Assembly: GCA_009838645.1 (NCBI GenBank)
Contig: VXRC01000045.1
Coordinates: 71,983 to 129,191 of the forward strand
Direction of reading: 5' to 3'
Length of the DNA stretch: 57,209 nucleotides
Source: Gemmatimonadota bacterium
GTDB taxonomy: Bacteria; JAAXHH01
Under the pieces are notes generated by a model, which was not told the DNA's origin, did not search any database, and saw only the letters and a list, made by a program, of their open reading frames with translations. The position numbers were made by a program, and so were the translations under genes. This document shows, one piece after another, positions 1-57,209 of the stretch (positions are counted from its first letter, which is position 1; each line of letters starts with the position of its first letter).

Positions 1-1229
1 TTGGCCGCGTCCTGCTGGTCGTCTTTGGCTGCGACCTGCTGGTCGTTCTCGCCGCTGGCGGGAGCCGGCGCGCCGTTCGACTTCTGGCGCGTTCCGCGCC
101 GGCCGCCGGATTGCCGGGACCTGCCCGATCCACGCTGCGAACGCCCCGTGCCGGACCTGCGGGATGAACGGGCTGCGGGTTGTTCCGTTTCGGCCGCCCC
201 GGTCTCGCCTCCGGCGTCGCCATTGGCCGCGGGCGGCAGCACCCGGTAATTGAGCCGGCCGGATGCGGCGGGCACCGATTTGAGCTTGTTGATCAGGCGC
301 TTGGGGAAGACCATGCGCGCGGTCGTCAATGGATTCCCCCACTGGCTGACGCGCAGGCTGCCGCCCAGGCTGACCAGCGCGTAGGCCGTATCGAAGTCGA
401 GCCCCTTGTCCTGCGAGATCCATTTCACCATTTCCGTGATCGCCAGGCGCGCCGCCTGGTCCACCGTAGACGCGGACGTGATGGTGATCCATTCGCCCTT
501 CGATTCGACTCGGGGCCAGGAGAACCGGCCGCCCGGCAGTGTGTCCACCCGCAGGGTGACCTCCGCTTCGACTTCCACGCCGGAACCGGCGATCTGTCCA
601 TCTCCCACGCAGGCCTTCACATCGCCCAGCGACAACAGGGCGCCGTTGACCTGCACGGGGAGGTAGACCCGGGACCCTGTCGTGATTTCCAGGGTGTCCA
701 TGTTTCCGCCGTGCCGGCCCGGGTAGACGGTATCGATTTCCCCGTGCCTGGCAGCCACGCCCATGCTCCCGATCACCGGGTGAAGCGGCAGCTTGAGCCG
801 GTCGTCCAGGTGAACCTGGTTTTCGTTGACTTTGAGGACGCGCACCTCAGGTTTTTCGATATCCTGACCGGGAACGCCTGACTCCGGCCGCACGGCGAAC
901 ACGCCGGTACCGGCCGTCTCGATCTGCTTGACCTGGATCGACAGCACATCGCCGATGCTGGCTTCTTCCACGTAGATCGGACCGGTTACGGGTATACCCC
1001 CGGGCCGGTCGACGTCTCCATGGGTGTTGGGTTCTTTTGTAAGGAGACCCCGGTAGCAGTCCTGCGTTTCCACTACGACGGTTTCGCCGCGGCTCACCGT
1101 GATGGCCGGTGAGACGTTCGGACCGAATACCTGGTGGACCCGGTCTCTGGTAACCCGTCTGGTCAGGACGGCCTGCTCCTTGCTGTCTGTCTTGGACGTT
1201 CGTGACGTCCTGGATGATCTGCGAAACAA
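1..1229 (-). CDS. Acetamidase/formamidase family protein, with disordered tail (cut by left edge)
   Basis: Likely hydrolyses short amides (formamide, acetamide) to ammonia and an acid in the cytoplasm. Translating the minus strand gives the family hallmarks: 'VFGPNVSPAITV' near the start, 'ETVVVETQDCYRG', 'GPIYVEEASIGDVL', and 'HPVIGSMGVA' followed by 'HGGNMDT' and 'LSLGDVKACVGDGQ'. There is no ATG near the expected start. I chose a TTG at 1229 preceded by an AGAGG-like site. The conserved fold ends around 'RLINKLKSVPAA' (near position 265). The frame then runs on to the window edge as an Arg/Ser/Gly-rich then Gln/Asp-rich tail that is not normal for this family. A full-length paralogue lies at 8150-9082. 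The family call is firm; the exact substrate is unknown. Confidence 0.85.
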   Translation of the reverse strand, partial: MFRRSSRTSRTSKTDSKEQAVLTRRVTRDRVHQVFGPNVSPAITVSRGETVVVETQDCYRGLLTKEPNTHGDVDRPGGIPVTGPIYVEEASIGDVLSIQVKQIETAGTGVFAVRPESGVPGQDIEKPEVRVLKVNENQVHLDDRLKLPLHPVIGSMGVAARHGEIDTVYPGRHGGNMDTLEITTGSRVYLPVQVNGALLSLGDVKACVGDGQIAGSGVEVEAEVTLRVDTLPGGRFSWPRVESKGEWITITSASTVDQAARLAITEMVKWISQDKGLDFDTAYALVSLGGSLRVSQWGNPLTTARMVFPKRLINKLKSVPAASGRLNYRVLPPAANGDAGGETGAAETEQPAARSSRRSGTGRSQRGSGRSRQSGGRRGTRQKSNGAPAPASGENDQQVAAKDDQQDAA

Positions 1230-1278
1230 AATAGATATAACCTCTCGTGAATGGGTTGGTGTATCCAACCGGAGCGGC

Positions 1279-2298
1279 TCAACCGAAGAGCTCGTCTCCA
1301 TAGGCGAATACGGCGGGCGTTCCTCCCGTGTGAAGGAATACGACGGAATCGTCCGTCCGGAACCGCCCCTCGCGGATGTGTATGGCCAGGCCGTCCATGG
1401 CCTTGGCCGTGTATACCGGGTCAAGTACGATGCCCTCGGTCTGCGCCACCAGGCGCATGGTCTCGAGGCTGGTTCGCGACGGTTCGCCGAAATCCGGTTT
1501 GGCGAACGCGCAGGAGACATCGAAATCGTCCGGTGTGAAAGTGTGTTTCAGTCCGATGACCGAGGCGCATTCGTTGGCCACGGGCGCGAGACGTTCCTGC
1601 ATCTCCCGGTCGTCTCCCACCCAGTAGTTGAGCCCGACGGCCTTGAAGCTGGCGGAGACGGCGCGCAGTCCGACTACCAGCCCGACGATGGTATGGGTCA
1701 TGGAACTCGTATAGATGGCCCTTGGTGTTATGCTCCGCTGCGCGAGTTGTTCGCACAGTTCGAGGACGGCGTCGACGTAGGCCACGGCACGCAGGATCGC
1801 ACCGTCGCTGCTCGTGTCGTAAGCCTTCGATCCCTTCGTTTCCAGGACCTCGATCTGCTTTTTCAACTCGTCCTTCACGGTCAGGGGAAAGACGTACTTG
1901 ATCTGGTCCGCCATGAGGTGGTTGAGCAGCAGGTTGCCGGAAACGGGATAGGATCGGTGGTCCCGCGGGATGACCACGATGGACTTCATGCCCAGCCGGG
2001 CGGCGGCCGCGGCGGTCTGCGCGGACTGGTTGGACTGGGAATCGGAGCCGTGGACCAGGTAGTCGCACCCGTTCTCGAGAGCGGGACCCAGCGAGTAGGT
2101 GAACTGGCGGGCCTTGTTTCCACCCATGGCCAGTCCGGTCATGTCATCGCGTTTGATGTATATACGAGGGCCCCCGAGGGCCTCCCCCAGGCGAGGACAG
2201 TCCTGTAGCGGAGTGGGCAGGTGGGCCACCGGCGCTCGGGTGAACCTGCCCAGAAGGTGACGCAGTTCCTGCGCGGCGTCACGGTCGTACAACTTCAA
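1279..2298 (-). CDS. D-cysteine desulfhydrase / ACC deaminase-like PLP enzyme
   Basis: A 339-residue fold-type II PLP enzyme of the D-cysteine desulfhydrase, ACC deaminase and L-cysteate sulfo-lyase group. These enzymes eliminate H2S, ammonia or sulfite from amino acids. The PLP lysine is K62 in 'MGGNKARQF'. The substrate-pocket segment 'GSDSQSNQSAQTAA' is near residues 84-97, and a C-terminal 'FLHTGGTPAVFAY' gives the phosphate-binding glycines. Length matches the family (about 325-340). It lies just upstream of, and in the same direction as, the acetamidase at the left edge, suggesting a nitrogen/sulfur scavenging unit. D-cysteine, ACC and cysteate cannot be told apart by eye. Confidence 0.85.
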   Translation of the reverse strand: MKLYDRDAAQELRHLLGRFTRAPVAHLPTPLQDCPRLGEALGGPRIYIKRDDMTGLAMGGNKARQFTYSLGPALENGCDYLVHGSDSQSNQSAQTAAAAARLGMKSIVVIPRDHRSYPVSGNLLLNHLMADQIKYVFPLTVKDELKKQIEVLETKGSKAYDTSSDGAILRAVAYVDAVLELCEQLAQRSITPRAIYTSSMTHTIVGLVVGLRAVSASFKAVGLNYWVGDDREMQERLAPVANECASVIGLKHTFTPDDFDVSCAFAKPDFGEPSRTSLETMRLVAQTEGIVLDPVYTAKAMDGLAIHIREGRFRTDDSVVFLHTGGTPAVFAYGDELFG

Positions 2299-2373
2299 TA
2301 TGGCTGCTCCAGCAGGCGAGAGGCCGGGTTCCCCGCGGGAATCATCCCGGCGGGCATCATCCGGCGCGTTCGC

Positions 2374-4146
2374 CTAATGTCCGAATGCAGCGCCTTCGAT
2401 CCTGGGGTCCGGGGCGCCCAGCCGATCGCCGGTTTCGGGGTCCACCATGATACTGTGGCCGTCTCCCTGGCGGTATGATCCGCCCCCCCATCCGCGACTG
2501 CTGAGATTATGCCCCTTCGTCTTCAGGGCGTCGACGACGTCGGTCCCCACTCCGCCTTCCACGCGTAGGAAGTCCGGGAACCACTGGTGGTGGATGCGCG
2601 GCGCGTCGACTGCTTCCTGGATGTTCATGCCGTGATCGACGACATTCAGGATCAGCTGCATGGTCGTATTGATGATCGTGCGTCCCCCGGGGCTGCCCAC
2701 TACCAGGTACAGTTCGCCGTTGCGCGTAACGATGGTCGGCGACATCGAACTCAGCATCCGCTTGTTCGGTTCGATGAGGTTCGGCGGCGTGCCGATCTGT
2801 CCGGTGTTTCGGGTGACCCCCGGTTGGTAATTGAAATCGCCCATCTCGTTGTTCGTGATCATGCCCGTTCCCGCGATGACGATGTGGGAGCCGTACCCGC
2901 CCTCAAGCGTATAGGTGTTCGATACGCCGTTGCCCCACTGGTCGACGACGGAATAATGGGTTGTTTCCATGGGCTCCGTTGCCATGGTCAGTTCAGGTCC
3001 CAGTTCCTCGCTGGGCGTGGCGAAGAAGGGATCGATCGTGGCCCGAAGCTCCGCGGCGTACTCCTTCGTCGTGAGATGTCCCGGTATCTCGACGAAGTCC
3101 GCGTCTCCCAGGTGGCGGGCGCGTTCGGCGTAGGCCCTGCGCATGGCTTCGGTCATGACGTGAAGGGTGTTGGACGCGTTATGGCCCATCCGGCCCACAT
3201 CGTACCCTTCGAGTATATTGAGCATCAGCGACATGGTGATGCCGCCCGAACTCGGCGGGGGCATGGAGATGATCTCGTATTCCCCGCGGTAGGTGTTGCG
3301 TATGGGTTCCCTGACGATCGCCTGGTAGTTGGCCAGGTCGGTCCGGTCGATCATGCCGCCGCCGGCCATCATGTCCTTCTCGATCAGCTCGGCGGTTTTT
3401 CCCTTGTAAAAGCCGTCGTGACCGTGTTGCGCGATAAGCTTCAGGGTTTCCGCCAGGTCTTTCTGGATCCAGCGGTCGCCTTCCTGCCAGGCTTCGCCGT
3501 CGCTGCGCAGCATGGCCGCCTTGCTCGCGGGGATCTGGTCGAAAATGACCTTGCGGCCGTTCAGTCCCCGGGCGATGCGTTCCGTCAGGATAAAACCGTT
3601 CTCGGCGAGATCGATGGCGGGCTGGATAACCTCCGCCATGGACATGGTGCCGTACTTCTCGAGGGCCAGGGCGAATCCCGCGACGGTGCCCGGGACGCCG
3701 ATGGCCAGGTGGTGGATCCGGTTGGTGAAGGGATGATAGGAGGTGCCGTCGCCGCGGGTGAGGACGACGTTCTGGTTCACGGCCCGGTTACCGTCCGGAT
3801 CCAGGTACATCCGGGCATGGGCCTTCCCGGGCGCCTTTTCCCTGTAGTCGACGGCCACGGCCGTACCGTCCGCCAGGCGGATGACCATGAAGCCCCCGCC
3901 GCCGATGTTGCCGGCGGAAGGATGGGTCACCGCCAGGGCCAGCCCCAGTCCCACGGCCGCGTCCACCGCGTTACCACCCTTCTTGAGGATGTCCGCGGCG
4001 ATCTGCGTGGCCAGGGGTTCGACGGCCACCGCCATGCCCTTCTTGCCGACAACCGGATTGCGCGAGGCCGCATGGGAAGTTTGAACGGTCGCGGACAGAA
4101 GGATGAAGCCGAACAGAACGGCCAGGGTCTTGAATCGATGGTTCAT
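2374..4146 (-). CDS. ggt: Gamma-glutamyltransferase, secreted
   Basis: A 590-residue Ntn-hydrolase that cleaves or transfers the gamma-glutamyl group of glutathione and related peptides, normally in the periplasm. Residues 1-26 form a signal peptide ending 'TSHA'. The autoprocessing site is 'TTHYSVVD' with the nucleophile Thr395, which starts the small subunit. Substrate-binding residues are R102 in 'DYREKAP', 'NNEMGDF' near 432-438, 'SSMSPTIV' and 'GSPGGRTII'. Length and order match the E. coli enzyme. It shares a direction with the PLP enzyme downstream (75 bp gap), so released cysteine-containing products could feed that enzyme; this is inference. Confidence 0.95.
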   Translation of the reverse strand: MNHRFKTLAVLFGFILLSATVQTSHAASRNPVVGKKGMAVAVEPLATQIAADILKKGGNAVDAAVGLGLALAVTHPSAGNIGGGGFMVIRLADGTAVAVDYREKAPGKAHARMYLDPDGNRAVNQNVVLTRGDGTSYHPFTNRIHHLAIGVPGTVAGFALALEKYGTMSMAEVIQPAIDLAENGFILTERIARGLNGRKVIFDQIPASKAAMLRSDGEAWQEGDRWIQKDLAETLKLIAQHGHDGFYKGKTAELIEKDMMAGGGMIDRTDLANYQAIVREPIRNTYRGEYEIISMPPPSSGGITMSLMLNILEGYDVGRMGHNASNTLHVMTEAMRRAYAERARHLGDADFVEIPGHLTTKEYAAELRATIDPFFATPSEELGPELTMATEPMETTHYSVVDQWGNGVSNTYTLEGGYGSHIVIAGTGMITNNEMGDFNYQPGVTRNTGQIGTPPNLIEPNKRMLSSMSPTIVTRNGELYLVVGSPGGRTIINTTMQLILNVVDHGMNIQEAVDAPRIHHQWFPDFLRVEGGVGTDVVDALKTKGHNLSSRGWGGGSYRQGDGHSIMVDPETGDRLGAPDPRIEGAAFGH

Positions 4147-4458
4147 TTACCGAAACCTCATGCTAATGGTGACGATTCCGCTGTGTTTACGGGTCGAATG
4201 CAAATCGGGGACATCATCTTCCTCAGGTACAGACAGAAGTAATAAAGGCGGACATCCTGTCTGAGTCAAGGCCAATGTATATCCGGCAACCTGCGAAAGC
4301 CCACAAATATACTATTTAACATACGGCGGCCACCCTTTGCACCTTCAGTTTTTCTCTGTTGATCCACCTGCCGCGTTGCCGTATATTCGAACGATGTTTC
4401 GACCGCCAGGAAACGACGACCGAGCTCATCTGATGCTCCCTATCCACAGGTAACCTCC
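4147..4458. other. Divergent intergenic region between ggt and the class V aminotransferase
   Basis: About 310 bases without a gene. It is AT-richer than its flanks and must hold the promoters of both divergent genes. A possible sigma70-type promoter for ggt is listed separately. A weak AGG-type ribosome site lies just before the aminotransferase ATG. I see no RNA gene or repeat here. Confidence 0.6.
4241..4269 (-). promoter_or_regulatory. Candidate sigma70 promoter for ggt
   Basis: Read on the minus strand, TTGACT (4269-4264) is followed after 17 bases by TTTATT (4246-4241). This sits about 95 bases before the ggt start. The -10 match is weak, so this is only a candidate. Confidence 0.35.
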
Positions 4459-5604
4459 ATGCGCAAACACTACCGCCTGATGATCCCCGGCCCCATCGAA
4501 GTCAGCCCCGACGTGCTCGCCCACATGAGCGATCCCCTCACCGCACATTACGGCGACCGATGGGTCGAAATCTGGCGCAAGACCGTATCCAATCTCCAGC
4601 GCGTGATCGGGACGGAAGGCGACGTTTTCCCGCTCGTGGGATCGGGCCACACGGCCAACGATGTGGTGATGAACAGCCTGTTCAATCCCGGCGACCGGAT
4701 TCTGACCCTGGACAACGGCCTCTTCGGCAAGCGACTGGACGATCTCGCAAGGGCTTTCGGGCTGGATTCGGTGGTGTCGAAGAAACCCTGGGGCGTGCCC
4801 TTCGAGGCGACGGACATCCACGAGGCAGCCGCGGCGAATCCAGGTCTGAAGGCGGTCTTCATGGTGCACGGGGAAACGTCGACAGGCGTAGCCAACCCGG
4901 TGCATGAACTGGCCGCCGCCGCCCGGGAACACGGCATGCTCGTCCTGGTGGATACCATCGCTTCCGTGGGCGGCGAGCAGTACCTGATGGACGCCTGGGA
5001 CATCGACGTGACGGTGTGCGCCTCCCAGAAGGCCCTGGGCGCGCCGCCGGGCCTGGCCCTCGTGGCCGTGAGCGACCGGGCCTGGGACGCCATGAAAGAC
5101 CGGCTGGAGCCCCGTGGGTTCATGGCCGACCTGCAGAACCTGCGCCACTTCGCCGAGACCCAGGCCGACGTCCATCCCCATCCCGGCACCATGCCCGTCA
5201 ACAACTTCGTCGCCTTGATCAGAAGCACGGACGATATCCTGGAAGAGGGGCTCGAGGCCTGCTGGACCCGGCACCGCAAGGTCGCCCGTGTGGTGCGGGA
5301 AGGCGTGCGCGCCATGGGTCTCGAGGTCATGGCCGAGGAACGGGCCGCCTGCGTCAACATGACGGTCATCCTGTCGGAAGACCGGTTCAAGCCCGTCGCT
5401 TTTTCCGATTTCATGAAGGCCGAGTACGGCATGCATGTCGGCCTGGGCCTGGGCGACTACGTGAACCGGACCATACGCGTGGGCCACATGGCGCACAACG
5501 CCAACCTGGAGGCCGTCACGCCCTTCCTCGTCGGACTGGAGCAGTACCTGCGCCGCCAGGGATTCGACGTGGAGCGCGGCGCGTGCCTGGCCGGCCTGGA
5601 CTGA
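4459..5604 (+). CDS. Class V aminotransferase (alanine-glyoxylate / serine-pyruvate type)
   Basis: A 381-residue PLP transaminase of the alanine-glyoxylate / serine-pyruvate branch. It opens with the family's 'MIPGPIEVSPDVL'. It has 'GSGHTANDVV' (61-70) for phosphate binding, D165 in 'LVDTIASVGG', and the Schiff-base lysine K191 in 'CASQKALGAPPG'. The C-terminal 'RIGHMA'-type segment appears as 'IRVGHMAHN'. A small NIPSNAP gene follows 14 bp downstream on the same strand, so the two are probably co-transcribed. The likely job is glyoxylate or serine metabolism; the natural amino donor is not visible. Confidence 0.9.
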   Translation: MRKHYRLMIPGPIEVSPDVLAHMSDPLTAHYGDRWVEIWRKTVSNLQRVIGTEGDVFPLVGSGHTANDVVMNSLFNPGDRILTLDNGLFGKRLDDLARAFGLDSVVSKKPWGVPFEATDIHEAAAANPGLKAVFMVHGETSTGVANPVHELAAAAREHGMLVLVDTIASVGGEQYLMDAWDIDVTVCASQKALGAPPGLALVAVSDRAWDAMKDRLEPRGFMADLQNLRHFAETQADVHPHPGTMPVNNFVALIRSTDDILEEGLEACWTRHRKVARVVREGVRAMGLEVMAEERAACVNMTVILSEDRFKPVAFSDFMKAEYGMHVGLGLGDYVNRTIRVGHMAHNANLEAVTPFLVGLEQYLRRQGFDVERGACLAGLD

Positions 5605-5618
5605 TCGGAGATACCGAG

Positions 5619-5945
5619 ATGATCTACGAAGAGCGGATCTACAAAGTCATGCCCGGCCGCGTGCCGGATATACTGGACCGGTTCACGAACCATGCCGTGC
5701 CCCTCTTCGAGAAACACGGTATGAAGCTGGTCGGTTTCTGGCAGACCGCGGTAGGCCCGAGCAACCACGAGGTCACCTACCTGCTGGCCTTTGACGACGC
5801 GAACCACCGCGACCGGGCCTGGGCGGCTTTCATGGCCGATCCCGCATGGATCAAGGCTAAGGCCGACAGCGAAAGGAACGGCGTGCTGGTCGCCGAGGTG
5901 GCCAACCGGATCCTGACGCCGGTTCCCTTTTCTCCCCTGCAATAG
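5619..5945 (+). CDS. NIPSNAP family protein
   Basis: A 108-residue protein starting 'MIYEERIYKV' and containing 'LVGFWQTAVGPSNHEVTYLLAF', the pattern of NIPSNAP-type ferredoxin-like dimeric alpha-beta barrel proteins. The start at 5619 has a GGAG site 6 bases upstream. NIPSNAP proteins often sit next to catabolic genes; their biochemical role is poorly defined. It follows the aminotransferase closely. Its last codons appear to be the first unit of a 16-bp tandem repeat that continues past the stop codon (see 5930-5992). Confidence 0.85.
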   Translation: MIYEERIYKVMPGRVPDILDRFTNHAVPLFEKHGMKLVGFWQTAVGPSNHEVTYLLAFDDANHRDRAWAAFMADPAWIKAKADSERNGVLVAEVANRILTPVPFSPLQ

Positions 5946-5992
5946 AACGCCCCTGCAGCAGCACGCCCCTGCAGTAAAACGCCCTGCAGCAG
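5930..5992 (+). repeat. 16-bp degenerate tandem repeat, about 4 units, spanning a gene end
   Basis: The units 5930-5945, 5946-5961, 5962-5977 and 5978-5992 all carry the core CCCTGCA followed by AT/GC and AG or AA. The first unit is the 3' end of the NIPSNAP gene including its stop. The last unit ends 12 bases before the permease start codon. Confidence 0.75.
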
Positions 5993-6004
5993 ATCGGCAC
6001 CGAC

Positions 6005-8080
6005 ATGGCGAAAACACAGCGCCTCAGGAAGGAACTGCGGTTCTCCGAAGTCTACGCCGTCGCGACGGGCACCACGTTGAGCGCGGGCTTCTTTCTGCTG
6101 CCCGGCCTCGCGGCGATGGAGGCCGGACCATCCCTCGTACTGGCCTACCTGCTGGCGACCCTTCCCCTCATCCCGGCCATGCTCTGCATCGTGGAACTGG
6201 CCACCGCCATGCCACGCGCGGGCGGCGTGTACTACTTCGTCGACCGTTCCCTGGGATCTTACGCCGGACTGATTACGGGGATCGGGACCTGGCTGGCGCT
6301 CATCCTCAAGGTTACCTTCGCCCTGGTGGGCATGGGCGCCTACATCGCCCTTTTCTTCCCGGGCCTGCCCCAGCTGCCCGTGGCCCTGGCGCTTGCAGCG
6401 GGCCTCGGCGCGGTGAACTACTTCGGCGCCGCGAGGAGCGGCCGCCTGCAGATCTACCTGGTGATGGCCCTGCTCCTGCTGCTGGCCGGTTTTGTCGGCG
6501 GCGGGGTCCCGACACTGGATGCCGTTGCGTTCGAGGGCCTCTTCGACGTCGAGCTCACCACGCTCATGGGGACGGCGGGACTGGTCTACATCAGCTACGT
6601 AGGTGTGACCAAGGTCGCCAGTCTCGCGGAAGAAATCGAAAAACCGGAAAAGACCCTTCCCCGGGGCGTATTCCTGGCCCTGGCCACCGCCGTCGCAGTG
6701 TACGCCCTCGGCACGGCGGTCATGGTGGGCGTCATTCCCATCGAACGCCTTGCGGGCGACCTGACGCCGGCGGCGACGGCGGCCGGCATCCTGTACGGCT
6801 GGTGGGGAAGCCTGCTCCTCTCCGTGGCGGCCCTGCTCGCCTTCGTCTCCGTGGCGAACGCGGGCATCCTGAGCGCTTCCCGCTATCCGCTGGCGATGAG
6901 CCGGGACCGCCTGCTGCCCATCGGAATGAGCCAGGTAACCGCCAAGGGCGTGCCGGTCCACTCGCTGATCGTTACGGTGGGAAGCATCCTCGTTATCCTG
7001 CTGACCCTCGACCCCGTGGGCATCGCCAAGCTGGCGAGCGCCTTTCAACTCGTCGTTTTCGCCGTCGTGTGCCTCGCGGTCGTCGTGATGCGGGAAAGCC
7101 GCATTGCCGAGTACGACCCGGGATACCACTCGCCCTGGTACCCCTGGATGCACATCGCGGGCATGATTCTGCCCTTCCTGGTGATCTGGCAGATGGGTTG
7201 GCCGGCCATCCTTTTCATCGTCGGATTCATCGCCGCCGGGACCCTGTGGTATTTCTACTACGCGCGGTTCAGGGCGGACCGCAACGGCGCGATCTACCAC
7301 ATCTTCGAGCGGCTCGGCCGGTCGCGTTACCAGGGGCTGGACCGGGAACTGCGCGGGATCCTGAAGGAAAAAGGGCTCCGGGACGAAGACCCCTTTGAAG
7401 ACATGATCACCCGGTGCCAGCCGGTCGATCTGGAAGAGAAAGTCGATTTCGAACGGGTTATCGCCGTCGCGGCGGAAAAGCTGTCGCCCAGAATCGGGCT
7501 TTCAGTCGATGAAATCAATGACAGGTTCATGCAGCAGGCCGATGCGGGCGGCACGCCGGTCGCCGAAGGCGTGATGATGCGCCATTTTCGCATGCAGGAT
7601 ATCGCCCTGCCGGAACTGGTACTCGTCCGCTCATTCGAAGGCGTGCGGGTAGACAATACAAGTCCCGTGTCCGGCACACTGAGTTCCGACGAAATTTACG
7701 CGTTTTTCTTCCTGGTCAGCCCCGCGGAGCACACCGCGCTGCATTTGCGCATGCTGGCCCGGATCGCGGAACGGGCCGATGACGTGAACTTCGGCCTGGT
7801 GTGGATCGCCGCGGTGGACGAACACGCCCTTCGCGACATCTTCCTGCGGAGCGACCGGTACCTGACCGTCCCGGTCCTTCCCCAGTCGCCCGCAAGCGGC
7901 CTGATCGGAGTGCCCGTATCGGAAATGGAAATCCCGGGAGGATGCCGGATCGTGTGGATACGCCATTTCGACGAGGTGATCGTTCCCACGGGCGACACCG
8001 TGATCAGGTCCGGCGATCTATTGACCGTTATCGGAGATCCCGGGGACTTGGACGCCTTCCGGCGGATGTACCACGACTAG
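6005..8080 (+). CDS. APC-family amino-acid permease fused to PTS EIIA-like and RCK_C-like domains
   Basis: 691 residues. Residues 1-420 form a roughly 12-helix APC permease: it opens 'VYAVATGTTLSAGFFLLPG', has 'GGVYYFVDRSLG' near 73-84, and 'EEIEKPEKTLPRG' near 209-221. Residues about 477-620 look like a PTS EIIA type-2 (fructose/mannitol) domain with a preserved histidine, H527, in 'EGVMMRHFRM', and the late 'HLRMLARIAER' helix. Residues about 630-690 look like a TrkA-C/RCK_C ligand domain ('GDTVIRSGDLLTVIGDPGD'). The membrane part should import amino acids or amines; the tail probably senses a nucleotide or phosphorylation state. The permease call is strong, the two tail domains are by-eye matches. 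Confidence 0.85.
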   Translation: MAKTQRLRKELRFSEVYAVATGTTLSAGFFLLPGLAAMEAGPSLVLAYLLATLPLIPAMLCIVELATAMPRAGGVYYFVDRSLGSYAGLITGIGTWLALILKVTFALVGMGAYIALFFPGLPQLPVALALAAGLGAVNYFGAARSGRLQIYLVMALLLLLAGFVGGGVPTLDAVAFEGLFDVELTTLMGTAGLVYISYVGVTKVASLAEEIEKPEKTLPRGVFLALATAVAVYALGTAVMVGVIPIERLAGDLTPAATAAGILYGWWGSLLLSVAALLAFVSVANAGILSASRYPLAMSRDRLLPIGMSQVTAKGVPVHSLIVTVGSILVILLTLDPVGIAKLASAFQLVVFAVVCLAVVVMRESRIAEYDPGYHSPWYPWMHIAGMILPFLVIWQMGWPAILFIVGFIAAGTLWYFYYARFRADRNGAIYHIFERLGRSRYQGLDRELRGILKEKGLRDEDPFEDMITRCQPVDLEEKVDFERVIAVAAEKLSPRIGLSVDEINDRFMQQADAGGTPVAEGVMMRHFRMQDIALPELVLVRSFEGVRVDNTSPVSGTLSSDEIYAFFFLVSPAEHTALHLRMLARIAERADDVNFGLVWIAAVDEHALRDIFLRSDRYLTVPVLPQSPASGLIGVPVSEMEIPGGCRIVWIRHFDEVIVPTGDTVIRSGDLLTVIGDPGDLDAFRRMYHD

Positions 8081-8149
8081 GGCACGTAGTCGGCGGTCTC
8101 GTCGGATATGTCCACGCCGGTGATGCCCCCTTCCGACGCTATGTCCTGC

Positions 8150-9082
8150 TCAGGGCACGTAGGGCGTCCCTGTCCGGCGCAGCTCCTTCGTAACCGCCAT
8201 CTGGCAGGTCACGTAGGCCTGGGCGTCCGTGTTGCCGCGGCGGTTCAGCAGGCCGGCGGCGTAGCCCGGACGGGCGTCGGCGATGGTGCCGACGATGAGG
8301 TTGGCATATTCCACGGTGGTGTCGTAACGGTCCGCGATCAGGGCGTTCATCTCGCTCCAGGCGATCTTGACGGCCTCTTCCCAGTTGTAGCCCTGCCCGC
8401 TGGTCAGGTATTCCTCCTGCGACTCCACAATGCGGGTCTTCTCTACCACCGGCGCGCTGCACGGAAACCCGGGCGACCGGTCCACGCGCATCGTGATCGT
8501 CGAATCGATCTCCACGCCCGTGCCCGTCAGCTCGCCGTCCCCCATCCGGGCGTGCACGTCGCCCAGGGACAGCAGTCCACCCGGCTTCTGGGCGCAGATG
8601 TGCACCGTGCTGCCCGGTTGAATCGCGTTGAAATCCATGTTACCGCCCGTATCGATCTGGTGGAGGGCGACCGATTCCAGCATGACGACGCCGATCATGG
8701 GCCGCACCGGCACCACGAAATCGGGCGGGAAATGGACCAGGCCGTCCCGCACCGGCGCGATCAGGCGCAGACTGCCCCAGTGTGGGCCGCCGTTGCGGTA
8801 GAAGCCGTAGGGACCGACCTCCATGTCTAGGATCTCCACGGACACCCAGTCCCCGGCCTCGATCCCCTCGATGTGGAAGGGACCGCACGGCCGTGAATAC
8901 CGGTAGGGATCCACGTCCATGACCGCTCCGGCCCGCAGGTCCTCTTTGGCCAGATAGTCCTGGTCGTGGCCGCCGTAGGTTTCCACCTGGACCGTCTCCC
9001 CGGGTTCGAGCACGCCGCGGATCTCCTTGAATGCCGGATCGTCCGGTCCTGAGAGATAGGGGGTGCGGGTAAACCGGCGCAT
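8150..9082 (-). CDS. Acetamidase/formamidase family protein
   Basis: A 310-residue, full-length member of the amide-hydrolase family also found at the left edge. Landmarks are 'LEPGETVQVETYGGHDQDYL', 'GPFHIEGIEAGDWVSVEIL', 'PMIGVVMLES', 'GGNMDFNAI', and 'LLSLGDVHARMGDGEL'. It ends at 'TPYVP' with no tail, unlike its paralogue. It likely releases ammonia from a small amide in the cytoplasm. It stands divergent from the PhyH gene at 9317 and convergent with the permease. The 'GGGCACGTAG' around its stop codon recurs 73 bp further downstream (8079-8090). Confidence 0.9.
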   Translation of the reverse strand: MRRFTRTPYLSGPDDPAFKEIRGVLEPGETVQVETYGGHDQDYLAKEDLRAGAVMDVDPYRYSRPCGPFHIEGIEAGDWVSVEILDMEVGPYGFYRNGGPHWGSLRLIAPVRDGLVHFPPDFVVPVRPMIGVVMLESVALHQIDTGGNMDFNAIQPGSTVHICAQKPGGLLSLGDVHARMGDGELTGTGVEIDSTITMRVDRSPGFPCSAPVVEKTRIVESQEEYLTSGQGYNWEEAVKIAWSEMNALIADRYDTTVEYANLIVGTIADARPGYAAGLLNRRGNTDAQAYVTCQMAVTKELRRTGTPYVP

Positions 9083-9237
9083 GGAACGCTCCTTCCTTTT
9101 GGGCCAACGATTTTACACGTATAGATGGTTCTCTTATCGCGCCCCGCAGTGTTTTTTGTCACCATGGGAAACCGGCGCGTTATATTCTGGATTGTATTTG
9201 ATCCATCGGTGCCTAACAAGCCTTAAACCTACCCAAA

Positions 9238-9305
9238 ATCAGCGGTCCGGCTCATGCAGCGGTCCGACCGATCCAGCGGACCGACCGATCCAGCGGTCCG
9301 GCGCG
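9238..9305 (+). repeat. 17-bp tandem repeat, 4 units, just upstream of a PhyH gene
   Basis: Four units built on CAGCGG(T/A)CCG(G/A)C(C/T)(G/C)AT, perfectly phased at 17 bp in the middle copies, fill most of 9238-9305 and stop about 12 bases before the PhyH ATG. The sequence differs from the repeats at other loci in this window. Confidence 0.75.
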
Positions 9306-9316
9306 GAGAACAAACC

Positions 9317-10168
9317 ATGCGACTGACGAAAGAACAACTGGCGTTCATGGATACCTTCGGCTATCTCGGATTCCCCGGGTTGTTGAAGGACCGGATCGAC
9401 GAGATTACCGAAGCCTTCGAGGCCGTCTGGACCGAACGCGGCGGCGGTCACGACGGCAAGCCCCACGACGGCACGGCCAGATCCTGCATCGTGCCCTTCA
9501 TCGACCAGAATACCGTGCTGTCCTCGCTCATCGACGACCCCCGCATCAACGGGATCTTCAGCAGCCTCCTGGGGGACGATTTCGTGTACCTCGGCAGCGA
9601 CGGCAATTTCTACGTGGACGACACCCGGTGGCACTCGGACACGGACTGGTCGGGCAAGATGCGCGGCGCGCCTCCCCGTATCTACTACAAGATGGCTTTC
9701 TACCTGGATCCGTTGACGCGGGAAACCGGGGCGCTACGGGTGATCCCGGGCAGTCACCGGTGGGGTGACGCCTATGCCGATTCGCTGGAATCCCAGATCC
9801 GCGAATCGCCGGAAAAATGGGGCATCGAAGGCTGGGAAGTGCCCGCCGTGACCCTCGAAACGCAGCCAGGGGATATCGTCGTGTTCAACCAGAACACCAA
9901 GCACAGCGCCTGGGGCGGCGGCGACCGGCGGAGGATGTTCACGATCAACTGCACGGCCCGGTTCGCCGAAAAGGATATACCGATCCTGAAGAACGAGATC
10001 GCCGCCGCCGCACGGTTCTGGCTCGACAGCGTCTACGGGGAAGCCATGCTGGAGACGGCCGGACCAGCGCGCATGAAGCACCTGGAACAGCCCCTGGCCC
10101 ACCAGGACCATCTCGTGGAGGAGGTCCGCAAGGCCAGGCTGCGCATGGCGGAGCCGTCGCGGGGGTAG
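9317..10168 (+). CDS. Phytanoyl-CoA dioxygenase (PhyH) family oxygenase
   Basis: 283 residues. A cupin-fold Fe(II)/2-oxoglutarate oxygenase that hydroxylates an unidentified small substrate. The iron triad is H106 and D108 in 'RWHSDTDW' with H196 in 'TKHSAWGGG'; the 2-oxoglutarate arginine lies in the following 'DRRRMF'. 'TGALRVIPGSHRWG' is the family signature. The start was set at 9317 because GGAGA lies 7 bases upstream. It closely resembles the PhyH at 29813-30601 (same 'FMDTFGYL.FPGLL.DRIDEITEAF' pattern), so the two are probably paralogues. Confidence 0.92.
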   Translation: MRLTKEQLAFMDTFGYLGFPGLLKDRIDEITEAFEAVWTERGGGHDGKPHDGTARSCIVPFIDQNTVLSSLIDDPRINGIFSSLLGDDFVYLGSDGNFYVDDTRWHSDTDWSGKMRGAPPRIYYKMAFYLDPLTRETGALRVIPGSHRWGDAYADSLESQIRESPEKWGIEGWEVPAVTLETQPGDIVVFNQNTKHSAWGGGDRRRMFTINCTARFAEKDIPILKNEIAAAARFWLDSVYGEAMLETAGPARMKHLEQPLAHQDHLVEEVRKARLRMAEPSRG

Positions 10169-10175
10169 TACGCGA

Positions 10176-10198
10176 CAGCGCGGACGGCGAGCGCGCTG
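10176..10198. terminator. Possible hairpin between convergent genes
   Basis: CAGCGCG and CGCGCTG form a perfect 7-bp stem around a 9-base loop between the converging PhyH and amidohydrolase genes. There is no T-tract, so termination activity is uncertain. Confidence 0.25.
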
Positions 10199-10236
10199 AC
10201 CTGCCCTCGGCGCGGCGCCGTGCGTACGTTGACCTA

Positions 10237-11241
10237 TTACCGCCAGTCCTGCTGTCCGCGGACCTGCCGCAGGAACCTTCTGGCGTTGCCGGAGAAATGG
10301 TCCTCGATCTCCTGCGACGTCAGACCCAGCATGTCCGCCACCTGCTTCTCCTGCCGTAGCTGCTCGTAGATGACCAGCGTCGCCCTGGAATCGCAGTGGG
10401 GTGTCGTTTCCGTCGTGCCCTCGTAGTAGGTCCACGCCCGCCCGTAGGTGACATATTTGCCCCGGGCGCAACCCGCCACCACGTTGTCCGAACCGAACAT
10501 GACCCGCGACCGGTCCTCGTGCTTCATCAGCAGGTACTGGGAGTAGAGGTCGTTCACGGCCGACGTATCGTACCAGATGTTGGGCAGGTCCGTGAGAAAG
10601 TGGATGGCGCGCTCCATCATGAAGCAGTTGAAAGCCCGGGCGCAGTGGGCTAGGATCCACTGTGCGCGGGGATAGCGCTTCGTGTAATCGGCGAGATCCC
10701 GCTGGTTGTCGGCGTCCGCCGGTCCCTCCGGCTTGGACATATGCATGGTGATGGCCAGTCCCAGGTCATGGGCCACCTCGATGAAGGACTCGGGCAGGAA
10801 GTCCCGGATGCGGCAGTGGGTGGGATCAGGCGCGAAGGTCCGGTAGGGTTTGAGGCCCAGGAAGCCGTGTCTTTTCACCTGGGCGGCCACGTATTCCGGC
10901 GTCATGTCGGGTGTGACCATCATGTTGATCGCCGATTCGGGGTCCTGCTTCATCTCCCCGGCCATCCAGTCGTTGTGCCCTTCCGTGTCGATCCCGCCGG
11001 GGATCGGCGTGCCGAGGACCAGGTAGTGCATCCTGCGGCCCGGATACAGCTTCTCCGCCCAGGCCAGGTGGTCCTGGTAGTCGATCTCCACCCGAAGCCC
11101 CGTGGGGTCCGGGGGAAGCTTGCCGCGATGCCGTTCCGACCACATGTGCACGTGCATGTCGTAGACGGTTTCCGGCACGAAATCGGCCAGTTCCTCGTCC
11201 CAGAAACTACGATCGAAATCCTGATAATCTGGTACGCTCAT
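10237..11241 (-). CDS. Amidohydrolase family 2 protein (TIM-barrel metal hydrolase)
   Basis: 334 residues. The metal-binding H-x-H is in 'YDMHVHMW' near residue 30. 'GFLGLKPYRTFAP', 'AITMHMSKPEG', 'WILAHCARAF' and 'RVMFGSDNV' supply the later strand residues of the ACMSD-like amidohydrolase-2 barrel. The start at 11241 follows a GAGGA site; a longer frame exists upstream but would overlap the divergent aminotransferase gene. It probably hydrolyses or decarboxylates a small organic acid. The substrate is not evident. Confidence 0.85.
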   Translation of the reverse strand: MSVPDYQDFDRSFWDEELADFVPETVYDMHVHMWSERHRGKLPPDPTGLRVEIDYQDHLAWAEKLYPGRRMHYLVLGTPIPGGIDTEGHNDWMAGEMKQDPESAINMMVTPDMTPEYVAAQVKRHGFLGLKPYRTFAPDPTHCRIRDFLPESFIEVAHDLGLAITMHMSKPEGPADADNQRDLADYTKRYPRAQWILAHCARAFNCFMMERAIHFLTDLPNIWYDTSAVNDLYSQYLLMKHEDRSRVMFGSDNVVAGCARGKYVTYGRAWTYYEGTTETTPHCDSRATLVIYEQLRQEKQVADMLGLTSQEIEDHFSGNARRFLRQVRGQQDWR

Positions 11242-11413
11242 GGAGGTTCCTCGCGGTTGCGGGGGAAACTGCGATTCGTATGAGACTGGTTCAGTGTACC
11301 CCCATCGCGCATCCTTTTCAAGGCCAAAAGAAACTTTGACATTGCACGGTTTCATAAGCACATTTGCCACTAGATCACATCCAATCAGATCGCCATCGAA
11401 GACGGAGGCAATT

Positions 11414-12574
11414 ATGGCTGAAGCACAAGACATGAACCGGCGCAGTTTCCTGCGCAGCACCATGCTCGGCGGCGCGGGCGTCACGCTGATGGGCACGCCG
11501 GCCTGGGAAGCGGCGGCACAGATGGTCAACGGCACCGCAGACAGCCCCGTGAACGGCGTGGGACTCGACGACCCCCTGCTCGTCCAGCTCAGTATCAACG
11601 AGAACCCCCTCGGCGCGTCGCACCGGGCCATCGAGGCGGTGGCGGGCAAGATGTTCGGCATGAACCGGTATACCATGCACAACGAGCTCGAAGAAGCCCT
11701 GGCGGGTCACCACGGAGTCGACCCCGAGTCGGTCGTCCTGGGCGTGGGCTCGTCGGAAATCCTGCTGACCGCGACATTGGCGGCTTTCTGGAACAATCCG
11801 GGAAACGCGGTCACGGCCTTCCCGTCCTATAGGTCCATTCCGAGGACGGCCGAGGAACTCGGACAGGCCGTCAAGCAGGTTCCGCTGACCGGGGACTGGC
11901 AAATCGATCTGCCGGCCATATCGGCAGCGGTAGACGATAACACCCGCATCGTCAGCATCTGCAATCCCAACAACCCCACCGGCCAGCTCCTCGATCCCGC
12001 CGAGTTGGAACGAACGATCCGGGCGGTACCGAACGACGTCATCGTCTGCGTGGACGAGGCGTATATCCAGTTCGTCGACGATCCCGCATATCCGTCCACG
12101 ATTTCCCTGACGAAGGAAGTCGAGAACCTGCTGGTGTCCCGGACCTTCTCAAAGGCCTACGGATTGGGTGGCATGCGGGTCGGTTACGGCGTGGCCCATC
12201 CCGCCCTGCTGGAGCGCATGCAGCGATTCAGCATCGGCCTGCTCAACAAGAACACCCTGTCGATCGTGGCCGCGATGGCCGCGCTGAAGGACCAGCAGCA
12301 CGTCCAGCGTACCGTGCAAATTGTCCGCGAGGGGAAGGCATTTCTCTACGAGGAACTGGAGGCCATGGGATACAGCCCCCTGCGCACGCAGACCATCTTC
12401 GTCACCGTCGAGGTCGGTCCCAACCTGGAGACCCTCCTGGACCGCCTGTGGGAGAAGAAGGTCCGGGTTCGCCAGGCCTTCGACATGGAAGGCTTCATGC
12501 GCATATCCGTCGGCCTGCCCCGCGAGAACGAGGCCTTCATATCCGCCTTCAAGCGGGAACGCAGCGCGTTGTAG
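11414..12574 (+). CDS. Tat-exported HisC-like class I/II aminotransferase
   Basis: 386 residues. The N-terminus carries a twin-arginine signal ('MNRRSFLRSTMLGG', then a hydrophobic stretch and 'AWEAAAQ'). The rest is a HisC-type PLP aminotransferase: 'LSINENPLGAS' (59-69), 'NPNNPTG' (184-190), D214-E-A-Y, the PLP lysine K247 in 'SRTFSKAYGLGGMRVG', and R255. The start at 11414 fits the Tat signal; upstream sequence in frame is poor. Export suggests it acts on an extracytoplasmic amino compound rather than in histidine synthesis. It leads an operon with an aldolase (24 bp gap) and a PhyH oxygenase. Confidence 0.88.
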   Translation: MAEAQDMNRRSFLRSTMLGGAGVTLMGTPAWEAAAQMVNGTADSPVNGVGLDDPLLVQLSINENPLGASHRAIEAVAGKMFGMNRYTMHNELEEALAGHHGVDPESVVLGVGSSEILLTATLAAFWNNPGNAVTAFPSYRSIPRTAEELGQAVKQVPLTGDWQIDLPAISAAVDDNTRIVSICNPNNPTGQLLDPAELERTIRAVPNDVIVCVDEAYIQFVDDPAYPSTISLTKEVENLLVSRTFSKAYGLGGMRVGYGVAHPALLERMQRFSIGLLNKNTLSIVAAMAALKDQQHVQRTVQIVREGKAFLYEELEAMGYSPLRTQTIFVTVEVGPNLETLLDRLWEKKVRVRQAFDMEGFMRISVGLPRENEAFISAFKRERSAL

Positions 12575-12598
12575 AGGGCAGAAAGGGTTCCGTCCTGG

Positions 12599-13363
12599 AT
12601 GAAATACCCGAACCCGCTCAAGCAGCGTATCCGAGACGGCGAACTGCTGCTGGGCACGGTCCTGCCCGCCCACGATTCGTTCACCGCCTCGGTGGTATGC
12701 CGTTCCGACATTGATTTCCTCTGGATCGATACCGAGCATTCCGCGAGTGCCGTGGAAGACCTGGACATGGTCCCGGTGATTGCGCGCCAGAACGATGTGG
12801 CGCCCATGATACGCGTCGCCTGGAACGATCCCGCGCTGATCAAGAAGGCCTATGACATCGGCGCCGTCGCCGTCATGATCCCCCAGGTCAATACGGCTGA
12901 GGAGGCGGCGCAGGCGATGCAGTTCGCCCGCTATGCGCCGGAGGGACAGCGCGGCGTATCCCCGTACTGGGCCATGCTGGCCGGGTTGGACTTCAGCCAC
13001 GTGGCCAAAACGGCCAACGCGGAAACCGTCACCGTCCTGCAGATCGAAAGCGTCGAAGCCCTCGCCAACCTGGACGAAATCAAGCAAGTGGAAGGAATCG
13101 ACGTCCTCTTCATGGGACCCACGGATCTTTCCGCCACCATGGGGATGATCACGGAAACCGAGTCGGTCGAGGTGCAGGCGGCCATCCGGGAATTCCCCCG
13201 GCGGCTCGAGGGCTCGGGCATAATGGCGGGGACTACGCTGGACGACCTCCAGGACATCCGGCAGAAAATCGAGTGGGGCTACCGTTACATCAACGTCGGC
13301 AGCCCGTTGGGCTATGGATTGCGCGTCCTGCAGGACAACCTGGACGCACTGCGGAGCGGATGA
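12599..13363 (+). CDS. HpcH/HpaI family aldolase
   Basis: 254 residues of the class II, metal-dependent HpcH/HpaI aldolase fold, which cleaves 2-oxo-hydroxy acids to pyruvate or a similar oxoacid plus an aldehyde. Seen: 'LLGTVLPAHDSF', 'DFLWIDTEHS' with the metal/acid-base 'TEHS', 'PMIRVAWNDP', 'GAVAVMIPQVNTAEEA', 'TVLQIESVEALANLDEI' and 'FMGPTDLSATMG'. It sits in the middle of a three-gene operon and its TGA is 3 bases from the next start codon, so translation is probably coupled. Confidence 0.9.
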   Translation: MKYPNPLKQRIRDGELLLGTVLPAHDSFTASVVCRSDIDFLWIDTEHSASAVEDLDMVPVIARQNDVAPMIRVAWNDPALIKKAYDIGAVAVMIPQVNTAEEAAQAMQFARYAPEGQRGVSPYWAMLAGLDFSHVAKTANAETVTVLQIESVEALANLDEIKQVEGIDVLFMGPTDLSATMGMITETESVEVQAAIREFPRRLEGSGIMAGTTLDDLQDIRQKIEWGYRYINVGSPLGYGLRVLQDNLDALRSG

Positions 13364-13366
13364 AGC

Positions 13367-14167
13367 ATGGTTGGTGACGAACAGATCCGGATATTCCAGG
13401 AGCGGGGATGGTTGGTCGTCGAGGATGTCTACGGTCCCGAAGAGGCCGACTCGGTGGCCCGATTGGCCGTGGAAACGGCGGATTCCATGGAAGTTGAGGA
13501 ATCCATGGAGGGCTACCTGCTGGACCGATCCGAAACAGGCGAGACCGCTCCGCGCAAGATCGACAGTCCCTACCTGCGGAATCCGATATTCCGCGATTTC
13601 GCTTTGGATGGCCGGCTCCGGGACATCCTCCTGCAGCTCACAGGTGAAGAACCCCTGCTCAAGAGCGACCAACTCTTCATGAAACCGCCGCGGTTCGGGT
13701 CGGAGAAACCTTACCACCAGGACAACTTCTATTTCCGGTGCACACCGGGCGGACACGTCATCACGGCCTGGATCGCCCTCGACGACGTGGACGAGGAGAA
13801 CGGCTGTCTCAGGTACATCTCAGGTTCGCACAAGAAGGGCATCATCGACCACGTGGAGGTCCCCGGCCAACCCTACAACCTAGCGCCTCCCGACGACCTG
13901 ATCGACTGGGACAAGGAAGCCTCAGCGCCGGTGCACAAAGGCGGCGTGGTCTTCCACCACTCGGAAACGCTCCACTCCTCGCGCCGCAACACGTCGGACC
14001 GCTGGAGGCGCGGCTACGCGACGCACTGGGTTACCGCGTCGGTCACGACCGAAACGGACAATCTTGAGGGTGCCTACTTCCGGGGCGACGATTATGCGGA
14101 ACACGTGCGTGCAGTCGATCAGCGGAAGGACGGCGCGACAGAAGTTGGGACTACGGTACGAAGCTAA
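13367..14167 (+). CDS. PhyH family oxygenase
   Basis: 266 residues. Fe(II)/2-oxoglutarate oxygenase with H117 and D119 in 'PYHQDNFYF', H203 in 'TLHSSRRN', and the linking segment 'ALDDVDEENGCLRYISGSHK'. It is the last gene of the operon with the Tat aminotransferase and the aldolase, which hints at one pathway that transaminates, hydroxylates and cleaves a small acid; the order of steps is inference. Confidence 0.9.
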   Translation: MVGDEQIRIFQERGWLVVEDVYGPEEADSVARLAVETADSMEVEESMEGYLLDRSETGETAPRKIDSPYLRNPIFRDFALDGRLRDILLQLTGEEPLLKSDQLFMKPPRFGSEKPYHQDNFYFRCTPGGHVITAWIALDDVDEENGCLRYISGSHKKGIIDHVEVPGQPYNLAPPDDLIDWDKEASAPVHKGGVVFHHSETLHSSRRNTSDRWRRGYATHWVTASVTTETDNLEGAYFRGDDYAEHVRAVDQRKDGATEVGTTVRS

Positions 14168-14200
14168 GGGTAATGCGCCGTCCAGATCTATCGATCGTCC

Positions 14201-14716
14201 TCAGATAGGCTCGTCTTTCTCCATCAAAAGTAACTCGCCGATCACGCGTTTGTGCCATCGTCTCGTGTATGCTGGGCGCAGGGTGGTTCTTGACCGGTTT
14301 CCGACATTATCGAGGAGGTCTTCGAGCGATACCAGTCGCTGCCGGAACCCAAGTCGGACGCCGCAACGAAGACTTGCCCGGTCGGGACCGCACAAGACCC
14401 ATGCGTCGGTCCTGCTCAGTGCATGGGCCCAAAGCGAAGCCTCTCCCCTGTCCAGTGTGATACCTGTGATTCGAATGGCCAATGCTGCGCGTTCGCGGTT
14501 TTCGACCGCATGGACCGCTTTCAGGGAATTGCGCAATTCACCTTCGATAACTCGAATCGCGGACCCTCGGCGCTGAAAACCCGCCTGCGTTTCTGCGACG
14601 CAATCCTCGACGGTTTCCACCGGGTAGCCGCCTGCCAACGATCGCCACGATCCTGTCCGATAAGTCTCAAGAATAACGTTCGTATCGACCAGCACGGTGC
14701 CTTGATGCCGGGCCAT
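14201..14716 (-). CDS. PIN-like domain protein (putative toxin of an XRE-ImmA/PIN pair)
   Basis: 171 residues. The first strand 'GTVLVDTNVILETYRTGSW' has D11 and N13, later acidic residues include E92 in 'LDRGEASLWAHAL' and D112 in 'CGPDRASL'. That acidic set fits a PIN-type Mg2+-dependent RNase. It starts 6 bp after the stop of the XRE-ImmA gene, so the two form one operon and probably one functional module, as in DUF4411-type ImmA/PIN pairs. No experiment is implied; the nuclease call rests on the residue pattern. Confidence 0.75.
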   Translation of the reverse strand: MARHQGTVLVDTNVILETYRTGSWRSLAGGYPVETVEDCVAETQAGFQRRGSAIRVIEGELRNSLKAVHAVENRERAALAIRITGITLDRGEASLWAHALSRTDAWVLCGPDRASLRCGVRLGFRQRLVSLEDLLDNVGNRSRTTLRPAYTRRWHKRVIGELLLMEKDEPI

Positions 14717-14722
14717 GACGCC

Positions 14723-15829
14723 TCACAGTTCGATTGCGCATTGGACGTCATGTGCTGCGAAGAGATCCACGAGGTCCTCGACACTGAGGTCGAGCAATCC
14801 AGCGACACTACGTACCGAGACTAAGCCCCTCTCGATCGCAAGACCGAGTACCTTCATGAACGGTCTCGAGAACAGGGCTGGCGTGCCGTTCTCAGCCTTT
14901 TCTGATCTGTTGTTGCGTAATATCGCATCCGGGAGGGACCGCGCGACCGCAGGTTTCAATTCACCGAGTGCGACCAGCCGCCATCTCAGTGCCGAGGCCG
15001 TCACGCGAAACTCGTTCGCCACCAGGTGTAGTTTCCGGATCAACTTATCTTCAGTGAGGTCCGACCAACTACCGAATCTCGCCAGGATGGCGGTCGGCAT
15101 CAGAACCGCCGCCGCGAAGTTGTTGGTGAGTTGCTCGGCACGGTTGCCTCCGGTCTCTATCGCATCCTCGGAGTGTTCGGGTGGCATCGCATCCCAGGTC
15201 AGTATGTGAAACAACTCATGGGCGAGATCGAAGTGGCGGCGTCCGACGACTTCACGTCGTGCAATCAGCACCGCGTCGAGTTCGGGCAGGCGGCAGGCCG
15301 CGCCCGAGATGCCGTGCTCGGTGTCTATCATGAGGACCAGGATGCCGAGTTCGCGTTCCATGACTTCCATGAGGCGCGCGGCGGGGACTTCACCCAGGTC
15401 AAACTCGGTGACGAACCGCTCGCCGGCCGCCATGGCGTCCTCGAAACGTGCACGGCGGGTGAGACCGAGCGCGCGCCGCATCAGCGGGGTTTCGTATCCG
15501 ACCTGCGGCGCCAGTGTGCGGTACGCGCCGATCCAGCGACCGGCGCTCTGTTCACAGGCCTTGAGCCGTTCAACTTCGACACCTGTCTGGCGCCAGGAGA
15601 AGCGTCCGTCGCCAGCCAGCAGAAACGGGTCGGTAAAGTACTCGAGCGGTGCCCCCAGTCTTTCGACGGCGAGCAGCAGTTCCTCCGCCGTCACGCGTCT
15701 CGTGCCCGTCTCGATAGCCGATACCGTCTGCCGATCCGAGAAGCCGAATAGGTTCGCTACGCTTTCCTGAGATAGCCCGCGTTCCTCGCGCAATGCCTTT
15801 ATCCGCCTGCCGATAAGCTCAGTCGTCAT
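14723..15829 (-). CDS. XRE-family regulator with ImmA/IrrE metallopeptidase domain
   Basis: 368 residues. Residues 5-60 form a helix-turn-helix ('LREERGLSQESVANLFG'). Residues about 150-260 form a gluzincin peptidase: 'HELFH' at 204-208 with E232 in 'RAEQLTNNFAAAVLMP' as third zinc ligand. The family cleaves or senses a repressor/antitoxin in response to stress. Its start has a GGGAGGG ribosome site, and a palindromic, TGCAA-rich stretch lies just upstream (15856-15895), suggesting autoregulation. Co-operonic with the PIN gene. Confidence 0.9.
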   Translation of the reverse strand: MTTELIGRRIKALREERGLSQESVANLFGFSDRQTVSAIETGTRRVTAEELLLAVERLGAPLEYFTDPFLLAGDGRFSWRQTGVEVERLKACEQSAGRWIGAYRTLAPQVGYETPLMRRALGLTRRARFEDAMAAGERFVTEFDLGEVPAARLMEVMERELGILVLMIDTEHGISGAACRLPELDAVLIARREVVGRRHFDLAHELFHILTWDAMPPEHSEDAIETGGNRAEQLTNNFAAAVLMPTAILARFGSWSDLTEDKLIRKLHLVANEFRVTASALRWRLVALGELKPAVARSLPDAILRNNRSEKAENGTPALFSRPFMKVLGLAIERGLVSVRSVAGLLDLSVEDLVDLFAAHDVQCAIEL

Positions 15830-15855
15830 CTGTACCCTCCCGCGAATATAAAATC

Positions 15856-15895
15856 TTGCATTTTTTAATATGCAATATTTTTATGCAAATTGCAA
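15856..15895. promoter_or_regulatory. Candidate operator of the XRE-ImmA/PIN operon
   Basis: TTGCAT (15856-15861) and ATGCAA (15870-15875) form an inverted repeat. Further ATGCAA (15883-15888) and TTGCAA (15890-15895) half-sites follow in an AT-rich block directly before the operon start. Confidence 0.45.
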
Positions 15896-16009
15896 TGTGT
15901 TTTCGATGCTACCTCACGATTTCTTCCGGCCCCAGTAAGCATAGTGCATACGCCGGGAGCGAAGGAACTGCAATGAGTCTGCTTGAAGTGCAGTAAATCT
16001 GCTTTGGGT

Positions 16010-16038
16010 TTGATTACATACTACGAAACATGTATTTT
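16010..16038 (+). promoter_or_regulatory. Candidate promoter for tenA
   Basis: TTGATT (16010-16015), a 17-base spacer and TATTTT (16033-16038), about 85 bases before the tenA ATG. Both boxes are imperfect. No thiamine-pyrophosphate riboswitch pattern is seen in the leader. Confidence 0.35.
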
Positions 16039-16125
16039 TGAGAGATTGTAGGATCATACAACAGAATTACAAATCAGTAGGATTCAACTATCCTCCTGTG
16101 ATGAAGGTAATCAGGGAGTATTTAG

Positions 16126-16809
16126 ATGACGACCGCATCGGCGACAGAATCCATTACCGATCTCATGTGGTCGGAGACGGCCGCGATCTACGACGCGATC
16201 CTCGCCCACCCCTTCATCAAGGGGCTTACCTCCGGCGACCTCGACCGATCGGCCTTCGAATTCTACACCGTCCAGGACGCGCTGTATCTCAAGGACTACG
16301 CCCGGGCCCTGAGCCTCGCCGCGGTGAAGGCACCGGACGAGGACACCATCATCCTCTTCAACGAGCATGCCAAGGGATGTCTCGTGGAAGAACGGGCCAT
16401 GCAGGAGAACTTCTTCGACGTCTTCGGCCTGTCGTCGGAACAGGTCTGGGCTACGCCCAAAGCGCCGGTATGCCAGGCATATACGAGCTACCTGCTTTCC
16501 GTGGCCTATGGCCGGCCATTCCACGAGGTGGTGGCCGTGGTGCTCCCCTGCTACTGGATCTACTGGGAGGTGGGCAAGTTGCTGGCCGAGAAGGGTTCGC
16601 CCGATCCCATGTACCAGCAGTGGATCGACACCTACGCCGGCGATCAGTTCGCCGAGTGCGTCGTCGCCGTTCTGGAGATCACGAACCGGGTCGCACAGAG
16701 GCTCCCCGAGGAGGACCGCGAGGCCATGCTGGAGCACTACATTACGACCAGTCGCTATGAGTGGATGTTCTGGGATATGGGGTATCGGAAGGAACAGTGG
16801 CCGGTGTGA
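16126..16809 (+). CDS. tenA: TenA family thiaminase II / aminopyrimidine hydrolase
   Basis: 227 residues. All-helical heme-oxygenase-like fold that salvages thiamine breakdown products by hydrolysing aminopyrimidines. Seen: 'HPFIKGLTSGDL', 'YTVQDALYLKDYAR' with D51, 'HAKGCLVEE', the catalytic cysteine C142 in 'LPCYWIYWEVG', and the C-terminal 'SRYEWMFWDMGY'. The ATG follows AGGGAG at a good distance. No other thiamine genes are nearby. Some TenA proteins lack thiaminase activity, but the cysteine here is present. Confidence 0.92.
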   Translation: MTTASATESITDLMWSETAAIYDAILAHPFIKGLTSGDLDRSAFEFYTVQDALYLKDYARALSLAAVKAPDEDTIILFNEHAKGCLVEERAMQENFFDVFGLSSEQVWATPKAPVCQAYTSYLLSVAYGRPFHEVVAVVLPCYWIYWEVGKLLAEKGSPDPMYQQWIDTYAGDQFAECVVAVLEITNRVAQRLPEEDREAMLEHYITTSRYEWMFWDMGYRKEQWPV

Positions 16810-16950
16810 TAACAGGCCTGGTGTTCAGCGAGTACGTGTAAGAGTGGAGGGAAATGACAACGGAGCAGCAAGAAGCATCCTAATTACTTGATGTGGAAAT
16901 CTAGGTGAGTCTGGCTCGACATGTATTTATGAGCGAAAGGTGATATCGCA

Positions 16951-16985
16951 TTGACACGGGCAACTAATGTAATTACTATAATTAC
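16951..16985 (+). promoter_or_regulatory. Candidate promoter/operator of mazEF
   Basis: TTGACA (16951-16956) and TATAAT (16977-16982) are good boxes but lie 20 bases apart, longer than ideal. Two TAATTAC copies (16970-16976 and 16979-16985), 9 bases apart, overlap the -10 and could be the antitoxin binding sites. Confidence 0.4.
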
Positions 16986-17014
16986 GTGATAAGTCCACAG
17001 CGGGGGTGAAACGT

Positions 17015-17269
17015 ATGGACAAATCAACACGCATCAGGGAAATCAAACTGATTCCTATTGGGAACTCCAGAGGCATCCGCATTCCCAAGGCGCTGCTGGA
17101 CAAGTACGGATGGAGCGACAGACTGACGCTAGAAGAGATGGAGGAAAGCGTCGTCTTACGGGGCAAGGACGCTCATAACCTGTCCTGGGAGGAGACCTAC
17201 CGTGCCATGGCCGCGGAATCAGAGGACTGGAGCGACTTCGACGTCACCATAGCCGATGGATTGGATTGA
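17015..17269 (+). CDS. mazE: MazE-like AbrB-family antitoxin
   Basis: 84 residues with a swapped-hairpin AbrB DNA-binding segment ('LIPIGNSRGIRIPKALLDKYG') at the N-terminus and an acidic C-terminal tail ('ESEDWSDF') suited to blocking the toxin. ATG 17015 is chosen because GGGGG lies 8 bases upstream; a GTG at 17006 is an alternative. Its TGA shares one base with the ATG of the MazF gene. It should repress its own operon. Confidence 0.85.
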   Translation: MDKSTRIREIKLIPIGNSRGIRIPKALLDKYGWSDRLTLEEMEESVVLRGKDAHNLSWEETYRAMAAESEDWSDFDVTIADGLD

Positions 17270-17601
17270 TGGCCCCGTTTCCCCGGCGGTATGCCGTGTA
17301 TATGGCCGATTTGAATCCGACCAAAGGCGCTGAAATCCACAAGGTCAGGCCGGTGGTTATTGTCAGCCGCGATGAGATGAACCGGCACCTCGAGACTGTA
17401 GTCGTCTGTCCACTTACCTCTAAACTGCATCCACGCTGGCGAGGCCGTCTGCAAGTAAGGTTCGCGGACCGGTCCGCCGAGATAGCCGTTGACCAGATAC
17501 GCACCATCAGCAAGCAGCGTCTGGGCCAACACATCGACAGCCTTTCCTCCGACCGCGCGGCACAGTTGCGGCGCATCATCATCGAGATGTACGCAGAATA
17601 A
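17269..17601 (+). CDS. mazF: MazF/PemK-type endoribonuclease toxin
   Basis: 110 residues. The PemK/MazF barrel pattern is clear: 'YMADLNPTKGAEIHKVRPVVIVS' (split by family positions G, E, K, R-P), then 'VVVCPLTSKLHP' and 'VDQIRTISKQRL'. It is a ribosome-independent or ribosome-linked mRNA interferase held inactive by the upstream antitoxin. Start overlaps the antitoxin stop by one base (TGATG). Appears intact. Confidence 0.92.
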   Translation: MAPFPRRYAVYMADLNPTKGAEIHKVRPVVIVSRDEMNRHLETVVVCPLTSKLHPRWRGRLQVRFADRSAEIAVDQIRTISKQRLGQHIDSLSSDRAAQLRRIIIEMYAE

Positions 17602-17778
17602 CGGTTGGAACGGACGATGATAGACGCACCAGAGCCAGATAAGACAGCAGTGGTGTACGTCGCGGTTACGGCAGTGGGATAACTTCGAGGTTAATCATCG
17701 AACTTGCTTTCCTTAACGGTTACAATAGTACCCGGTGTAATGATCCATAATAGTCTATAATGGTCCGGCATGAACTGA

Positions 17779-18072
17779 ATGGGTGGCACATTGAATCAGC
17801 ACGAAGCTAAACCTTCACGAGTCTGGAAGGTAAGCGAGGCCAAGGCGCGGTTGTCCGAGATACTGCGCCTGTCGGAAGAAGAAGGCCCGCAACGCATCGG
17901 AACGCGCAGACCGTTCGTCGTGATTCCGGAACGTGTCTGGCGAGAGCGAAAGGAAGGTCCGCGGAAAGCGTTCGGTCAGTGGCTGTTGGAAAACATACCG
18001 CGCGGCACCAACCTGACCAAACCGGACCGCAGCACCAATCGCAAGACGCCATTCGCTGACGACGATGAATAA
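17779..18072 (+). CDS. Phd/YefM-type antitoxin
   Basis: 97 residues. 'VWKVSEAKARLSEILRLSEEEGPQRI' followed by 'RRPFVVIPERVW' is the Phd/YefM N-terminal dimer and DNA-binding pattern. A TATAAT at 17756-17761 lies just upstream, beside AATGATCC and AATGGTCC, possible operator half-sites. The stop codon overlaps the ATG of a VapC-type toxin that is now broken, so this antitoxin seems to have lost its partner. Confidence 0.8.
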   Translation: MGGTLNQHEAKPSRVWKVSEAKARLSEILRLSEEEGPQRIGTRRPFVVIPERVWRERKEGPRKAFGQWLLENIPRGTNLTKPDRSTNRKTPFADDDE

Positions 18073-18204
18073 TGAGCGGGTGCCTGCTGGACACCCATGT
18101 CGTTTCGGAACTGACGAGGGATGCTCAATGCGGTCGTCATACGGAACGACGGGCACTTCGATGGCCTCGGTGTCGATACCGTAAATCCGTGGAAGACGCC
18201 GTGA
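18072..18204 (+). pseudogene. vapC: VapC/PIN toxin remnant with internal deletion
   Basis: The first codons read 'MSGCLLDTHVVSELTR', the start of a VapC PIN domain with its first catalytic Asp. Directly after, in the +1 frame from 18121, comes 'VVIRNDGHFDGLGVDTVNPW', the end of a VapC. The roughly 80 codons of the middle are missing and the two ends are out of frame. The gene cannot make an active nuclease. Confidence 0.8.
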
Positions 18205-18391
18205 CCAAGCTCACCGAAGTGGACGTCGAGCAGCTGCCCTCGGCTGGCTTTCCGACCACTGCAGGACCGTGACCCACGACCCCCAAATCACCCCCGACAC
18301 CCCGAACATCGAGCTCGACACCTACGATCAGGTGGTGCAAAAGCAGCGGCTGTGAGACGCCCTCGCCGCATACAGCCCGCCCTACCCTCGT
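18201..18391 (+). pseudogene. hsdR: Remnant of a type I restriction endonuclease subunit (HsdR) N-terminus
   Basis: A GTG at 18201 opens 'VTKLTEVDVEQL', then a one-base deletion near 18230 shifts the frame to 'LGWLSDHCRTVTHDPQITPD' and on to 'TPNIELDTYDQVVQKQRL', a TGA (18353-18355) and 'DALAAYSPPYP'. This matches the well-known start of HsdR proteins (T-K-L-T-E, then E-Q-x-A-L-x-W-L, then P-D-I-x-P-D-T-P-N and Y-x-Q-V-V-L-x-x-R-L-R-D-A-L). Resemblance ends near 18391. Two lesions plus truncation make it non-functional. Confidence 0.75.
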
Positions 18392-18691
18392 ACGATATTT
18401 ACTGTTCAGCAAATATACCGTTTTTCTTGAAGCATGTGTTGTCTCCTAAACAGGACAACAAAAGCCATCCCACCGGCTGACGTTTCTTACAAGAATCCCT
18501 CGTTTTTCCCTACTAATCTACTACACAACCCTGAGAACGCAGTCTGAACGGACAGCCAGCCTGGCGCAGACTGGCTGCAGCCGGGCTGCATCAGAATCCG
18601 TCGTTTCCGAATCGTTGAAAACGTGTGCGTGGCGCGTGCGTGACGCGTGCGTGACGCGACTGTGGAAGCGACTCGGTGGAAAGGAAACGTC
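18392..18691. other. Intergenic region before the SF1 helicase
   Basis: About 300 bases between the HsdR remnant and the helicase. It holds no convincing gene. Near its end is an 11-bp tandem repeat (18622-18654), and 'GGAAAGG' precedes the helicase start. Possibly the scar where the restriction locus was replaced. Confidence 0.5.
18622..18654 (+). repeat. 11-bp tandem repeat, 3 units
   Basis: CGTGTGCGTGG, CGCGTGCGTGA and CGCGTGCGTGA in perfect 11-bp phase, about 40 bases before the helicase start codon. Confidence 0.7.
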
Positions 18692-20857
18692 ATGAGTGTC
18701 GATATCGTACGAGGTACCAGCCAAAAGCCCGTGTCAAGCGAAGCCCTGGTGGAGGTGGTTTCACAGCAGTCCGCATGGTCGGGGCGCTTGTTCATCGGCT
18801 ATCCGATTTACAGTACGTCCGAAGGACATCAGATGATTGACGCCCTGCTGGTTTCGGCTGATATGGGCGTGGTCGTTTTCGATCTTATCGAGGGGCGCGA
18901 AACGGGTGATTACGGGGCGCGGCAGGACGATTCGGCCAACAAGCTCGAAGCCCGGCTTAAAGTTCACCAGGCATTGATGCAGCGCCGGGACCTAATGGTT
19001 CCGATCCATACCATCTCATTCGCCCCCGCACTAAGCAACCCGGATTCACATCGTATCGGCGATTATCCGCTCGCGAACGCCTCTTCACTCAAACAGGAAT
19101 TGAACCGGTTCACCTGGTCATGTCCCCATGGCCAGGATATGCAGGATATGTGCGATAGGGTGCTGTCGGTAATCGAGCACATTTCCACGGCTCGAAAAGG
19201 CGAATTAAGTCGGAGCGTAACAGAGGAGGATTCGCGAGGCGCAAAGCTGGAAAAACTCGAGAAATCGATCGCGACACTGGACAACATACAAAGTCAAACC
19301 GTCCTGGAAACGGCCGAAGGCGTACAGCGCATTCGCGGTCTGGCGGGTTCGGGCAAGACCATCGTACTGGCGCTGAAAGCGGCTAACCTCCATGCACAAC
19401 ATCCTGACTGGCGCATCGCAGTCACCTTCAATTCACGTTCCCTCAAGGATCATTTTCGTCGCCTGATCGACAGCTTCTTCATGGACCAAACCGGCGAAGA
19501 GCCTGATTGGGATAGGCTGCGTATCGTAAACGCCTGGGGTTCCTGGCGGGGTAAAGAACGCGAGGGGATCTATCATGAGTTCTGTCGTCTGCACGGCATG
19601 GCGTTTCTCGATTTCGGAAGGGCGCGCAGCAGATTCGGACCAGGCAGGGAGTTCGAAGGTGCGTGCGAATATGCCCTTTCCTATGCTCGTGAACTCGAAC
19701 CGGTCTACGACGCGATATTCGTCGACGAGGCGCAGGATTTGCCGCCCATGTTTCTGAGACTTTGCTTCAAACTGCTCAAAGATCCCGGGAGACTGGTGTA
19801 CGCCTATGACGAACTGCAGAGTCTTCGTGGCAGTTCCCTGCCTTCTCCGGAGGAGATCTTCGGGAAGAACGAGGATGGATCGCCCAAAGTGCGGTTTGAC
19901 GACACCGGCCATCCCGCACCGCGGCGGGACATCATGCTGTCGAAATGTTACCGCAACTCGAAGCCGGTGTTGGCTACCGCTTTTGCCCTTGGATTCGGGA
20001 TCTACCGGAAACCGGCCCATGTGACGGAAACCGGTCTTGTCCAGATGTTCGACCGGGCTCATATCTGGGAGGACATCGGCTACAGGGTGCGGGCCGGTGC
20101 ACTGCGCGACGGCTCTGCAGTGACACTTGACCGTACAGAAGATACGAGTCCCGGATTCCTGGAAGACCATTCCGACCCCGATGACCTGGTCCGTTTTGTC
20201 ACCTTCAGAAACGCAGATGAACAGACGGACTGGCTGACGGAGGCCATCGCCGAAAACCTCAATAAGGACGAACTGCGACACGACGACATCATGGTCATCA
20301 ACCCCGATCCTCTTTCGACACGACTGACCGTCGAGCCGATACGCAGACGTTTGAAGGAATTGGGCATCCGATCCCATCTCGCCGGAGTAGACACGGATCC
20401 GAATACCTTCTTTCGACCGGGCAAAGCATCGGTGACCCTGACCGGAATCCACCGCGCCAAGGGCAACGAAGCCGGAATGGTCTATATCATCAATGCCCAG
20501 GACTGCCATTCAGCGGTTCGTAATCTGGCGAGCATACGTATTGGCCTGTTTACGGCGATAACGCGTAGCAAAGCGTGGGTTCGCGTGCTTGGTTTCGGCG
20601 AATCCATGGCCATGTTGAAAGCTGAGTATGAGAAACTGAAAGCGCGGCGTTTCGAGTTGCAGTTTACCTATCCGACTTCGGAGCAGCGGGAGCAACTGAG
20701 ACTCATTCACAGGGATAGGACCACGGCAGATTTCAAACGCTTCAGGAACCGCGACAGGTATCTGGATGACCTTCTGTATGAGCTCGAGTCCGGCGAAGTG
20801 CAGATCGAAGACCTGGACGAGAAGACGATTGCCCGGTTCAGGAATGTGCTGATGTAA
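18692..20857 (+). CDS. SF1 (UvrD/Rep-like) helicase with nuclease-like N-terminal domain
   Basis: 721 residues. Residues about 15-110 resemble a NERD-type nuclease-related domain ('GHQMIDALLVSADMGVVVFD'), with D50 and D64 but with Ile where the family's catalytic Lys would be. Walker A is 'GLAGSGKT' (216-223), Walker B 'VDEAQDLPP' (344-352), and 'LFTAITRSKAW' gives motif VI of the UvrD group. The start follows GGAAAGG. Base composition looks lower in GC than the catabolic genes to the left. It sits between a dead restriction gene and an AlbA_2 protein, so a defence or DNA-repair role is plausible, not shown. Confidence 0.85.
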   Translation: MSVDIVRGTSQKPVSSEALVEVVSQQSAWSGRLFIGYPIYSTSEGHQMIDALLVSADMGVVVFDLIEGRETGDYGARQDDSANKLEARLKVHQALMQRRDLMVPIHTISFAPALSNPDSHRIGDYPLANASSLKQELNRFTWSCPHGQDMQDMCDRVLSVIEHISTARKGELSRSVTEEDSRGAKLEKLEKSIATLDNIQSQTVLETAEGVQRIRGLAGSGKTIVLALKAANLHAQHPDWRIAVTFNSRSLKDHFRRLIDSFFMDQTGEEPDWDRLRIVNAWGSWRGKEREGIYHEFCRLHGMAFLDFGRARSRFGPGREFEGACEYALSYARELEPVYDAIFVDEAQDLPPMFLRLCFKLLKDPGRLVYAYDELQSLRGSSLPSPEEIFGKNEDGSPKVRFDDTGHPAPRRDIMLSKCYRNSKPVLATAFALGFGIYRKPAHVTETGLVQMFDRAHIWEDIGYRVRAGALRDGSAVTLDRTEDTSPGFLEDHSDPDDLVRFVTFRNADEQTDWLTEAIAENLNKDELRHDDIMVINPDPLSTRLTVEPIRRRLKELGIRSHLAGVDTDPNTFFRPGKASVTLTGIHRAKGNEAGMVYIINAQDCHSAVRNLASIRIGLFTAITRSKAWVRVLGFGESMAMLKAEYEKLKARRFELQFTYPTSEQREQLRLIHRDRTTADFKRFRNRDRYLDDLLYELESGEVQIEDLDEKTIARFRNVLM

Positions 20858-20930
20858 TAGCGATATCGACCCGTTTACTCCCCGAAAGATCAGTGTGTAT
20901 GACAGACCAGCGTGTATAGGAGACTATGGA

Positions 20931-22328
20931 ATGAATACCGAACAAATCATCCCCCTCACAGCCTCCGGCGAGTCCGAGACGCTGGAGTTCAAGGAGACGA
21001 CCGGAACTCGCCGGGAGGCGGCCAGGACAGTGTGTGCATTTCTGAATCAGGACGGCGGACAGGTGCTCTTCGGCGTGACGCGGGACGGAGGCGTCGTGGG
21101 TCAGCAGGTAGGCGAGCGCACAATCGAGGAGTTGAGCGCCGAGCTTCGGCAGATTGATCCTCCGGCGTTTCCGACCGTCGAGCGGGAACCTTTGGGTGGT
21201 GGCCGTGAAGTCATCGTGGTCAGTACAGGCCGGGGACCGACGAGGCCATACATCTACCGTGGCAACGCCTACCGACGGGTCGGAAACACCACGCTGGCGA
21301 TGTCTCCGGACGAGTACAACCGGATGCTGTTCGAACGGATGCACAGCGAGCAGCGCTGGGAAAATCAGCCTGCCGCAGGATGGTCGATCAACGACCTCGA
21401 CGTGGCGGAGATTCGACGGGTCGTCGCTGAGGGCGTTCGGCGCGGCCGCATGGATGAGCCACCGAGCAGGGAGCCGGCCGATCTGCTGCGAGGACTCGGT
21501 CTGCTACACGATGGCGTATTGCTTCGAGCCGCAACCGTGCTGTTCGGCAACGGCGATCGGCTGGAGGTAGATATGCCGCAATGCCTGCTTCGCGTGGCCC
21601 GCTTCCGGGGTACTGACAAGATGCAGTTTCTGGACAATCGCCAGTTCAACGGCAACGCCTTCACGCTCCTTGCGAACGCGGAACGTTTCCTGCGCGACAG
21701 CCTGCCGATCGCCGCTCGGTTCGAAGAAGATCGCTTCGACCGTATCGACGAACCGCTTTATCCACCACTTGCGACGCGGGAGGCACTCGCGAACGCGTTG
21801 TGCCATCGCGGTTATTCCATTGGCGGAGGCTCTATTGGCGTGGCGATCTACGATGATCGCCTGGAGATTACGTCCGCTGGTTCACTGCACTTCGGCTTGA
21901 CGCCGGAAAAGCTGTTCGTTCCGCACGAATCACGTCCGTGGAATCCACTAATCGCCCGCGCTTTCCATCGACGGGGGATCATCGAGGAGTGGGGGCACGG
22001 AACGCTGAAGATGTCGGACCTGACCAGCGCGGCCGGACTCCCCATGCTCGAAATCGAAGACGACGGCTGGTGCGTCACGGTGCGGTTCCGACACGGGCAG
22101 TACGTGCCTCAGCGGCGTGGTGGAAAAGCAAATTTCTCCGAACGACAGGAAATGATACTTGCCTTACTGGCCAGCACGGAAGATGGTTTGACGCGCCGTG
22201 AAATCCACGCCCGATTGGGCCCTTCTGTCAGCGAGCGTCAAGTGCGTAGAGCACTGGAGGAGTTACAAAACCACGGGCTGGTCGTGTCCCCTGGGCGAGG
22301 AAAATCGGGGCGGTGGAAACGCGCGTAG
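20931..22328 (+). CDS. AlbA_2 (Schlafen-like) domain ATP-binding regulator
   Basis: 465 residues. Residues 8-130 form an AlbA_2/Schlafen-type domain ('ESETLEFKETTG', 'VCAFLNQDGGQVLFGV', 'YIYRGNAYRRVGNTT'). A middle region with 'LATREALANALCHRGYS' and 'IEEWGHGTLKM' matches the HATPase_c_4 domain usual in this family. The C-terminus (about 400-465) is a winged helix ('LTRREIHARLGPSVSERQVRRALEEL' pattern). The ATG has AGGAG 8 bases upstream. Likely a DNA- or RNA-binding regulator; often found in mobile or defence regions. Follows the helicase by 73 bp on the same strand. Confidence 0.85.
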   Translation: MNTEQIIPLTASGESETLEFKETTGTRREAARTVCAFLNQDGGQVLFGVTRDGGVVGQQVGERTIEELSAELRQIDPPAFPTVEREPLGGGREVIVVSTGRGPTRPYIYRGNAYRRVGNTTLAMSPDEYNRMLFERMHSEQRWENQPAAGWSINDLDVAEIRRVVAEGVRRGRMDEPPSREPADLLRGLGLLHDGVLLRAATVLFGNGDRLEVDMPQCLLRVARFRGTDKMQFLDNRQFNGNAFTLLANAERFLRDSLPIAARFEEDRFDRIDEPLYPPLATREALANALCHRGYSIGGGSIGVAIYDDRLEITSAGSLHFGLTPEKLFVPHESRPWNPLIARAFHRRGIIEEWGHGTLKMSDLTSAAGLPMLEIEDDGWCVTVRFRHGQYVPQRRGGKANFSERQEMILALLASTEDGLTRREIHARLGPSVSERQVRRALEELQNHGLVVSPGRGKSGRWKRA

Positions 22329-22345
22329 AGGCGTAGATGAATCTA

Positions 22346-22389
22346 AGGGGCGTTATAGGGGCGTTATAGGGGCGTTATAGGGGCGCGAT
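22346..22389 (+). repeat. 11-bp tandem repeat, 4 units
   Basis: AGGGGCGTTAT three times exactly, then AGGGGCGCGAT, in perfect 11-bp phase, beginning 17 bases after the stop codon of the AlbA_2 gene. Confidence 0.85.
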
Positions 22390-22534
22390 ATGAGTTTAGT
22401 CGGCGTCAAGAGATGCATACACAACATGCACAAGTCAGAACGCCTTCCTACACTCCACTACAGACGTACTTTGACCAAAGTTCTGGTTGACCAAACTTCT
22501 GGTTCGGAACTGAGCTGCACAGAATGGTTTACGT

Positions 22535-23365
22535 TCAATCGTTTCCGATCAGGTTCCCGAGAATGCTCACCAACGCCCGTCCCGGTCCATTTTCCGCATA
22601 ACCCGCGAGTTCGAACTTCCGGTTTCCTTTTCTGCGCACCACGATCTCACTCCAGAAGAAGAAACCCTCCTTCAAACGGACTTCCACCAGGTCGCCGATG
22701 TCATAGAGGGTCCCGGTGTTGTTGTTGACCAGGTGGTTCGACCGGGTGATGGCCATGCCTTCCTCGCCGGAACCGTCGATATCGTAGAACACCAGCAGAT
22801 CGTTCACCGTCGCGGCCGCACCGCAGAAACGATGGTTAAGCTGCAAAGCAACGATGAAGTTCGCCGCCCGATCGGCGTCGATATCGGGGTAAACGTACAG
22901 GCCGGCCCTGGAATCGGTCCAGATGCCGCGAGCGGCCTGCCGGACACGTTGTACAGCCGGATCGGCTGACGACCCGGCTCCCGTGCCGCTGGAGTCGTCG
23001 GTCCGGGAAGCGCCGGTTCGACCTGACGCGCCGGGTCGGGAGGCGCCGGACCGGGAATACTCCTCTCGGGTATGGGAAGATTGCGAGGAAGAACGGTATC
23101 GCGGAGGCGACTGGCGTTGCGAAGTTGTCCGGTAAGGCGACCCGGTTGACGAAGATCTCCGCAGGTTTTTCGGATTGCGGACGAGCCACTGGTAGGCCTC
23201 GTTGATCTCCGTGAACTTTGCGGTGGCCCGGTCTTTTACCCGGTCGGGCACCTTGTCCGGATGCCAGATCAGCGCCAGTTCCCGGTACGATTTCTTCACG
23301 TCATCAAGCGACGCGCCCGGAGCGAGGTCGAGCGAATGCAGCGCTCTGTTGGTGGTATCATCCAT
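22535..23365 (-). CDS. DnaJ-domain protein with low-complexity linker and unidentified C-terminal domain
   Basis: 276 residues. J-domain at 5-65 with the HPD triad (35-37, 'IWHPDKV') that stimulates DnaK ATPase. A Ser/Arg/Gly-rich linker (about 70-135, with repeated 'GAS' units such as 'RPGASGRTGAS') follows. The C-terminal 130 residues ('LLVFYDIDGSGEEGMAIT', 'LVEVRLKEGFFFWSEIVV') have a beta-rich pattern like small bacterial PH-like domains; this is a by-eye suggestion. There is no Cys-rich zinc domain, so it is not a canonical DnaJ. Divergent from the PhyH at 23477. Confidence 0.8.
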   Translation of the reverse strand: MDDTTNRALHSLDLAPGASLDDVKKSYRELALIWHPDKVPDRVKDRATAKFTEINEAYQWLVRNPKNLRRSSSTGSPYRTTSQRQSPPRYRSSSQSSHTREEYSRSGASRPGASGRTGASRTDDSSGTGAGSSADPAVQRVRQAARGIWTDSRAGLYVYPDIDADRAANFIVALQLNHRFCGAAATVNDLLVFYDIDGSGEEGMAITRSNHLVNNNTGTLYDIGDLVEVRLKEGFFFWSEIVVRRKGNRKFELAGYAENGPGRALVSILGNLIGND

Positions 23366-23476
23366 ACATGGTTATTTAAGTCATTCAAAGGGTTGTCTCA
23401 AGCGATTTTTGCCGGTATATTCAAGGTCGCCACCAGACCAGGTTCCACCCGCCAACGACATTTGAAAAGGTCGCCC

Positions 23477-24310
23477 ATGCCCATCACCGATGCCCTGCCC
23501 GACATGAAGCGGGAACTGCGTTTTTTCCCGGCAAGAAACGAGAACCCCAAAACGCTTTCGCGCGAACAGGTCGAGTTTTTCAACACAAACGGGTATCTCT
23601 GCCCTCTCGACGTCTTCTCCCCGCGGGAAGCCGAGGAGAACCGAGCGTATTTTGAAGACCTGATGGACCGCGCGGAGCAGGAAGGATACAACAGCTACTC
23701 CATCAACGGCTGGCAGCGGCATTGCGAGGGTATCTACAACCTGGCCATGAACCCGCGGATTCTGGACTACGCGGAAGACCTGGTCGGAGAAACGCTGATC
23801 TGCGAAATGACCCACTATTTCTGCAAGATGCCGGGCGACGTAAAGCGGGTGAGCTGGCACCAGGACGCGTCCTACTGGCCCCTGACCCCGAGCAAGGTGG
23901 TGACGATCTGGCTGGCCATCGACGACGTGGACGAGGAAAACGGGCCCATGACGGTCATCCCCGGTTCCCACCTCCACGGGCAGATCCCCTTCGAAAACAG
24001 CACGGATGCCGAACGCAACGTGCTGGGACAGACCGTCCACGACCCGCTCAGGTGGGGCGGTGATCCCGTGCCCTTCGTCATGAAGGCGGGCCAGATCTCC
24101 ATGCACACCGACCTGCTGCTGCACGGATCCGAGCCGAACGTATCCGACCGCCGGCGATGCGGCCTGACGATCCGGTACCTGCCGCCGGACGTGCGGGGCC
24201 GCTACCCGGAGTACCACCGGGCCGTAATCTGCCGCGGCAGCGATCCCTCCGGTTACTGGAGACCCGTACCCCGACCCGTCGGCGACGAAATTCCTCCACG
24301 CAATCGCTAG
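23477..24310 (+). CDS. PhyH family oxygenase
   Basis: 277 residues. Iron ligands H128 and D130 ('SWHQDASYW') and H216 ('LLHGSEPN'), with the arginine run 'DRRRCG' after it. 'AIDDVDEENGPMTVIPGSH' is the family signature. Start fixed at 23477 by a GAAAAGG site 6 bases upstream. This subtype ('WHQD.SYWP') belongs to a branch acting on small, unactivated metabolites; substrate unknown. Its 3' end meets the Ogt-Ada gene tail to tail with a few bases of overlap. Confidence 0.92.
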   Translation: MPITDALPDMKRELRFFPARNENPKTLSREQVEFFNTNGYLCPLDVFSPREAEENRAYFEDLMDRAEQEGYNSYSINGWQRHCEGIYNLAMNPRILDYAEDLVGETLICEMTHYFCKMPGDVKRVSWHQDASYWPLTPSKVVTIWLAIDDVDEENGPMTVIPGSHLHGQIPFENSTDAERNVLGQTVHDPLRWGGDPVPFVMKAGQISMHTDLLLHGSEPNVSDRRRCGLTIRYLPPDVRGRYPEYHRAVICRGSDPSGYWRPVPRPVGDEIPPRNR

Positions 24311-25197
24311 ACCGACAGCGGCCTGCAGTGCTTGCATGGCCGGCATCCGCTGTTCGTCGCTTCCTCCGCACCGCTGAATTCAAGGCGGTGCCGCGGCTGG
24401 ACGCGGCGGGCGTCGCGGCAGGTCGGATAGCAGTAGATGCCGGTCGTCTGGCTGCCGATGAAGCGAACCCCGCGCTGCTTCCAGTTCGCAAGGTCCTCCC
24501 GCGGGATCCCTTCCCGTTCCAGCAAGGTCCATTTCATTTCCGGCCCGTAGTAGTAGTTTCCCACGCCTCCGGTCGAGGGAACGAGCCGGTGGCAGGGCAT
24601 CAGGAAGGGAACGGGGTTGCGGGCCATGACCGTGCCGACGGCCCGAATCGCTTTTGGCCTGCCTACTTCCCGGGCGAGCCAGGCATAGGGTCGGACCTCG
24701 CCTGTCGGTATCCTGGCCAGGTGCTGGAGCACGGTCTGTTCAAACTCGGTCAGTCCTTCCAGCGTGACCGGCGGCCGGGTGATCTTCTCTCCTTTTATGG
24801 CCCGCCTGACCGCTTCGACATACGCTTCGGGCAGCGAACCTCGGACCGTGGTCCGCCCCAGCCTTTCTTTGTAGTAGGATTCGAAGGTGCCGTCCTCATC
24901 CACATCAAGTTTTACCGCCGATATGCCCCTGGGTGTGCATGCCACGTGTGCCGACCCGAAATCCGTTTCGATCACATCGTATCGGTCTGCAATCCTGATC
25001 ATCACTTCCTCCTGTATCCCCGAAGGGGCAGTCAGTTTCAGTTTGGGAGATTCCTCGCCAAGGTTTTCCAGAATAGCCGCTTCTTCTCGTAAATCTGCGC
25101 ACCTTTCCAGGTGTTTCGTCGCGGACCGGCTGGCCTCATCGTCCGCCTCGCCGGTTCTGATCTGATCCAGGTACTGTCTTGCTTCATTAATGTCCAC
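24307..25197 (-). CDS. Fusion: anti-sigma-like N-terminus, O6-methylguanine methyltransferase (Ogt) and Ada-type zinc methyl-sensor
   Basis: 296 residues from a GTG at 25197 that overlaps the stop of the sigma-factor gene (GGAGG lies 9 bases before it). Residues 1-50 resemble an anti-sigma leader with a degenerate HC-type zinc motif ('KHLERCADL': H29, C33, but Leu36 instead of the second Cys). Residues 65-235 form an Ogt-type methyltransferase with the acceptor C202 in 'PCHRLV'. Residues 245-296 form an Ada N-terminal-type domain placed at the C-terminus: 'FIGSQTTGIYCYPTC' and 'CRPCKHC' give C256, C260, C288 and C291, the four zinc cysteines, one of which takes the methyl group from DNA phosphotriesters in Ada. 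It likely repairs alkylated DNA and may report damage to the sigma factor; the latter is inference. Confidence 0.88.
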   Translation of the reverse strand: MDINEARQYLDQIRTGEADDEASRSATKHLERCADLREEAAILENLGEESPKLKLTAPSGIQEEVMIRIADRYDVIETDFGSAHVACTPRGISAVKLDVDEDGTFESYYKERLGRTTVRGSLPEAYVEAVRRAIKGEKITRPPVTLEGLTEFEQTVLQHLARIPTGEVRPYAWLAREVGRPKAIRAVGTVMARNPVPFLMPCHRLVPSTGGVGNYYYGPEMKWTLLEREGIPREDLANWKQRGVRFIGSQTTGIYCYPTCRDARRVQPRHRLEFSGAEEATNSGCRPCKHCRPLSV

Positions 25198-25747
25198 TGG
25201 AACCGTCCTCCATGATTCTGCGAAGTTTACGCAGCGCCCGGTACACCTTGCCCCGCAGCGCCGATTCCGATGAGCGGGTGACCTTAGCGATTTCCGCGTA
25301 GGTGTACTGCTCAATGAAGCGCAGGATGATGAGTTCCCGGCTCTCTCTTCCCAGTTCAGCGAGGGCCGACCGGATCGCTTCTGCCCTGGTCAGGTCGTTT
25401 CCGGTTTCGAAGACCTGTGCTGGTATGTTTTCCCTCATGCTGACCAGCGCGTCGACTCTTCGTTTGCGCGACCTCAGCCTGTTCAGCGCCAGGTTCCGGA
25501 CGATGCGATACAGCCAGGGTCGGATTTCGAGCGTCCGGCATCGCTCTGCGTCGTACTTTCCGGCGAGCGTGGTGTAGGCTTTGACAAAGGCTTCCTGCGT
25601 GACGTCGAGGGCGTCGTCCGACCCTCCGAGCATATGGAAGGCGTAAGTGAAGAGCCTGTCCTGGTAGGTCGCCACCAGGTCCGTCACCGCGTCCCGGTTG
25701 CCACGATGGATTTCCAGCGCGATGCATCGTCCCTCGTCTTGCCTCAT
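25187..25747 (-). CDS. ECF-family RNA polymerase sigma factor
   Basis: 186 residues. Region 2 is near 20-90 ('YAFHMLGGSDDALDVTQEAF', 'WLYRIVRNLALNRLRSRKRR'), region 4 near 125-180 ('ELIILRFIEQYTYAEIAKV', 'SESALRGKVYRALRKLR'). It directs RNA polymerase to a small regulon. The next gene, a fusion with Ogt and Ada modules, starts inside its last codons, the arrangement normally used by sigma/anti-sigma pairs. A GGAAC-N17-GTC motif upstream could be an autoregulated promoter. Confidence 0.93.
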   Translation of the reverse strand: MRQDEGRCIALEIHRGNRDAVTDLVATYQDRLFTYAFHMLGGSDDALDVTQEAFVKAYTTLAGKYDAERCRTLEIRPWLYRIVRNLALNRLRSRKRRVDALVSMRENIPAQVFETGNDLTRAEAIRSALAELGRESRELIILRFIEQYTYAEIAKVTRSSESALRGKVYRALRKLRRIMEDGSSGH

Positions 25748-25844
25748 GCAAAATCCTTTGCTGGCCGGGGTCGGTCGGTACCAATCTTAAAACACCATGT
25801 ATGAGGTTTTCGTTCGGGGAAAAAGAGAAACTTGCATCCTTCTT

Positions 25845-25869
25845 GACAGGTGTTTTCTTATTTCGTTCC
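25845..25869 (-). promoter_or_regulatory. Candidate ECF-type promoter of the sigma/Ogt-Ada operon
   Basis: On the minus strand GGAAC (25869-25865) is followed after 17 bases by GTC (25847-25845), matching the usual ECF -35 core and a common -10. It lies about 100 bases before the sigma-factor start. Confidence 0.45.
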
Positions 25870-25940
25870 TTTCACCTCGGCGATGACGCCAGAGACTATC
25901 AGGAACAGGCCATTCGTGTAGCGATAAAGGAATCACAGAA

Positions 25941-26180
25941 ATGAAGATGAGTGCTCGATATGTGAAAATCGTGGAGTGGTCAGACGAAGATCAGTGTTAC
26001 ATTGGCAGTTGCCCCGGTCTATTTTACGGTGGATGTCATGGGGAGAACGAGCAGGAAGTGTTCTCCGAGTTATGTCGGATCGTAGAAGAAACCATTGATT
26101 CGTATCAACGGGACGGTGAGTCTCTTCCTTCACCGACTTCGGGAAAAGACTATGCCAACAAAATGCTGAATATCGTCTGA
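25941..26180 (+). CDS. Orphan HicB-like antitoxin-fold protein
   Basis: 79 residues. 'YVKIVEWSDEDQCYIGSCPG' and the 'EVFSELCRIVEETIDSYQRDGE' helix, followed by 'LPSP', match the HicB partial RNase-H fold. The C-terminal DNA-binding helix-turn-helix of longer HicB proteins is missing. No HicA-like gene (short double-stranded-RNA-binding toxin) is seen on either side, so this is a solitary member. Function unknown. Confidence 0.7.
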   Translation: MKMSARYVKIVEWSDEDQCYIGSCPGLFYGGCHGENEQEVFSELCRIVEETIDSYQRDGESLPSPTSGKDYANKMLNIV

Positions 26181-26197
26181 TTTGCCTCCTGCTTCGC

Positions 26198-28009
26198 CTA
26201 CCCGCCGCCCCCAAGCACCCGCTCCCAGAATCCTTTCGTCCCGGTGTCATGCTCCCCGTCTTCCGCGATGTAGATCGTGAAGGCCGTGTTTCCAATCTGC
26301 TCGCCCCGCCAGGCTCGGAATCCGCGGCGGTTCGGTTCGAGGGCGTCCCCCCTGATGTCCGATTTCCAGATCTGGTTCATCGTCGGGTACCACACGAAGA
26401 GACCGCCCACTTCCTCCACCAGGATGCGTTCGGCCTGCCGGTAGACGTCCATTCGCGCCTCGTAGTCGCCGACGACACCTCCCGCCTGGACGACCAGCTG
26501 GTCGAAGCGGTCGTGCCTCCATGCGTGCCGGCCCGATGAAAGCCAGAGGTTCATCAGGCTGCTGGGATCGATGAAATCCGCCCCGAACCGGACGAGTCCC
26601 AGGGGAAGCTGGTGGCTGTTGATCGCGTCCATGAAGATCTTGACCTCCATGTTGCGCACCACCAGGTCGATGCCCAGGTTCTGCTTGATCATGGCGTGGA
26701 TCGCCTCCCCGGCCTCGTGGACCGGCCGGACGTCGCGGCGGACCCACATCTCCACGCGCGGGAAGCCCTTGCCATCGGGATATCCCGCCTCGGCCAGCAG
26801 TTTGCGCCCCAGGGCGGGGTCGTATCGCTGGACGGGATTCAGGGCTTCCGTCGCTTCCGCCGGGAAGCCGGGTGGCAGCATCGAGTAGGCGGGGATCGCG
26901 AAGCCATTCAGCGCGGTCGCGCACACGGCGTCCCGGTCGATGGCGTGACTGAAGGCCTGGCGCACCTTCAGGTTGTCGAAGGGCGGGTTGTACGTGTCCA
27001 TCGTGAGGTAGTAGGTCGCGAAGTCGGTGTAGGAATGCAGCTCCCGGCTCAACTGCGGATCGGTCTTTATCCGGGCGAGTTCGGCGTGGTTCGTCACAAG
27101 ACCGAAATCCACCTCATCGGCCTCGTAGGACGCGAGGAGGGGCGGCGGCGTCGAGGCGTTGTGCAGCTTGGCGATCAGCGTCTCCAGGTAGGGCCGTGCG
27201 GCTCCGTGGTACCGGGGGTTGGCCTTGAGCACGACCCGGTCCGCCTTGGTCCACTCCGCCAGGTAGAAGGGCCCGCTGGCGATGGAGGTCTCCGGGCTCG
27301 TCGACCAGGCGTCGCCGTACTTCTCCACCGCCTGGCGCGGAGAAACCCAACTGTCCACCATCAGGTCCGGCATATAGGCACAAGGTTCGTCGGTTTCGAT
27401 GAGCAGCGTGTAGTCGTCGACCGCGTGGACGCCCAGCGAATCGAGGGGCAGCTCCCGGCCCACGACGCGGCCCCAGTTCTTGATCGGACGGTAATACCAC
27501 TCCACGTCGTAGGCGTTTTGCGGATCGGCGCCGCGCCGCAGGGTGAACACGTAATCGTGGGCGGTCAGCGGCTTCCCGTCCGAGAACTCGAGGTCGTCCC
27601 GCAGGTAGAAGTACCAGCCCAGTCCATCGTCGGTGGGTTCCCAGCGGTTCGCCGCCGCCGGGATCAGGTTGAAGTCCTTGTCGAAACGGATCAGCGGTTC
27701 GGCGATGATCCGGTGGCCGTAGGTCCCCTTGTAGATGGTGCGGAACCACTCCATGTAGGTGTTGTCCAGCTGAAACGTGCGGACGTACTGCTCCGAGGGC
27801 GGCGCCGCGTCGGGCGGTAGTTCGACGCCCGCTGAGTTCACGTACCGGGAGGATGATTGGTCGGGCTGGTCACCGGCCGGACTGCCCGGTCCGCCCGGAC
27901 CGCCCAGGACACGCAGCATCCCGGCCGAGACCACGAAGAAGATCACGGCGATGGCAATGGTGCGGACCAATTTGCGTATTGAGGGACTAACGCGGGCATG
28001 GGTGATCAT
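26198..28009 (-). CDS. ABC transporter substrate-binding protein, family 5 (peptide type), membrane-anchored
   Basis: 603 residues. Residues about 13-36 are a single hydrophobic anchor or signal; there is no lipobox Cys. A Gly/Pro-rich spacer ('GGPGGPGSPAGDQP') follows. The body carries the SBP_bac_5 pattern: 'HRIIAEPLIRFDKDFNLIPA', 'LRDDLEFSDGKPLTAHDYVF', 'ASGPFYLAEWTKADRVVLKA', 'FDNLKVRQAFSHAIDRDAV'. It should bind oligopeptides or similar solutes outside the membrane. No permease or ATPase gene is adjacent, so it works with a transporter elsewhere or as a receptor. Confidence 0.88.
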   Translation of the reverse strand: MITHARVSPSIRKLVRTIAIAVIFFVVSAGMLRVLGGPGGPGSPAGDQPDQSSSRYVNSAGVELPPDAAPPSEQYVRTFQLDNTYMEWFRTIYKGTYGHRIIAEPLIRFDKDFNLIPAAANRWEPTDDGLGWYFYLRDDLEFSDGKPLTAHDYVFTLRRGADPQNAYDVEWYYRPIKNWGRVVGRELPLDSLGVHAVDDYTLLIETDEPCAYMPDLMVDSWVSPRQAVEKYGDAWSTSPETSIASGPFYLAEWTKADRVVLKANPRYHGAARPYLETLIAKLHNASTPPPLLASYEADEVDFGLVTNHAELARIKTDPQLSRELHSYTDFATYYLTMDTYNPPFDNLKVRQAFSHAIDRDAVCATALNGFAIPAYSMLPPGFPAEATEALNPVQRYDPALGRKLLAEAGYPDGKGFPRVEMWVRRDVRPVHEAGEAIHAMIKQNLGIDLVVRNMEVKIFMDAINSHQLPLGLVRFGADFIDPSSLMNLWLSSGRHAWRHDRFDQLVVQAGGVVGDYEARMDVYRQAERILVEEVGGLFVWYPTMNQIWKSDIRGDALEPNRRGFRAWRGEQIGNTAFTIYIAEDGEHDTGTKGFWERVLGGGG

Positions 28010-28182
28010 TGAGGGACCATCCGTTGGTCACGATGGAGACGTTCACGTTGGGTTGGACGGGCCGTAAAGTACCTTATTCACTTCCCGGTCCCGCGTCAAG
28101 CGTAGTCAGGTGAATCGCCTTGACCCGTTTCCGGCGGTCTGTATTTTGCACGTGGACACCAACCTGCCGGGTAAATCGCCCT

Positions 28183-28668
28183 ATGGACTCCTTCCTCGTA
28201 TCTCAGGCACTCGCCGCCGTCGCTTTCACCTGCGGCGTGATTTCCTTCCAGTGCAAGAAGCGCCGCGACGTATTGCTCTGGCTGAGTGCCTCGGCGCTGA
28301 CGAACGCATTCCACTTCTTCGTGCTCGGCAGAAGCAGCGCCGGAACGATGTATGTCGTCATGGGCGTCAGGGTCTTCACCGCGGCCTTTACGACCGACCG
28401 GCGCCTGATGTACCTGTTCATGGCGCTGATCCTGGCCGGCTTCTTCTTCTCGTACGAACGTCCCCTGGACATCCTGGCGCTTTTCGGTTCCCTCCTGCCA
28501 ACCTACGGCAATTTCCAGCAATCCGACCGGAAGGTACGGCTGATCTACATGGTCTGCGCGGTGACCTGGATGGTGCACAACTACCTGGCCGGCAGCCCGG
28601 TCGCGGTGCTCATGGAGACCACCTTCCTGGTCAGCAATGTGATCGGGTACTGGCGGATTTATCGATAA
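28183..28668 (+). CDS. YgjV-family inner-membrane protein
   Basis: 161 residues, about five or six short membrane helices: 'ALAAVAFTCGVISFQCKKRR', 'LLWLSASALTNAFHFFVLG', 'LMYLFMALILAGFFFSYE'. The pattern (helix, 'SFQ.K.R', 'N..HF..LG') fits the uncharacterised YgjV family. Start at 28183 is chosen because the family begins close to the first helix. The ribosome site is weak. Function unknown. Confidence 0.75.
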   Translation: MDSFLVSQALAAVAFTCGVISFQCKKRRDVLLWLSASALTNAFHFFVLGRSSAGTMYVVMGVRVFTAAFTTDRRLMYLFMALILAGFFFSYERPLDILALFGSLLPTYGNFQQSDRKVRLIYMVCAVTWMVHNYLAGSPVAVLMETTFLVSNVIGYWRIYR

Positions 28669-28771
28669 GAGCTTAAGGCCTGAGCGGGCAGGTCCGATCC
28701 CCGCCGCTTCAACCGGTTCGTTGAATGCCTGGACTACGCGACGCTTCAGCTGGAACGTCGCGCCGCTGGAC

Positions 28772-29743
28772 CTATCCGTACATCCGGATCAGCGTCGGCT
28801 CGGTGGGCTTGTTCTTGCGGGGCGGACGCTGCGCCGTGACCTTCAGCGCCTCCTCCCATCCCCGGTTCCAGGTGGCGTAGTCCGACAGCACGAATTCGGG
28901 ATGGCGCCGGCTGCGGACGATGAAGTTGGGGTAGAACGAGCGGCCCGTGGGTAGCCCGGTTTGCTGGTAACGCAGGTCGAGGCTCCACCGGATCGTTCCG
29001 GAACGGTTGGGGATGGACCGGTGCGGGATCAGCTTGTGCATGAGCAGGACGTCGCCCTTCCTCATCGGCAGGGACAGGACCTCGCCCTCGGGCAACCCGC
29101 CGTCCTCAATGCCGAATCCTTCGCTCCAGTACACGGTCCGGCTGTGGTGCACCCGGGGGATGATCTGCAGGCATCCGTTCTCCTCGTCGGTGTCGCACAG
29201 GGGCAGCCAAACGGTGAGAATGAACACCGGGTCGGCGTCCTCGAGATGCACCTGCGCGTCCTGGTGCCAGGGCGCCACGTTTTCACTGATGCGGGCGGCC
29301 AGGGCATCCTCTTCGCCGTTGCCACCGCCATTCCCGCCGCCGTTGCCGTGACCCGACAGCCTGTTCAGGCCCTCCGGCAGCTTCGCCCGCAGATGCTGAA
29401 TGGGGCTGCACGTGATTTCGGGTCCGACGAGGGATTCCACGAGGTCCAGCATGCGGGCGTTGCCGAGAAAGCGGAACACCGCCTCGGCCCGCATGTTCAT
29501 GATGTCGATGTCATCGTAGATCGCGGTGTTTTCCCGGGTGATCAGGGCCAGCCGCCGCTCGAAGGATTCGTTCTCGTGCAGTTCGGCGATCCGTCCTTCG
29601 CGGTGGAGTTCGCTGGCCCTTTCGTCGACAAAGTCCTCAATCCCTGCAATAACGGGATCCAGGTCGTCACTGGTGAGCGCGCCTTCGACGATGACGTAGC
29701 CTTCATCCATGAAATGTCGTAACTGATCCTGTGTAAGAGACAT
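28772..29743 (-). CDS. PhyH family oxygenase with Gly/Asn repeat loop
   Basis: 323 residues. H160 and D162 ('PWHQDAQVH'), H241 ('LIPHRSIPNRSG') and 'CDTDEENGCLQIIPRVHH' define the oxygenase. A low-complexity loop, 'GHGNGGGNGGGNGEED' (131-146), made by a 12-bp repeat, is inserted just before the first iron ligands. The start at 29743 gives the usual 'MSLTQDQLRHF' opening. The next PhyH gene is 69 bp upstream on the same strand; the two are probably co-transcribed. Confidence 0.9.
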   Translation of the reverse strand: MSLTQDQLRHFMDEGYVIVEGALTSDDLDPVIAGIEDFVDERASELHREGRIAELHENESFERRLALITRENTAIYDDIDIMNMRAEAVFRFLGNARMLDLVESLVGPEITCSPIQHLRAKLPEGLNRLSGHGNGGGNGGGNGEEDALAARISENVAPWHQDAQVHLEDADPVFILTVWLPLCDTDEENGCLQIIPRVHHSRTVYWSEGFGIEDGGLPEGEVLSLPMRKGDVLLMHKLIPHRSIPNRSGTIRWSLDLRYQQTGLPTGRSFYPNFIVRSRRHPEFVLSDYATWNRGWEEALKVTAQRPPRKNKPTEPTLIRMYG

Positions 29744-29812
29744 GCTGGTGGGATTCCCCTTCCGGTGCCGTGTTTTCATGCCGTGCCGCAACTTCAAGCC
29801 GGCGTCACATCG

Positions 29813-30601
29813 TCAAGCCGCTTTCGGAATGTGCGTAATCAGGTTCTGCAGGTGCCGCAGTCGTTCGGACGAGGCCGTGGACAGCAGGGGGCCGTCCTCC
29901 CTGCCGAATACCTCCCGCGTGGTATAGCCATGTTGTCGGATGATCTTCCTGAAGGCCTCAAGAGTTGGACCGTCCGTGTGGTGTCCTGTGTACACAATCG
30001 TGAACATCCGCCTTCTTTTACCTCCACCCCACGCGCTGTGCTTGGTCGAATGGTTGAACACGGCGAGGTCTCCGGGCCGGGTCTCGACGGCGACCGCCGG
30101 TACGTCGCTGCCGTGGAGTCCACCCCAGCCGCCCATTTTGCCCGTCAGGTGCGCATGGACGGTTTCCGCGTACCCCTCGCCGAACCGGTGGCTTCCCGGT
30201 ATGACCCGCAACGCGCCTGTGTCCTTCGTCATGGGATCCAGGTAGATGGCCATCTTGTAGAAACGGATGGGCTCGGGCCACTGGGTGTCGGAGTGCCATC
30301 TCGTGTCGCCGACGTAGAGGTTCCCGTCGCTATTCCAGTACTGGTACTGATCACCCAGCAGGCCGGCCGCGATGCCGTGAATGCGCGGATCGTCCAACAG
30401 CGTGCACAGGTACGGATCATGGTTGATGAACGGCACCACGGCCAGCCGCTCCAGGCCTTCGTGGTCGTCGCCCCCGTTTTTCTTCAACAGCCCGTCGAAA
30501 GCCTCTGTGATCTCATCGATCCGGTCGTCGAGCAGACCGGGGAAGTGCAGATACCCGAAGGTATCCATGAATTCTTTCTGGTGTGCATCCAGTTGAAACA
30601 T
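29813..30601 (-). CDS. PhyH family oxygenase
   Basis: 262 residues. H103 and D105 ('RWHSDTQW'), H188 ('TKHSAWGGGKRRRMF') and 'TGALRVIPGSHRFGEGY'. The ATG at 30601 has GGGAG 5 bases upstream. Near-copy in plan of the PhyH at 9317 (same opening and same 'TKHSAWGGG' segment), so a duplication separated by about 20 kb. Lies upstream of another, more distant PhyH in the same direction and 35 bp after the sialidase-like gene. Confidence 0.92.
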   Translation of the reverse strand: MFQLDAHQKEFMDTFGYLHFPGLLDDRIDEITEAFDGLLKKNGGDDHEGLERLAVVPFINHDPYLCTLLDDPRIHGIAAGLLGDQYQYWNSDGNLYVGDTRWHSDTQWPEPIRFYKMAIYLDPMTKDTGALRVIPGSHRFGEGYAETVHAHLTGKMGGWGGLHGSDVPAVAVETRPGDLAVFNHSTKHSAWGGGKRRRMFTIVYTGHHTDGPTLEAFRKIIRQHGYTTREVFGREDGPLLSTASSERLRHLQNLITHIPKAA

Positions 30602-30636
30602 GGAAACTCCCAAAAGTCTTTTATAGCCGGAATGGT

Positions 30637-31716
30637 TCAGTATTCCTCGAGCACCGATCCTTCTATGCCTCGTGTGCCGTCTTCATAGACAAAATAGTAA
30701 ACGACCAGCACCCGTCCATCCTTCAATTCGAGCGACCATGGATACCCGCAGTCCGGCTCCAGGGAATCGGCGCGCACGACGATGTCCGGCGCGGTGTCCA
30801 GGTCGCCGGCCTCGGGTTCGAGGACCCGGGCCAGGCAGCCCATCTGTCCCTCCCACCGGGTGCCCACCGTGGCCAGGATGCGGCCGTCCCGCAGCCCGAG
30901 CAGGTGACCGGGACAACCCCGCATGGTCGTAGACCGCCAGGGGGACCAGGTCGCGCCGCCGTTGTCCGAGTGCACTTCCACCAGGTGCACGTCCTGTCCC
31001 GGCGGCTGGTTCGGATGACAGCGGAAGAGCACCAGGATCCTGCCGGACGGCGTCCGGTAGATCGCGGGCTCGCTGAAGTGGGCGACATCGTCCTCGGCGA
31101 TACGGCCTTCGTAGACCCAGGTACGTCCGCCATCCGTCGACGATTGCATCATGCCGAAGAACGGGGGCCGTCCTTCCGGATGGTCTGTCGCCTTGCCCGG
31201 AAGCAGCATCCGCCCGTCCGGCATCTCCAGCAGGCCGCTCCGGCAGATCCCCGAGTGCGAGGCGGGATGGCCGTTCACGGCATCCGGGAGCAGCGGAAAC
31301 GGCTCGGGGTGCGTCCAGGTCCGCCCGTTGTCCGATGAACGCACGTGGAATCCCACGCCGGGACGGGAGACCCAGGTATGCTTGGAGACTTCCGGCGCCT
31401 GGGCAAGTACCAGGTCAACCGTGCTGGCGTGCAGGAAGGTCTCGCCGCCGGCCAGCGTGTGGGTCCCGAAATCGATCACGCCGCCGTACGGGTAGGCCGT
31501 CACCAGTTCGGTCGCCCCCCAGGACTGCCCTTCGTCACCGGAACGGCAGGCCCGTATGTCGAAAAGAGGGTGGCTGTGGTGGCTGAACCCCGTGGCGGGC
31601 GACCGGTGAAACAGGACCAGCAGGTTGCCATTGGGGGTCCGGACGACGTTCGGATGGGCGCCGTACCAGCCTGCCTCGCGGTAGATCGTCATATGCCCCG
31701 CTACGCGCCAACCCAT
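30637..31716 (-). CDS. Sialidase-like BNR/Asp-box repeat protein
   Basis: 359 residues of a six-bladed beta-propeller with Asp-boxes at 'SGDEGQSWG', 'SSDNGRTWTH', 'STDGGRTWVYE' and 'HSDNGGATWS'. 'YREAGWYGAHPNVVRTPNG' opens the first blade. No signal peptide is seen, so it is cytoplasmic or exported without one. The family includes exo-sialidases and other glycan-binding or -cleaving proteins; catalytic arginines cannot be assigned safely. It precedes two PhyH genes on the same strand. Confidence 0.8.
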   Translation of the reverse strand: MGWRVAGHMTIYREAGWYGAHPNVVRTPNGNLLVLFHRSPATGFSHHSHPLFDIRACRSGDEGQSWGATELVTAYPYGGVIDFGTHTLAGGETFLHASTVDLVLAQAPEVSKHTWVSRPGVGFHVRSSDNGRTWTHPEPFPLLPDAVNGHPASHSGICRSGLLEMPDGRMLLPGKATDHPEGRPPFFGMMQSSTDGGRTWVYEGRIAEDDVAHFSEPAIYRTPSGRILVLFRCHPNQPPGQDVHLVEVHSDNGGATWSPWRSTTMRGCPGHLLGLRDGRILATVGTRWEGQMGCLARVLEPEAGDLDTAPDIVVRADSLEPDCGYPWSLELKDGRVLVVYYFVYEDGTRGIEGSVLEEY

Positions 31717-31870
31717 ATGGACTCACCTTCCCGGTGCTCGATGCAGGTTTTGCACCCTGGTTTGAGTTTTATCGAGATCGACGATGGATTCAAGAATATA
31801 CCCGTGCCTTCATCGTGGTAAATGGAAATATGGACAGGATGCGCTTCGACCGAGAGTTGGTCGATGCGTT

Positions 31871-32566
31871 TCATCCGGACATCGCGGCAAGCCGCCTGAA
31901 CGCATCCGGCCGGGGACCCGTTTCGACATGCGCCAGGATCTTGCCGGCACAGGCCTCGGCGCTCAATTTCGATGTATCGACCTCGAGGTCGTAGATACCG
32001 GGTTTATGCACCTCCCGGTCCCATATCCGCACCAGTTCGGGCAAGGGTGCGTCATCCGGTATGTATTCTTCCTTCAGCCAGGTATCTTTGCGCCGTTGCC
32101 ACACGACCTCGGCGGGACAGCGCACGCCCACGAAATGCGCGTTCAACTCCTCCAGACGTCCCGCGCAGTTGTATAGGATACCGCTCAGCGTGGCGTAATC
32201 GTCGTGATGCGTGACGTCGGCCACCACGTTCAGGCCCAGTCGAAGGTGGGCCGCGATGGACGCGTAAAGCGCTCCGTACAAACCGGGAATCAACGGCTCG
32301 AGATCGGGCCTTTCGCCACCAGGCCGGTTCGCGATACCGGCGGGACGGAGCCCGATCCCGGGGCGCAGTCGCTCCGGCGTGATTTCAATGAATCGATCGG
32401 CGCCGAGGTTCATCCACGGTTCCCGCGACATGCGCTGGATGGCGAGCGCGATGCTGGACTTCCCTGACCTGGGGGCGCCGTTTAGAACGACTGCCGTACC
32501 CGGAAGCGTCGCGGCATCCGGCATGGCTGAATTCTCCTTACCTGGGTAGGTCGCGGCATCCGGCAT
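31871..32566 (-). CDS. Chloramphenicol phosphotransferase-like P-loop kinase
   Basis: 231 residues from ATG 32566. Walker A 'NGAPRSGKSS' (29-38), then 'DRFIEITPERLRPGIGLRP' and 'GLNVVADVTHHDD', the pattern of the CPT family, which phosphorylates hydroxyls on small molecules. Two in-frame ATGs (32566 and 32524) each have their own strong ribosome site 9 bases upstream, because a 42-bp segment is duplicated; either can start the protein. Real chloramphenicol modification is not implied. It is divergent from the GH43-like gene. Confidence 0.8.
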   Translation of the reverse strand: MPDAATYPGKENSAMPDAATLPGTAVVLNGAPRSGKSSIALAIQRMSREPWMNLGADRFIEITPERLRPGIGLRPAGIANRPGGERPDLEPLIPGLYGALYASIAAHLRLGLNVVADVTHHDDYATLSGILYNCAGRLEELNAHFVGVRCPAEVVWQRRKDTWLKEEYIPDDAPLPELVRIWDREVHKPGIYDLEVDTSKLSAEACAGKILAHVETGPRPDAFRRLAAMSG

Positions 32567-32581
32567 GGCGGTCATCTCCTC
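32498..32581 (-). repeat. 42-bp tandem duplication of a ribosome site plus start codon
   Basis: Copies 32581-32540 and 32539-32498 (minus strand) each contain a purine-rich ribosome site, 9 bases, then ATGCCGGATGCCGCGAC. Translated, this gives 'MPDAATYPG' and 'MPDAATLPG' 14 codons apart. Confidence 0.85.
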
Positions 32582-32795
32582 GTAACGTGCGGAAACACCA
32601 GTGACAGCATTATCGTAAATCCAGTTGCGAAAAGGTATGGCCGAACATCGGTTTCGCTGTGGATTAACCGGAATATAGGGTGTATCTTTTGCGAGACAAA
32701 TCGGTATTGCGTACTGCCCTGTTTTATGGGGTACCTCTCGCCGTCTGGAAGTTAGTCGACCCTGTATTTGTCGTCCCCAAATCCGGATCCAGTCG

Positions 32796-34229
32796 ATGTT
32801 TATCCGACGCGTAACAGGCAACTACGAGCTGAGCGCAAGCGTTGCCGGTGCGGAATCGACGCCCGCGACGAGCGTACCCGCGGCGCGTACACCCGCGGCG
32901 CGCACACCCGCGGAGAGCGCACCCGTGGCTCGCATCCGGTTTTCCGGATCGGACGGTTCCGTGAGCGTGTACCTGGAAATCGACGGACAGGGATTCCGCG
33001 TGGCAAGACAGGACGGAGAAGTACGTACGGTTTTGAAGAAATATCCCGGCGGGGGACCGCCCCCGTGGGAAATCCGCGTGCTGAAGAAGGGCAACTTCTT
33101 CCGGTTCGGGGTGAACGGAAAAACGGGCTGGATCCGGGGACCGTCGGGCGAGTGGGATGGGTGGTACGATCCGTGGGAAAACGAGCTGAACCTGGAGGGA
33201 ACCGGCGGCTGCGGATACGAGTCCTGCACGGTCACGGCGCTGCCCTGGCTGGACCAGCGGACGGAACCGGTCATCGCGCGGGGTCCGGCCGGCAGCCATT
33301 ACGAGAAGCAGATCATACCGGGCGCCATTCTTGAGATCGACCGCCGATTCTACATGTACTGCATGGCGGGCATGGAGGGCGAGCAGGAAGGATCCTCGCG
33401 GCGCACCGTCGCCGTGGCGGAAAGCGACGACCTGCGATCGTGGGAGGTGCATCCCGTTCCGGTTCTTTCCCATGCGGACGCGCCGGGGGACAATATCTAC
33501 GTGAACGGCGCGGTCATTGCACCCGACGGGCGGATCGTCATCATGTACGCCGTCCAGCAGTATCCATCCTGGCTCGGATTCATGATGGCTTCTGCCGACG
33601 ATCCTAAAGGGCCTTTCACGCCTTATTCGCGCAATCCCGTCTACCGGCATTTCAACGACGCCGCCCACGAGTTCGACCTGTTGCGCGTGGACCATCCGGA
33701 TTACCGGTACGTCATGTGCTATGCCGGCTACACCCCGCGGCCTTCGGGAGGCCGGCCCGGAGGGGACCGGGGTTATCTGCTCTTCAGCGACGATCTCTTG
33801 GACTGGCGCGAGGCCGAGCACAATCCGGTGTTCGGACCGGAAACGGCGGACGACTGGGACGCCGTACATGTCCGGCCGCGGTCCCTGAACCGGATCGGCG
33901 ATACGTGGTATCTCTGGTACGAAGGCTGCAACGCATGGACGCCGCCGGGTGCGGCCGGATCGGAGCGGTGGTGCGATTCGGTGGGCCTTGCCCGTTCGAC
34001 GGACCTGAAAAACTGGTCGTACTATCCCCGTAATCCCGCCCTTCCGGCCCTTGGAATCGGCACGGAGCGTTTCGACCACACCTGGACGGGCTGGCCCCGC
34101 ATGGTCGTAAAGGACGGCCTGGGATTCGTATTCTATACCGGGAACGCCCAGGTCGGACTGAGGACGATTCCGATTCGACGCCTGGTGGACTGGGAAAGCG
34201 AAGGCGGCGAGACGATTCGGATGGTCTAG
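32796..34229 (+). CDS. GH43-like beta-propeller glycoside hydrolase family protein
   Basis: 477 residues. After a repeat-containing N-terminus (five 'xPAxx' pentapeptides around residues 22-46) and a beta-sandwich-like part, the main body is a five-bladed propeller with 'YEKQIIPGAILEIDRRFYMY', 'MYAVQQYPSWLGFMMASADD', 'GYLLFSDDLLDWREAEHNPV', 'VGLARSTDLKNWSYYPRNPA'. These 'S.DL..W' turns are typical of GH43/GH32/GH130-type proteins. Active-site acids are not assigned. Probably acts on an oligosaccharide. No signal peptide seen. Confidence 0.75.
   Translation: MFIRRVTGNYELSASVAGAESTPATSVPAARTPAARTPAESAPVARIRFSGSDGSVSVYLEIDGQGFRVARQDGEVRTVLKKYPGGGPPPWEIRVLKKGNFFRFGVNGKTGWIRGPSGEWDGWYDPWENELNLEGTGGCGYESCTVTALPWLDQRTEPVIARGPAGSHYEKQIIPGAILEIDRRFYMYCMAGMEGEQEGSSRRTVAVAESDDLRSWEVHPVPVLSHADAPGDNIYVNGAVIAPDGRIVIMYAVQQYPSWLGFMMASADDPKGPFTPYSRNPVYRHFNDAAHEFDLLRVDHPDYRYVMCYAGYTPRPSGGRPGGDRGYLLFSDDLLDWREAEHNPVFGPETADDWDAVHVRPRSLNRIGDTWYLWYEGCNAWTPPGAAGSERWCDSVGLARSTDLKNWSYYPRNPALPALGIGTERFDHTWTGWPRMVVKDGLGFVFYTGNAQVGLRTIPIRRLVDWESEGGETIRMV
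32859..32933 (+). repeat. 15-bp in-frame tandem repeat, 5 units
   Basis: Five 15-bp units with core CCCGCG encode the pentapeptides TPATS, VPAAR, TPAAR, TPAES and APVAR in the N-terminal part of the GH43-like protein. Confidence 0.85.
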
Positions 34230-34246
34230 GCGGGTGACTCCGGCTA

Positions 34247-34273
34247 GGACCGGGCGGACCGAACGGACCACTT
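34247..34273 (+). repeat. 9-bp tandem repeat, 3 units, between convergent genes
   Basis: GGACCGGGC, GGACCGAAC and GGACCACTT in phase. The last unit overlaps the 3' end of the membrane-protein gene on the minus strand. Confidence 0.6.
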
Positions 34274-35066
34274 AGGCAAGCTTCCCTGGTTCGGACCGGT
34301 TGGAAGGTCGCAACTGCCGTGATTCACGCCGTCGTGACAGGTGCACCGGCAGGTACACCGCGAAGAACATGGCCAGCGCGACCACGTCGAGGATGGGGAT
34401 GTACCAGGGCCACGGCGCGAAGAAGAAGGGCGATACCGTCCCCCAGGGCGGCCGAGAAAGGTACATGTAATTCGATCCCAGCACGAGATTTACGATACCC
34501 ACGACGACGGCGAACACATTCAGGGCGACGAAGGCGCGAAAGAGTCCGCTCAGCGTGGGCCGCATGCCCAGGCCCCAGGTGGCGTACAGGACGGCCACGA
34601 CGATCCCGGAGTGGACAATGAAATACTGGAAGAAACGCCACGATGGGAAGCCGGCGTCCATGGCGCCCGGGGTGATCACGGCGTTGGCGGAACCGACGAG
34701 ACCCCAGAAGTAGGCGATTTCGTAAGTGTACTTGTTCCGGAATATCAGGGTAGCGGCCGTGATCAGGCTTGCGACGCCGCAGATATGCAGTGGAAGGTGA
34801 TTTCGGACCATGTATTCAGGACCGAACTGCACGAGGCGGTATCCCCAGGCCGAGAATTCGTTGACCAGCAGCATGGCGGCGAGCAGGTAACCGATCCTCA
34901 CCGCCGTCTGCTCATTGCCCGCGCTCCGTGCGAGTTTCGAAAGCAGGATGGGAAGAACGAGAGTGAGCCCCATGACGATGAGATGGGGCGGCCCGAAGGT
35001 CTGGAAACCGGTTGGTGTCATGATGTAATATGAGTACAGGAAATTAAACAGTAAGACAACCCGCAT
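34272..35066 (-). CDS. TIGR02206 (YwaF/TMEM164-like) membrane protein
   Basis: 264 residues, about seven membrane helices. 'GPPHLIVMGLTLVLPILLSK', 'LPLHICGVASLITAATLI' and 'YFIVHSGIVVAVLYATWG' match the TIGR02206 family, in which His residues within helices are conserved. The family usually begins near 'MTPTGFQTFGPPH', so 35021 is a likely alternative start, which would also free space from the divergent gene at 35072. Function unknown. Confidence 0.75.
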   Translation of the reverse strand: MRVVLLFNFLYSYYIMTPTGFQTFGPPHLIVMGLTLVLPILLSKLARSAGNEQTAVRIGYLLAAMLLVNEFSAWGYRLVQFGPEYMVRNHLPLHICGVASLITAATLIFRNKYTYEIAYFWGLVGSANAVITPGAMDAGFPSWRFFQYFIVHSGIVVAVLYATWGLGMRPTLSGLFRAFVALNVFAVVVGIVNLVLGSNYMYLSRPPWGTVSPFFFAPWPWYIPILDVVALAMFFAVYLPVHLSRRRESRQLRPSNRSEPGKLA

Positions 35067-35071
35067 TGCCC

Positions 35072-37858
35072 ATGTTTACACTTTTCAGGAACAGACAGGC
35101 CACGTCGCGGATCGTGCTTTCACCCACGGTGGGACCTTCCGGGCAGCGGGCCGCCAGGGAGTTTCAACGGATTGTGAAGCGCATGGGTGGAGTCGTGATC
35201 CCCGTCCTTGAAGAACCGGACCGGCCAGTGGTGAAAGGAGCCGGTAGATCCCCTGGCGGCCACGATATGGAAACCGGCCGGGTATACATCGGATGGGCGC
35301 CCGCGGAACTCAACGTCGATCTCTCCGAATCCGCCCTGGGATACGATGGCTACGTCATCAGGCGCGTCGGGAACAGCCTGGTGCTCGCGGGTCGCCGCCC
35401 CTACTCCGCGCTTTATGCCGTGTACCGGCTGTTCGAAGATCATCTCGGTTGCGGTTTCTTCGAAGAGGGCGAACAGATCCCGCGTAGAGAGACCATGTCG
35501 ATCGGCGACTTGAATGGACCGGAGATATACCACAAGCCCCGATTCAAGTGGCGGATGTACTTCGCGAACATGCAGGACGCCTACAGTGGCATGCGCTGGT
35601 GGACCTGGGAGGAGTTCAGGCCCTGGGTCGACTACCTGGTCAAGAAACGGTTCAACATCCTGGAAAGCGGCAACATCGCCGACTGCTGCGGCATCGGCGC
35701 GCTGGCCGCCAACCGGCTGGGCGTTCCCGTGCAGCTCACGGACTGGCAGAGGGAGCGCATCGCACTGCTGCGGCGAGTCTTCGACTATGCCCGGGAGGCC
35801 GGCATCCGGATCCGGTACCGCATGCAGCTCCACGTGGGCACCCCGGCGGTGAATCCGGGGTTCTCACCCTACGCGGACGGGCGCCAGCTCCAGGAATTCG
35901 TGGACGGGTACGAGGCCATGACCGACGAGAAGATCCGGGTCGTGCCGCTGGAGTGGTGCGGCGAGTCCGAGATCGTCCTCGACCCGCGGGACCCGTTGAC
36001 GCGGCGGTTCACCACCGCCGTGGTGGAGTCCTACGCGGAAGCGCTGGGCACGGACCATCTCTACAGCCTGTGGCTGCCCACGGAGGAGACCTGGGTGGAG
36101 GAGGATCCGGACCGGGCCGCCGAACTGACCCATGCGTCCGTCGATGGCATGATCCAGGCGATACGTGACGGCGATCCGGACGCGGAGCTGTTCAGCCCCC
36201 GGGTGTGCACGGACAACCCCACGGCGGCCGCCCAGGCGCGGGCGGTCCGGGACGCCGGCCTGCCCGTAATCGGCAACATGTTCCTCAACCACGCCGGACG
36301 TATGTACGACTTCCTCCGGTGCGACTACTACTGGGGGTTGCCGTGGTCCACGGGCATGTGCGGCCAGTGCGGCCGGGAGACCAATCCCAACGGGGACATA
36401 GAGACGGCGATCGACAATGCCCGGTCCCTGGCGGATCATCCCCGGGCATCCAACCTGCAGGGGTTCATGGTGTCCTCGGAAACCAATCACCGGAACGTGA
36501 TGACCATGGATCTCTACGCGGAACTGTCCTGGAATCCCGCGGACCTGGAACCGGACGCCTACGTCGAGCAGTGGAATTACAGGCGGTACGGACCGGCGGC
36601 CGAAGAAACGCGTCCGGCCGTGCGGATTTTCGCCGAAACCATCATGGCCTATTTCGATCCGTGCACCCACAACGGCCCCCTGTACCGGAATTGGGACGGA
36701 ACCCTGCTGCCCGGTCTCACCTCGGGCTCGGTCAAACGGCTCATCGGGTTTCTGCCGGCGCTGCACGACCTGCTCGAGATCCTGCTGTCCCAATATGATG
36801 CGCTTGAAGATTCCCCCATGTACCGCTTCGACCTGGTGGACATCGGCCGGACCTACCTGGCGGGCATCTTCAACCACCGGCTGGCCGCCGCGCGCAAGGC
36901 CTTCCGCGCAGGGGACCGGGATCGGTTCGAACGGATGGCCGGGGAGACGGAACGGGTGATGCTCGCCATGGCCCGGTACTGCAGCGCACATGAACAGTTC
37001 AGGCTGAAGACCCACGACGACTGGGCGGCCCGATGGCCCGAGGTCGTACCGGGACGCGCCAACAGTGAAAGCAACTGGATCACCTTCACCGCGCTGATTT
37101 CCCTCGAAAACTGGCAGGTGCTGCTCGACTACCTCCCGGAGGATTTCGCCGAGGTGATCGTCCATTACTTCCTGCCCCGCGTCCGGCAGTACCTGGACCG
37201 GATGCGGACGCTCATGGACCGGGGAACGGACATCTCAGAGCGGTTGGTTGACCGGGATTCGGACGTCGATCTGCCCTCCCGCGTGGCGAACTGGTCGACA
37301 CCCCGGGGCAACGCGCCCTGGTCGCCCTACGGGGACACCTGCGAACCCGAGTTGACCGGAGAGGACGAGGCCCTGGCACTCCGGCTCATCAAGGCCGGAT
37401 CCGTGAGCGGCCGGTACGACTTCCATGAAGGGCCGCTGGATGCCCTCGTCCGCGAGATGCTGGACGCCTTTCCGCCGCCCGGGGACATCGAGGAGATCCT
37501 CGCGGAGGAAGACTACGCGCCGCCGGGCAACCGGCTGGTATTGCACGGGATGCCTGGAGAATCAATCGAGGGATTCAACGTGCCCGGTTTCGTGGAAAGG
37601 GTCGAGGTTCCGCGAGAACTCCGCGGGATCATCGCGGTGCGCGAGGTACGCAGGGAATACAACATCGCCCGGGGTGAGATCGCCCTGTACCAGGTGACGG
37701 TGCCGCCGGAGATAGACCTGACACGCCACGAGGACGAACCCGCCCCATCGGACGGCCATAACGTCGCGGTGTTTACGTTCAGCGCCGGAGGCGCGGAGTA
37801 TAAGGTGTGGTTCGATAGCGGGACGGACCTGGACGTGGCGTCCTTCGTGGTGAAATGA
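35072..37858 (+). CDS. GH89-like (alpha-N-acetylglucosaminidase-type) protein
   Basis: 928 residues. Residues 1-150 form a GH20b-like alpha/beta domain ('GYDGYVIRRVGNSLVLAGRR', 'ALYAVYRLFEDHLGCGFFE'). The barrel follows: 'PRFKWRMYFANMQDAYSGM', 'WWTWEEFRPWVDYLVKKRFN', 'LWLPTEETWVEED', 'LQGFMVSSETNHRNVM', 'YVEQWNYRRYGPAAEETR'. This order resembles NAGLU/GH89 enzymes, though distantly. No signal peptide, so probably intracellular. Flanked by other glycan-active genes. Related DUF4838-type proteins are an alternative. Ribosome site is weak; start uncertain by a few codons. Confidence 0.65.
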   Translation: MFTLFRNRQATSRIVLSPTVGPSGQRAAREFQRIVKRMGGVVIPVLEEPDRPVVKGAGRSPGGHDMETGRVYIGWAPAELNVDLSESALGYDGYVIRRVGNSLVLAGRRPYSALYAVYRLFEDHLGCGFFEEGEQIPRRETMSIGDLNGPEIYHKPRFKWRMYFANMQDAYSGMRWWTWEEFRPWVDYLVKKRFNILESGNIADCCGIGALAANRLGVPVQLTDWQRERIALLRRVFDYAREAGIRIRYRMQLHVGTPAVNPGFSPYADGRQLQEFVDGYEAMTDEKIRVVPLEWCGESEIVLDPRDPLTRRFTTAVVESYAEALGTDHLYSLWLPTEETWVEEDPDRAAELTHASVDGMIQAIRDGDPDAELFSPRVCTDNPTAAAQARAVRDAGLPVIGNMFLNHAGRMYDFLRCDYYWGLPWSTGMCGQCGRETNPNGDIETAIDNARSLADHPRASNLQGFMVSSETNHRNVMTMDLYAELSWNPADLEPDAYVEQWNYRRYGPAAEETRPAVRIFAETIMAYFDPCTHNGPLYRNWDGTLLPGLTSGSVKRLIGFLPALHDLLEILLSQYDALEDSPMYRFDLVDIGRTYLAGIFNHRLAAARKAFRAGDRDRFERMAGETERVMLAMARYCSAHEQFRLKTHDDWAARWPEVVPGRANSESNWITFTALISLENWQVLLDYLPEDFAEVIVHYFLPRVRQYLDRMRTLMDRGTDISERLVDRDSDVDLPSRVANWSTPRGNAPWSPYGDTCEPELTGEDEALALRLIKAGSVSGRYDFHEGPLDALVREMLDAFPPPGDIEEILAEEDYAPPGNRLVLHGMPGESIEGFNVPGFVERVEVPRELRGIIAVREVRREYNIARGEIALYQVTVPPEIDLTRHEDEPAPSDGHNVAVFTFSAGGAEYKVWFDSGTDLDVASFVVK

Positions 37859-37878
37859 TCCCCGTCATCACGTTAGTC

Positions 37879-38124
37879 CTACTTTGTGGAAGGTGACTTC
37901 TCGGCGTCGAACACGGGCAACTCTATATCAGGAACAGCAGCAGCACCAGCACCAAACTTGAGATACCCCCGGACTTCATCAACCTTCGTTTCGACGCGGT
38001 CGATTTTATCTCCCAGGTTCCGTATTTCAGATCGGATCTCGGCTTTCAAGTCCAGATACATCAGGACGGCCGCCCCGATTAATGCCGCCTTAATGGTCGT
38101 GTCCATCCAAGCTTTCCGGTCCAT
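37879..38124 (-). CDS. Small membrane-anchored coiled-coil protein
   Basis: 81 residues: one membrane helix ('TIKAALIGAAVLMYLDL') then a short coiled coil ('IRSEIRNLGDKIDRVETKVDEV') and a loose acidic tail. The ATG at 38124 has AAGG 8 bases upstream; a GTG at 38130 is also possible. No known family recognised. It may tether or oligomerise a partner. Confidence 0.65.
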   Translation of the reverse strand: MDRKAWMDTTIKAALIGAAVLMYLDLKAEIRSEIRNLGDKIDRVETKVDEVRGYLKFGAGAAAVPDIELPVFDAEKSPSTK

Positions 38125-38268
38125 CGCCACCGCCTTGTTTTCGTGTTGCCTGTCCCAACACAGTCCGTGCTCTTATATAAAGAGTCGGGCAATAACCGGC
38201 AGCTCTCGTAATTAAAGTTCAAATACTCCCTACCGCATCCGAATCTCTCACCTTCACGGCATTTGCCT

Positions 38269-38298
38269 TTGACACTGCGCTTTCCGCACCCGTAATAT
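38269..38298 (+). promoter_or_regulatory. Candidate sigma70 promoter of the PhyH pair
   Basis: TTGACA (38269-38274), 18-base spacer, TAATAT (38293-38298), about 45 bases before the PhyH start at 38345. Confidence 0.5.
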
Positions 38299-38344
38299 AT
38301 CTCCCGCTCACACGCTCACGACATGCTGCCCGGGGCATCCACCC

Positions 38345-39151
38345 ATGACGCCTGTGCCAACAGACTACGACCTCGACCTGAAGGTGGCGGAACTCAGGAT
38401 CAGCGGGTTCACGCTCTTCGAGGACCTCGTCGCGCCGGAGAAGATCGACCGCATACGGGCGGCTTTCATGCCGCGGCTCGACCGGCTCAGGGCCCGCGAG
38501 TCGAATGAGGTCCACCCGGAGGAGCGGGGCGAGGTGAGGACGGGCAAGGGACGGCAGCAGTTCGTCAATCGCTATACCATGCACGTTCCCTGGGAACCGC
38601 CTTTCTCCGATCCGGAGATCTACGAGCACCCCGTGGTGCTGGCTTTCCTGGAACGATACTGGGGCGTCGACGATTTCCACATCACCTGCTACCACTCCAA
38701 CAATCCCTATCCGGGCAGCGAGTACCAGCCCTGGCACCGGGACATTCACCTGATTACGCCACATATCGGCCTGCCGGTCTGCCCTCATTTCGGCATCAAG
38801 TTCCCCCTGGTGGACACCAGTGAAGAGAACGGCAGCTTCGAAGTCATGCCGGGCACGCAATACCTGGCGGACCCCAACATGGAGAAATCCTACGATGACG
38901 TGCTGCTGCGGGGGGATTTCCCGCCCGCCCACCGGCTGAACCTGAAGAAGGGCACCTTTTGGGTGCAGGACCCGAGGGCCCTTCACCGGGGCACGCCGAA
39001 CCGGTCGAACCATGCCCGGGCGGAGCTGGTCATCTGCTATTCGAGACCGTGGTTCCGCACGTCCACTATCGAGATGACGGAAGCGGAATATGGGAAACTT
39101 TCGGACCGCGGCAGGGCATTGCTGTCACGCAGCAGGATCGTGGCGGCGTGA
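38345..39151 (+). CDS. PhyH family oxygenase
   Basis: 268 residues. H131 and D133 ('PWHRDIHLIT'), H214 ('ALHRGTPNRSNHAR') and 'VDTSEENGSFEVMPGTQ'. A more divergent branch than the others here. First gene of a two-PhyH operon: a GTG overlaps its TGA, and a good ATG for the next gene lies 38 bases after the stop. Substrate unknown. Confidence 0.9.
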   Translation: MTPVPTDYDLDLKVAELRISGFTLFEDLVAPEKIDRIRAAFMPRLDRLRARESNEVHPEERGEVRTGKGRQQFVNRYTMHVPWEPPFSDPEIYEHPVVLAFLERYWGVDDFHITCYHSNNPYPGSEYQPWHRDIHLITPHIGLPVCPHFGIKFPLVDTSEENGSFEVMPGTQYLADPNMEKSYDDVLLRGDFPPAHRLNLKKGTFWVQDPRALHRGTPNRSNHARAELVICYSRPWFRTSTIEMTEAEYGKLSDRGRALLSRSRIVAA

Positions 39152-39189
39152 TCCGGACCGGTCATCCCGCTGAAAAACCGGAGCGCTCC

Positions 39190-39975
39190 ATGCTGTCCGG
39201 CGGCCAGATCGTACATTTTCACACTTTTGGTTTCCTGGTCATTCGACAGGCGTTTGCCAGGGACGAAGTAGACGCGCTGATCCAGGAGGCCGCCACGGCG
39301 TGCACGCAGAAGCTCGGCCGCGACATCGGCGAAGAGGAATGGTTCTGGGACGGGGAGTTCGTGGAGTCGCGCCCCGAATTGACGCGGCTCGTGGAAGACG
39401 ACCGGATTTACCTGCCTGTGACGGAACTCCTGGGCGACGACCTCATCTGGATCGGTTCGGAGGGGATGTGGGGAATCGACCCTGAGCTGGCCGACCACAC
39501 CTGGCATTTCGACGGCCACAAGACGTCACGGTTACTCGACTATACCCGGACCAAGGTCATGCTGTACCTCGATCGGCAGACGAAGGATACGGGCGCGCTG
39601 CGGGTCATCCCCGGTTCCCACCGGGATCCCTTGCATCAGGCGCTCCTGCCCCTCCAGGACGCTCACCTGGGCGGCGATCCCAGCCCTTTCGGCGTCGACG
39701 GCCCCCGGATCCCCGGCTGCGCTATCGAAACCGAACCCGGCGATATCGTCCTGTTCAACCAGTGGCTTTACCATGCGGTTTACGGCAAGGCGGGTAAACG
39801 GCGGGTCATCGTCTTCAAGTTCGGCCCCCGTCCGCGCACTGGCGCTCACAGGGACATGCTGCTTGAAGGCGTGCCGCAGGGGTTCAGGCCCCATCCGTCG
39901 TTCCTGGAAACCGAACGTCCCCGTTTACGGCGACTGGCCGCGGGTATAGAAGCGGTCGGCAGGAAAGCCGAATAG
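39190..39975 (+). CDS. PhyH family oxygenase
   Basis: 261 residues. H106 and D108 ('TWHFDGHK'), H195 ('WLYHAVYGKAGKRRV') and 'TGALRVIPGSHRDP'. The ATG at 39190 has GGAG 6 bases upstream and gives the typical opening 'VHFHTFGFLVIRQAF'. A GTG at 39148 would add 14 residues. Second gene of the operon with the PhyH at 38345. Confidence 0.9.
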   Translation: MLSGGQIVHFHTFGFLVIRQAFARDEVDALIQEAATACTQKLGRDIGEEEWFWDGEFVESRPELTRLVEDDRIYLPVTELLGDDLIWIGSEGMWGIDPELADHTWHFDGHKTSRLLDYTRTKVMLYLDRQTKDTGALRVIPGSHRDPLHQALLPLQDAHLGGDPSPFGVDGPRIPGCAIETEPGDIVLFNQWLYHAVYGKAGKRRVIVFKFGPRPRTGAHRDMLLEGVPQGFRPHPSFLETERPRLRRLAAGIEAVGRKAE

Positions 39976-40030
39976 GCGAACCGAAATCCCGGCGGCGAAA
40001 GAGACGCCCGGCGGCAGGTCAGACGTCCGC

Positions 40031-40082
40031 CGCCCGTCAGACCGGTCGCTCGTAATTCAGGGCGCCCGTCAGACCGGCCGCT
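40031..40082. repeat. 20-bp direct repeat duplicating the end of an RND gene
   Basis: CGCCCGTCAGACCGG(T/C)CGCT occurs at 40031-40050 and 40063-40082. The second copy contains the last codons and stop of the RND gene (minus strand); the first copy lies just downstream. Confidence 0.8.
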
Positions 40083-43000
40083 TGATCCTCGCCACGATTC
40101 CTCCCCACCAGTTTCGCAGGTCTTCGAAGGCGCTGTAGACCAGGGGCAGCGCGATCATGGCGCCGATGGTGGAGAAGATCAACCCGCCCATGACCGACCG
40201 GCCCATGGGGTAGTAGGGCTGGTCGCCGAGGGTGGCGGTTCCGATCGCCATGGGCAGCAGGCCGAGCATGGTGGTGAACGCCGTCATCAGGATCGGCCGC
40301 AGGCGGTCGCGACCGGCCTGGATGATCAGTTCCCGGCCCTTCAGGCGGCCTTCCCGCTCCAGGTGCTTGATGTGGTCGATGAAGACGATGGCGTTGTTGA
40401 CCACGACCCCGATCAGGATCACGATGCCGATCATGGCGAGTACCGACATGTTGGTACCGGTAGCCCATAGCATCCAGTAGCACCCGAAGTAGGCGAAGGG
40501 GATGGATACGAGGATGATGATCAGGGGATCGATATAGGACTCGAACAGGGACCCCAGGAGCAACAGCACGGCAACGAGCGCGAGAAGGATCGCGGTCACC
40601 ATGGCGGCCGTATCTTCTTCCAATCGCTCCCACCGGTCCCCGAGGCGCCATGAATAGCCCCTGGGCAGGGAGAGGTCCGCCAGGCTGGTGCTGATTTTGC
40701 CGCCGATGGTCTCGATGCCCTCTTTGGTGGTGTTCGCGCGGACCATCAGGATGGTCTCGCTGTCCCTGCGGAATACGGTCCTGAAGGCCGGCGTCTGGGT
40801 GAAACTGGCCATGGTGGCAAGTGGGAGCTGGGTCCCGTCGTCCAGGTAGACCGCCTGGTCCCGGAGCTGGTGAACGGTCTCGCGGTCTTCCTCCTTGGAC
40901 TGTACCCATACCCGGATCTCCCGGTCTTCGGTCTTCAGGCGTCTCAGTTCGTTGCCTCGGATGCCCGAAAGGGTCATTTCGGCGACGCGCCGGGGCGTAA
41001 GGCCGAACTTGCCTGAGATCTCCCGGTCCACGGTGACCTGGACCTCGTCCTGCGTTTCCTCGTTGTCCAGGTCGGTGGTGATGGCCGTGATCTCGGGCAA
41101 TTGGCCCAGCCGCGCGTTCACGTCCTCCGCGATCTGTTCGAGCCGCCTCGGGTTTTCTCCGTGCAGGGCGATGCTCACCCTCGGATCTTCGTCGCCGCCC
41201 TCGCCCCATCGCCATCTCACGACGAGTCCCGGTACCTCCGGGATGGTGTCCCTGATGATCCGGGCGACCTCTTCCGAAGAACGGTACGACTGCACGCCGC
41301 CCTGGGTGCCGAGGATCAACAGGATCGCGATGTACAGTGCCGTCAGCACGGCGGTAATCTGCAGCGCGTTGGACTTCCTGCGCACCAGGACGAGTACGAC
41401 CGCGCACAGGGCGAGCGATCCCCAGACCCACGGCGCTTTTGCGTTGTGCCGGAGGCTGTCCCAGACCGAGTCGTCCGAACCGCTATGGAGGAACACTTCA
41501 AAGGTGATGCGCCCGGGCCGGAAATCGGAACGAATAGCCCGGATGTTCAGCGAATCGGCCGAAGCCATCCACTGGTTCTCCAGGTCGGTCACGAATCGAT
41601 CGGTGTATTCCAGGCTGGCGAACTCGCCGGGTTCGATATACATCCAGACCCTTCGCGGGTCCGAGGACGAATTATCCAGGGTCACGCTGCGCATGGGCAC
41701 CAGGAAGGTCAGGATGACGAACCCCCCCAGGATGAGCGCCACGTCGAGCCGGTGGTTCAGTACCCATCCGATCACCTGGGCGTACCGGTGTTCGAGCGCT
41801 TCCAGCAGGCTGACCGTGGGCAGGCGTCCTTCCTTCAACAGCCGGGAAGCCAGGAGCGGTATGAAACTGAGCGACATCACCAGGGACGAGATCAGGGAGA
41901 TGGTGATGACGAGACCGAACTCCCGCATCTCCGTCTGCGCGTTTCCGCCTCCGATGAAAAGCAGGGGCAGGAACACGATGGCCGTCGTCAACGTGGCGGC
42001 GCTGACGGCCACAGATACTTCGCGGGCGCCCTGGATCGCCGCCTGCACGGGCTCCAGGCCCATCCGCCGCAGCCGGACAATGTTCTCCAGCACCACTACG
42101 GCGTTGTCCACCAGCATGCCGATACCGAGCATCAGTCCCATGAGCGAAATGAGGTTGAGCGACAGGATGCCGTAACCGGTATTCACGAAATACATGACCG
42201 TGAAGGTCACGAGGATGGACGCGGGGATGGATGCGGCGATGATGAAGGTCGTCCGGTACCTCCGCAGGAAGAAAAACAGCACGCCCAGGGCGAACAGGCC
42301 GCCCCACATGCCGGCGGTACCGAGCGCTTTGAGCGAATTCAGGATCCAGGAAGACTGCTCGAAGAAGATGAAGTAGGACAGGCCGGGCCAGCGCGGATCG
42401 CGGGTCAGGTCGCTCAGGGTCTCCTTCACGGCCGCCGTGACTTCCACCGTGTTGGCGTTCGACTCCTTGCTGATCACCATGCCCACGGCGTCCTGGCCGT
42501 TCAGGCGGAACCGGCGAAATGACGTGGGTTTCCGGTATTCCACCCGGGCCACGTCGCTGAGCTTGAGGCCCCTTTCATTGATGGGGTAGGACTGGATGTC
42601 CTCCACGGTTTCGAAGGCGCCGGAGAGCCGGACGATATAGCGGAACCCGCCGTCTTCCACGTAGCCTCCGGGCGAGTCCATGTTGGCCTGGTCCATGGCG
42701 CGGATGAACTGTTCCACGTTCACCCTGTACGCCTTCAGCAGGTCCTCGTCCAGGTCGATGATTACCTGCCTGGACCGGGACCCCCACGCGTCGATGCCGG
42801 CGATGCCGTCGATCCGCTCGATGCGGGGGATCAGCTGCTCGTCGACGACCTGAAACAGGGCGTCGCGGTCGCCGTGCCAGGACAGGGAGAGAAACATGAT
42901 GGGGATGTCCGTGCTGGAGAACTTCCGCACCCAGATCCGGTTGATCTCGTCCGGCAGCGCCGGGCGCACCCGTTCCACGCGGTCCCTGACCTCCACGTAG

Positions 43001-43332
43001 GCCAGCTTCATGTCAGTGCCCGGTTCGAAGACAAGGTTGACGTTCACGCCGTTGGTACTCGAATTGGATTCCACGCGCTGCAGTCCGCGCAGGGTCTTCA
43101 GTTCTCCTTCCAGCGGACGGGCGATCAGGTGGACGTTGTCCTCCGGCGTGGAATTTGGATAGGGTACCCAGACGTTCATCCAGATCCCGTCTCTCGCCGG
43201 AACGAGCTCCATCGGCAGCAACCGGAAAGAGACCGCCCCGAAGAGGATCGCGCTCACCAGGACCATGAACACGGTGACGGGCCTTCGGAAGGCGAAGGCG
43301 GTCCAGTTGTGGGGGGATAGGAATTTGAACAT
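40069..43332 (-). CDS. RND efflux permease (AcrB/HAE1 type)
   Basis: 1087 residues, 12-helix proton-driven exporter. Helix 1 is 'FAFRRPVTVFMVLVSAILFG'. The periplasmic porter part and helix 4 follow, the latter with 'GLMLGIGMLVDNAVVVLENI', containing the single proton-relay Asp (the second Asp of AcrB is Asn here). The C-terminal half ends 'GQAY'-like helices 'LPMAIGTATLGDQPYYPMGR' and 'LIFSTIGAMIALPLVYSAF'. It follows a second, larger RND gene by 21 bp, so the two probably form a mixed trimer as in MdtBC. Substrate not predictable. Confidence 0.92.
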   Translation of the reverse strand: MFKFLSPHNWTAFAFRRPVTVFMVLVSAILFGAVSFRLLPMELVPARDGIWMNVWVPYPNSTPEDNVHLIARPLEGELKTLRGLQRVESNSSTNGVNVNLVFEPGTDMKLAYVEVRDRVERVRPALPDEINRIWVRKFSSTDIPIMFLSLSWHGDRDALFQVVDEQLIPRIERIDGIAGIDAWGSRSRQVIIDLDEDLLKAYRVNVEQFIRAMDQANMDSPGGYVEDGGFRYIVRLSGAFETVEDIQSYPINERGLKLSDVARVEYRKPTSFRRFRLNGQDAVGMVISKESNANTVEVTAAVKETLSDLTRDPRWPGLSYFIFFEQSSWILNSLKALGTAGMWGGLFALGVLFFFLRRYRTTFIIAASIPASILVTFTVMYFVNTGYGILSLNLISLMGLMLGIGMLVDNAVVVLENIVRLRRMGLEPVQAAIQGAREVSVAVSAATLTTAIVFLPLLFIGGGNAQTEMREFGLVITISLISSLVMSLSFIPLLASRLLKEGRLPTVSLLEALEHRYAQVIGWVLNHRLDVALILGGFVILTFLVPMRSVTLDNSSSDPRRVWMYIEPGEFASLEYTDRFVTDLENQWMASADSLNIRAIRSDFRPGRITFEVFLHSGSDDSVWDSLRHNAKAPWVWGSLALCAVVLVLVRRKSNALQITAVLTALYIAILLILGTQGGVQSYRSSEEVARIIRDTIPEVPGLVVRWRWGEGGDEDPRVSIALHGENPRRLEQIAEDVNARLGQLPEITAITTDLDNEETQDEVQVTVDREISGKFGLTPRRVAEMTLSGIRGNELRRLKTEDREIRVWVQSKEEDRETVHQLRDQAVYLDDGTQLPLATMASFTQTPAFRTVFRRDSETILMVRANTTKEGIETIGGKISTSLADLSLPRGYSWRLGDRWERLEEDTAAMVTAILLALVAVLLLLGSLFESYIDPLIIILVSIPFAYFGCYWMLWATGTNMSVLAMIGIVILIGVVVNNAIVFIDHIKHLEREGRLKGRELIIQAGRDRLRPILMTAFTTMLGLLPMAIGTATLGDQPYYPMGRSVMGGLIFSTIGAMIALPLVYSAFEDLRNWWGGIVARIKRPV

Positions 43333-43353
43333 ATCAGGCTCGTTGGTTTCCGG

Positions 43354-46300
43354 TCATGACTGGACGGGACCCTCCGGGACAGGGCCTGCCGGGACGGGAC
43401 CCACCGGTGGCGCAGCCTCTGCGGGAGCGCTGTGCTGATCCCGGTCCACCAGCGAGTAGATCACCGGGATCACGATGAGGGTCAGGAAGGTCGAAGCGAT
43501 CAGTCCGGCGATCACGGTAACGGCCAGGGGCGTGCGGATCTCGGCGCCTTCGCCCAGTCCCAGCGCGAGCGGAAGCAGTCCCAGGATCGTCGTGGCCGAA
43601 GTCATGAGTATGGGGCGAAGCCTTACCCGGCCCGCGGTGATGACCGCCTCGATCCGCTCGATGCCGCGGCGCCGCAACTGGTTGATATAGTCCACCAGCA
43701 CGATGGCGTTGTTCACCACGATCCCGGCCAGCATGATGATGCCGATCAGGACGATCACGCTGATCGCGATGTCCAGTAGATAAAGGGTAAGCAAAACACC
43801 CGAGAGGGCAAGCAGAAAGGAGATCATGATGATGAAGGGATGGAGCAGCGACTCGAACTGCGAAGCCATGACCAGGTAGACCAGGAATACGGCCATGGCG
43901 ATGGCCAGCAGCATGCTGCGCGAAGCGATGGTCATCTCCCGGTACTGGCCGCCGATGTCGATGCTGAAGTCGTCGGGAAGACGCATTCCGGCAAGCCTCT
44001 CCTGCATGTCGCCGGCCACGCTTCCCAGGTCGATGCCGGTCAGATTCGCCGTCACCAGGGCCACGCGCTGCTGGTCGATGCGCCGGATCTCGCTGGGGCC
44101 TTCGTCCAGCTGGACCAGGGCCACGGCGCCGAGCTGGATAGGACCGCCTTCCTGCGCGCGGGATGAAGAAGCCTGATTGCTCGGTCGGAATGCCGACTCC
44201 TCCCCTTCTTCGTTGCGGTTCGTACGTTCATTCTGCCCGGTGTTACTCCGTTCGCCCGCGTTTACGGCCATGGCCTTCAACTGGGCGATCTGCCTCCGGT
44301 CTTCTTCCCTTGCCCGCACCAGGATGTCGATCTTGCGTTCTCCCGCCGAGAACCGGGTGGCCACGCTGCCGCGGACCTTGTTCCGGATCGCGTCCGCGGC
44401 CTGCCCGATGTCCACTCCGAGGGCCGCCATCCGGTCGCGGTCGAATACGATCACGGCTTCGGGGTAGCCCGCCTCCATCAGGGACCGCACGTCCCTCAGG
44501 CCTTCCAGTCCGTCGAGGACGTCGACCACCTCGCCGCTGACGCCGCGGAGGTCCTTGAGGTTGTATCCCCGGATCTCGACCTCCAGCGGAGCCTTGAAGC
44601 TGAACAGCGCCGGCCGGACGAATTCGACCCGGGCGTCCGGTATATCGGCCAGGCGTTGCCGCAGACGGTCCATGACGGGATCGCTGCCTCGTGTCCGAAT
44701 AGCTTCCGCGTCGAGCATGACCCCGACGCGGGCCACGTTCTCGCGTTCTTCATCCATGAGCGAACCGCTGGACTCTGTCGCGCCCACCACGACGTATACC
44801 TGCCTGATGTCCGCATCCTCCCGGATCAGCGATTCGATCATCGTCGCGGTTTCGTCCGTTTCCTCCAGCGGCGTGCCGGTGGGCAGGATGAGGTCCACCG
44901 CGAACTCGCCCTGCTCCATTTCCGGGATCAGCTCGGTGCCGAGGCGGGGAATGAGTACCATGGTCGTCCCTACGATCGCCGCGACCACGAGCAACGTGAC
45001 AAAGCGCTGGTTGAGCGCCCTGGTGAGGAAGGACACGTAGGCCGACTGAAGGCCTTCAAGCCCCTTGGTGAAAACGTAAAGGATCGGTTGAGCCACCTTG
45101 CCCAGCACCCAGAAGACCCCGCGCAGGAGAAACCACGCGGGTACGAGGGCCACGAGAAGCAGGTTGGGGACGATCGTAAACAGGATCTTGAACAGGCTGC
45201 CCACCAGGAACCGGACAAGCCGGTAGACGGGCAGGATCAGCCGGGTGAGGAAGACGAGGATCCAGCGCGGAGCCCACGCGACCGCACGCAGCCACCGGTT
45301 CTTGGGAGGCCGAACATCCGGGCTGCGGTACTGCCTGACGCTGCCCCATAGCCAGTGGACTGCCAACAGGAGGATCCTGCCGACAAGGTATAAGGGAAAG
45401 AACAGGATCCAGCGGGCCGCACCTGGGGCCCGATCGCCACCCTTCTGCCGGAAATGCTGAGCGATCTCACCGAACCAGCGCAGGCCCGGGAAGGTGTTCA
45501 CGAACCAGTTCGCCGAATCGCTGCCCAGCCTGCCGGCAAACCATCGGATCGTCCCACCGCGCTCCTCCGCGGCCGTCCGCCTGAAATCTCCGAAGGCCGA
45601 CTGTACCCAGAGGCCCCGCCCCGCCCTTTCGCCCAGGCTGCCTTCCCGCGAAGCCATCATGGGAATGAAGGTCAGGGCCACGGCCAGGGACGCCAGGAGG
45701 GCGAATGTGACGGTCAGGGCCTGGTCGGTGAAAATCTGGCCAGCGATGCCTTCGATGAATACGATGGGAAAGAACACGGCGATCGTGGTCAGGGTCGAAG
45801 CGGTCACCGCCATCCCCACTTCCGACGCGCCTCGGCGGGCGGCTTCCACCATGCTGTCGCCTTCCTCCCGGCAGCGGAAGATACTCTCCAGCACGACGAT
45901 GGCGTTGTCCACCAGCATGCCGATGCCCAGGGCCAGGCCGCCGAGGGACATGATGTTGAGCGTGGTCTGGCTGAAGAACATCAGGATGAAGGTGATCAGT
46001 ACGGACACCGGGATGGCCACGCCGACGATGAGCGTGCTGCGGAGGTTGCGCAGGAAGAGGAAGAGGACGAGGATCGCCAGCACGCCGCCCCACTGGGCCG
46101 TCTTGATGACTTCGTCGATGGCGTTTTCGATGAAGCGGGACTGGTCCGACACGAGGTGCAGGGTCACCCCTTCGGGCAGCGTCGAAACGATGGTGTTCGC
46201 CTCGATGCCCATCACGGCGGCACCGGGTCCGGCGCCCGTTGATTCCGCGCCGGCCGCGGCTGTCTCTTCCGACTCCTCGGTTGCTTCGTCTTCCGCTCCG

Positions 46301-47256
46301 TCGGCAACTACCGGTTCCGCATCCTCCGTTGGTTCAGCGTCCCCTGTCTCCACATCACCCAGCCGTTCCCGGATTGCCCGGGCGACCGTCACCGTGTTGG
46401 CATCCGCTTCCTTGAACAGGGCGATTTCCACGCTTTCGCGGCCGTTGATCCGCGTAAGCGTCTTCCTTTCCTTGAAATGCCGCCGGACCGTGGCCACGTC
46501 GTGGAGGCGCACGGGTACCTCGCCCCGGCTGGAGATGATGATCTCGCCGATCTCCTCGACGGTCTGGAACTCGTTGACCGCCCGTACGATCAGCGCTTCG
46601 TCGCCTTCCTGAAGCTGCCCCCCGGCCTGGTTGATGTTCTCCGCGGCGAGACGCTGGTTGATCTGGCCGAAGGTAAGTCCCAGCCGGGTCAATTGCGCTT
46701 CGTTGATCTCAACCTGGATTTCTTCTACCAGCCCACCCTTGATACGGACTGACGCGACGCCCGGCACCGTTTCGAGCTGCCGCCTGATCTCCCAGTCCGC
46801 CAGGTTCCGCAGCATGATCAGGTCGTCCCCGGACAACCCCAGGCGCATGATGGGATCGAGCTCCGGGTTGTACCGCAGGAGGATGGGACGCTCGGCGTCC
46901 TGGGGCAGGAATACGCGGTCCACCCGTTCCCGCACGTCCATAATGGCCAGGTTCATGTCCGTGTCCCAATCAAACTCGAGCACCACGTCGGAGACGCCCG
47001 CCCGGGAGATGGAACTGACTTCCACCAGGCCGGTAACGACCCCCACGTCCTCTTCGATCCTGCGGGATATGAGGTTTTCGATTTCCTGGGGAGCGGCGCC
47101 TTCGTACTCCGTGCGCACCGTGAGGGAAGGGTAGGAGATGTCCGGAAGGAGATTGACCGCCAGACGCTGGAAGGACACGTATCCGAAAATCAGCGCAGCC
47201 AGTACCAGCATCGTGATGGTGACGGGCTTGCGAATGGCGAAATCAACGATGTTCAT
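43354..47256 (-). CDS. Oversized RND efflux permease
   Basis: 1300 residues, about 250 more than usual. Core features are normal: 'IRKPVTITMLVLAALIFG' (helix 1), 'GLALGIGMLVDNAIVVLES' with D450, and the second-half helices. Two insertions explain the length. One is an acidic stretch at about 300-348 ('ETGDAEPTEDAEPVVADGAE'). The other is about 200 residues between the two halves (about 537-740) with three or four hydrophobic segments ('ARWILFFPLYLVGRILLLAV', 'RWILVFLTRLILPVYRLVRF', 'VPNLLLVALVPAWFLLRG'). The C-terminus ends in Gly-Pro-Val repeats. Encoded between the fusion protein and the normal RND. Confidence 0.9.
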   Translation of the reverse strand: MNIVDFAIRKPVTITMLVLAALIFGYVSFQRLAVNLLPDISYPSLTVRTEYEGAAPQEIENLISRRIEEDVGVVTGLVEVSSISRAGVSDVVLEFDWDTDMNLAIMDVRERVDRVFLPQDAERPILLRYNPELDPIMRLGLSGDDLIMLRNLADWEIRRQLETVPGVASVRIKGGLVEEIQVEINEAQLTRLGLTFGQINQRLAAENINQAGGQLQEGDEALIVRAVNEFQTVEEIGEIIISSRGEVPVRLHDVATVRRHFKERKTLTRINGRESVEIALFKEADANTVTVARAIRERLGDVETGDAEPTEDAEPVVADGAEDEATEESEETAAAGAESTGAGPGAAVMGIEANTIVSTLPEGVTLHLVSDQSRFIENAIDEVIKTAQWGGVLAILVLFLFLRNLRSTLIVGVAIPVSVLITFILMFFSQTTLNIMSLGGLALGIGMLVDNAIVVLESIFRCREEGDSMVEAARRGASEVGMAVTASTLTTIAVFFPIVFIEGIAGQIFTDQALTVTFALLASLAVALTFIPMMASREGSLGERAGRGLWVQSAFGDFRRTAAEERGGTIRWFAGRLGSDSANWFVNTFPGLRWFGEIAQHFRQKGGDRAPGAARWILFFPLYLVGRILLLAVHWLWGSVRQYRSPDVRPPKNRWLRAVAWAPRWILVFLTRLILPVYRLVRFLVGSLFKILFTIVPNLLLVALVPAWFLLRGVFWVLGKVAQPILYVFTKGLEGLQSAYVSFLTRALNQRFVTLLVVAAIVGTTMVLIPRLGTELIPEMEQGEFAVDLILPTGTPLEETDETATMIESLIREDADIRQVYVVVGATESSGSLMDEERENVARVGVMLDAEAIRTRGSDPVMDRLRQRLADIPDARVEFVRPALFSFKAPLEVEIRGYNLKDLRGVSGEVVDVLDGLEGLRDVRSLMEAGYPEAVIVFDRDRMAALGVDIGQAADAIRNKVRGSVATRFSAGERKIDILVRAREEDRRQIAQLKAMAVNAGERSNTGQNERTNRNEEGEESAFRPSNQASSSRAQEGGPIQLGAVALVQLDEGPSEIRRIDQQRVALVTANLTGIDLGSVAGDMQERLAGMRLPDDFSIDIGGQYREMTIASRSMLLAIAMAVFLVYLVMASQFESLLHPFIIMISFLLALSGVLLTLYLLDIAISVIVLIGIIMLAGIVVNNAIVLVDYINQLRRRGIERIEAVITAGRVRLRPILMTSATTILGLLPLALGLGEGAEIRTPLAVTVIAGLIASTFLTLIVIPVIYSLVDRDQHSAPAEAAPPVGPVPAGPVPEGPVQS

Positions 47257-47261
47257 GGAGG

Positions 47262-48401
47262 TTATTCCGGCGCTTCGGGAGCGACGATCTTAACCCGGGT
47301 GCTGTCTCTCATGCTGCGATGGCCGGCGATCACGACCAGGTCGCCCGGGTTCAGCCCTTCCTGGATCTCGGTGAAGTCCGCATCTTGCAGGCCGAGGGTG
47401 AGGGCGACGCGCGTTGCGATGCTGTCCTTCACGGTGAAGACTTCATCGTCTTCCAGCAGGGCGATCTTGGGGATCAGCAGCACGCCTTCGTGCTGGTCTG
47501 CGAGGATGGTCACCTTGACGAACATGCCCGGCTTGAGCCGCCAACCGGGATCGTCGATCCTTATGGTGACCTTGAAGGTGCCGTTCTGCGGATTGATGAT
47601 GGAGCTCACTCGGTGTATCGTGCCGTTGAACGTGCCGTCCGGCAGGGTCTCCGTTTCGAGGATGACCTGCTGGTCCGGGGCCACGTGCGACCACTCCATT
47701 TCTGGCAGATGGGTGTAGATCAGCAACGTGTTCAGGTCGACCAGTGTGAAAAGCGCATCCCCCGGCCTGGCCATGTTGCCGACGTTCTGGTGGCGTTCCG
47801 TTATGGTGCCGCTGAAAGGCGCGCGTATGGTGGTCTTGTCGAAGGCGACCTTGGCGGACTCCCAGTCCGCCCTGGCCATGATCAGCTCCCGCTCCTTCGC
47901 CTCGTGATCCACCTCGCTGATGAGCTGTCCCTCCAGCATGGCCGCCGAACGATCGAATTCCTGCTTGCGGGCATCCCGGATGGCCTCCGCGCGCGCCAGG
48001 GTTACTTCCTCTTCGTCGTTTTCCAGCACGGCGAGGACATCGCCCCGCTTCACGTAGTCGCCTTCTTCGACGCGCATCTCTTCGATCATGGCGGTCGTCC
48101 GCGGGAAAATCTGGGCATCGCGGTCGGCTTCCACCGACGCGGTCGTCAGCACGACATCGGAAATGGTGCCGAGGGAAGCCTCGAACACGTTCACCGGGAC
48201 CGGCAGCACCTCCGTGGTGTCGGCTTCAGCCTCGCCGTCCTTGCCGACGACCTTCTCTTCGCCGGTCTCCCCTTCCGCGGCCTCGGAACTGGCGTCGCCG
48301 CACCCCGTGGCAATGAATGCCGCCAGGAAAGCGATGCATGCCGCGGCGGCGGCTGTCCGGGAAAGACGCATTATGAGGGGTAGAACGCCTGGACGACGCA
48401 T
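47262..48401 (-). CDS. RND periplasmic adaptor (membrane fusion protein), lipoprotein
   Basis: 379 residues. Hydrophobic leader then 'FIATGC' with C34 as the probable lipid anchor. Barrel-sandwich ('VEEGDYVKRGDVLAVLEND'), helical hairpin, then 'FDKTTIRAPFSGTITERHQN' and 'LKPGMFVKVTI' follow the AcrA/HlyD plan. AAGGAG lies 6 bases before the ATG. First gene of a three-gene efflux operon with the RND genes (5 bp gap). No TolC-type outer-membrane gene is in the window. Confidence 0.92.
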   Translation of the reverse strand: MRRPGVLPLIMRLSRTAAAAACIAFLAAFIATGCGDASSEAAEGETGEEKVVGKDGEAEADTTEVLPVPVNVFEASLGTISDVVLTTASVEADRDAQIFPRTTAMIEEMRVEEGDYVKRGDVLAVLENDEEEVTLARAEAIRDARKQEFDRSAAMLEGQLISEVDHEAKERELIMARADWESAKVAFDKTTIRAPFSGTITERHQNVGNMARPGDALFTLVDLNTLLIYTHLPEMEWSHVAPDQQVILETETLPDGTFNGTIHRVSSIINPQNGTFKVTIRIDDPGWRLKPGMFVKVTILADQHEGVLLIPKIALLEDDEVFTVKDSIATRVALTLGLQDADFTEIQEGLNPGDLVVIAGHRSMRDSTRVKIVAPEAPE

Positions 48402-48542
48402 GCCTGCTCCTTCAGAACAGTACTACATCAATACTGACTATGTTTATACAACCGCAAACGCTTGTCATTCATGTGAAGTTCCCGCCTGTCTGCACCATTA
48501 GACAGCGGGTGCGGGGCGATAGTTTCCGTTAAATTCGAGGTT

Positions 48543-49382
48543 TTATCCCGCCGCCGCCAGCAAACGCGCCATGTTCCCGCCCAGGATGAGGTCCATGTCC
48601 GCCTTCGCGATGAAGGTGCAGTGGGTCCGTACGGCTTCGAGCGAGTGCTGGTACGTACTCGCCCGGGCGACGGGCGGATAGTTGGACGCCCAGCAGAGGC
48701 GGTCGGCCCCGTAGTACTCATAGAGCTTGCGGACGATCCACATGCAGTCCGAGTAGGGATATTCCCAGGCGGTCTCCGAGACGTATTGGAAACCGGACAG
48801 CTTGATGTGGATGTTGGGTACGTCCGCCGCCGCCAGGACCTCCCCGAGCATGGGCCGGGGCGCCGGTTCACCCACCTTCACGCCGGCCATGTGATGGCAG
48901 AGGAAGGGCGTGTCGGGGAATCGTCGCGCGAGCTTGCGCAGCGCGGGCATCCAGGCCGGACCCAGGGCCAGGGAAGCGATCTGGTTGAGTTCGGCCGCCT
49001 TCTCGAAGAACGCGAGGCCTTCCCGCGACTCGAACCAGTCCGTATCGCCCTTCAGATAGTGGGTGAACCCTTTCAGCCGGTACTTCTCTACCGATGCGGC
49101 CAGCCGGTCGGCGCTGCCCGGGATGTGGTAGGTGTCGGACCAGGAACAGTCCACGTCGGCGAACTGAATGAACCGGTCGGGGTATCGGCGGACGCACTCG
49201 GCTCCGTAGTCGTTGTTGTTGGGGTTGTGTTCGATCCGGGCGCAAACCAGTACCGCCTTGTCCACCCCGGCCAGGTCCATTTCGTGCAGCAGCATCTCTG
49301 CCCGGCCCCGGTTCTCCGGATCCGGGACTTCCGGTTCGTAGGGCCAGTAATCCCACGCGTGGGCATGGCAGTCGATGATCAT
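48543..49382 (-). CDS. Amidohydrolase family 2 protein
   Basis: 279 residues. H6 and H8 in 'MIIDCHAHAWDYWP', then 'GVDKAVLVCARIEHNPNN', 'PDTPFLCHHMAGVKVG', 'HIKLSGFQYV' and 'LCWASNYPPVA' fit the amidohydrolase-2 TIM barrel. Smaller and distinct from the one at 10237. Likely hydrolyses a lactone or decarboxylates a small acid. Not obviously linked to its neighbours. Confidence 0.85.
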   Translation of the reverse strand: MIIDCHAHAWDYWPYEPEVPDPENRGRAEMLLHEMDLAGVDKAVLVCARIEHNPNNNDYGAECVRRYPDRFIQFADVDCSWSDTYHIPGSADRLAASVEKYRLKGFTHYLKGDTDWFESREGLAFFEKAAELNQIASLALGPAWMPALRKLARRFPDTPFLCHHMAGVKVGEPAPRPMLGEVLAAADVPNIHIKLSGFQYVSETAWEYPYSDCMWIVRKLYEYYGADRLCWASNYPPVARASTYQHSLEAVRTHCTFIAKADMDLILGGNMARLLAAAG

Positions 49383-49442
49383 CGTTTGATTCCTTTCTTA
49401 AGTTGTAGATTGTCGGCCTTCGGTCGTCCAGGGCCGGTTGGC

Positions 49443-49496
49443 GCGGCCCGACTGGTTAATGCGGCTCGAATGGTCTACGCGGCCCGAGCGGTCTTC
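49443..49496 (+). repeat. 18-bp tandem repeat, 3 units, at the end of the DMT gene
   Basis: GCGGCCCGACTGGTTAAT, GCGGCTCGAATGGTCTAC and GCGGCCCGAGCGGTCTTC in exact phase. The third unit touches the stop codon of the exporter gene. Confidence 0.8.
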
Positions 49497-50379
49497 AATA
49501 CCGGTTGACCACCCAGAGCCCGGCCGCCAGCAGCACCAGGCCGCCCGTGAGGTAAGTGGTCACCTGGTCGCCCAGGATGAGCCAGCTAAGGAGGACGCCG
49601 AAGAGGGGCGTCGTGAAGAAGAAGGCGCTGATCTGGGTGGCGCTGTGCCGCTGCAGCAGCCGTATCCAAACGAGAAAGCAGAATCCGGCGACGATGGCGC
49701 CCTGGTACAGGACCGCCGCCACGATGGACGGGTCGATCGTGACGGGCAGGTGCCATTCGGTCGACACCCAGAGGACGGTGAAGATGGGCAGCACGACCAC
49801 CTGCTGCCAGAATATGACCGAGACGGGGGAGATGCGCCTGACCAGGACCTTGTTGATCATGATCTGTATGGCCAGGCTTATGGAGCTGAAGAGGACCAGC
49901 ACGTCTCCCAGCGGGGTCGACGGCCCGCCGGCTTCGTCGTATATGGTCAGCACCATGCCGGCGCCGGCAAGGACCAGTCCGAGGTTCTTCATCAGCGTCA
50001 GGCGGTCGCCCGGGATGATGTAGTGGGAGATGGCGGCGACGACGAAGGGGTAGGTCTGCATGAACAGCACGGCGTGGCTTCCGGAGGTTTGCTCCGCGCC
50101 GATGTTCAGGAAGAGGATCTGCGCGGCCATGACGAGGGCGGGCACGGCGATGATCAGGCGGTCTCCCCGCGCCACGAAAAGCGAGACGCCGGCCAGGCGC
50201 GTCCAGGCGAAGACGCATACCAGGGCGACCCCGAAGCGCAGCACCGCCAGGAGGATCGGCGGGATGCCTTCCAAGCCCACTTTGACCGATACGACCAGGC
50301 CGCCCCAGAGTGTGCAGAGCATCAGCACGAGGAGGACGGACCTCGTCGTCAACGGCTGGTTTTCGTCGATGTGGGTCAC
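49495..50379 (-). CDS. EamA/DMT-superfamily transporter
   Basis: 294 residues, ten predicted helices in two EamA halves ('VLLVLMLCTLWGGLVVSVKV', 'LLQRHSATQISAFFFTTPLF', 'YLTGGLVLLAAGLWVVNRY'). An exporter of a small metabolite or drug; the substrate is unknown. Confidence 0.88.
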   Translation of the reverse strand: MTHIDENQPLTTRSVLLVLMLCTLWGGLVVSVKVGLEGIPPILLAVLRFGVALVCVFAWTRLAGVSLFVARGDRLIIAVPALVMAAQILFLNIGAEQTSGSHAVLFMQTYPFVVAAISHYIIPGDRLTLMKNLGLVLAGAGMVLTIYDEAGGPSTPLGDVLVLFSSISLAIQIMINKVLVRRISPVSVIFWQQVVVLPIFTVLWVSTEWHLPVTIDPSIVAAVLYQGAIVAGFCFLVWIRLLQRHSATQISAFFFTTPLFGVLLSWLILGDQVTTYLTGGLVLLAAGLWVVNRY

Positions 50380-50474
50380 CCTGGCCAGCCTTTTCGCGGG
50401 AGGCAGGAAGCGAGAGGAAACGGCAGGGCGAGATTATACGAAGCGGGAGCGCCTGGAAGCAACGTTAAAGTTCA

Positions 50475-50539
50475 GGCCAGGCGTACAGTTCCGGCGTACG
50501 GTTCCGGCGTTCAGGCCCGGCGTACAGGCCCGGCCGCGG
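50475..50539 (+). repeat. 13-bp tandem repeat, 5 units
   Basis: Five perfectly phased 13-bp units with core GGCCCGGCGTACA / GTTCCGGCGTACG, in the gap between the DMT gene and the end of acr3. On the minus strand they follow the acr3 stop codon and resemble its last bases (TGTATGACCGG). Confidence 0.85.
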
Positions 50540-50553
50540 TGCGCCGCGACGGC

Positions 50554-51600
50554 TTACCGGTCATACATGCGCCGAAAACGCAGGGCCACGTTGACCAGAG
50601 CGATCATGACCGGCACCTCGACGAGGGGGCCGATGACCGCCGCGAAGGCCACGCCCGATTCGATACCGAAGACCGCCACGGCCACGGCGATGGCCAGTTC
50701 GAAGTTGTTGCTCGCGGCGGTGAAGGAAAGCGTGGCGTTCTTCGAATAGTCCGCGCCGATTTTTCGTCCCATCCAGAAGGTGATCAGGAACATGAGCACG
50801 AAATATACGAGGAGCGGTACGGCGATCCTGACTACGTCCAGGGGGATAGCCACGATCGTATCGCCCTTCAGGCTGAACATGACCACGATGGTGAACAGCA
50901 GCGCCACCAGGGTGATGGGGCTGATGCGGGGGATGAAGGTCGACTCGTACCACGGCCTTCCCTTGAGCCGCAACAGGACCAGGCGGGTCGCCATGCCGCC
51001 GAAGAAGGGAATGCCCAGGTAGATGAGCACGCTTTCCGCGATCTGGGCGATCGTCACCGGCACGACGCTGCCCTCCAGCCCGAACCAGGGCGGAAGCACC
51101 GTGATGAAGACGTAGGCGTACACGCTGTAGAAGAAGACCTGGAACAGGCTGTTGAAGGCCACGAGGCCGGCGGCGTACTCCGTGTTTCCCTTCGCCAGTT
51201 CGTTCCACACGATGACCATGGCGATGCAACGTGCCAGGCCGATGAGGATCAGGCCGGTCATGTACTCGGGATGCGCCGGCAGGAAGAGCGCCGCCAGCCC
51301 GAACATCAGGATCGGGCCGACGACCCAGTTCAGGAAGAGGGAAGCGCCGAGGATCCGCACGTTGCGGAACACGTCCCACAGTTCCTCGTACTTCACCTTG
51401 GCCAGCGGTGGATACATCATCAGGATGAGCCCGATGGCGATGGGCAGGTTGGTTGTGCCCACCTGGCCGAGTTGGATCAGGGCGGGCACCTCCGGCGCCC
51501 ACACGCCGAGCGCGACGCCGAGGCCCATGGCCAGGAAGATCCACAGGGTCAGGTACCGGTCGCGCGCAGACAGTTTACTCGTCGTTGTATCCATGGTCAC
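50554..51600 (-). CDS. acr3: ACR3-family arsenite efflux permease
   Basis: 348 residues, ten helices. '[20 protein letters not shown]', '[20 protein letters not shown]' with the conserved Cys needed for arsenite transport, and '[20 protein letters not shown]' with the conserved late-helix Glu are ACR3 landmarks. Its start lies inside the last codons of the arsenate reductase gene, so the two are translationally coupled. Expels As(III) from the cell. Confidence 0.94.
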
Positions 51601-52324
51601 GCTCAGGTTTATTTTGTGGTGGATCTGCGCCCGGCCGCCGGGCCGTTCCGGTCACTTTGTCCGCCTCGGCCACGGCGTTCGTTCCGGCCGCCCTCGCGAA
51701 CACCCATACCATCTCGCGGCAGATCTCCCGGCATCGTTCGTCGTAGACCTCCGCCTCCCGATCCGTGCCATCGGCGGACTTCGGATCCTCGTAGGGGACG
51801 AGCACGCGCCGGTCCGCGCTGGGTATCACCGGACATTCGCGATCGGCGCTCGAACAGGTCAGAACCGCGCAGAAACCATGCTGTGGATTCGTTGGATCGT
51901 GGTAAGCCTTGGAAAACGCGCGCGCCGGGGAGATCTCGCTTCCCGCGTGAACGAGATAAACCGTGTTGTCTTCCGTGGTGCACCGTTCGGCCCGGAATCC
52001 CGCCCGGACCATCGCAGATACGGCCCTTGGATCGAAGGTGGTGGCCTCCGTGCCGCCCGAGCAGGTGGCAACTCCCCGTAGGTCGAAGAACCGTGCGGCG
52101 GTCTGGGCCCAGATCTGGGCCATCTGGCTCCGGCGGGCATTGTGCGTGCAGATAAAGGTCAGTCGGGCCGGCTTACTGTTTCGCAACCGCTCAAGGATGT
52201 ATGCGGAAACGCGTTCCAGTACCTTCTTGCGGTCGGCCGGAATCTGGCTGGATTCCAGCAGTCGCGCCTGCAGATAGCGAATGAGGTCCGGGTAGATGGC
52301 GGAATCCCGTGGGGTCGGTTTCAC
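51575..52324 (-). CDS. arsC: Arsenate reductase, low-molecular-weight phosphatase type
   Basis: 249 residues. The P-loop '[14 protein letters not shown]' has C59 and R65 (C-x5-R); 'YEDPKS' gives the general-acid Asp. Later cysteines C152, C157 and C164 ('[16 protein letters not shown]') can form the relay disulfide of the thioredoxin-linked type. A helical N-terminal extension of about 50 residues and a loose C-terminus make it longer than the usual 130-residue enzyme, as in other environmental versions. Reduces arsenate to arsenite for ACR3. Confidence 0.9.
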
Positions 52325-52335
52325 TGAAACTCCCG

Positions 52336-52749
52336 TTAAATCAACGACCGGCCGTGCAGGGCCGGGTCTTCACGTTCGTCGACCTGGAGCAGGGCCATGG
52401 AGGGCCGGGGCACGCAGATCTTGCCCTCGCTGGCCAACCCGCGCAACCGGTCCAGGTCCGCCTGGACCCGCTCGTGGACCTGGCGGGCCGAGACGAGATA
52501 AACCGACACGTACTTAAGGGCGATCGAGGAGTCCGTGGCCAGCGCGTAGTAGATCCAGACCCCGTCGCGGCGGTCCTTGAGCAGGCCGTACTGCTTCAGC
52601 ACGGCCAGGTGCCGGGAGATCTTGCCCTGGGGCATATCCAGGACCGCCATGATTTCGCACACGCAAAGTTCCCGCTCGGTCAGCAGGAACAGGATGCGGA
52701 GGCGCGTCGCGTCCGAACAGGCTTTGAATACGGCTACATCATTGTCCAT
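52336..52749 (-). CDS. arsR: ArsR-family metalloregulator
   Basis: 137 residues from ATG 52749; a GTG 27 bases upstream is an alternative. Winged-helix pattern 'ACSDATRLRILFLL' and 'QGKISRHLAVLKQYGLL'. C29-V-C31 in 'ELCVCEIMAVL' is the As(III)-sensing pair of classical ArsR. First gene of the arsRC-acr3 operon (11 bp before arsC); should repress it until arsenite binds. Confidence 0.93.
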   Translation of the reverse strand: MDNDVAVFKACSDATRLRILFLLTERELCVCEIMAVLDMPQGKISRHLAVLKQYGLLKDRRDGVWIYYALATDSSIALKYVSVYLVSARQVHERVQADLDRLRGLASEGKICVPRPSMALLQVDEREDPALHGRSLI

Positions 52750-52851
52750 ATCTGAACACCCCAGCGCAATCAGCACCTGCGCGTCGTCCTTCGTGCGGTA
52801 GCCCCGAGCGGCGGCTTACGACCGATGAATACGACTATAACCTGATAAACG

Positions 52852-52879
52852 AATATACAGATATAATATGACCTGTCAA
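52852..52879 (-). promoter_or_regulatory. Candidate ars operon promoter
   Basis: On the minus strand TTGACA (52879-52874), 16 bases, TATATT (52857-52852). The surrounding block is strongly AT-rich with imperfect symmetry and is the natural place for the ArsR operator. Confidence 0.55.
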
Positions 52880-53007
52880 CACGATTCGTCAATGAAAGTG
52901 CATAGCCTGAAATCGCCGGTACTGGTGGACATCGGGAAGTGCGTGTTGTATATTGCGGTATTCTTTCAACGTACTTGAACTCGATATATGATGTATACGT
53001 GAGCGCC

Positions 53008-54480
53008 ATGCCGTCACCTCCCCACGTACTGCTCGTTTGTACCGATCATTGGCCGGGCAGGCTGTTCGGCCACGCGGGACATCCGGTGATCCAGACGCCC
53101 ACCCTGGACACGTTGGCCCGCAGCGGGATGAGGTATACACGGGCCTACAGCGAATGCCCGGTGTGCATTCCCGCCCGCAGGACGATTATGACCGGCACGA
53201 CCACGGCAACGCACGGCGACCGGGTGTTCAGGGTCGACAACCCCATGCCGCGGATCCCCACCCTTGCGCAGACCTTCCGTGACAACGACTACCAGGCCTA
53301 CGCCGTGGGCAAGTTGCACGTATACCCGCAGCGTGACCGGATCGGGTTCGACGACGTGATCCTCGCCGAAGAGGGCCGTCCGAACATCGGCGCCCTGGAC
53401 GACTACGAGGCTTTTCTCGGCGAGAACGGTTACGCCGGGGAAGGATTCACCCACGGCATGAGCAACAACGACTACGGCCAGCGGCCCTGGCATCTACCCG
53501 AAGCCATGCACGTGACCAACTGGACCACGCGCCAGATGGCCCGGATGATCCGGCGCCGCGATCCGACACGGCCGGGATTCTGGTACCTGTCTTACTGCCA
53601 TCCCCACCCTCCGCTGACCCCGTTGCAGTGCTACCTGGACCTGTATCGCGACGAGGATCCGGGCGAGCCGTACCACGGCGACTGGGCGGAGGACCCCGAC
53701 GGCCTGCCCTATGCGCTGAAGGCGGTTCGGGGTAATAACTGCGGGATGAACGACGCCCAGGTCGCATGGGCGAGAAGGGCGTTCTACGCGCTGTGTACCC
53801 ACATCGACCACCAGTTGCGCGTGGTAATCGGCACGTTGCGGGAGGAAGGCCTGATCGACAACACGATCGTGCTCTTCACGGCCGACCACGGGGACATGCT
53901 GGGCGATCACGGCCTGTGGGCGAAGCGCCTGTATTACGAGCAGTCGGCCAACGTGCCCATGATACTCGTGGACCGGGCCGGCGACGACCGGGTCGGCCAC
54001 AACCGCACCGACGACCGGCTCGTGGGCTGGCAGGACGTGATGCCCACGCTGCTCGATCTCGCGGGGATCGAAGTGCCGGGCACGGTCGAAGGCCTTTCCA
54101 TGGCGGGCGAGGACAAGCGCGAATACCTTTACGGCGAGTGTGGCGAAAACGCCCAGGCCACGCGCATGATGCACGACGGCCGGCACAAGCTGATCTACTA
54201 CCCCGTGGGCAACCGAACGCAGTTATTCGACGTCGAGCAAGACCCGGAAGAACGCCGCGATCTGTCCGGATCATCGGACCACACCGGGATTTTAGCCCGG
54301 TTGAAGACACGGCTGGTGGACCAACTGGCCGACATGGACCCGGCGTGGATACAGAACGGAGAACTGACCGGTCTGCCGGACCGCGAATACAGGCTGCCAC
54401 CCAACCGGGGCCTGTCCGGCCAGCGCGGGCTGCACTGGCCGCCGCCCCCCACGGATCCGGGGTCTTCCTACGTACCCTGA
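53008..54480 (+). CDS. Sulfatase (formylglycine, Cys type)
   Basis: 490 residues of the alkaline-phosphatase fold. 'VLLVCTDHWPGRLFGHAG' opens the metal site. 'CIPARRT' (53-59) is the C-x-P-x-R sulfatase signature whose Cys53 must become formylglycine. 'VGKLHVYP', 'YCHPHPPLTP' and 'FTADHGDMLGDHGLWAK' complete the active site. No signal peptide from the chosen ATG, so it looks cytoplasmic, suggesting desulfation of imported glycan fragments or small sulfate esters. It is divergent from the ars operon. Confidence 0.92.
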   Translation: MPSPPHVLLVCTDHWPGRLFGHAGHPVIQTPTLDTLARSGMRYTRAYSECPVCIPARRTIMTGTTTATHGDRVFRVDNPMPRIPTLAQTFRDNDYQAYAVGKLHVYPQRDRIGFDDVILAEEGRPNIGALDDYEAFLGENGYAGEGFTHGMSNNDYGQRPWHLPEAMHVTNWTTRQMARMIRRRDPTRPGFWYLSYCHPHPPLTPLQCYLDLYRDEDPGEPYHGDWAEDPDGLPYALKAVRGNNCGMNDAQVAWARRAFYALCTHIDHQLRVVIGTLREEGLIDNTIVLFTADHGDMLGDHGLWAKRLYYEQSANVPMILVDRAGDDRVGHNRTDDRLVGWQDVMPTLLDLAGIEVPGTVEGLSMAGEDKREYLYGECGENAQATRMMHDGRHKLIYYPVGNRTQLFDVEQDPEERRDLSGSSDHTGILARLKTRLVDQLADMDPAWIQNGELTGLPDREYRLPPNRGLSGQRGLHWPPPPTDPGSSYVP

Positions 54481-54501
54481 ACGCATACGGGAGAACCGCT
54501 C

Positions 54502-55296
54502 ATGCGCTCTGCACGAATCGTCATCGCTTCGATCCTCCTGTTGTTCGGATCACAGCCGGCCGCGGCCTGGGGGCCGAACGGCCACCGCATCGTAGGGCAG
54601 ATCGCCGAGAATCACCTGACGGACGCGGCCCGTAAGGGCATCTCCGAACTCATCGGACGCGCATCCCTGGCGCAGGTCAGTACCTGGGCCGACGAGATCA
54701 AGTCCGATCCCGCCTGGCGCCATGCTTCCCCCTGGCACTACGTCAATGCGCCGCCGGGCCAGCCCATAGAAAAAGCGCATAAAAGCCCGAGCGGCGACGT
54801 GGTAGAGGCCATTCAGCGTTTCGAGCGGGTGTTGAGGGACCGCGAATCGGGCAGGAAGGAACGGGTGGACGCGCTGAGATTCCTGGTGCACTTTGTGGGC
54901 GACATCCACCAGCCGCTGCACGCGGGCTACGCCAGCGACCGGGGAGGCAACGACATCCGGGTGCGGTGGTTCGGTGAGAGCACCAATCTCCACACGGTAT
55001 GGGACGAGCACCTCGTCGAGCACCAGCAGTTGAGCTTCACGGAATGGGTCCGGTTCTTCGGACACGCCGAACCCGGCGAGATCGAGGCATGGCGCCGTTC
55101 GTACGTATATGACTGGGCGCGGGAGTCGCGGAGCATGCTGCCGGCCGTCTACGACTACGGCAGCTCCCGTTCCGAAAGAACCCCCTACCTGGGATATGCC
55201 TATATCTTCAAGCATGCCGACGGGGTCAAACTCAGGCTGCTGCAGGCCGGCATCCGCCTTAGCGGACTGTTGAACGATATCTTCGCTTCACCCTGA
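54502..55296 (+). CDS. S1/P1-type nuclease, secreted
   Basis: 264 residues. Signal peptide 1-22, so the mature protein begins with W23 ('AAAWGPNGHRIVG'), whose N-terminus binds zinc in this family. All nine ligands of P1 nuclease can be matched: W23, H28, D64, H79, H130, D134, H140, H164 and D168 ('VHFVGDIHQPLHAG', 'NLHTVWDEH'). It should degrade single-stranded DNA/RNA and release 5'-nucleotides outside the membrane. Begins 21 bp after the sulfatase on the same strand. Confidence 0.93.
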   Translation: MRSARIVIASILLLFGSQPAAAWGPNGHRIVGQIAENHLTDAARKGISELIGRASLAQVSTWADEIKSDPAWRHASPWHYVNAPPGQPIEKAHKSPSGDVVEAIQRFERVLRDRESGRKERVDALRFLVHFVGDIHQPLHAGYASDRGGNDIRVRWFGESTNLHTVWDEHLVEHQQLSFTEWVRFFGHAEPGEIEAWRRSYVYDWARESRSMLPAVYDYGSSRSERTPYLGYAYIFKHADGVKLRLLQAGIRLSGLLNDIFASP

Positions 55297-55329
55297 TTCA
55301 CCCCCTGGCCATCGACCTGACCGCACCTG

Positions 55330-56190
55330 TCAACCTCCGAAAAGCATGACCCCTCCCGCCGCCAGCACCAGTCCGGTGATGGTGGTCTGCAGGTAGCGCT
55401 CCGGGAGCTTGCGGGACATCCGCACGCCCAGGGGCACGCCCACCAGCGATCCGGCCGCCATGGTCACGGCGATGGCGAGATCCAGCTGGCTGCTGCCGGC
55501 GTAGATGATCGAACTCGTGAAGGTCAGCGACAGCGCGATGAAGATGGAGGAACCCACCGTGTCCACCGCGGTGAGGCGGAAGATGATGATCATCAGCGGC
55601 ACGATCAGGATGCCGCTGCCCACCGAGGTGGAGGCGATCAACCCGCCGATGACGGTACCCAGCGCCACCGCGAGAACGATCTTCGCACCCGTGACCCGGG
55701 CAGAAATCTGCTGGCCCGCTTGGTCCGCACGGTCCGCCTGGTCCGCCCGGTCCTTTACCGCGCGGGAAACCGGCCGCATGAACATGTGCCACAGGATCAA
55801 CAGGCCGGAAAGAATGACCACGGCCGCGATGAACTGTCGCAGATTCGTCTGGAGTGCTTGCCAGGCCGGGTCGGCTGGGTCCATGTCTCCGGCGTACCCC
55901 GTGATCCAGAGGGCCACGGCTACAGAGACGGGCACCGCACCTGCCAGGAAATACGCCGAGGTGCGGAACCGGATGGTACCCTGCCTGAAGTGGAAAAACA
56001 CGGCCGGGAGCTTGCAGAGGCAGGAATAGAGATGGGCGGTGCCCACCGCCACCGTGGACGGCAGGCCGAATCCCAGCGTCAGAACGGGCAGCAGGAGGAC
56101 CCCGCCACCGATGCCGGTCATGCCGATGCAGGCGCCGATCAGCGCGCCGGACACGAGTTGTACGACGGTTTTCAGGACTTCCAGGTCCAT
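55330..56190 (-). CDS. TauE/SafE-family sulfite/sulfonate exporter-like protein
   Basis: 286 residues, about eight helices. 'GALIGACIGMTGIGGGVLLL', 'VAVGTAHLYSCLCKLPAVFF', 'GTVIGGLIASTSVGSGILIV' and 'AAGSLVGVPLGVRMSRKLPE' are the repeated TauE/SafE signatures. The cytoplasmic loop holds a short repeat ('DRADQADRADQAGQ'). Located near a sulfatase, so sulfite or sulfate handling is possible, but the link is inference. Confidence 0.9.
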   Translation of the reverse strand: MDLEVLKTVVQLVSGALIGACIGMTGIGGGVLLLPVLTLGFGLPSTVAVGTAHLYSCLCKLPAVFFHFRQGTIRFRTSAYFLAGAVPVSVAVALWITGYAGDMDPADPAWQALQTNLRQFIAAVVILSGLLILWHMFMRPVSRAVKDRADQADRADQAGQQISARVTGAKIVLAVALGTVIGGLIASTSVGSGILIVPLMIIIFRLTAVDTVGSSIFIALSLTFTSSIIYAGSSQLDLAIAVTMAAGSLVGVPLGVRMSRKLPERYLQTTITGLVLAAGGVMLFGG

Positions 56191-56301
56191 AGAAGGTGAA
56201 ACGGCTCCCTTCGCACGGGCGCAAACCGCTTCCGACTACCTGCGCTCCCACCTATTTTTCTCTTGCCACACCCCTGCAAACGATGCAAACATGACCTTGC
56301 G

Positions 56302-56961
56302 ATGATTCCGACCAAACCATACGCGGCCACGGACCTCGGCATCTTCCGGTTTCTCGACGGCAAGTTGCTCGTCTACCTGGTCGAGTTGAAGATCGAACCC
56401 TTCGTGGGCCGATATTCGCTGCCCGGAACCCTGGTGCTCGAAACAGAAGACCTGGAGGCGGCGGTGCGGCGCGCCTACCGCGAGGCAACGGGCTGGTCGG
56501 GCGCCTACTTCGAGCAGGTCTACACCTTCTCCGCCATCGACCGGGACCCCAGGAGACGTACGATCTCAACGGCCTACATGGGGTTTCCCGACCGTCCTGG
56601 CGAACCCTTTGAACCGGTAGACAAGTACCGCACGGGGGAGTGGTTCTACGTCAATGACACCCCGTCGCTGGCGTACGATCACAATGAGATTCTGAAGGTG
56701 TGCACGGACAGGATCGCGGCCAAACTGAATTACACGAATATCGCACTGCTGCTGCTTCCCGGAGAATTCACGATGTCGGAACTGCAGTGCGTGTACGAAC
56801 AGGGGCTGGGTGAAGAACTGGAAACGGGGAGTTTCAGCGACAAGGTCCTGTCACTGGGCATGATCGAAGCCACCGGCGGGGAACGCCCGGCAGGGAACGT
56901 CCCGCCGGTTCCCCTCTACCGCGCCGTGCACCGGGAACTGCAGGAAATCCCCTTCATCTGA
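56302..56961 (+). CDS. NrtR-like regulator: degenerate Nudix domain plus winged helix
   Basis: 219 residues. Residues 5-140 form a Nudix fold, but the Nudix box is altered: 'LEAAVRRAYREATGW' has Ala where the catalytic Glu pair should be (RE-x-x-EE becomes RA-x-x-EA). Residues about 145-215 ('NYTNIALLLLPGEFTMSELQ', 'SDKVLSLGMIEATG') match the DNA-binding part of NrtR proteins, which sense ADP-ribose and control NAD genes. A regulator rather than a hydrolase is therefore likely. Start at 56302 gives the usual length. Confidence 0.8.
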   Translation: MIPTKPYAATDLGIFRFLDGKLLVYLVELKIEPFVGRYSLPGTLVLETEDLEAAVRRAYREATGWSGAYFEQVYTFSAIDRDPRRRTISTAYMGFPDRPGEPFEPVDKYRTGEWFYVNDTPSLAYDHNEILKVCTDRIAAKLNYTNIALLLLPGEFTMSELQCVYEQGLGEELETGSFSDKVLSLGMIEATGGERPAGNVPPVPLYRAVHRELQEIPFI

Positions 56962-57039
56962 ATCGCGGAATCACCCGGTTACCGCGGCTTCAACCCGCAG
57001 CGACGTTGTCTCAATCCGGTGCACCGTCGTCTTATCCCG

Positions 57040-57209
57040 CTACATCATGCGCTTGATGATCCGGTCGGACTGCTCCTGGCTGATCCCCAGGTCGCGCCGC
57101 GCGATCGCGCCGCCTTCGTCCAGCACCGGCTCCTGGTCACCCAGCGTGGGCGCGCCCTTCTTCTGAAAGAACAGCCCGGTGTAGATCTCGTCTCCCCAGA
57201 TCATCGCCT
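57040..57209 (-). CDS. 3' end of an unidentified gene (cut by right edge)
   Basis: The minus strand reads without a stop from the window edge to TAG at 57040-57042, giving 56 codons with 'MIWGDEIYTGLFFQKKGAPT' and 'AIARRDLGISQEQSDRIIKR'. Composition and lack of overlap with another gene support it as real. I do not recognise the family from this fragment. Confidence 0.55.
   Translation of the reverse strand, partial: AMIWGDEIYTGLFFQKKGAPTLGDQEPVLDEGGAIARRDLGISQEQSDRIIKRMM

Follow-up and report, generated by a model that had tools for sequence, protein, structure and literature searches.

An ECF sigma factor gene overlapping a predicted anti-sigma/Ogt/Ada fusion gene in Candidatus Latescibacterota: a probable alkylation-responsive circuit

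Ada-type suicide sensing of DNA alkylation and ECF sigma/anti-sigma regulation are usually described apart. E. coli Ada consists, in this order, of an N-Ada zinc domain, an AraC-type DNA-binding domain and a C-Ada methyltransferase with a PCHR acceptor; it induces its own operon, and it activates by touching the sigma subunit of RNA polymerase. Class I anti-sigma factors are built as a three-helix bundle, which blocks sigma4, and a linked helix 4, which blocks the surface of sigma2 that contacts RNA polymerase; the Hx3Cx2C zinc motif is found in about half of the class and is not obligatory (PMC7406223). The class includes the cytoplasmic (ZAS) factors ChrR and RsrA, partners of SigE and SigR, and the membrane-bound RsiW, partner of SigW, whose ligands are C3, H30, C34 and C37 and which binds its sigma without zinc (PMC5358783). 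ECF122, a group of Casas-Pastor et al. 2021 with a representative from Actinomycetota (Cellulomonas), has a 6-O-methylguanine DNA methyltransferase as a conserved neighbour and is listed without an anti-sigma factor and with its mechanism unknown (PMC8999054).

We analysed a stretch of 57,209 nucleotides (the window), placed in Candidatus Latescibacterota. Its features are as follows.

25788-25815, minus strand: ECF-type promoter GAAC-N15-GGTGTTTTA, with -35 GAAC at 25815-25812 and -10 GGTGTT at 25796-25791, about 41 nt upstream of the sigma ATG
25187-25747, minus strand: ECF sigma factor gene, 186 aa, with Sigma70_r2 and Sigma70_r4_2 (Pfam) and TIGR02937 (sigma70-ECF)
25187-25197, minus strand: overlap of the sigma stop with the GTG start of the fusion gene, 11 nt
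24307-25197, minus strand: fusion gene, 296 aa, predicted anti-sigma domain, Ogt/C-Ada and Ada zinc domain
25048-25197, minus strand: residues 1-50, predicted three-helix bundle of a class I anti-sigma domain, with ligands H29 and C33 left (C3 replaced by Ile, C36 by Leu)
24988-25047, minus strand: residues 51-70, linker and helix 4 (putative sigma2-binding helix), a segment conserved in all phyla (L53, P58, I/L61, V65)
24754-24987, minus strand: residues 71-148, N-terminal ribonuclease-like part of the methyltransferase, aligning with E. coli C-Ada (1sfe)
24505-24753, minus strand: residues 149-231, catalytic domain with acceptor C202 in PCHR (codon 24594-24592) and the motif GEVRPYAW (PF01035, 1.2e-25)
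24316-24468, minus strand: residues 244-294, Ada zinc/methyl-phosphotriester domain (PF02805, 2.1e-9), with the C256 codon at 24432-24430

The upstream gene encodes an ECF sigma factor composed of the sigma2 and sigma4 regions only (Sigma70_r2, 8e-14; Sigma70_r4_2, 1.3e-10; TIGR02937 above its cut-off). As originally predicted, a 296-residue protein begins at a GTG within the final sigma codons, at 25197, and ends at 24307; the overlap may couple translation of the two genes. Overlap with an adjoining ECF sigma gene, as is found for ZAS anti-sigma factors, is kept in the genus and in a sister genus, and the offset of -10 is identical in 12 of 12 genus members, with mostly 4-nt ATGA overlaps elsewhere.

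The C-terminal part of the fusion corresponds to Ada with its parts rearranged. Pfam profiles identify a complete methyltransferase, with C202 in PCHR, and a C-terminal zinc domain, in which alignment with 1adn equates C256, C260, C288 and C291 with C38, C42, C69 and C72 of E. coli Ada; both assignments bear out the original prediction. Catalytic residues of the methyltransferase are invariant in 47 sequences. For both halves the best match among solved structures is E. coli Ada (1sfe for the C-Ada/Ogt part), and the fold match of the zinc domain is 1u8b, the methylated N-Ada/DNA complex. The predicted reversal of domain order relative to Ada therefore holds. No Pfam or NCBIfam match to an AraC-type helix-turn-helix was found in the middle of the fusion, and the protein scores 108 bits against the Ada equivalog model, whose cut-off is 345. 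In contrast to Ada, the fusion carries an anti-sigma domain in place of the AraC-type domain, and its output would pass through the ECF sigma factor encoded upstream. Stand-alone Ogt/MGMT proteins share the methyltransferase fold and catalytic residues, but not the sensor and anti-sigma domains, the GEVRPYAW signature or the upstream sigma gene. The window's genome also encodes a separate, ordinary stand-alone Ogt, and the Ada zinc domain of the fusion is the only one in that genome. Some paired proteins have no Ada domain (L098, L100, L101, L104), so the sensor site varies across the family.

Judged by its sequence, the N-terminus of the fusion is a class I anti-sigma domain, in line with the original prediction. 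The best PDB sequence match of its profile is RsiW (E 0.014, residues 10-68, including helix 4; the alignment runs to RsiW residue 70), and the helices predicted for the window protein (3-15, 20-32, 34-49 and 61-69) agree with the four-helix layout published for the class (PMC7406223). When the full-length model was used in a fold search, the only matches were methyltransferases and N-Ada, and the N-terminal domain was therefore modelled separately; the eight best PDB fold matches of the sister-genus model are all anti-sigma factors (RslA and RskA), with E-values above 1 and modest model confidence. Three relatives, one of them in the sister genus and the others in the genus itself, retain a full zinc site, C3-x25-H29-x3-C33-x2-C36 (L034/L008, L035/L009 and L038/L013), with a spacing almost equal to that of the RsiW ligands, and the sister-genus protein L038 matches zf-HC2 at 26.6 bits (cut-off 22.2). 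A Pfam search gave no zf-HC2 match on the window copy, in which the Hx3Cx2C motif is incomplete (I3, H29, C33, L36). The original description of a half-degraded zinc motif was right about the loss at L36 and understated its extent, since comparison with the intact relatives shows that position 3 has also become Ile and two of four ligands are gone. We considered whether this decay argues against an anti-sigma domain and rejected the objection, because some genus members keep an intact site, RsiW can do without zinc and about half of the class lacks it (PMC5358783, PMC7406223). The domain is nevertheless eroding in the genus: residues 1-50 evolve under purifying selection (omega 0.45, 95% 0.28-0.76) and are less constrained than any other part of the protein, while the helix-4 segment (residues 51-70) has an omega of 0.22. 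Covariation between sigma and fusion gave no interpretable signal at an effective number of 29.

The pairing extends far beyond the genus. We found it in 12 of 12 genus genomes, the window's own included, in one sister genus and, among Chloroflexota and Actinomycetota, at about 60 more loci, giving about 70 loci in which the order is always sigma and then fusion, usually overlapping. Chance is excluded by twelve orthologous pairs in the genus and family, which within the genus share gene order and overlap. Every GEVRPYAW locus having upstream sequence carries a sigma gene there, and paired sigma factors cluster in the tree, with that of the window grouping with others paired with Ogt-Ada. No conserved downstream genes were seen at the loci inspected. 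Outside the Latescibacterota family most phyla lack the helix bundle and retain only a helix-4-like segment, and the proteins there may contact sigma in some other way or not at all. The Latescibacterota copies are important because they keep a recognisable anti-sigma domain that is reduced or lost in most other family members. Two observations were to count against a sigma/anti-sigma circuit, an N-terminus bearing no resemblance to anti-sigma domains and a pairing not conserved in relatives; both were sought and neither was found.

The promoter is also conserved. The motif forms an aligned block in all genus members and is present in a single copy in the window's genome, and NAAC-N15-GGTGTT is common to the regions upstream of the sigma gene in Actinomycetota and Chloroflexota too. 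AAC-N15-[CG]GTGTT precedes 45 of 74 paired sigma genes, compared with 0-5 for other spacers. A stringent form gave 28 matches in 41 pair-carrying genomes (none for the reversed control), and 4 matches, with 2 control matches, in 148 genomes of the same class. The autoregulatory element originally proposed, GGAAC-N17-GTC, is present (25869-25845, minus strand) but was rejected as the promoter, because it recurs in only 1 of 10 other upstream regions of the genus. A search for a wider regulon in Latescibacterota with AAC-N15-GGTGTTNTA yielded 14 matches in 11 genomes. The sigma promoter itself accounts for 11 of these matches; the reversed control gave 5, and no target beyond the operon was identified.

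With the domains, anti-sigma homology, pairing and promoter established by these comparisons, we suggest, with a probability of about 0.7, that the pair is an autoregulated anti-sigma circuit gated by methyl transfer, an analogue of the Ada response with sigma release in place of the AraC-type output. In this model, the fusion would act as an anti-sigma factor in the cytoplasm, using its N-terminal bundle and helix 4 to keep the ECF sigma factor inactive, and its C-terminal half, a rearranged Ada with C-Ada/Ogt preceding the N-Ada zinc domain, would take methyl groups from O6-methylguanine through C202 and from DNA phosphotriesters through C256. Methyl transfer, or the accompanying DNA binding, would loosen its hold on the sigma factor, which would then transcribe its own operon from NAAC-N15-GGTGTT and raise repair capacity, until fresh, unmethylated fusion recaptured it and ended the response. 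The cell would thus probably read chemical damage to its DNA through release of a sigma factor. Like ZAS factors, the fusion has an N-terminal four-helix domain, with C-x25-H-x3-C-x2-C in intact relatives, and its operon would be autoregulated; unlike them, it would sense through a suicide DNA methyltransferase and a methyl-phosphotriester domain rather than a cupin, a redox centre or a membrane segment, and its zinc ligands are degenerate in the window copy.

Other readings of the locus were considered. The pair could be a repair operon only, with the sigma factor regulated elsewhere (for example transcriptionally), Ogt-Ada as its main target and the Latescibacterota N-terminus a decaying, non-regulatory relic. 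The listing of ECF122 without a cognate anti-sigma factor (PMC8999054), the weak constraint on the bundle in the genus and its absence from most phyla, and the operon as the only target detected in Latescibacterota speak for this reading. We nevertheless consider it unlikely, since the domain is under purifying selection even at the upper bound of 0.76, helix 4 more strongly so, the helix-4-like residues L53, P58, L61 and V65 persist across all phyla, and Chloroflexota L098, L100 and L101 carry an anti-sigma domain on the protein encoded beside a sigma factor of a different lineage.

The same persistence of a helix-4-like contact, in most members without the sigma4-blocking bundle of class I factors, could instead suit a co-activator: methylated Ogt-Ada would carry the sigma factor through its N-terminal helices to damaged DNA or the promoter, with no inhibition, much as E. 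coli Ada touches sigma. Strong -35 and -10 elements are present in the promoters, with no additional operator obvious in the aligned upstream regions, which would agree with this. Members with an intact N-terminus, however, carry the usual inhibitory domain of four helices, and class I helix 4 blocks the very surface through which sigma2 contacts RNA polymerase (PMC7406223), and we regard co-activation as somewhat less probable still. We give least credence to redox or zinc sensing, in which the zinc anti-sigma domain would itself do the sensing, as it does in RsrA, with the methyltransferase as effector only; the CHCC motif is intact in three species, but the window copy and most of the genus have lost two ligands and kept the pair, and other phyla have no CHCC bundle although they conserve the sigma factor, the promoter and the Ada zinc domain. 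If the methyl-transfer-gated anti-sigma circuit is correct, DNA alkylation is read directly by an anti-sigma factor, joining the two kinds of regulation.

The original prediction stated that no described system of this architecture was known. That stands for the fusion, since we found no description of an anti-sigma/Ogt/Ada fusion, or of the cross-phylum promoter, in the searchable literature; it does not for the methyltransferase neighbour, for which ECF122 is precedent. The window's sigma factor shares that neighbour with ECF122, compared by the review's description only, and differs in its pairing with an anti-sigma domain (PMC8999054). The circuit, if real, would supply a mechanism for such sigma factors, as well as a small alkylation biosensor made of two genes and a defined promoter, and culturable carriers include Thermobifida fusca, Thermogemmatispora, Nonomuraea and Rubrobacter radiotolerans. 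We see about an even chance of something broader: a whole class of bacterial DNA-damage responses, found in at least three phyla and sharing one promoter code. It would have arisen through rearrangement of Ada and exchange of its AraC output; a suicide methyltransferase would itself serve as the anti-sigma factor and, irreversibly spent by methyl transfer from damaged DNA, would free an ECF sigma factor, and some Streptomyces would have recruited the system to protect the producer of a DNA-reactive compound.

On two Streptomyces plasmids, the operon is followed by a stand-alone Ogt and lies in a cluster with a nitrosuccinate lyase (774 bits, cut-off 650) and a diazotase-like ligase, the context expected for self-protection against a DNA-reactive product. 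One of the two clusters also contains a DNA-damage 2OG oxygenase (PF09859).

By sequence, the fusion is a rearranged Ada lacking the DNA-reading output, since both of its halves match E. coli Ada best and no AraC-type domain was found in it with Pfam or other family-model searches. C-Ada (1sfe) is the best solved-structure match for residues 70-234 (7e-19) and N-Ada (1adn) for the C-terminus (2e-7), with the four zinc-domain cysteines aligning on C38, C42, C69 and C72 of E. coli Ada. Ada itself owes its role as a transcription factor to the AraC-type domain. The arrangement in the window is as follows.

25747-25187, minus strand: ECF sigma factor, 186 aa (Sigma70_r2 8e-14, Sigma70_r4_2 1.3e-10)
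25197-24307, minus strand: fusion gene, 296 aa, GTG start within the last sigma codons
Fusion middle: O6-methylguanine methyltransferase, acceptor C202 in PCHR (PF01035 1.2e-25)
Fusion C-terminus: Ada zinc domain, C256, C260, C288 and C291 (PF02805 2.1e-9)

The overlapping start at 25197, the complete methyltransferase and the four-cysteine C-terminal domain, all called in the original prediction, were confirmed, the last by both the Pfam match and the 1adn alignment. The fusion holds the only Ada zinc domain in this genome. An ordinary stand-alone Ogt is encoded on another contig, and thus the fusion is not simply the sole methyltransferase of the cell.

A Pfam search on the window fusion alone gave no match at the N-terminus. 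The full zinc site (C3, H29, C33, C36) is present in relatives G012 (L013/L038), G004 (L008/L034) and G005 (L009/L035); with 26.6 bits against a zf-HC2 cut-off of 22.2, the copy in G012 is recognised by that model. The best PDB sequence match for the N-terminal profile (E 0.014) is RsiW, a solved anti-sigma factor with ligands C3, H30, C34 and C37 whose grip on its sigma is no weaker when zinc is absent (PMC5358783). The structure predicted for the window protein, with a mean pLDDT of 86.5 (about 57-76 across the first 70 residues), places helices at 3-15, 20-32, 34-49 and 61-69, matching the published class I layout, in which a linker joins the three-helix bundle to helix 4 (PMC7406223). When the sister-genus domain was the query of a fold search, the best eight matches were the anti-sigma factors RslA and RskA, at weak E-values of 1.1-4.1. 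Judged by sequence and model, the N-terminus is an anti-sigma domain, as had been proposed. Its zinc motif is indeed degraded in the window, with two positions changed, I3 and L36, relative to the intact relatives; ligands have been lost in several genus members (C3/Q29/S36 in L010, for example). Omega is 0.45 for the helix bundle (95% 0.28-0.76), 0.22 for helix 4 and 0.04, the tightest, for the catalytic domain, which indicates that the bundle is still evolving under constraint despite ligand loss.

The pairing, whose absence from relatives the original prediction counted against a circuit, is conserved well beyond the genus. It occurs in 11/11 other genus genomes searched and in one sister-genus genome, and a fusion-profile scan of 84,980 species genomes returned 78 loci. 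Wherever a locus with the GEVRPYAW signature has upstream sequence, the methyltransferase gene directly follows a sigma gene (two loci that start at a contig end were left out here). No sigma gene precedes the six loci with VGTVMARN only, which are ordinary Ogts. The closest genomes that bear a name are MAGs, most of them under the title Candidatus Latescibacterota. Pairs span at least three phyla: Latescibacterota, Chloroflexota including Thermomicrobia, and Actinomycetota (Nonomuraea, Thermobifida, Rubrobacter, Acidimicrobiia), with more distant sigmas at two loci in Rokubacteria and one in Anaerolinea. The set is biased by GEVRPYAW retrieval, since Streptomyces members lack that signature. 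Sigma stop and fusion start usually overlap. Seven genomes encoding 8-22 ECF sigmas each were compared with the window sigma: its closest match is the paired one in six, while in G060 the paired sigma ranks second. In a sigma tree from a short search, with several open forks, 67/70 paired sigmas share one region, and a few unpaired rows lie nearby. MAG titles within the same genus or family conflict (L032, L033, L035, L038: Latescibacterota, Gemmatimonadetes, Zixiibacteriota). The 'Acidobacteria' MAG at L048 is probably misnamed or contaminated, because its sigma hardly differs from the one in the Acidimicrobiia MAG at L065.

GGAAC-N17-GTC, the motif originally put forward for autoregulation, occurs only in the window and one relative and was rejected as a conserved promoter. 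The conserved block is instead:

25815-25788: GAAC-N15-GGTGTTTTA, about 41 nt upstream of the ATG of the sigma gene

NAAC-N15-GGTGTT also precedes paired sigma genes in Nonomuraea, Thermogemmatispora, Rubrobacter and others, with a spacer of 15 at 45/74 sigmas and any other spacer at 0-5. A stringent form gave 28 matches in 41 pair-carrying genomes against none in the reversed control; 18 lie before the sigma-fusion operon and nine before one Nonomuraea short-chain dehydrogenase gene. In 148 same-class genomes there were four matches and two control matches, and in Latescibacterota the operon is the sole site above background. This distribution fits a sigma that is autoregulated and whose main job would be making the fusion. 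The Nonomuraea copy (TGCAAC-N15-GGTGTT, ~30-40 nt upstream of the dehydrogenase/reductase gene in nine genomes, L124, L128, L129, L137-L140, L143 and L144) likely marks a second target of this sigma, or of one with the same specificity.

What the sequences establish is the order of the domains, homology to anti-sigma factors, catalytic residues that are intact, and conservation of both the pairing and the promoter. We propose that the fusion inhibits the sigma, that methyl transfer to C256 or C202 would release it, that the released sigma would use the conserved promoter, and that fresh unmethylated fusion would close the loop. That the fusion carries the sigma as a co-activator seems improbable; a simple operon, with the sigma regulated elsewhere and the fusion merely its target, is slightly easier to entertain and still unlikely. 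For a fusion that inhibits, the signalling cysteine may differ between family members: L098, L100, L101 and L104 have no Ada domain and so could use only the Ogt cysteine, and in the Streptomyces copies the Ogt match is weakened, at 40.9 bits, and a separate Ogt lies alongside.

Outside Latescibacterota the helix bundle is absent. The short segment left before the methyltransferase (L50, L53, P58, L61, V/I65) lines up with RsiW helix 4; in class I factors most of the coevolving contacts fall on this helix, which lies over the face of sigma2 that contacts RNA polymerase (PMC7406223). Three Chloroflexota Ogt proteins carry an intact-looking zinc anti-sigma motif, without an Ada domain and adjoining a different sigma lineage:

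L098:3869-4735
L100:4001-4723
L101:4001-4732

Here the same three parts have come together a second time; the GGTGTT promoter was not found at these loci. The zinc motif of L098 seems duplicated. In Nocardiopsis potens (L104:3947-4498), the paired Ogt lacks the Ada domain although its sigma groups with the Thermobifida and Nonomuraea sigmas, and secondary loss or a frameshift is suggested.

In two Streptomyces plasmids the same promoter, at -37, precedes an operon of sigma, Ogt-Ada fusion and stand-alone Ogt that lies within a diazo-type biosynthetic cluster:

L197:8431-21064, Streptomyces sp. NBC_01022 plasmid
L198:10782-30657, Streptomyces sp. NBC_00503 plasmid

Neighbours include a nitrosuccinate lyase that scores 774 bits against a cut-off of 650, an FAD-NAD(P)-binding protein, a methyltransferase, metK/metF and a ligase whose nearest relative is a diazotase; NBC_00503 adds a PF09859 DNA-damage oxygenase and a further Ogt. 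Diazo groups are made by CreD/CreE/CreM-type sets (PMC11429834), and we infer that the operon may serve self-protection in producers of a DNA-reactive compound.

The original prediction knew of no described system. As a neighbourhood the pairing is not new, because a review lists the sigma group ECF122 without an anti-sigma factor, with 6-O-methylguanine DNA methyltransferases among its neighbours and its mechanism as unknown (PMC8999054); the window sigma has the same type of neighbour. Within the searchable literature, three features appear new: a methyltransferase bearing an anti-sigma domain, a permuted Ada serving as sensor, and a promoter shared across phyla.

Near the operon, a 79-aa ORF at 25941-26177 (plus strand; MKMSARYVKIVEWSDEDQCYIGSCPGLFYGG...) resembles a HicB-type antitoxin on reading; no adjoining partner was seen, and Pfam gave no match at 0.01. 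Phytanoyl-CoA dioxygenase-like genes cluster in the window at 23465-24307 (plus), 28772-29797 (minus) and 29813-30613 (minus); the first (PF05721 2.5e-29) is convergent with the fusion gene and ends in its stop region.
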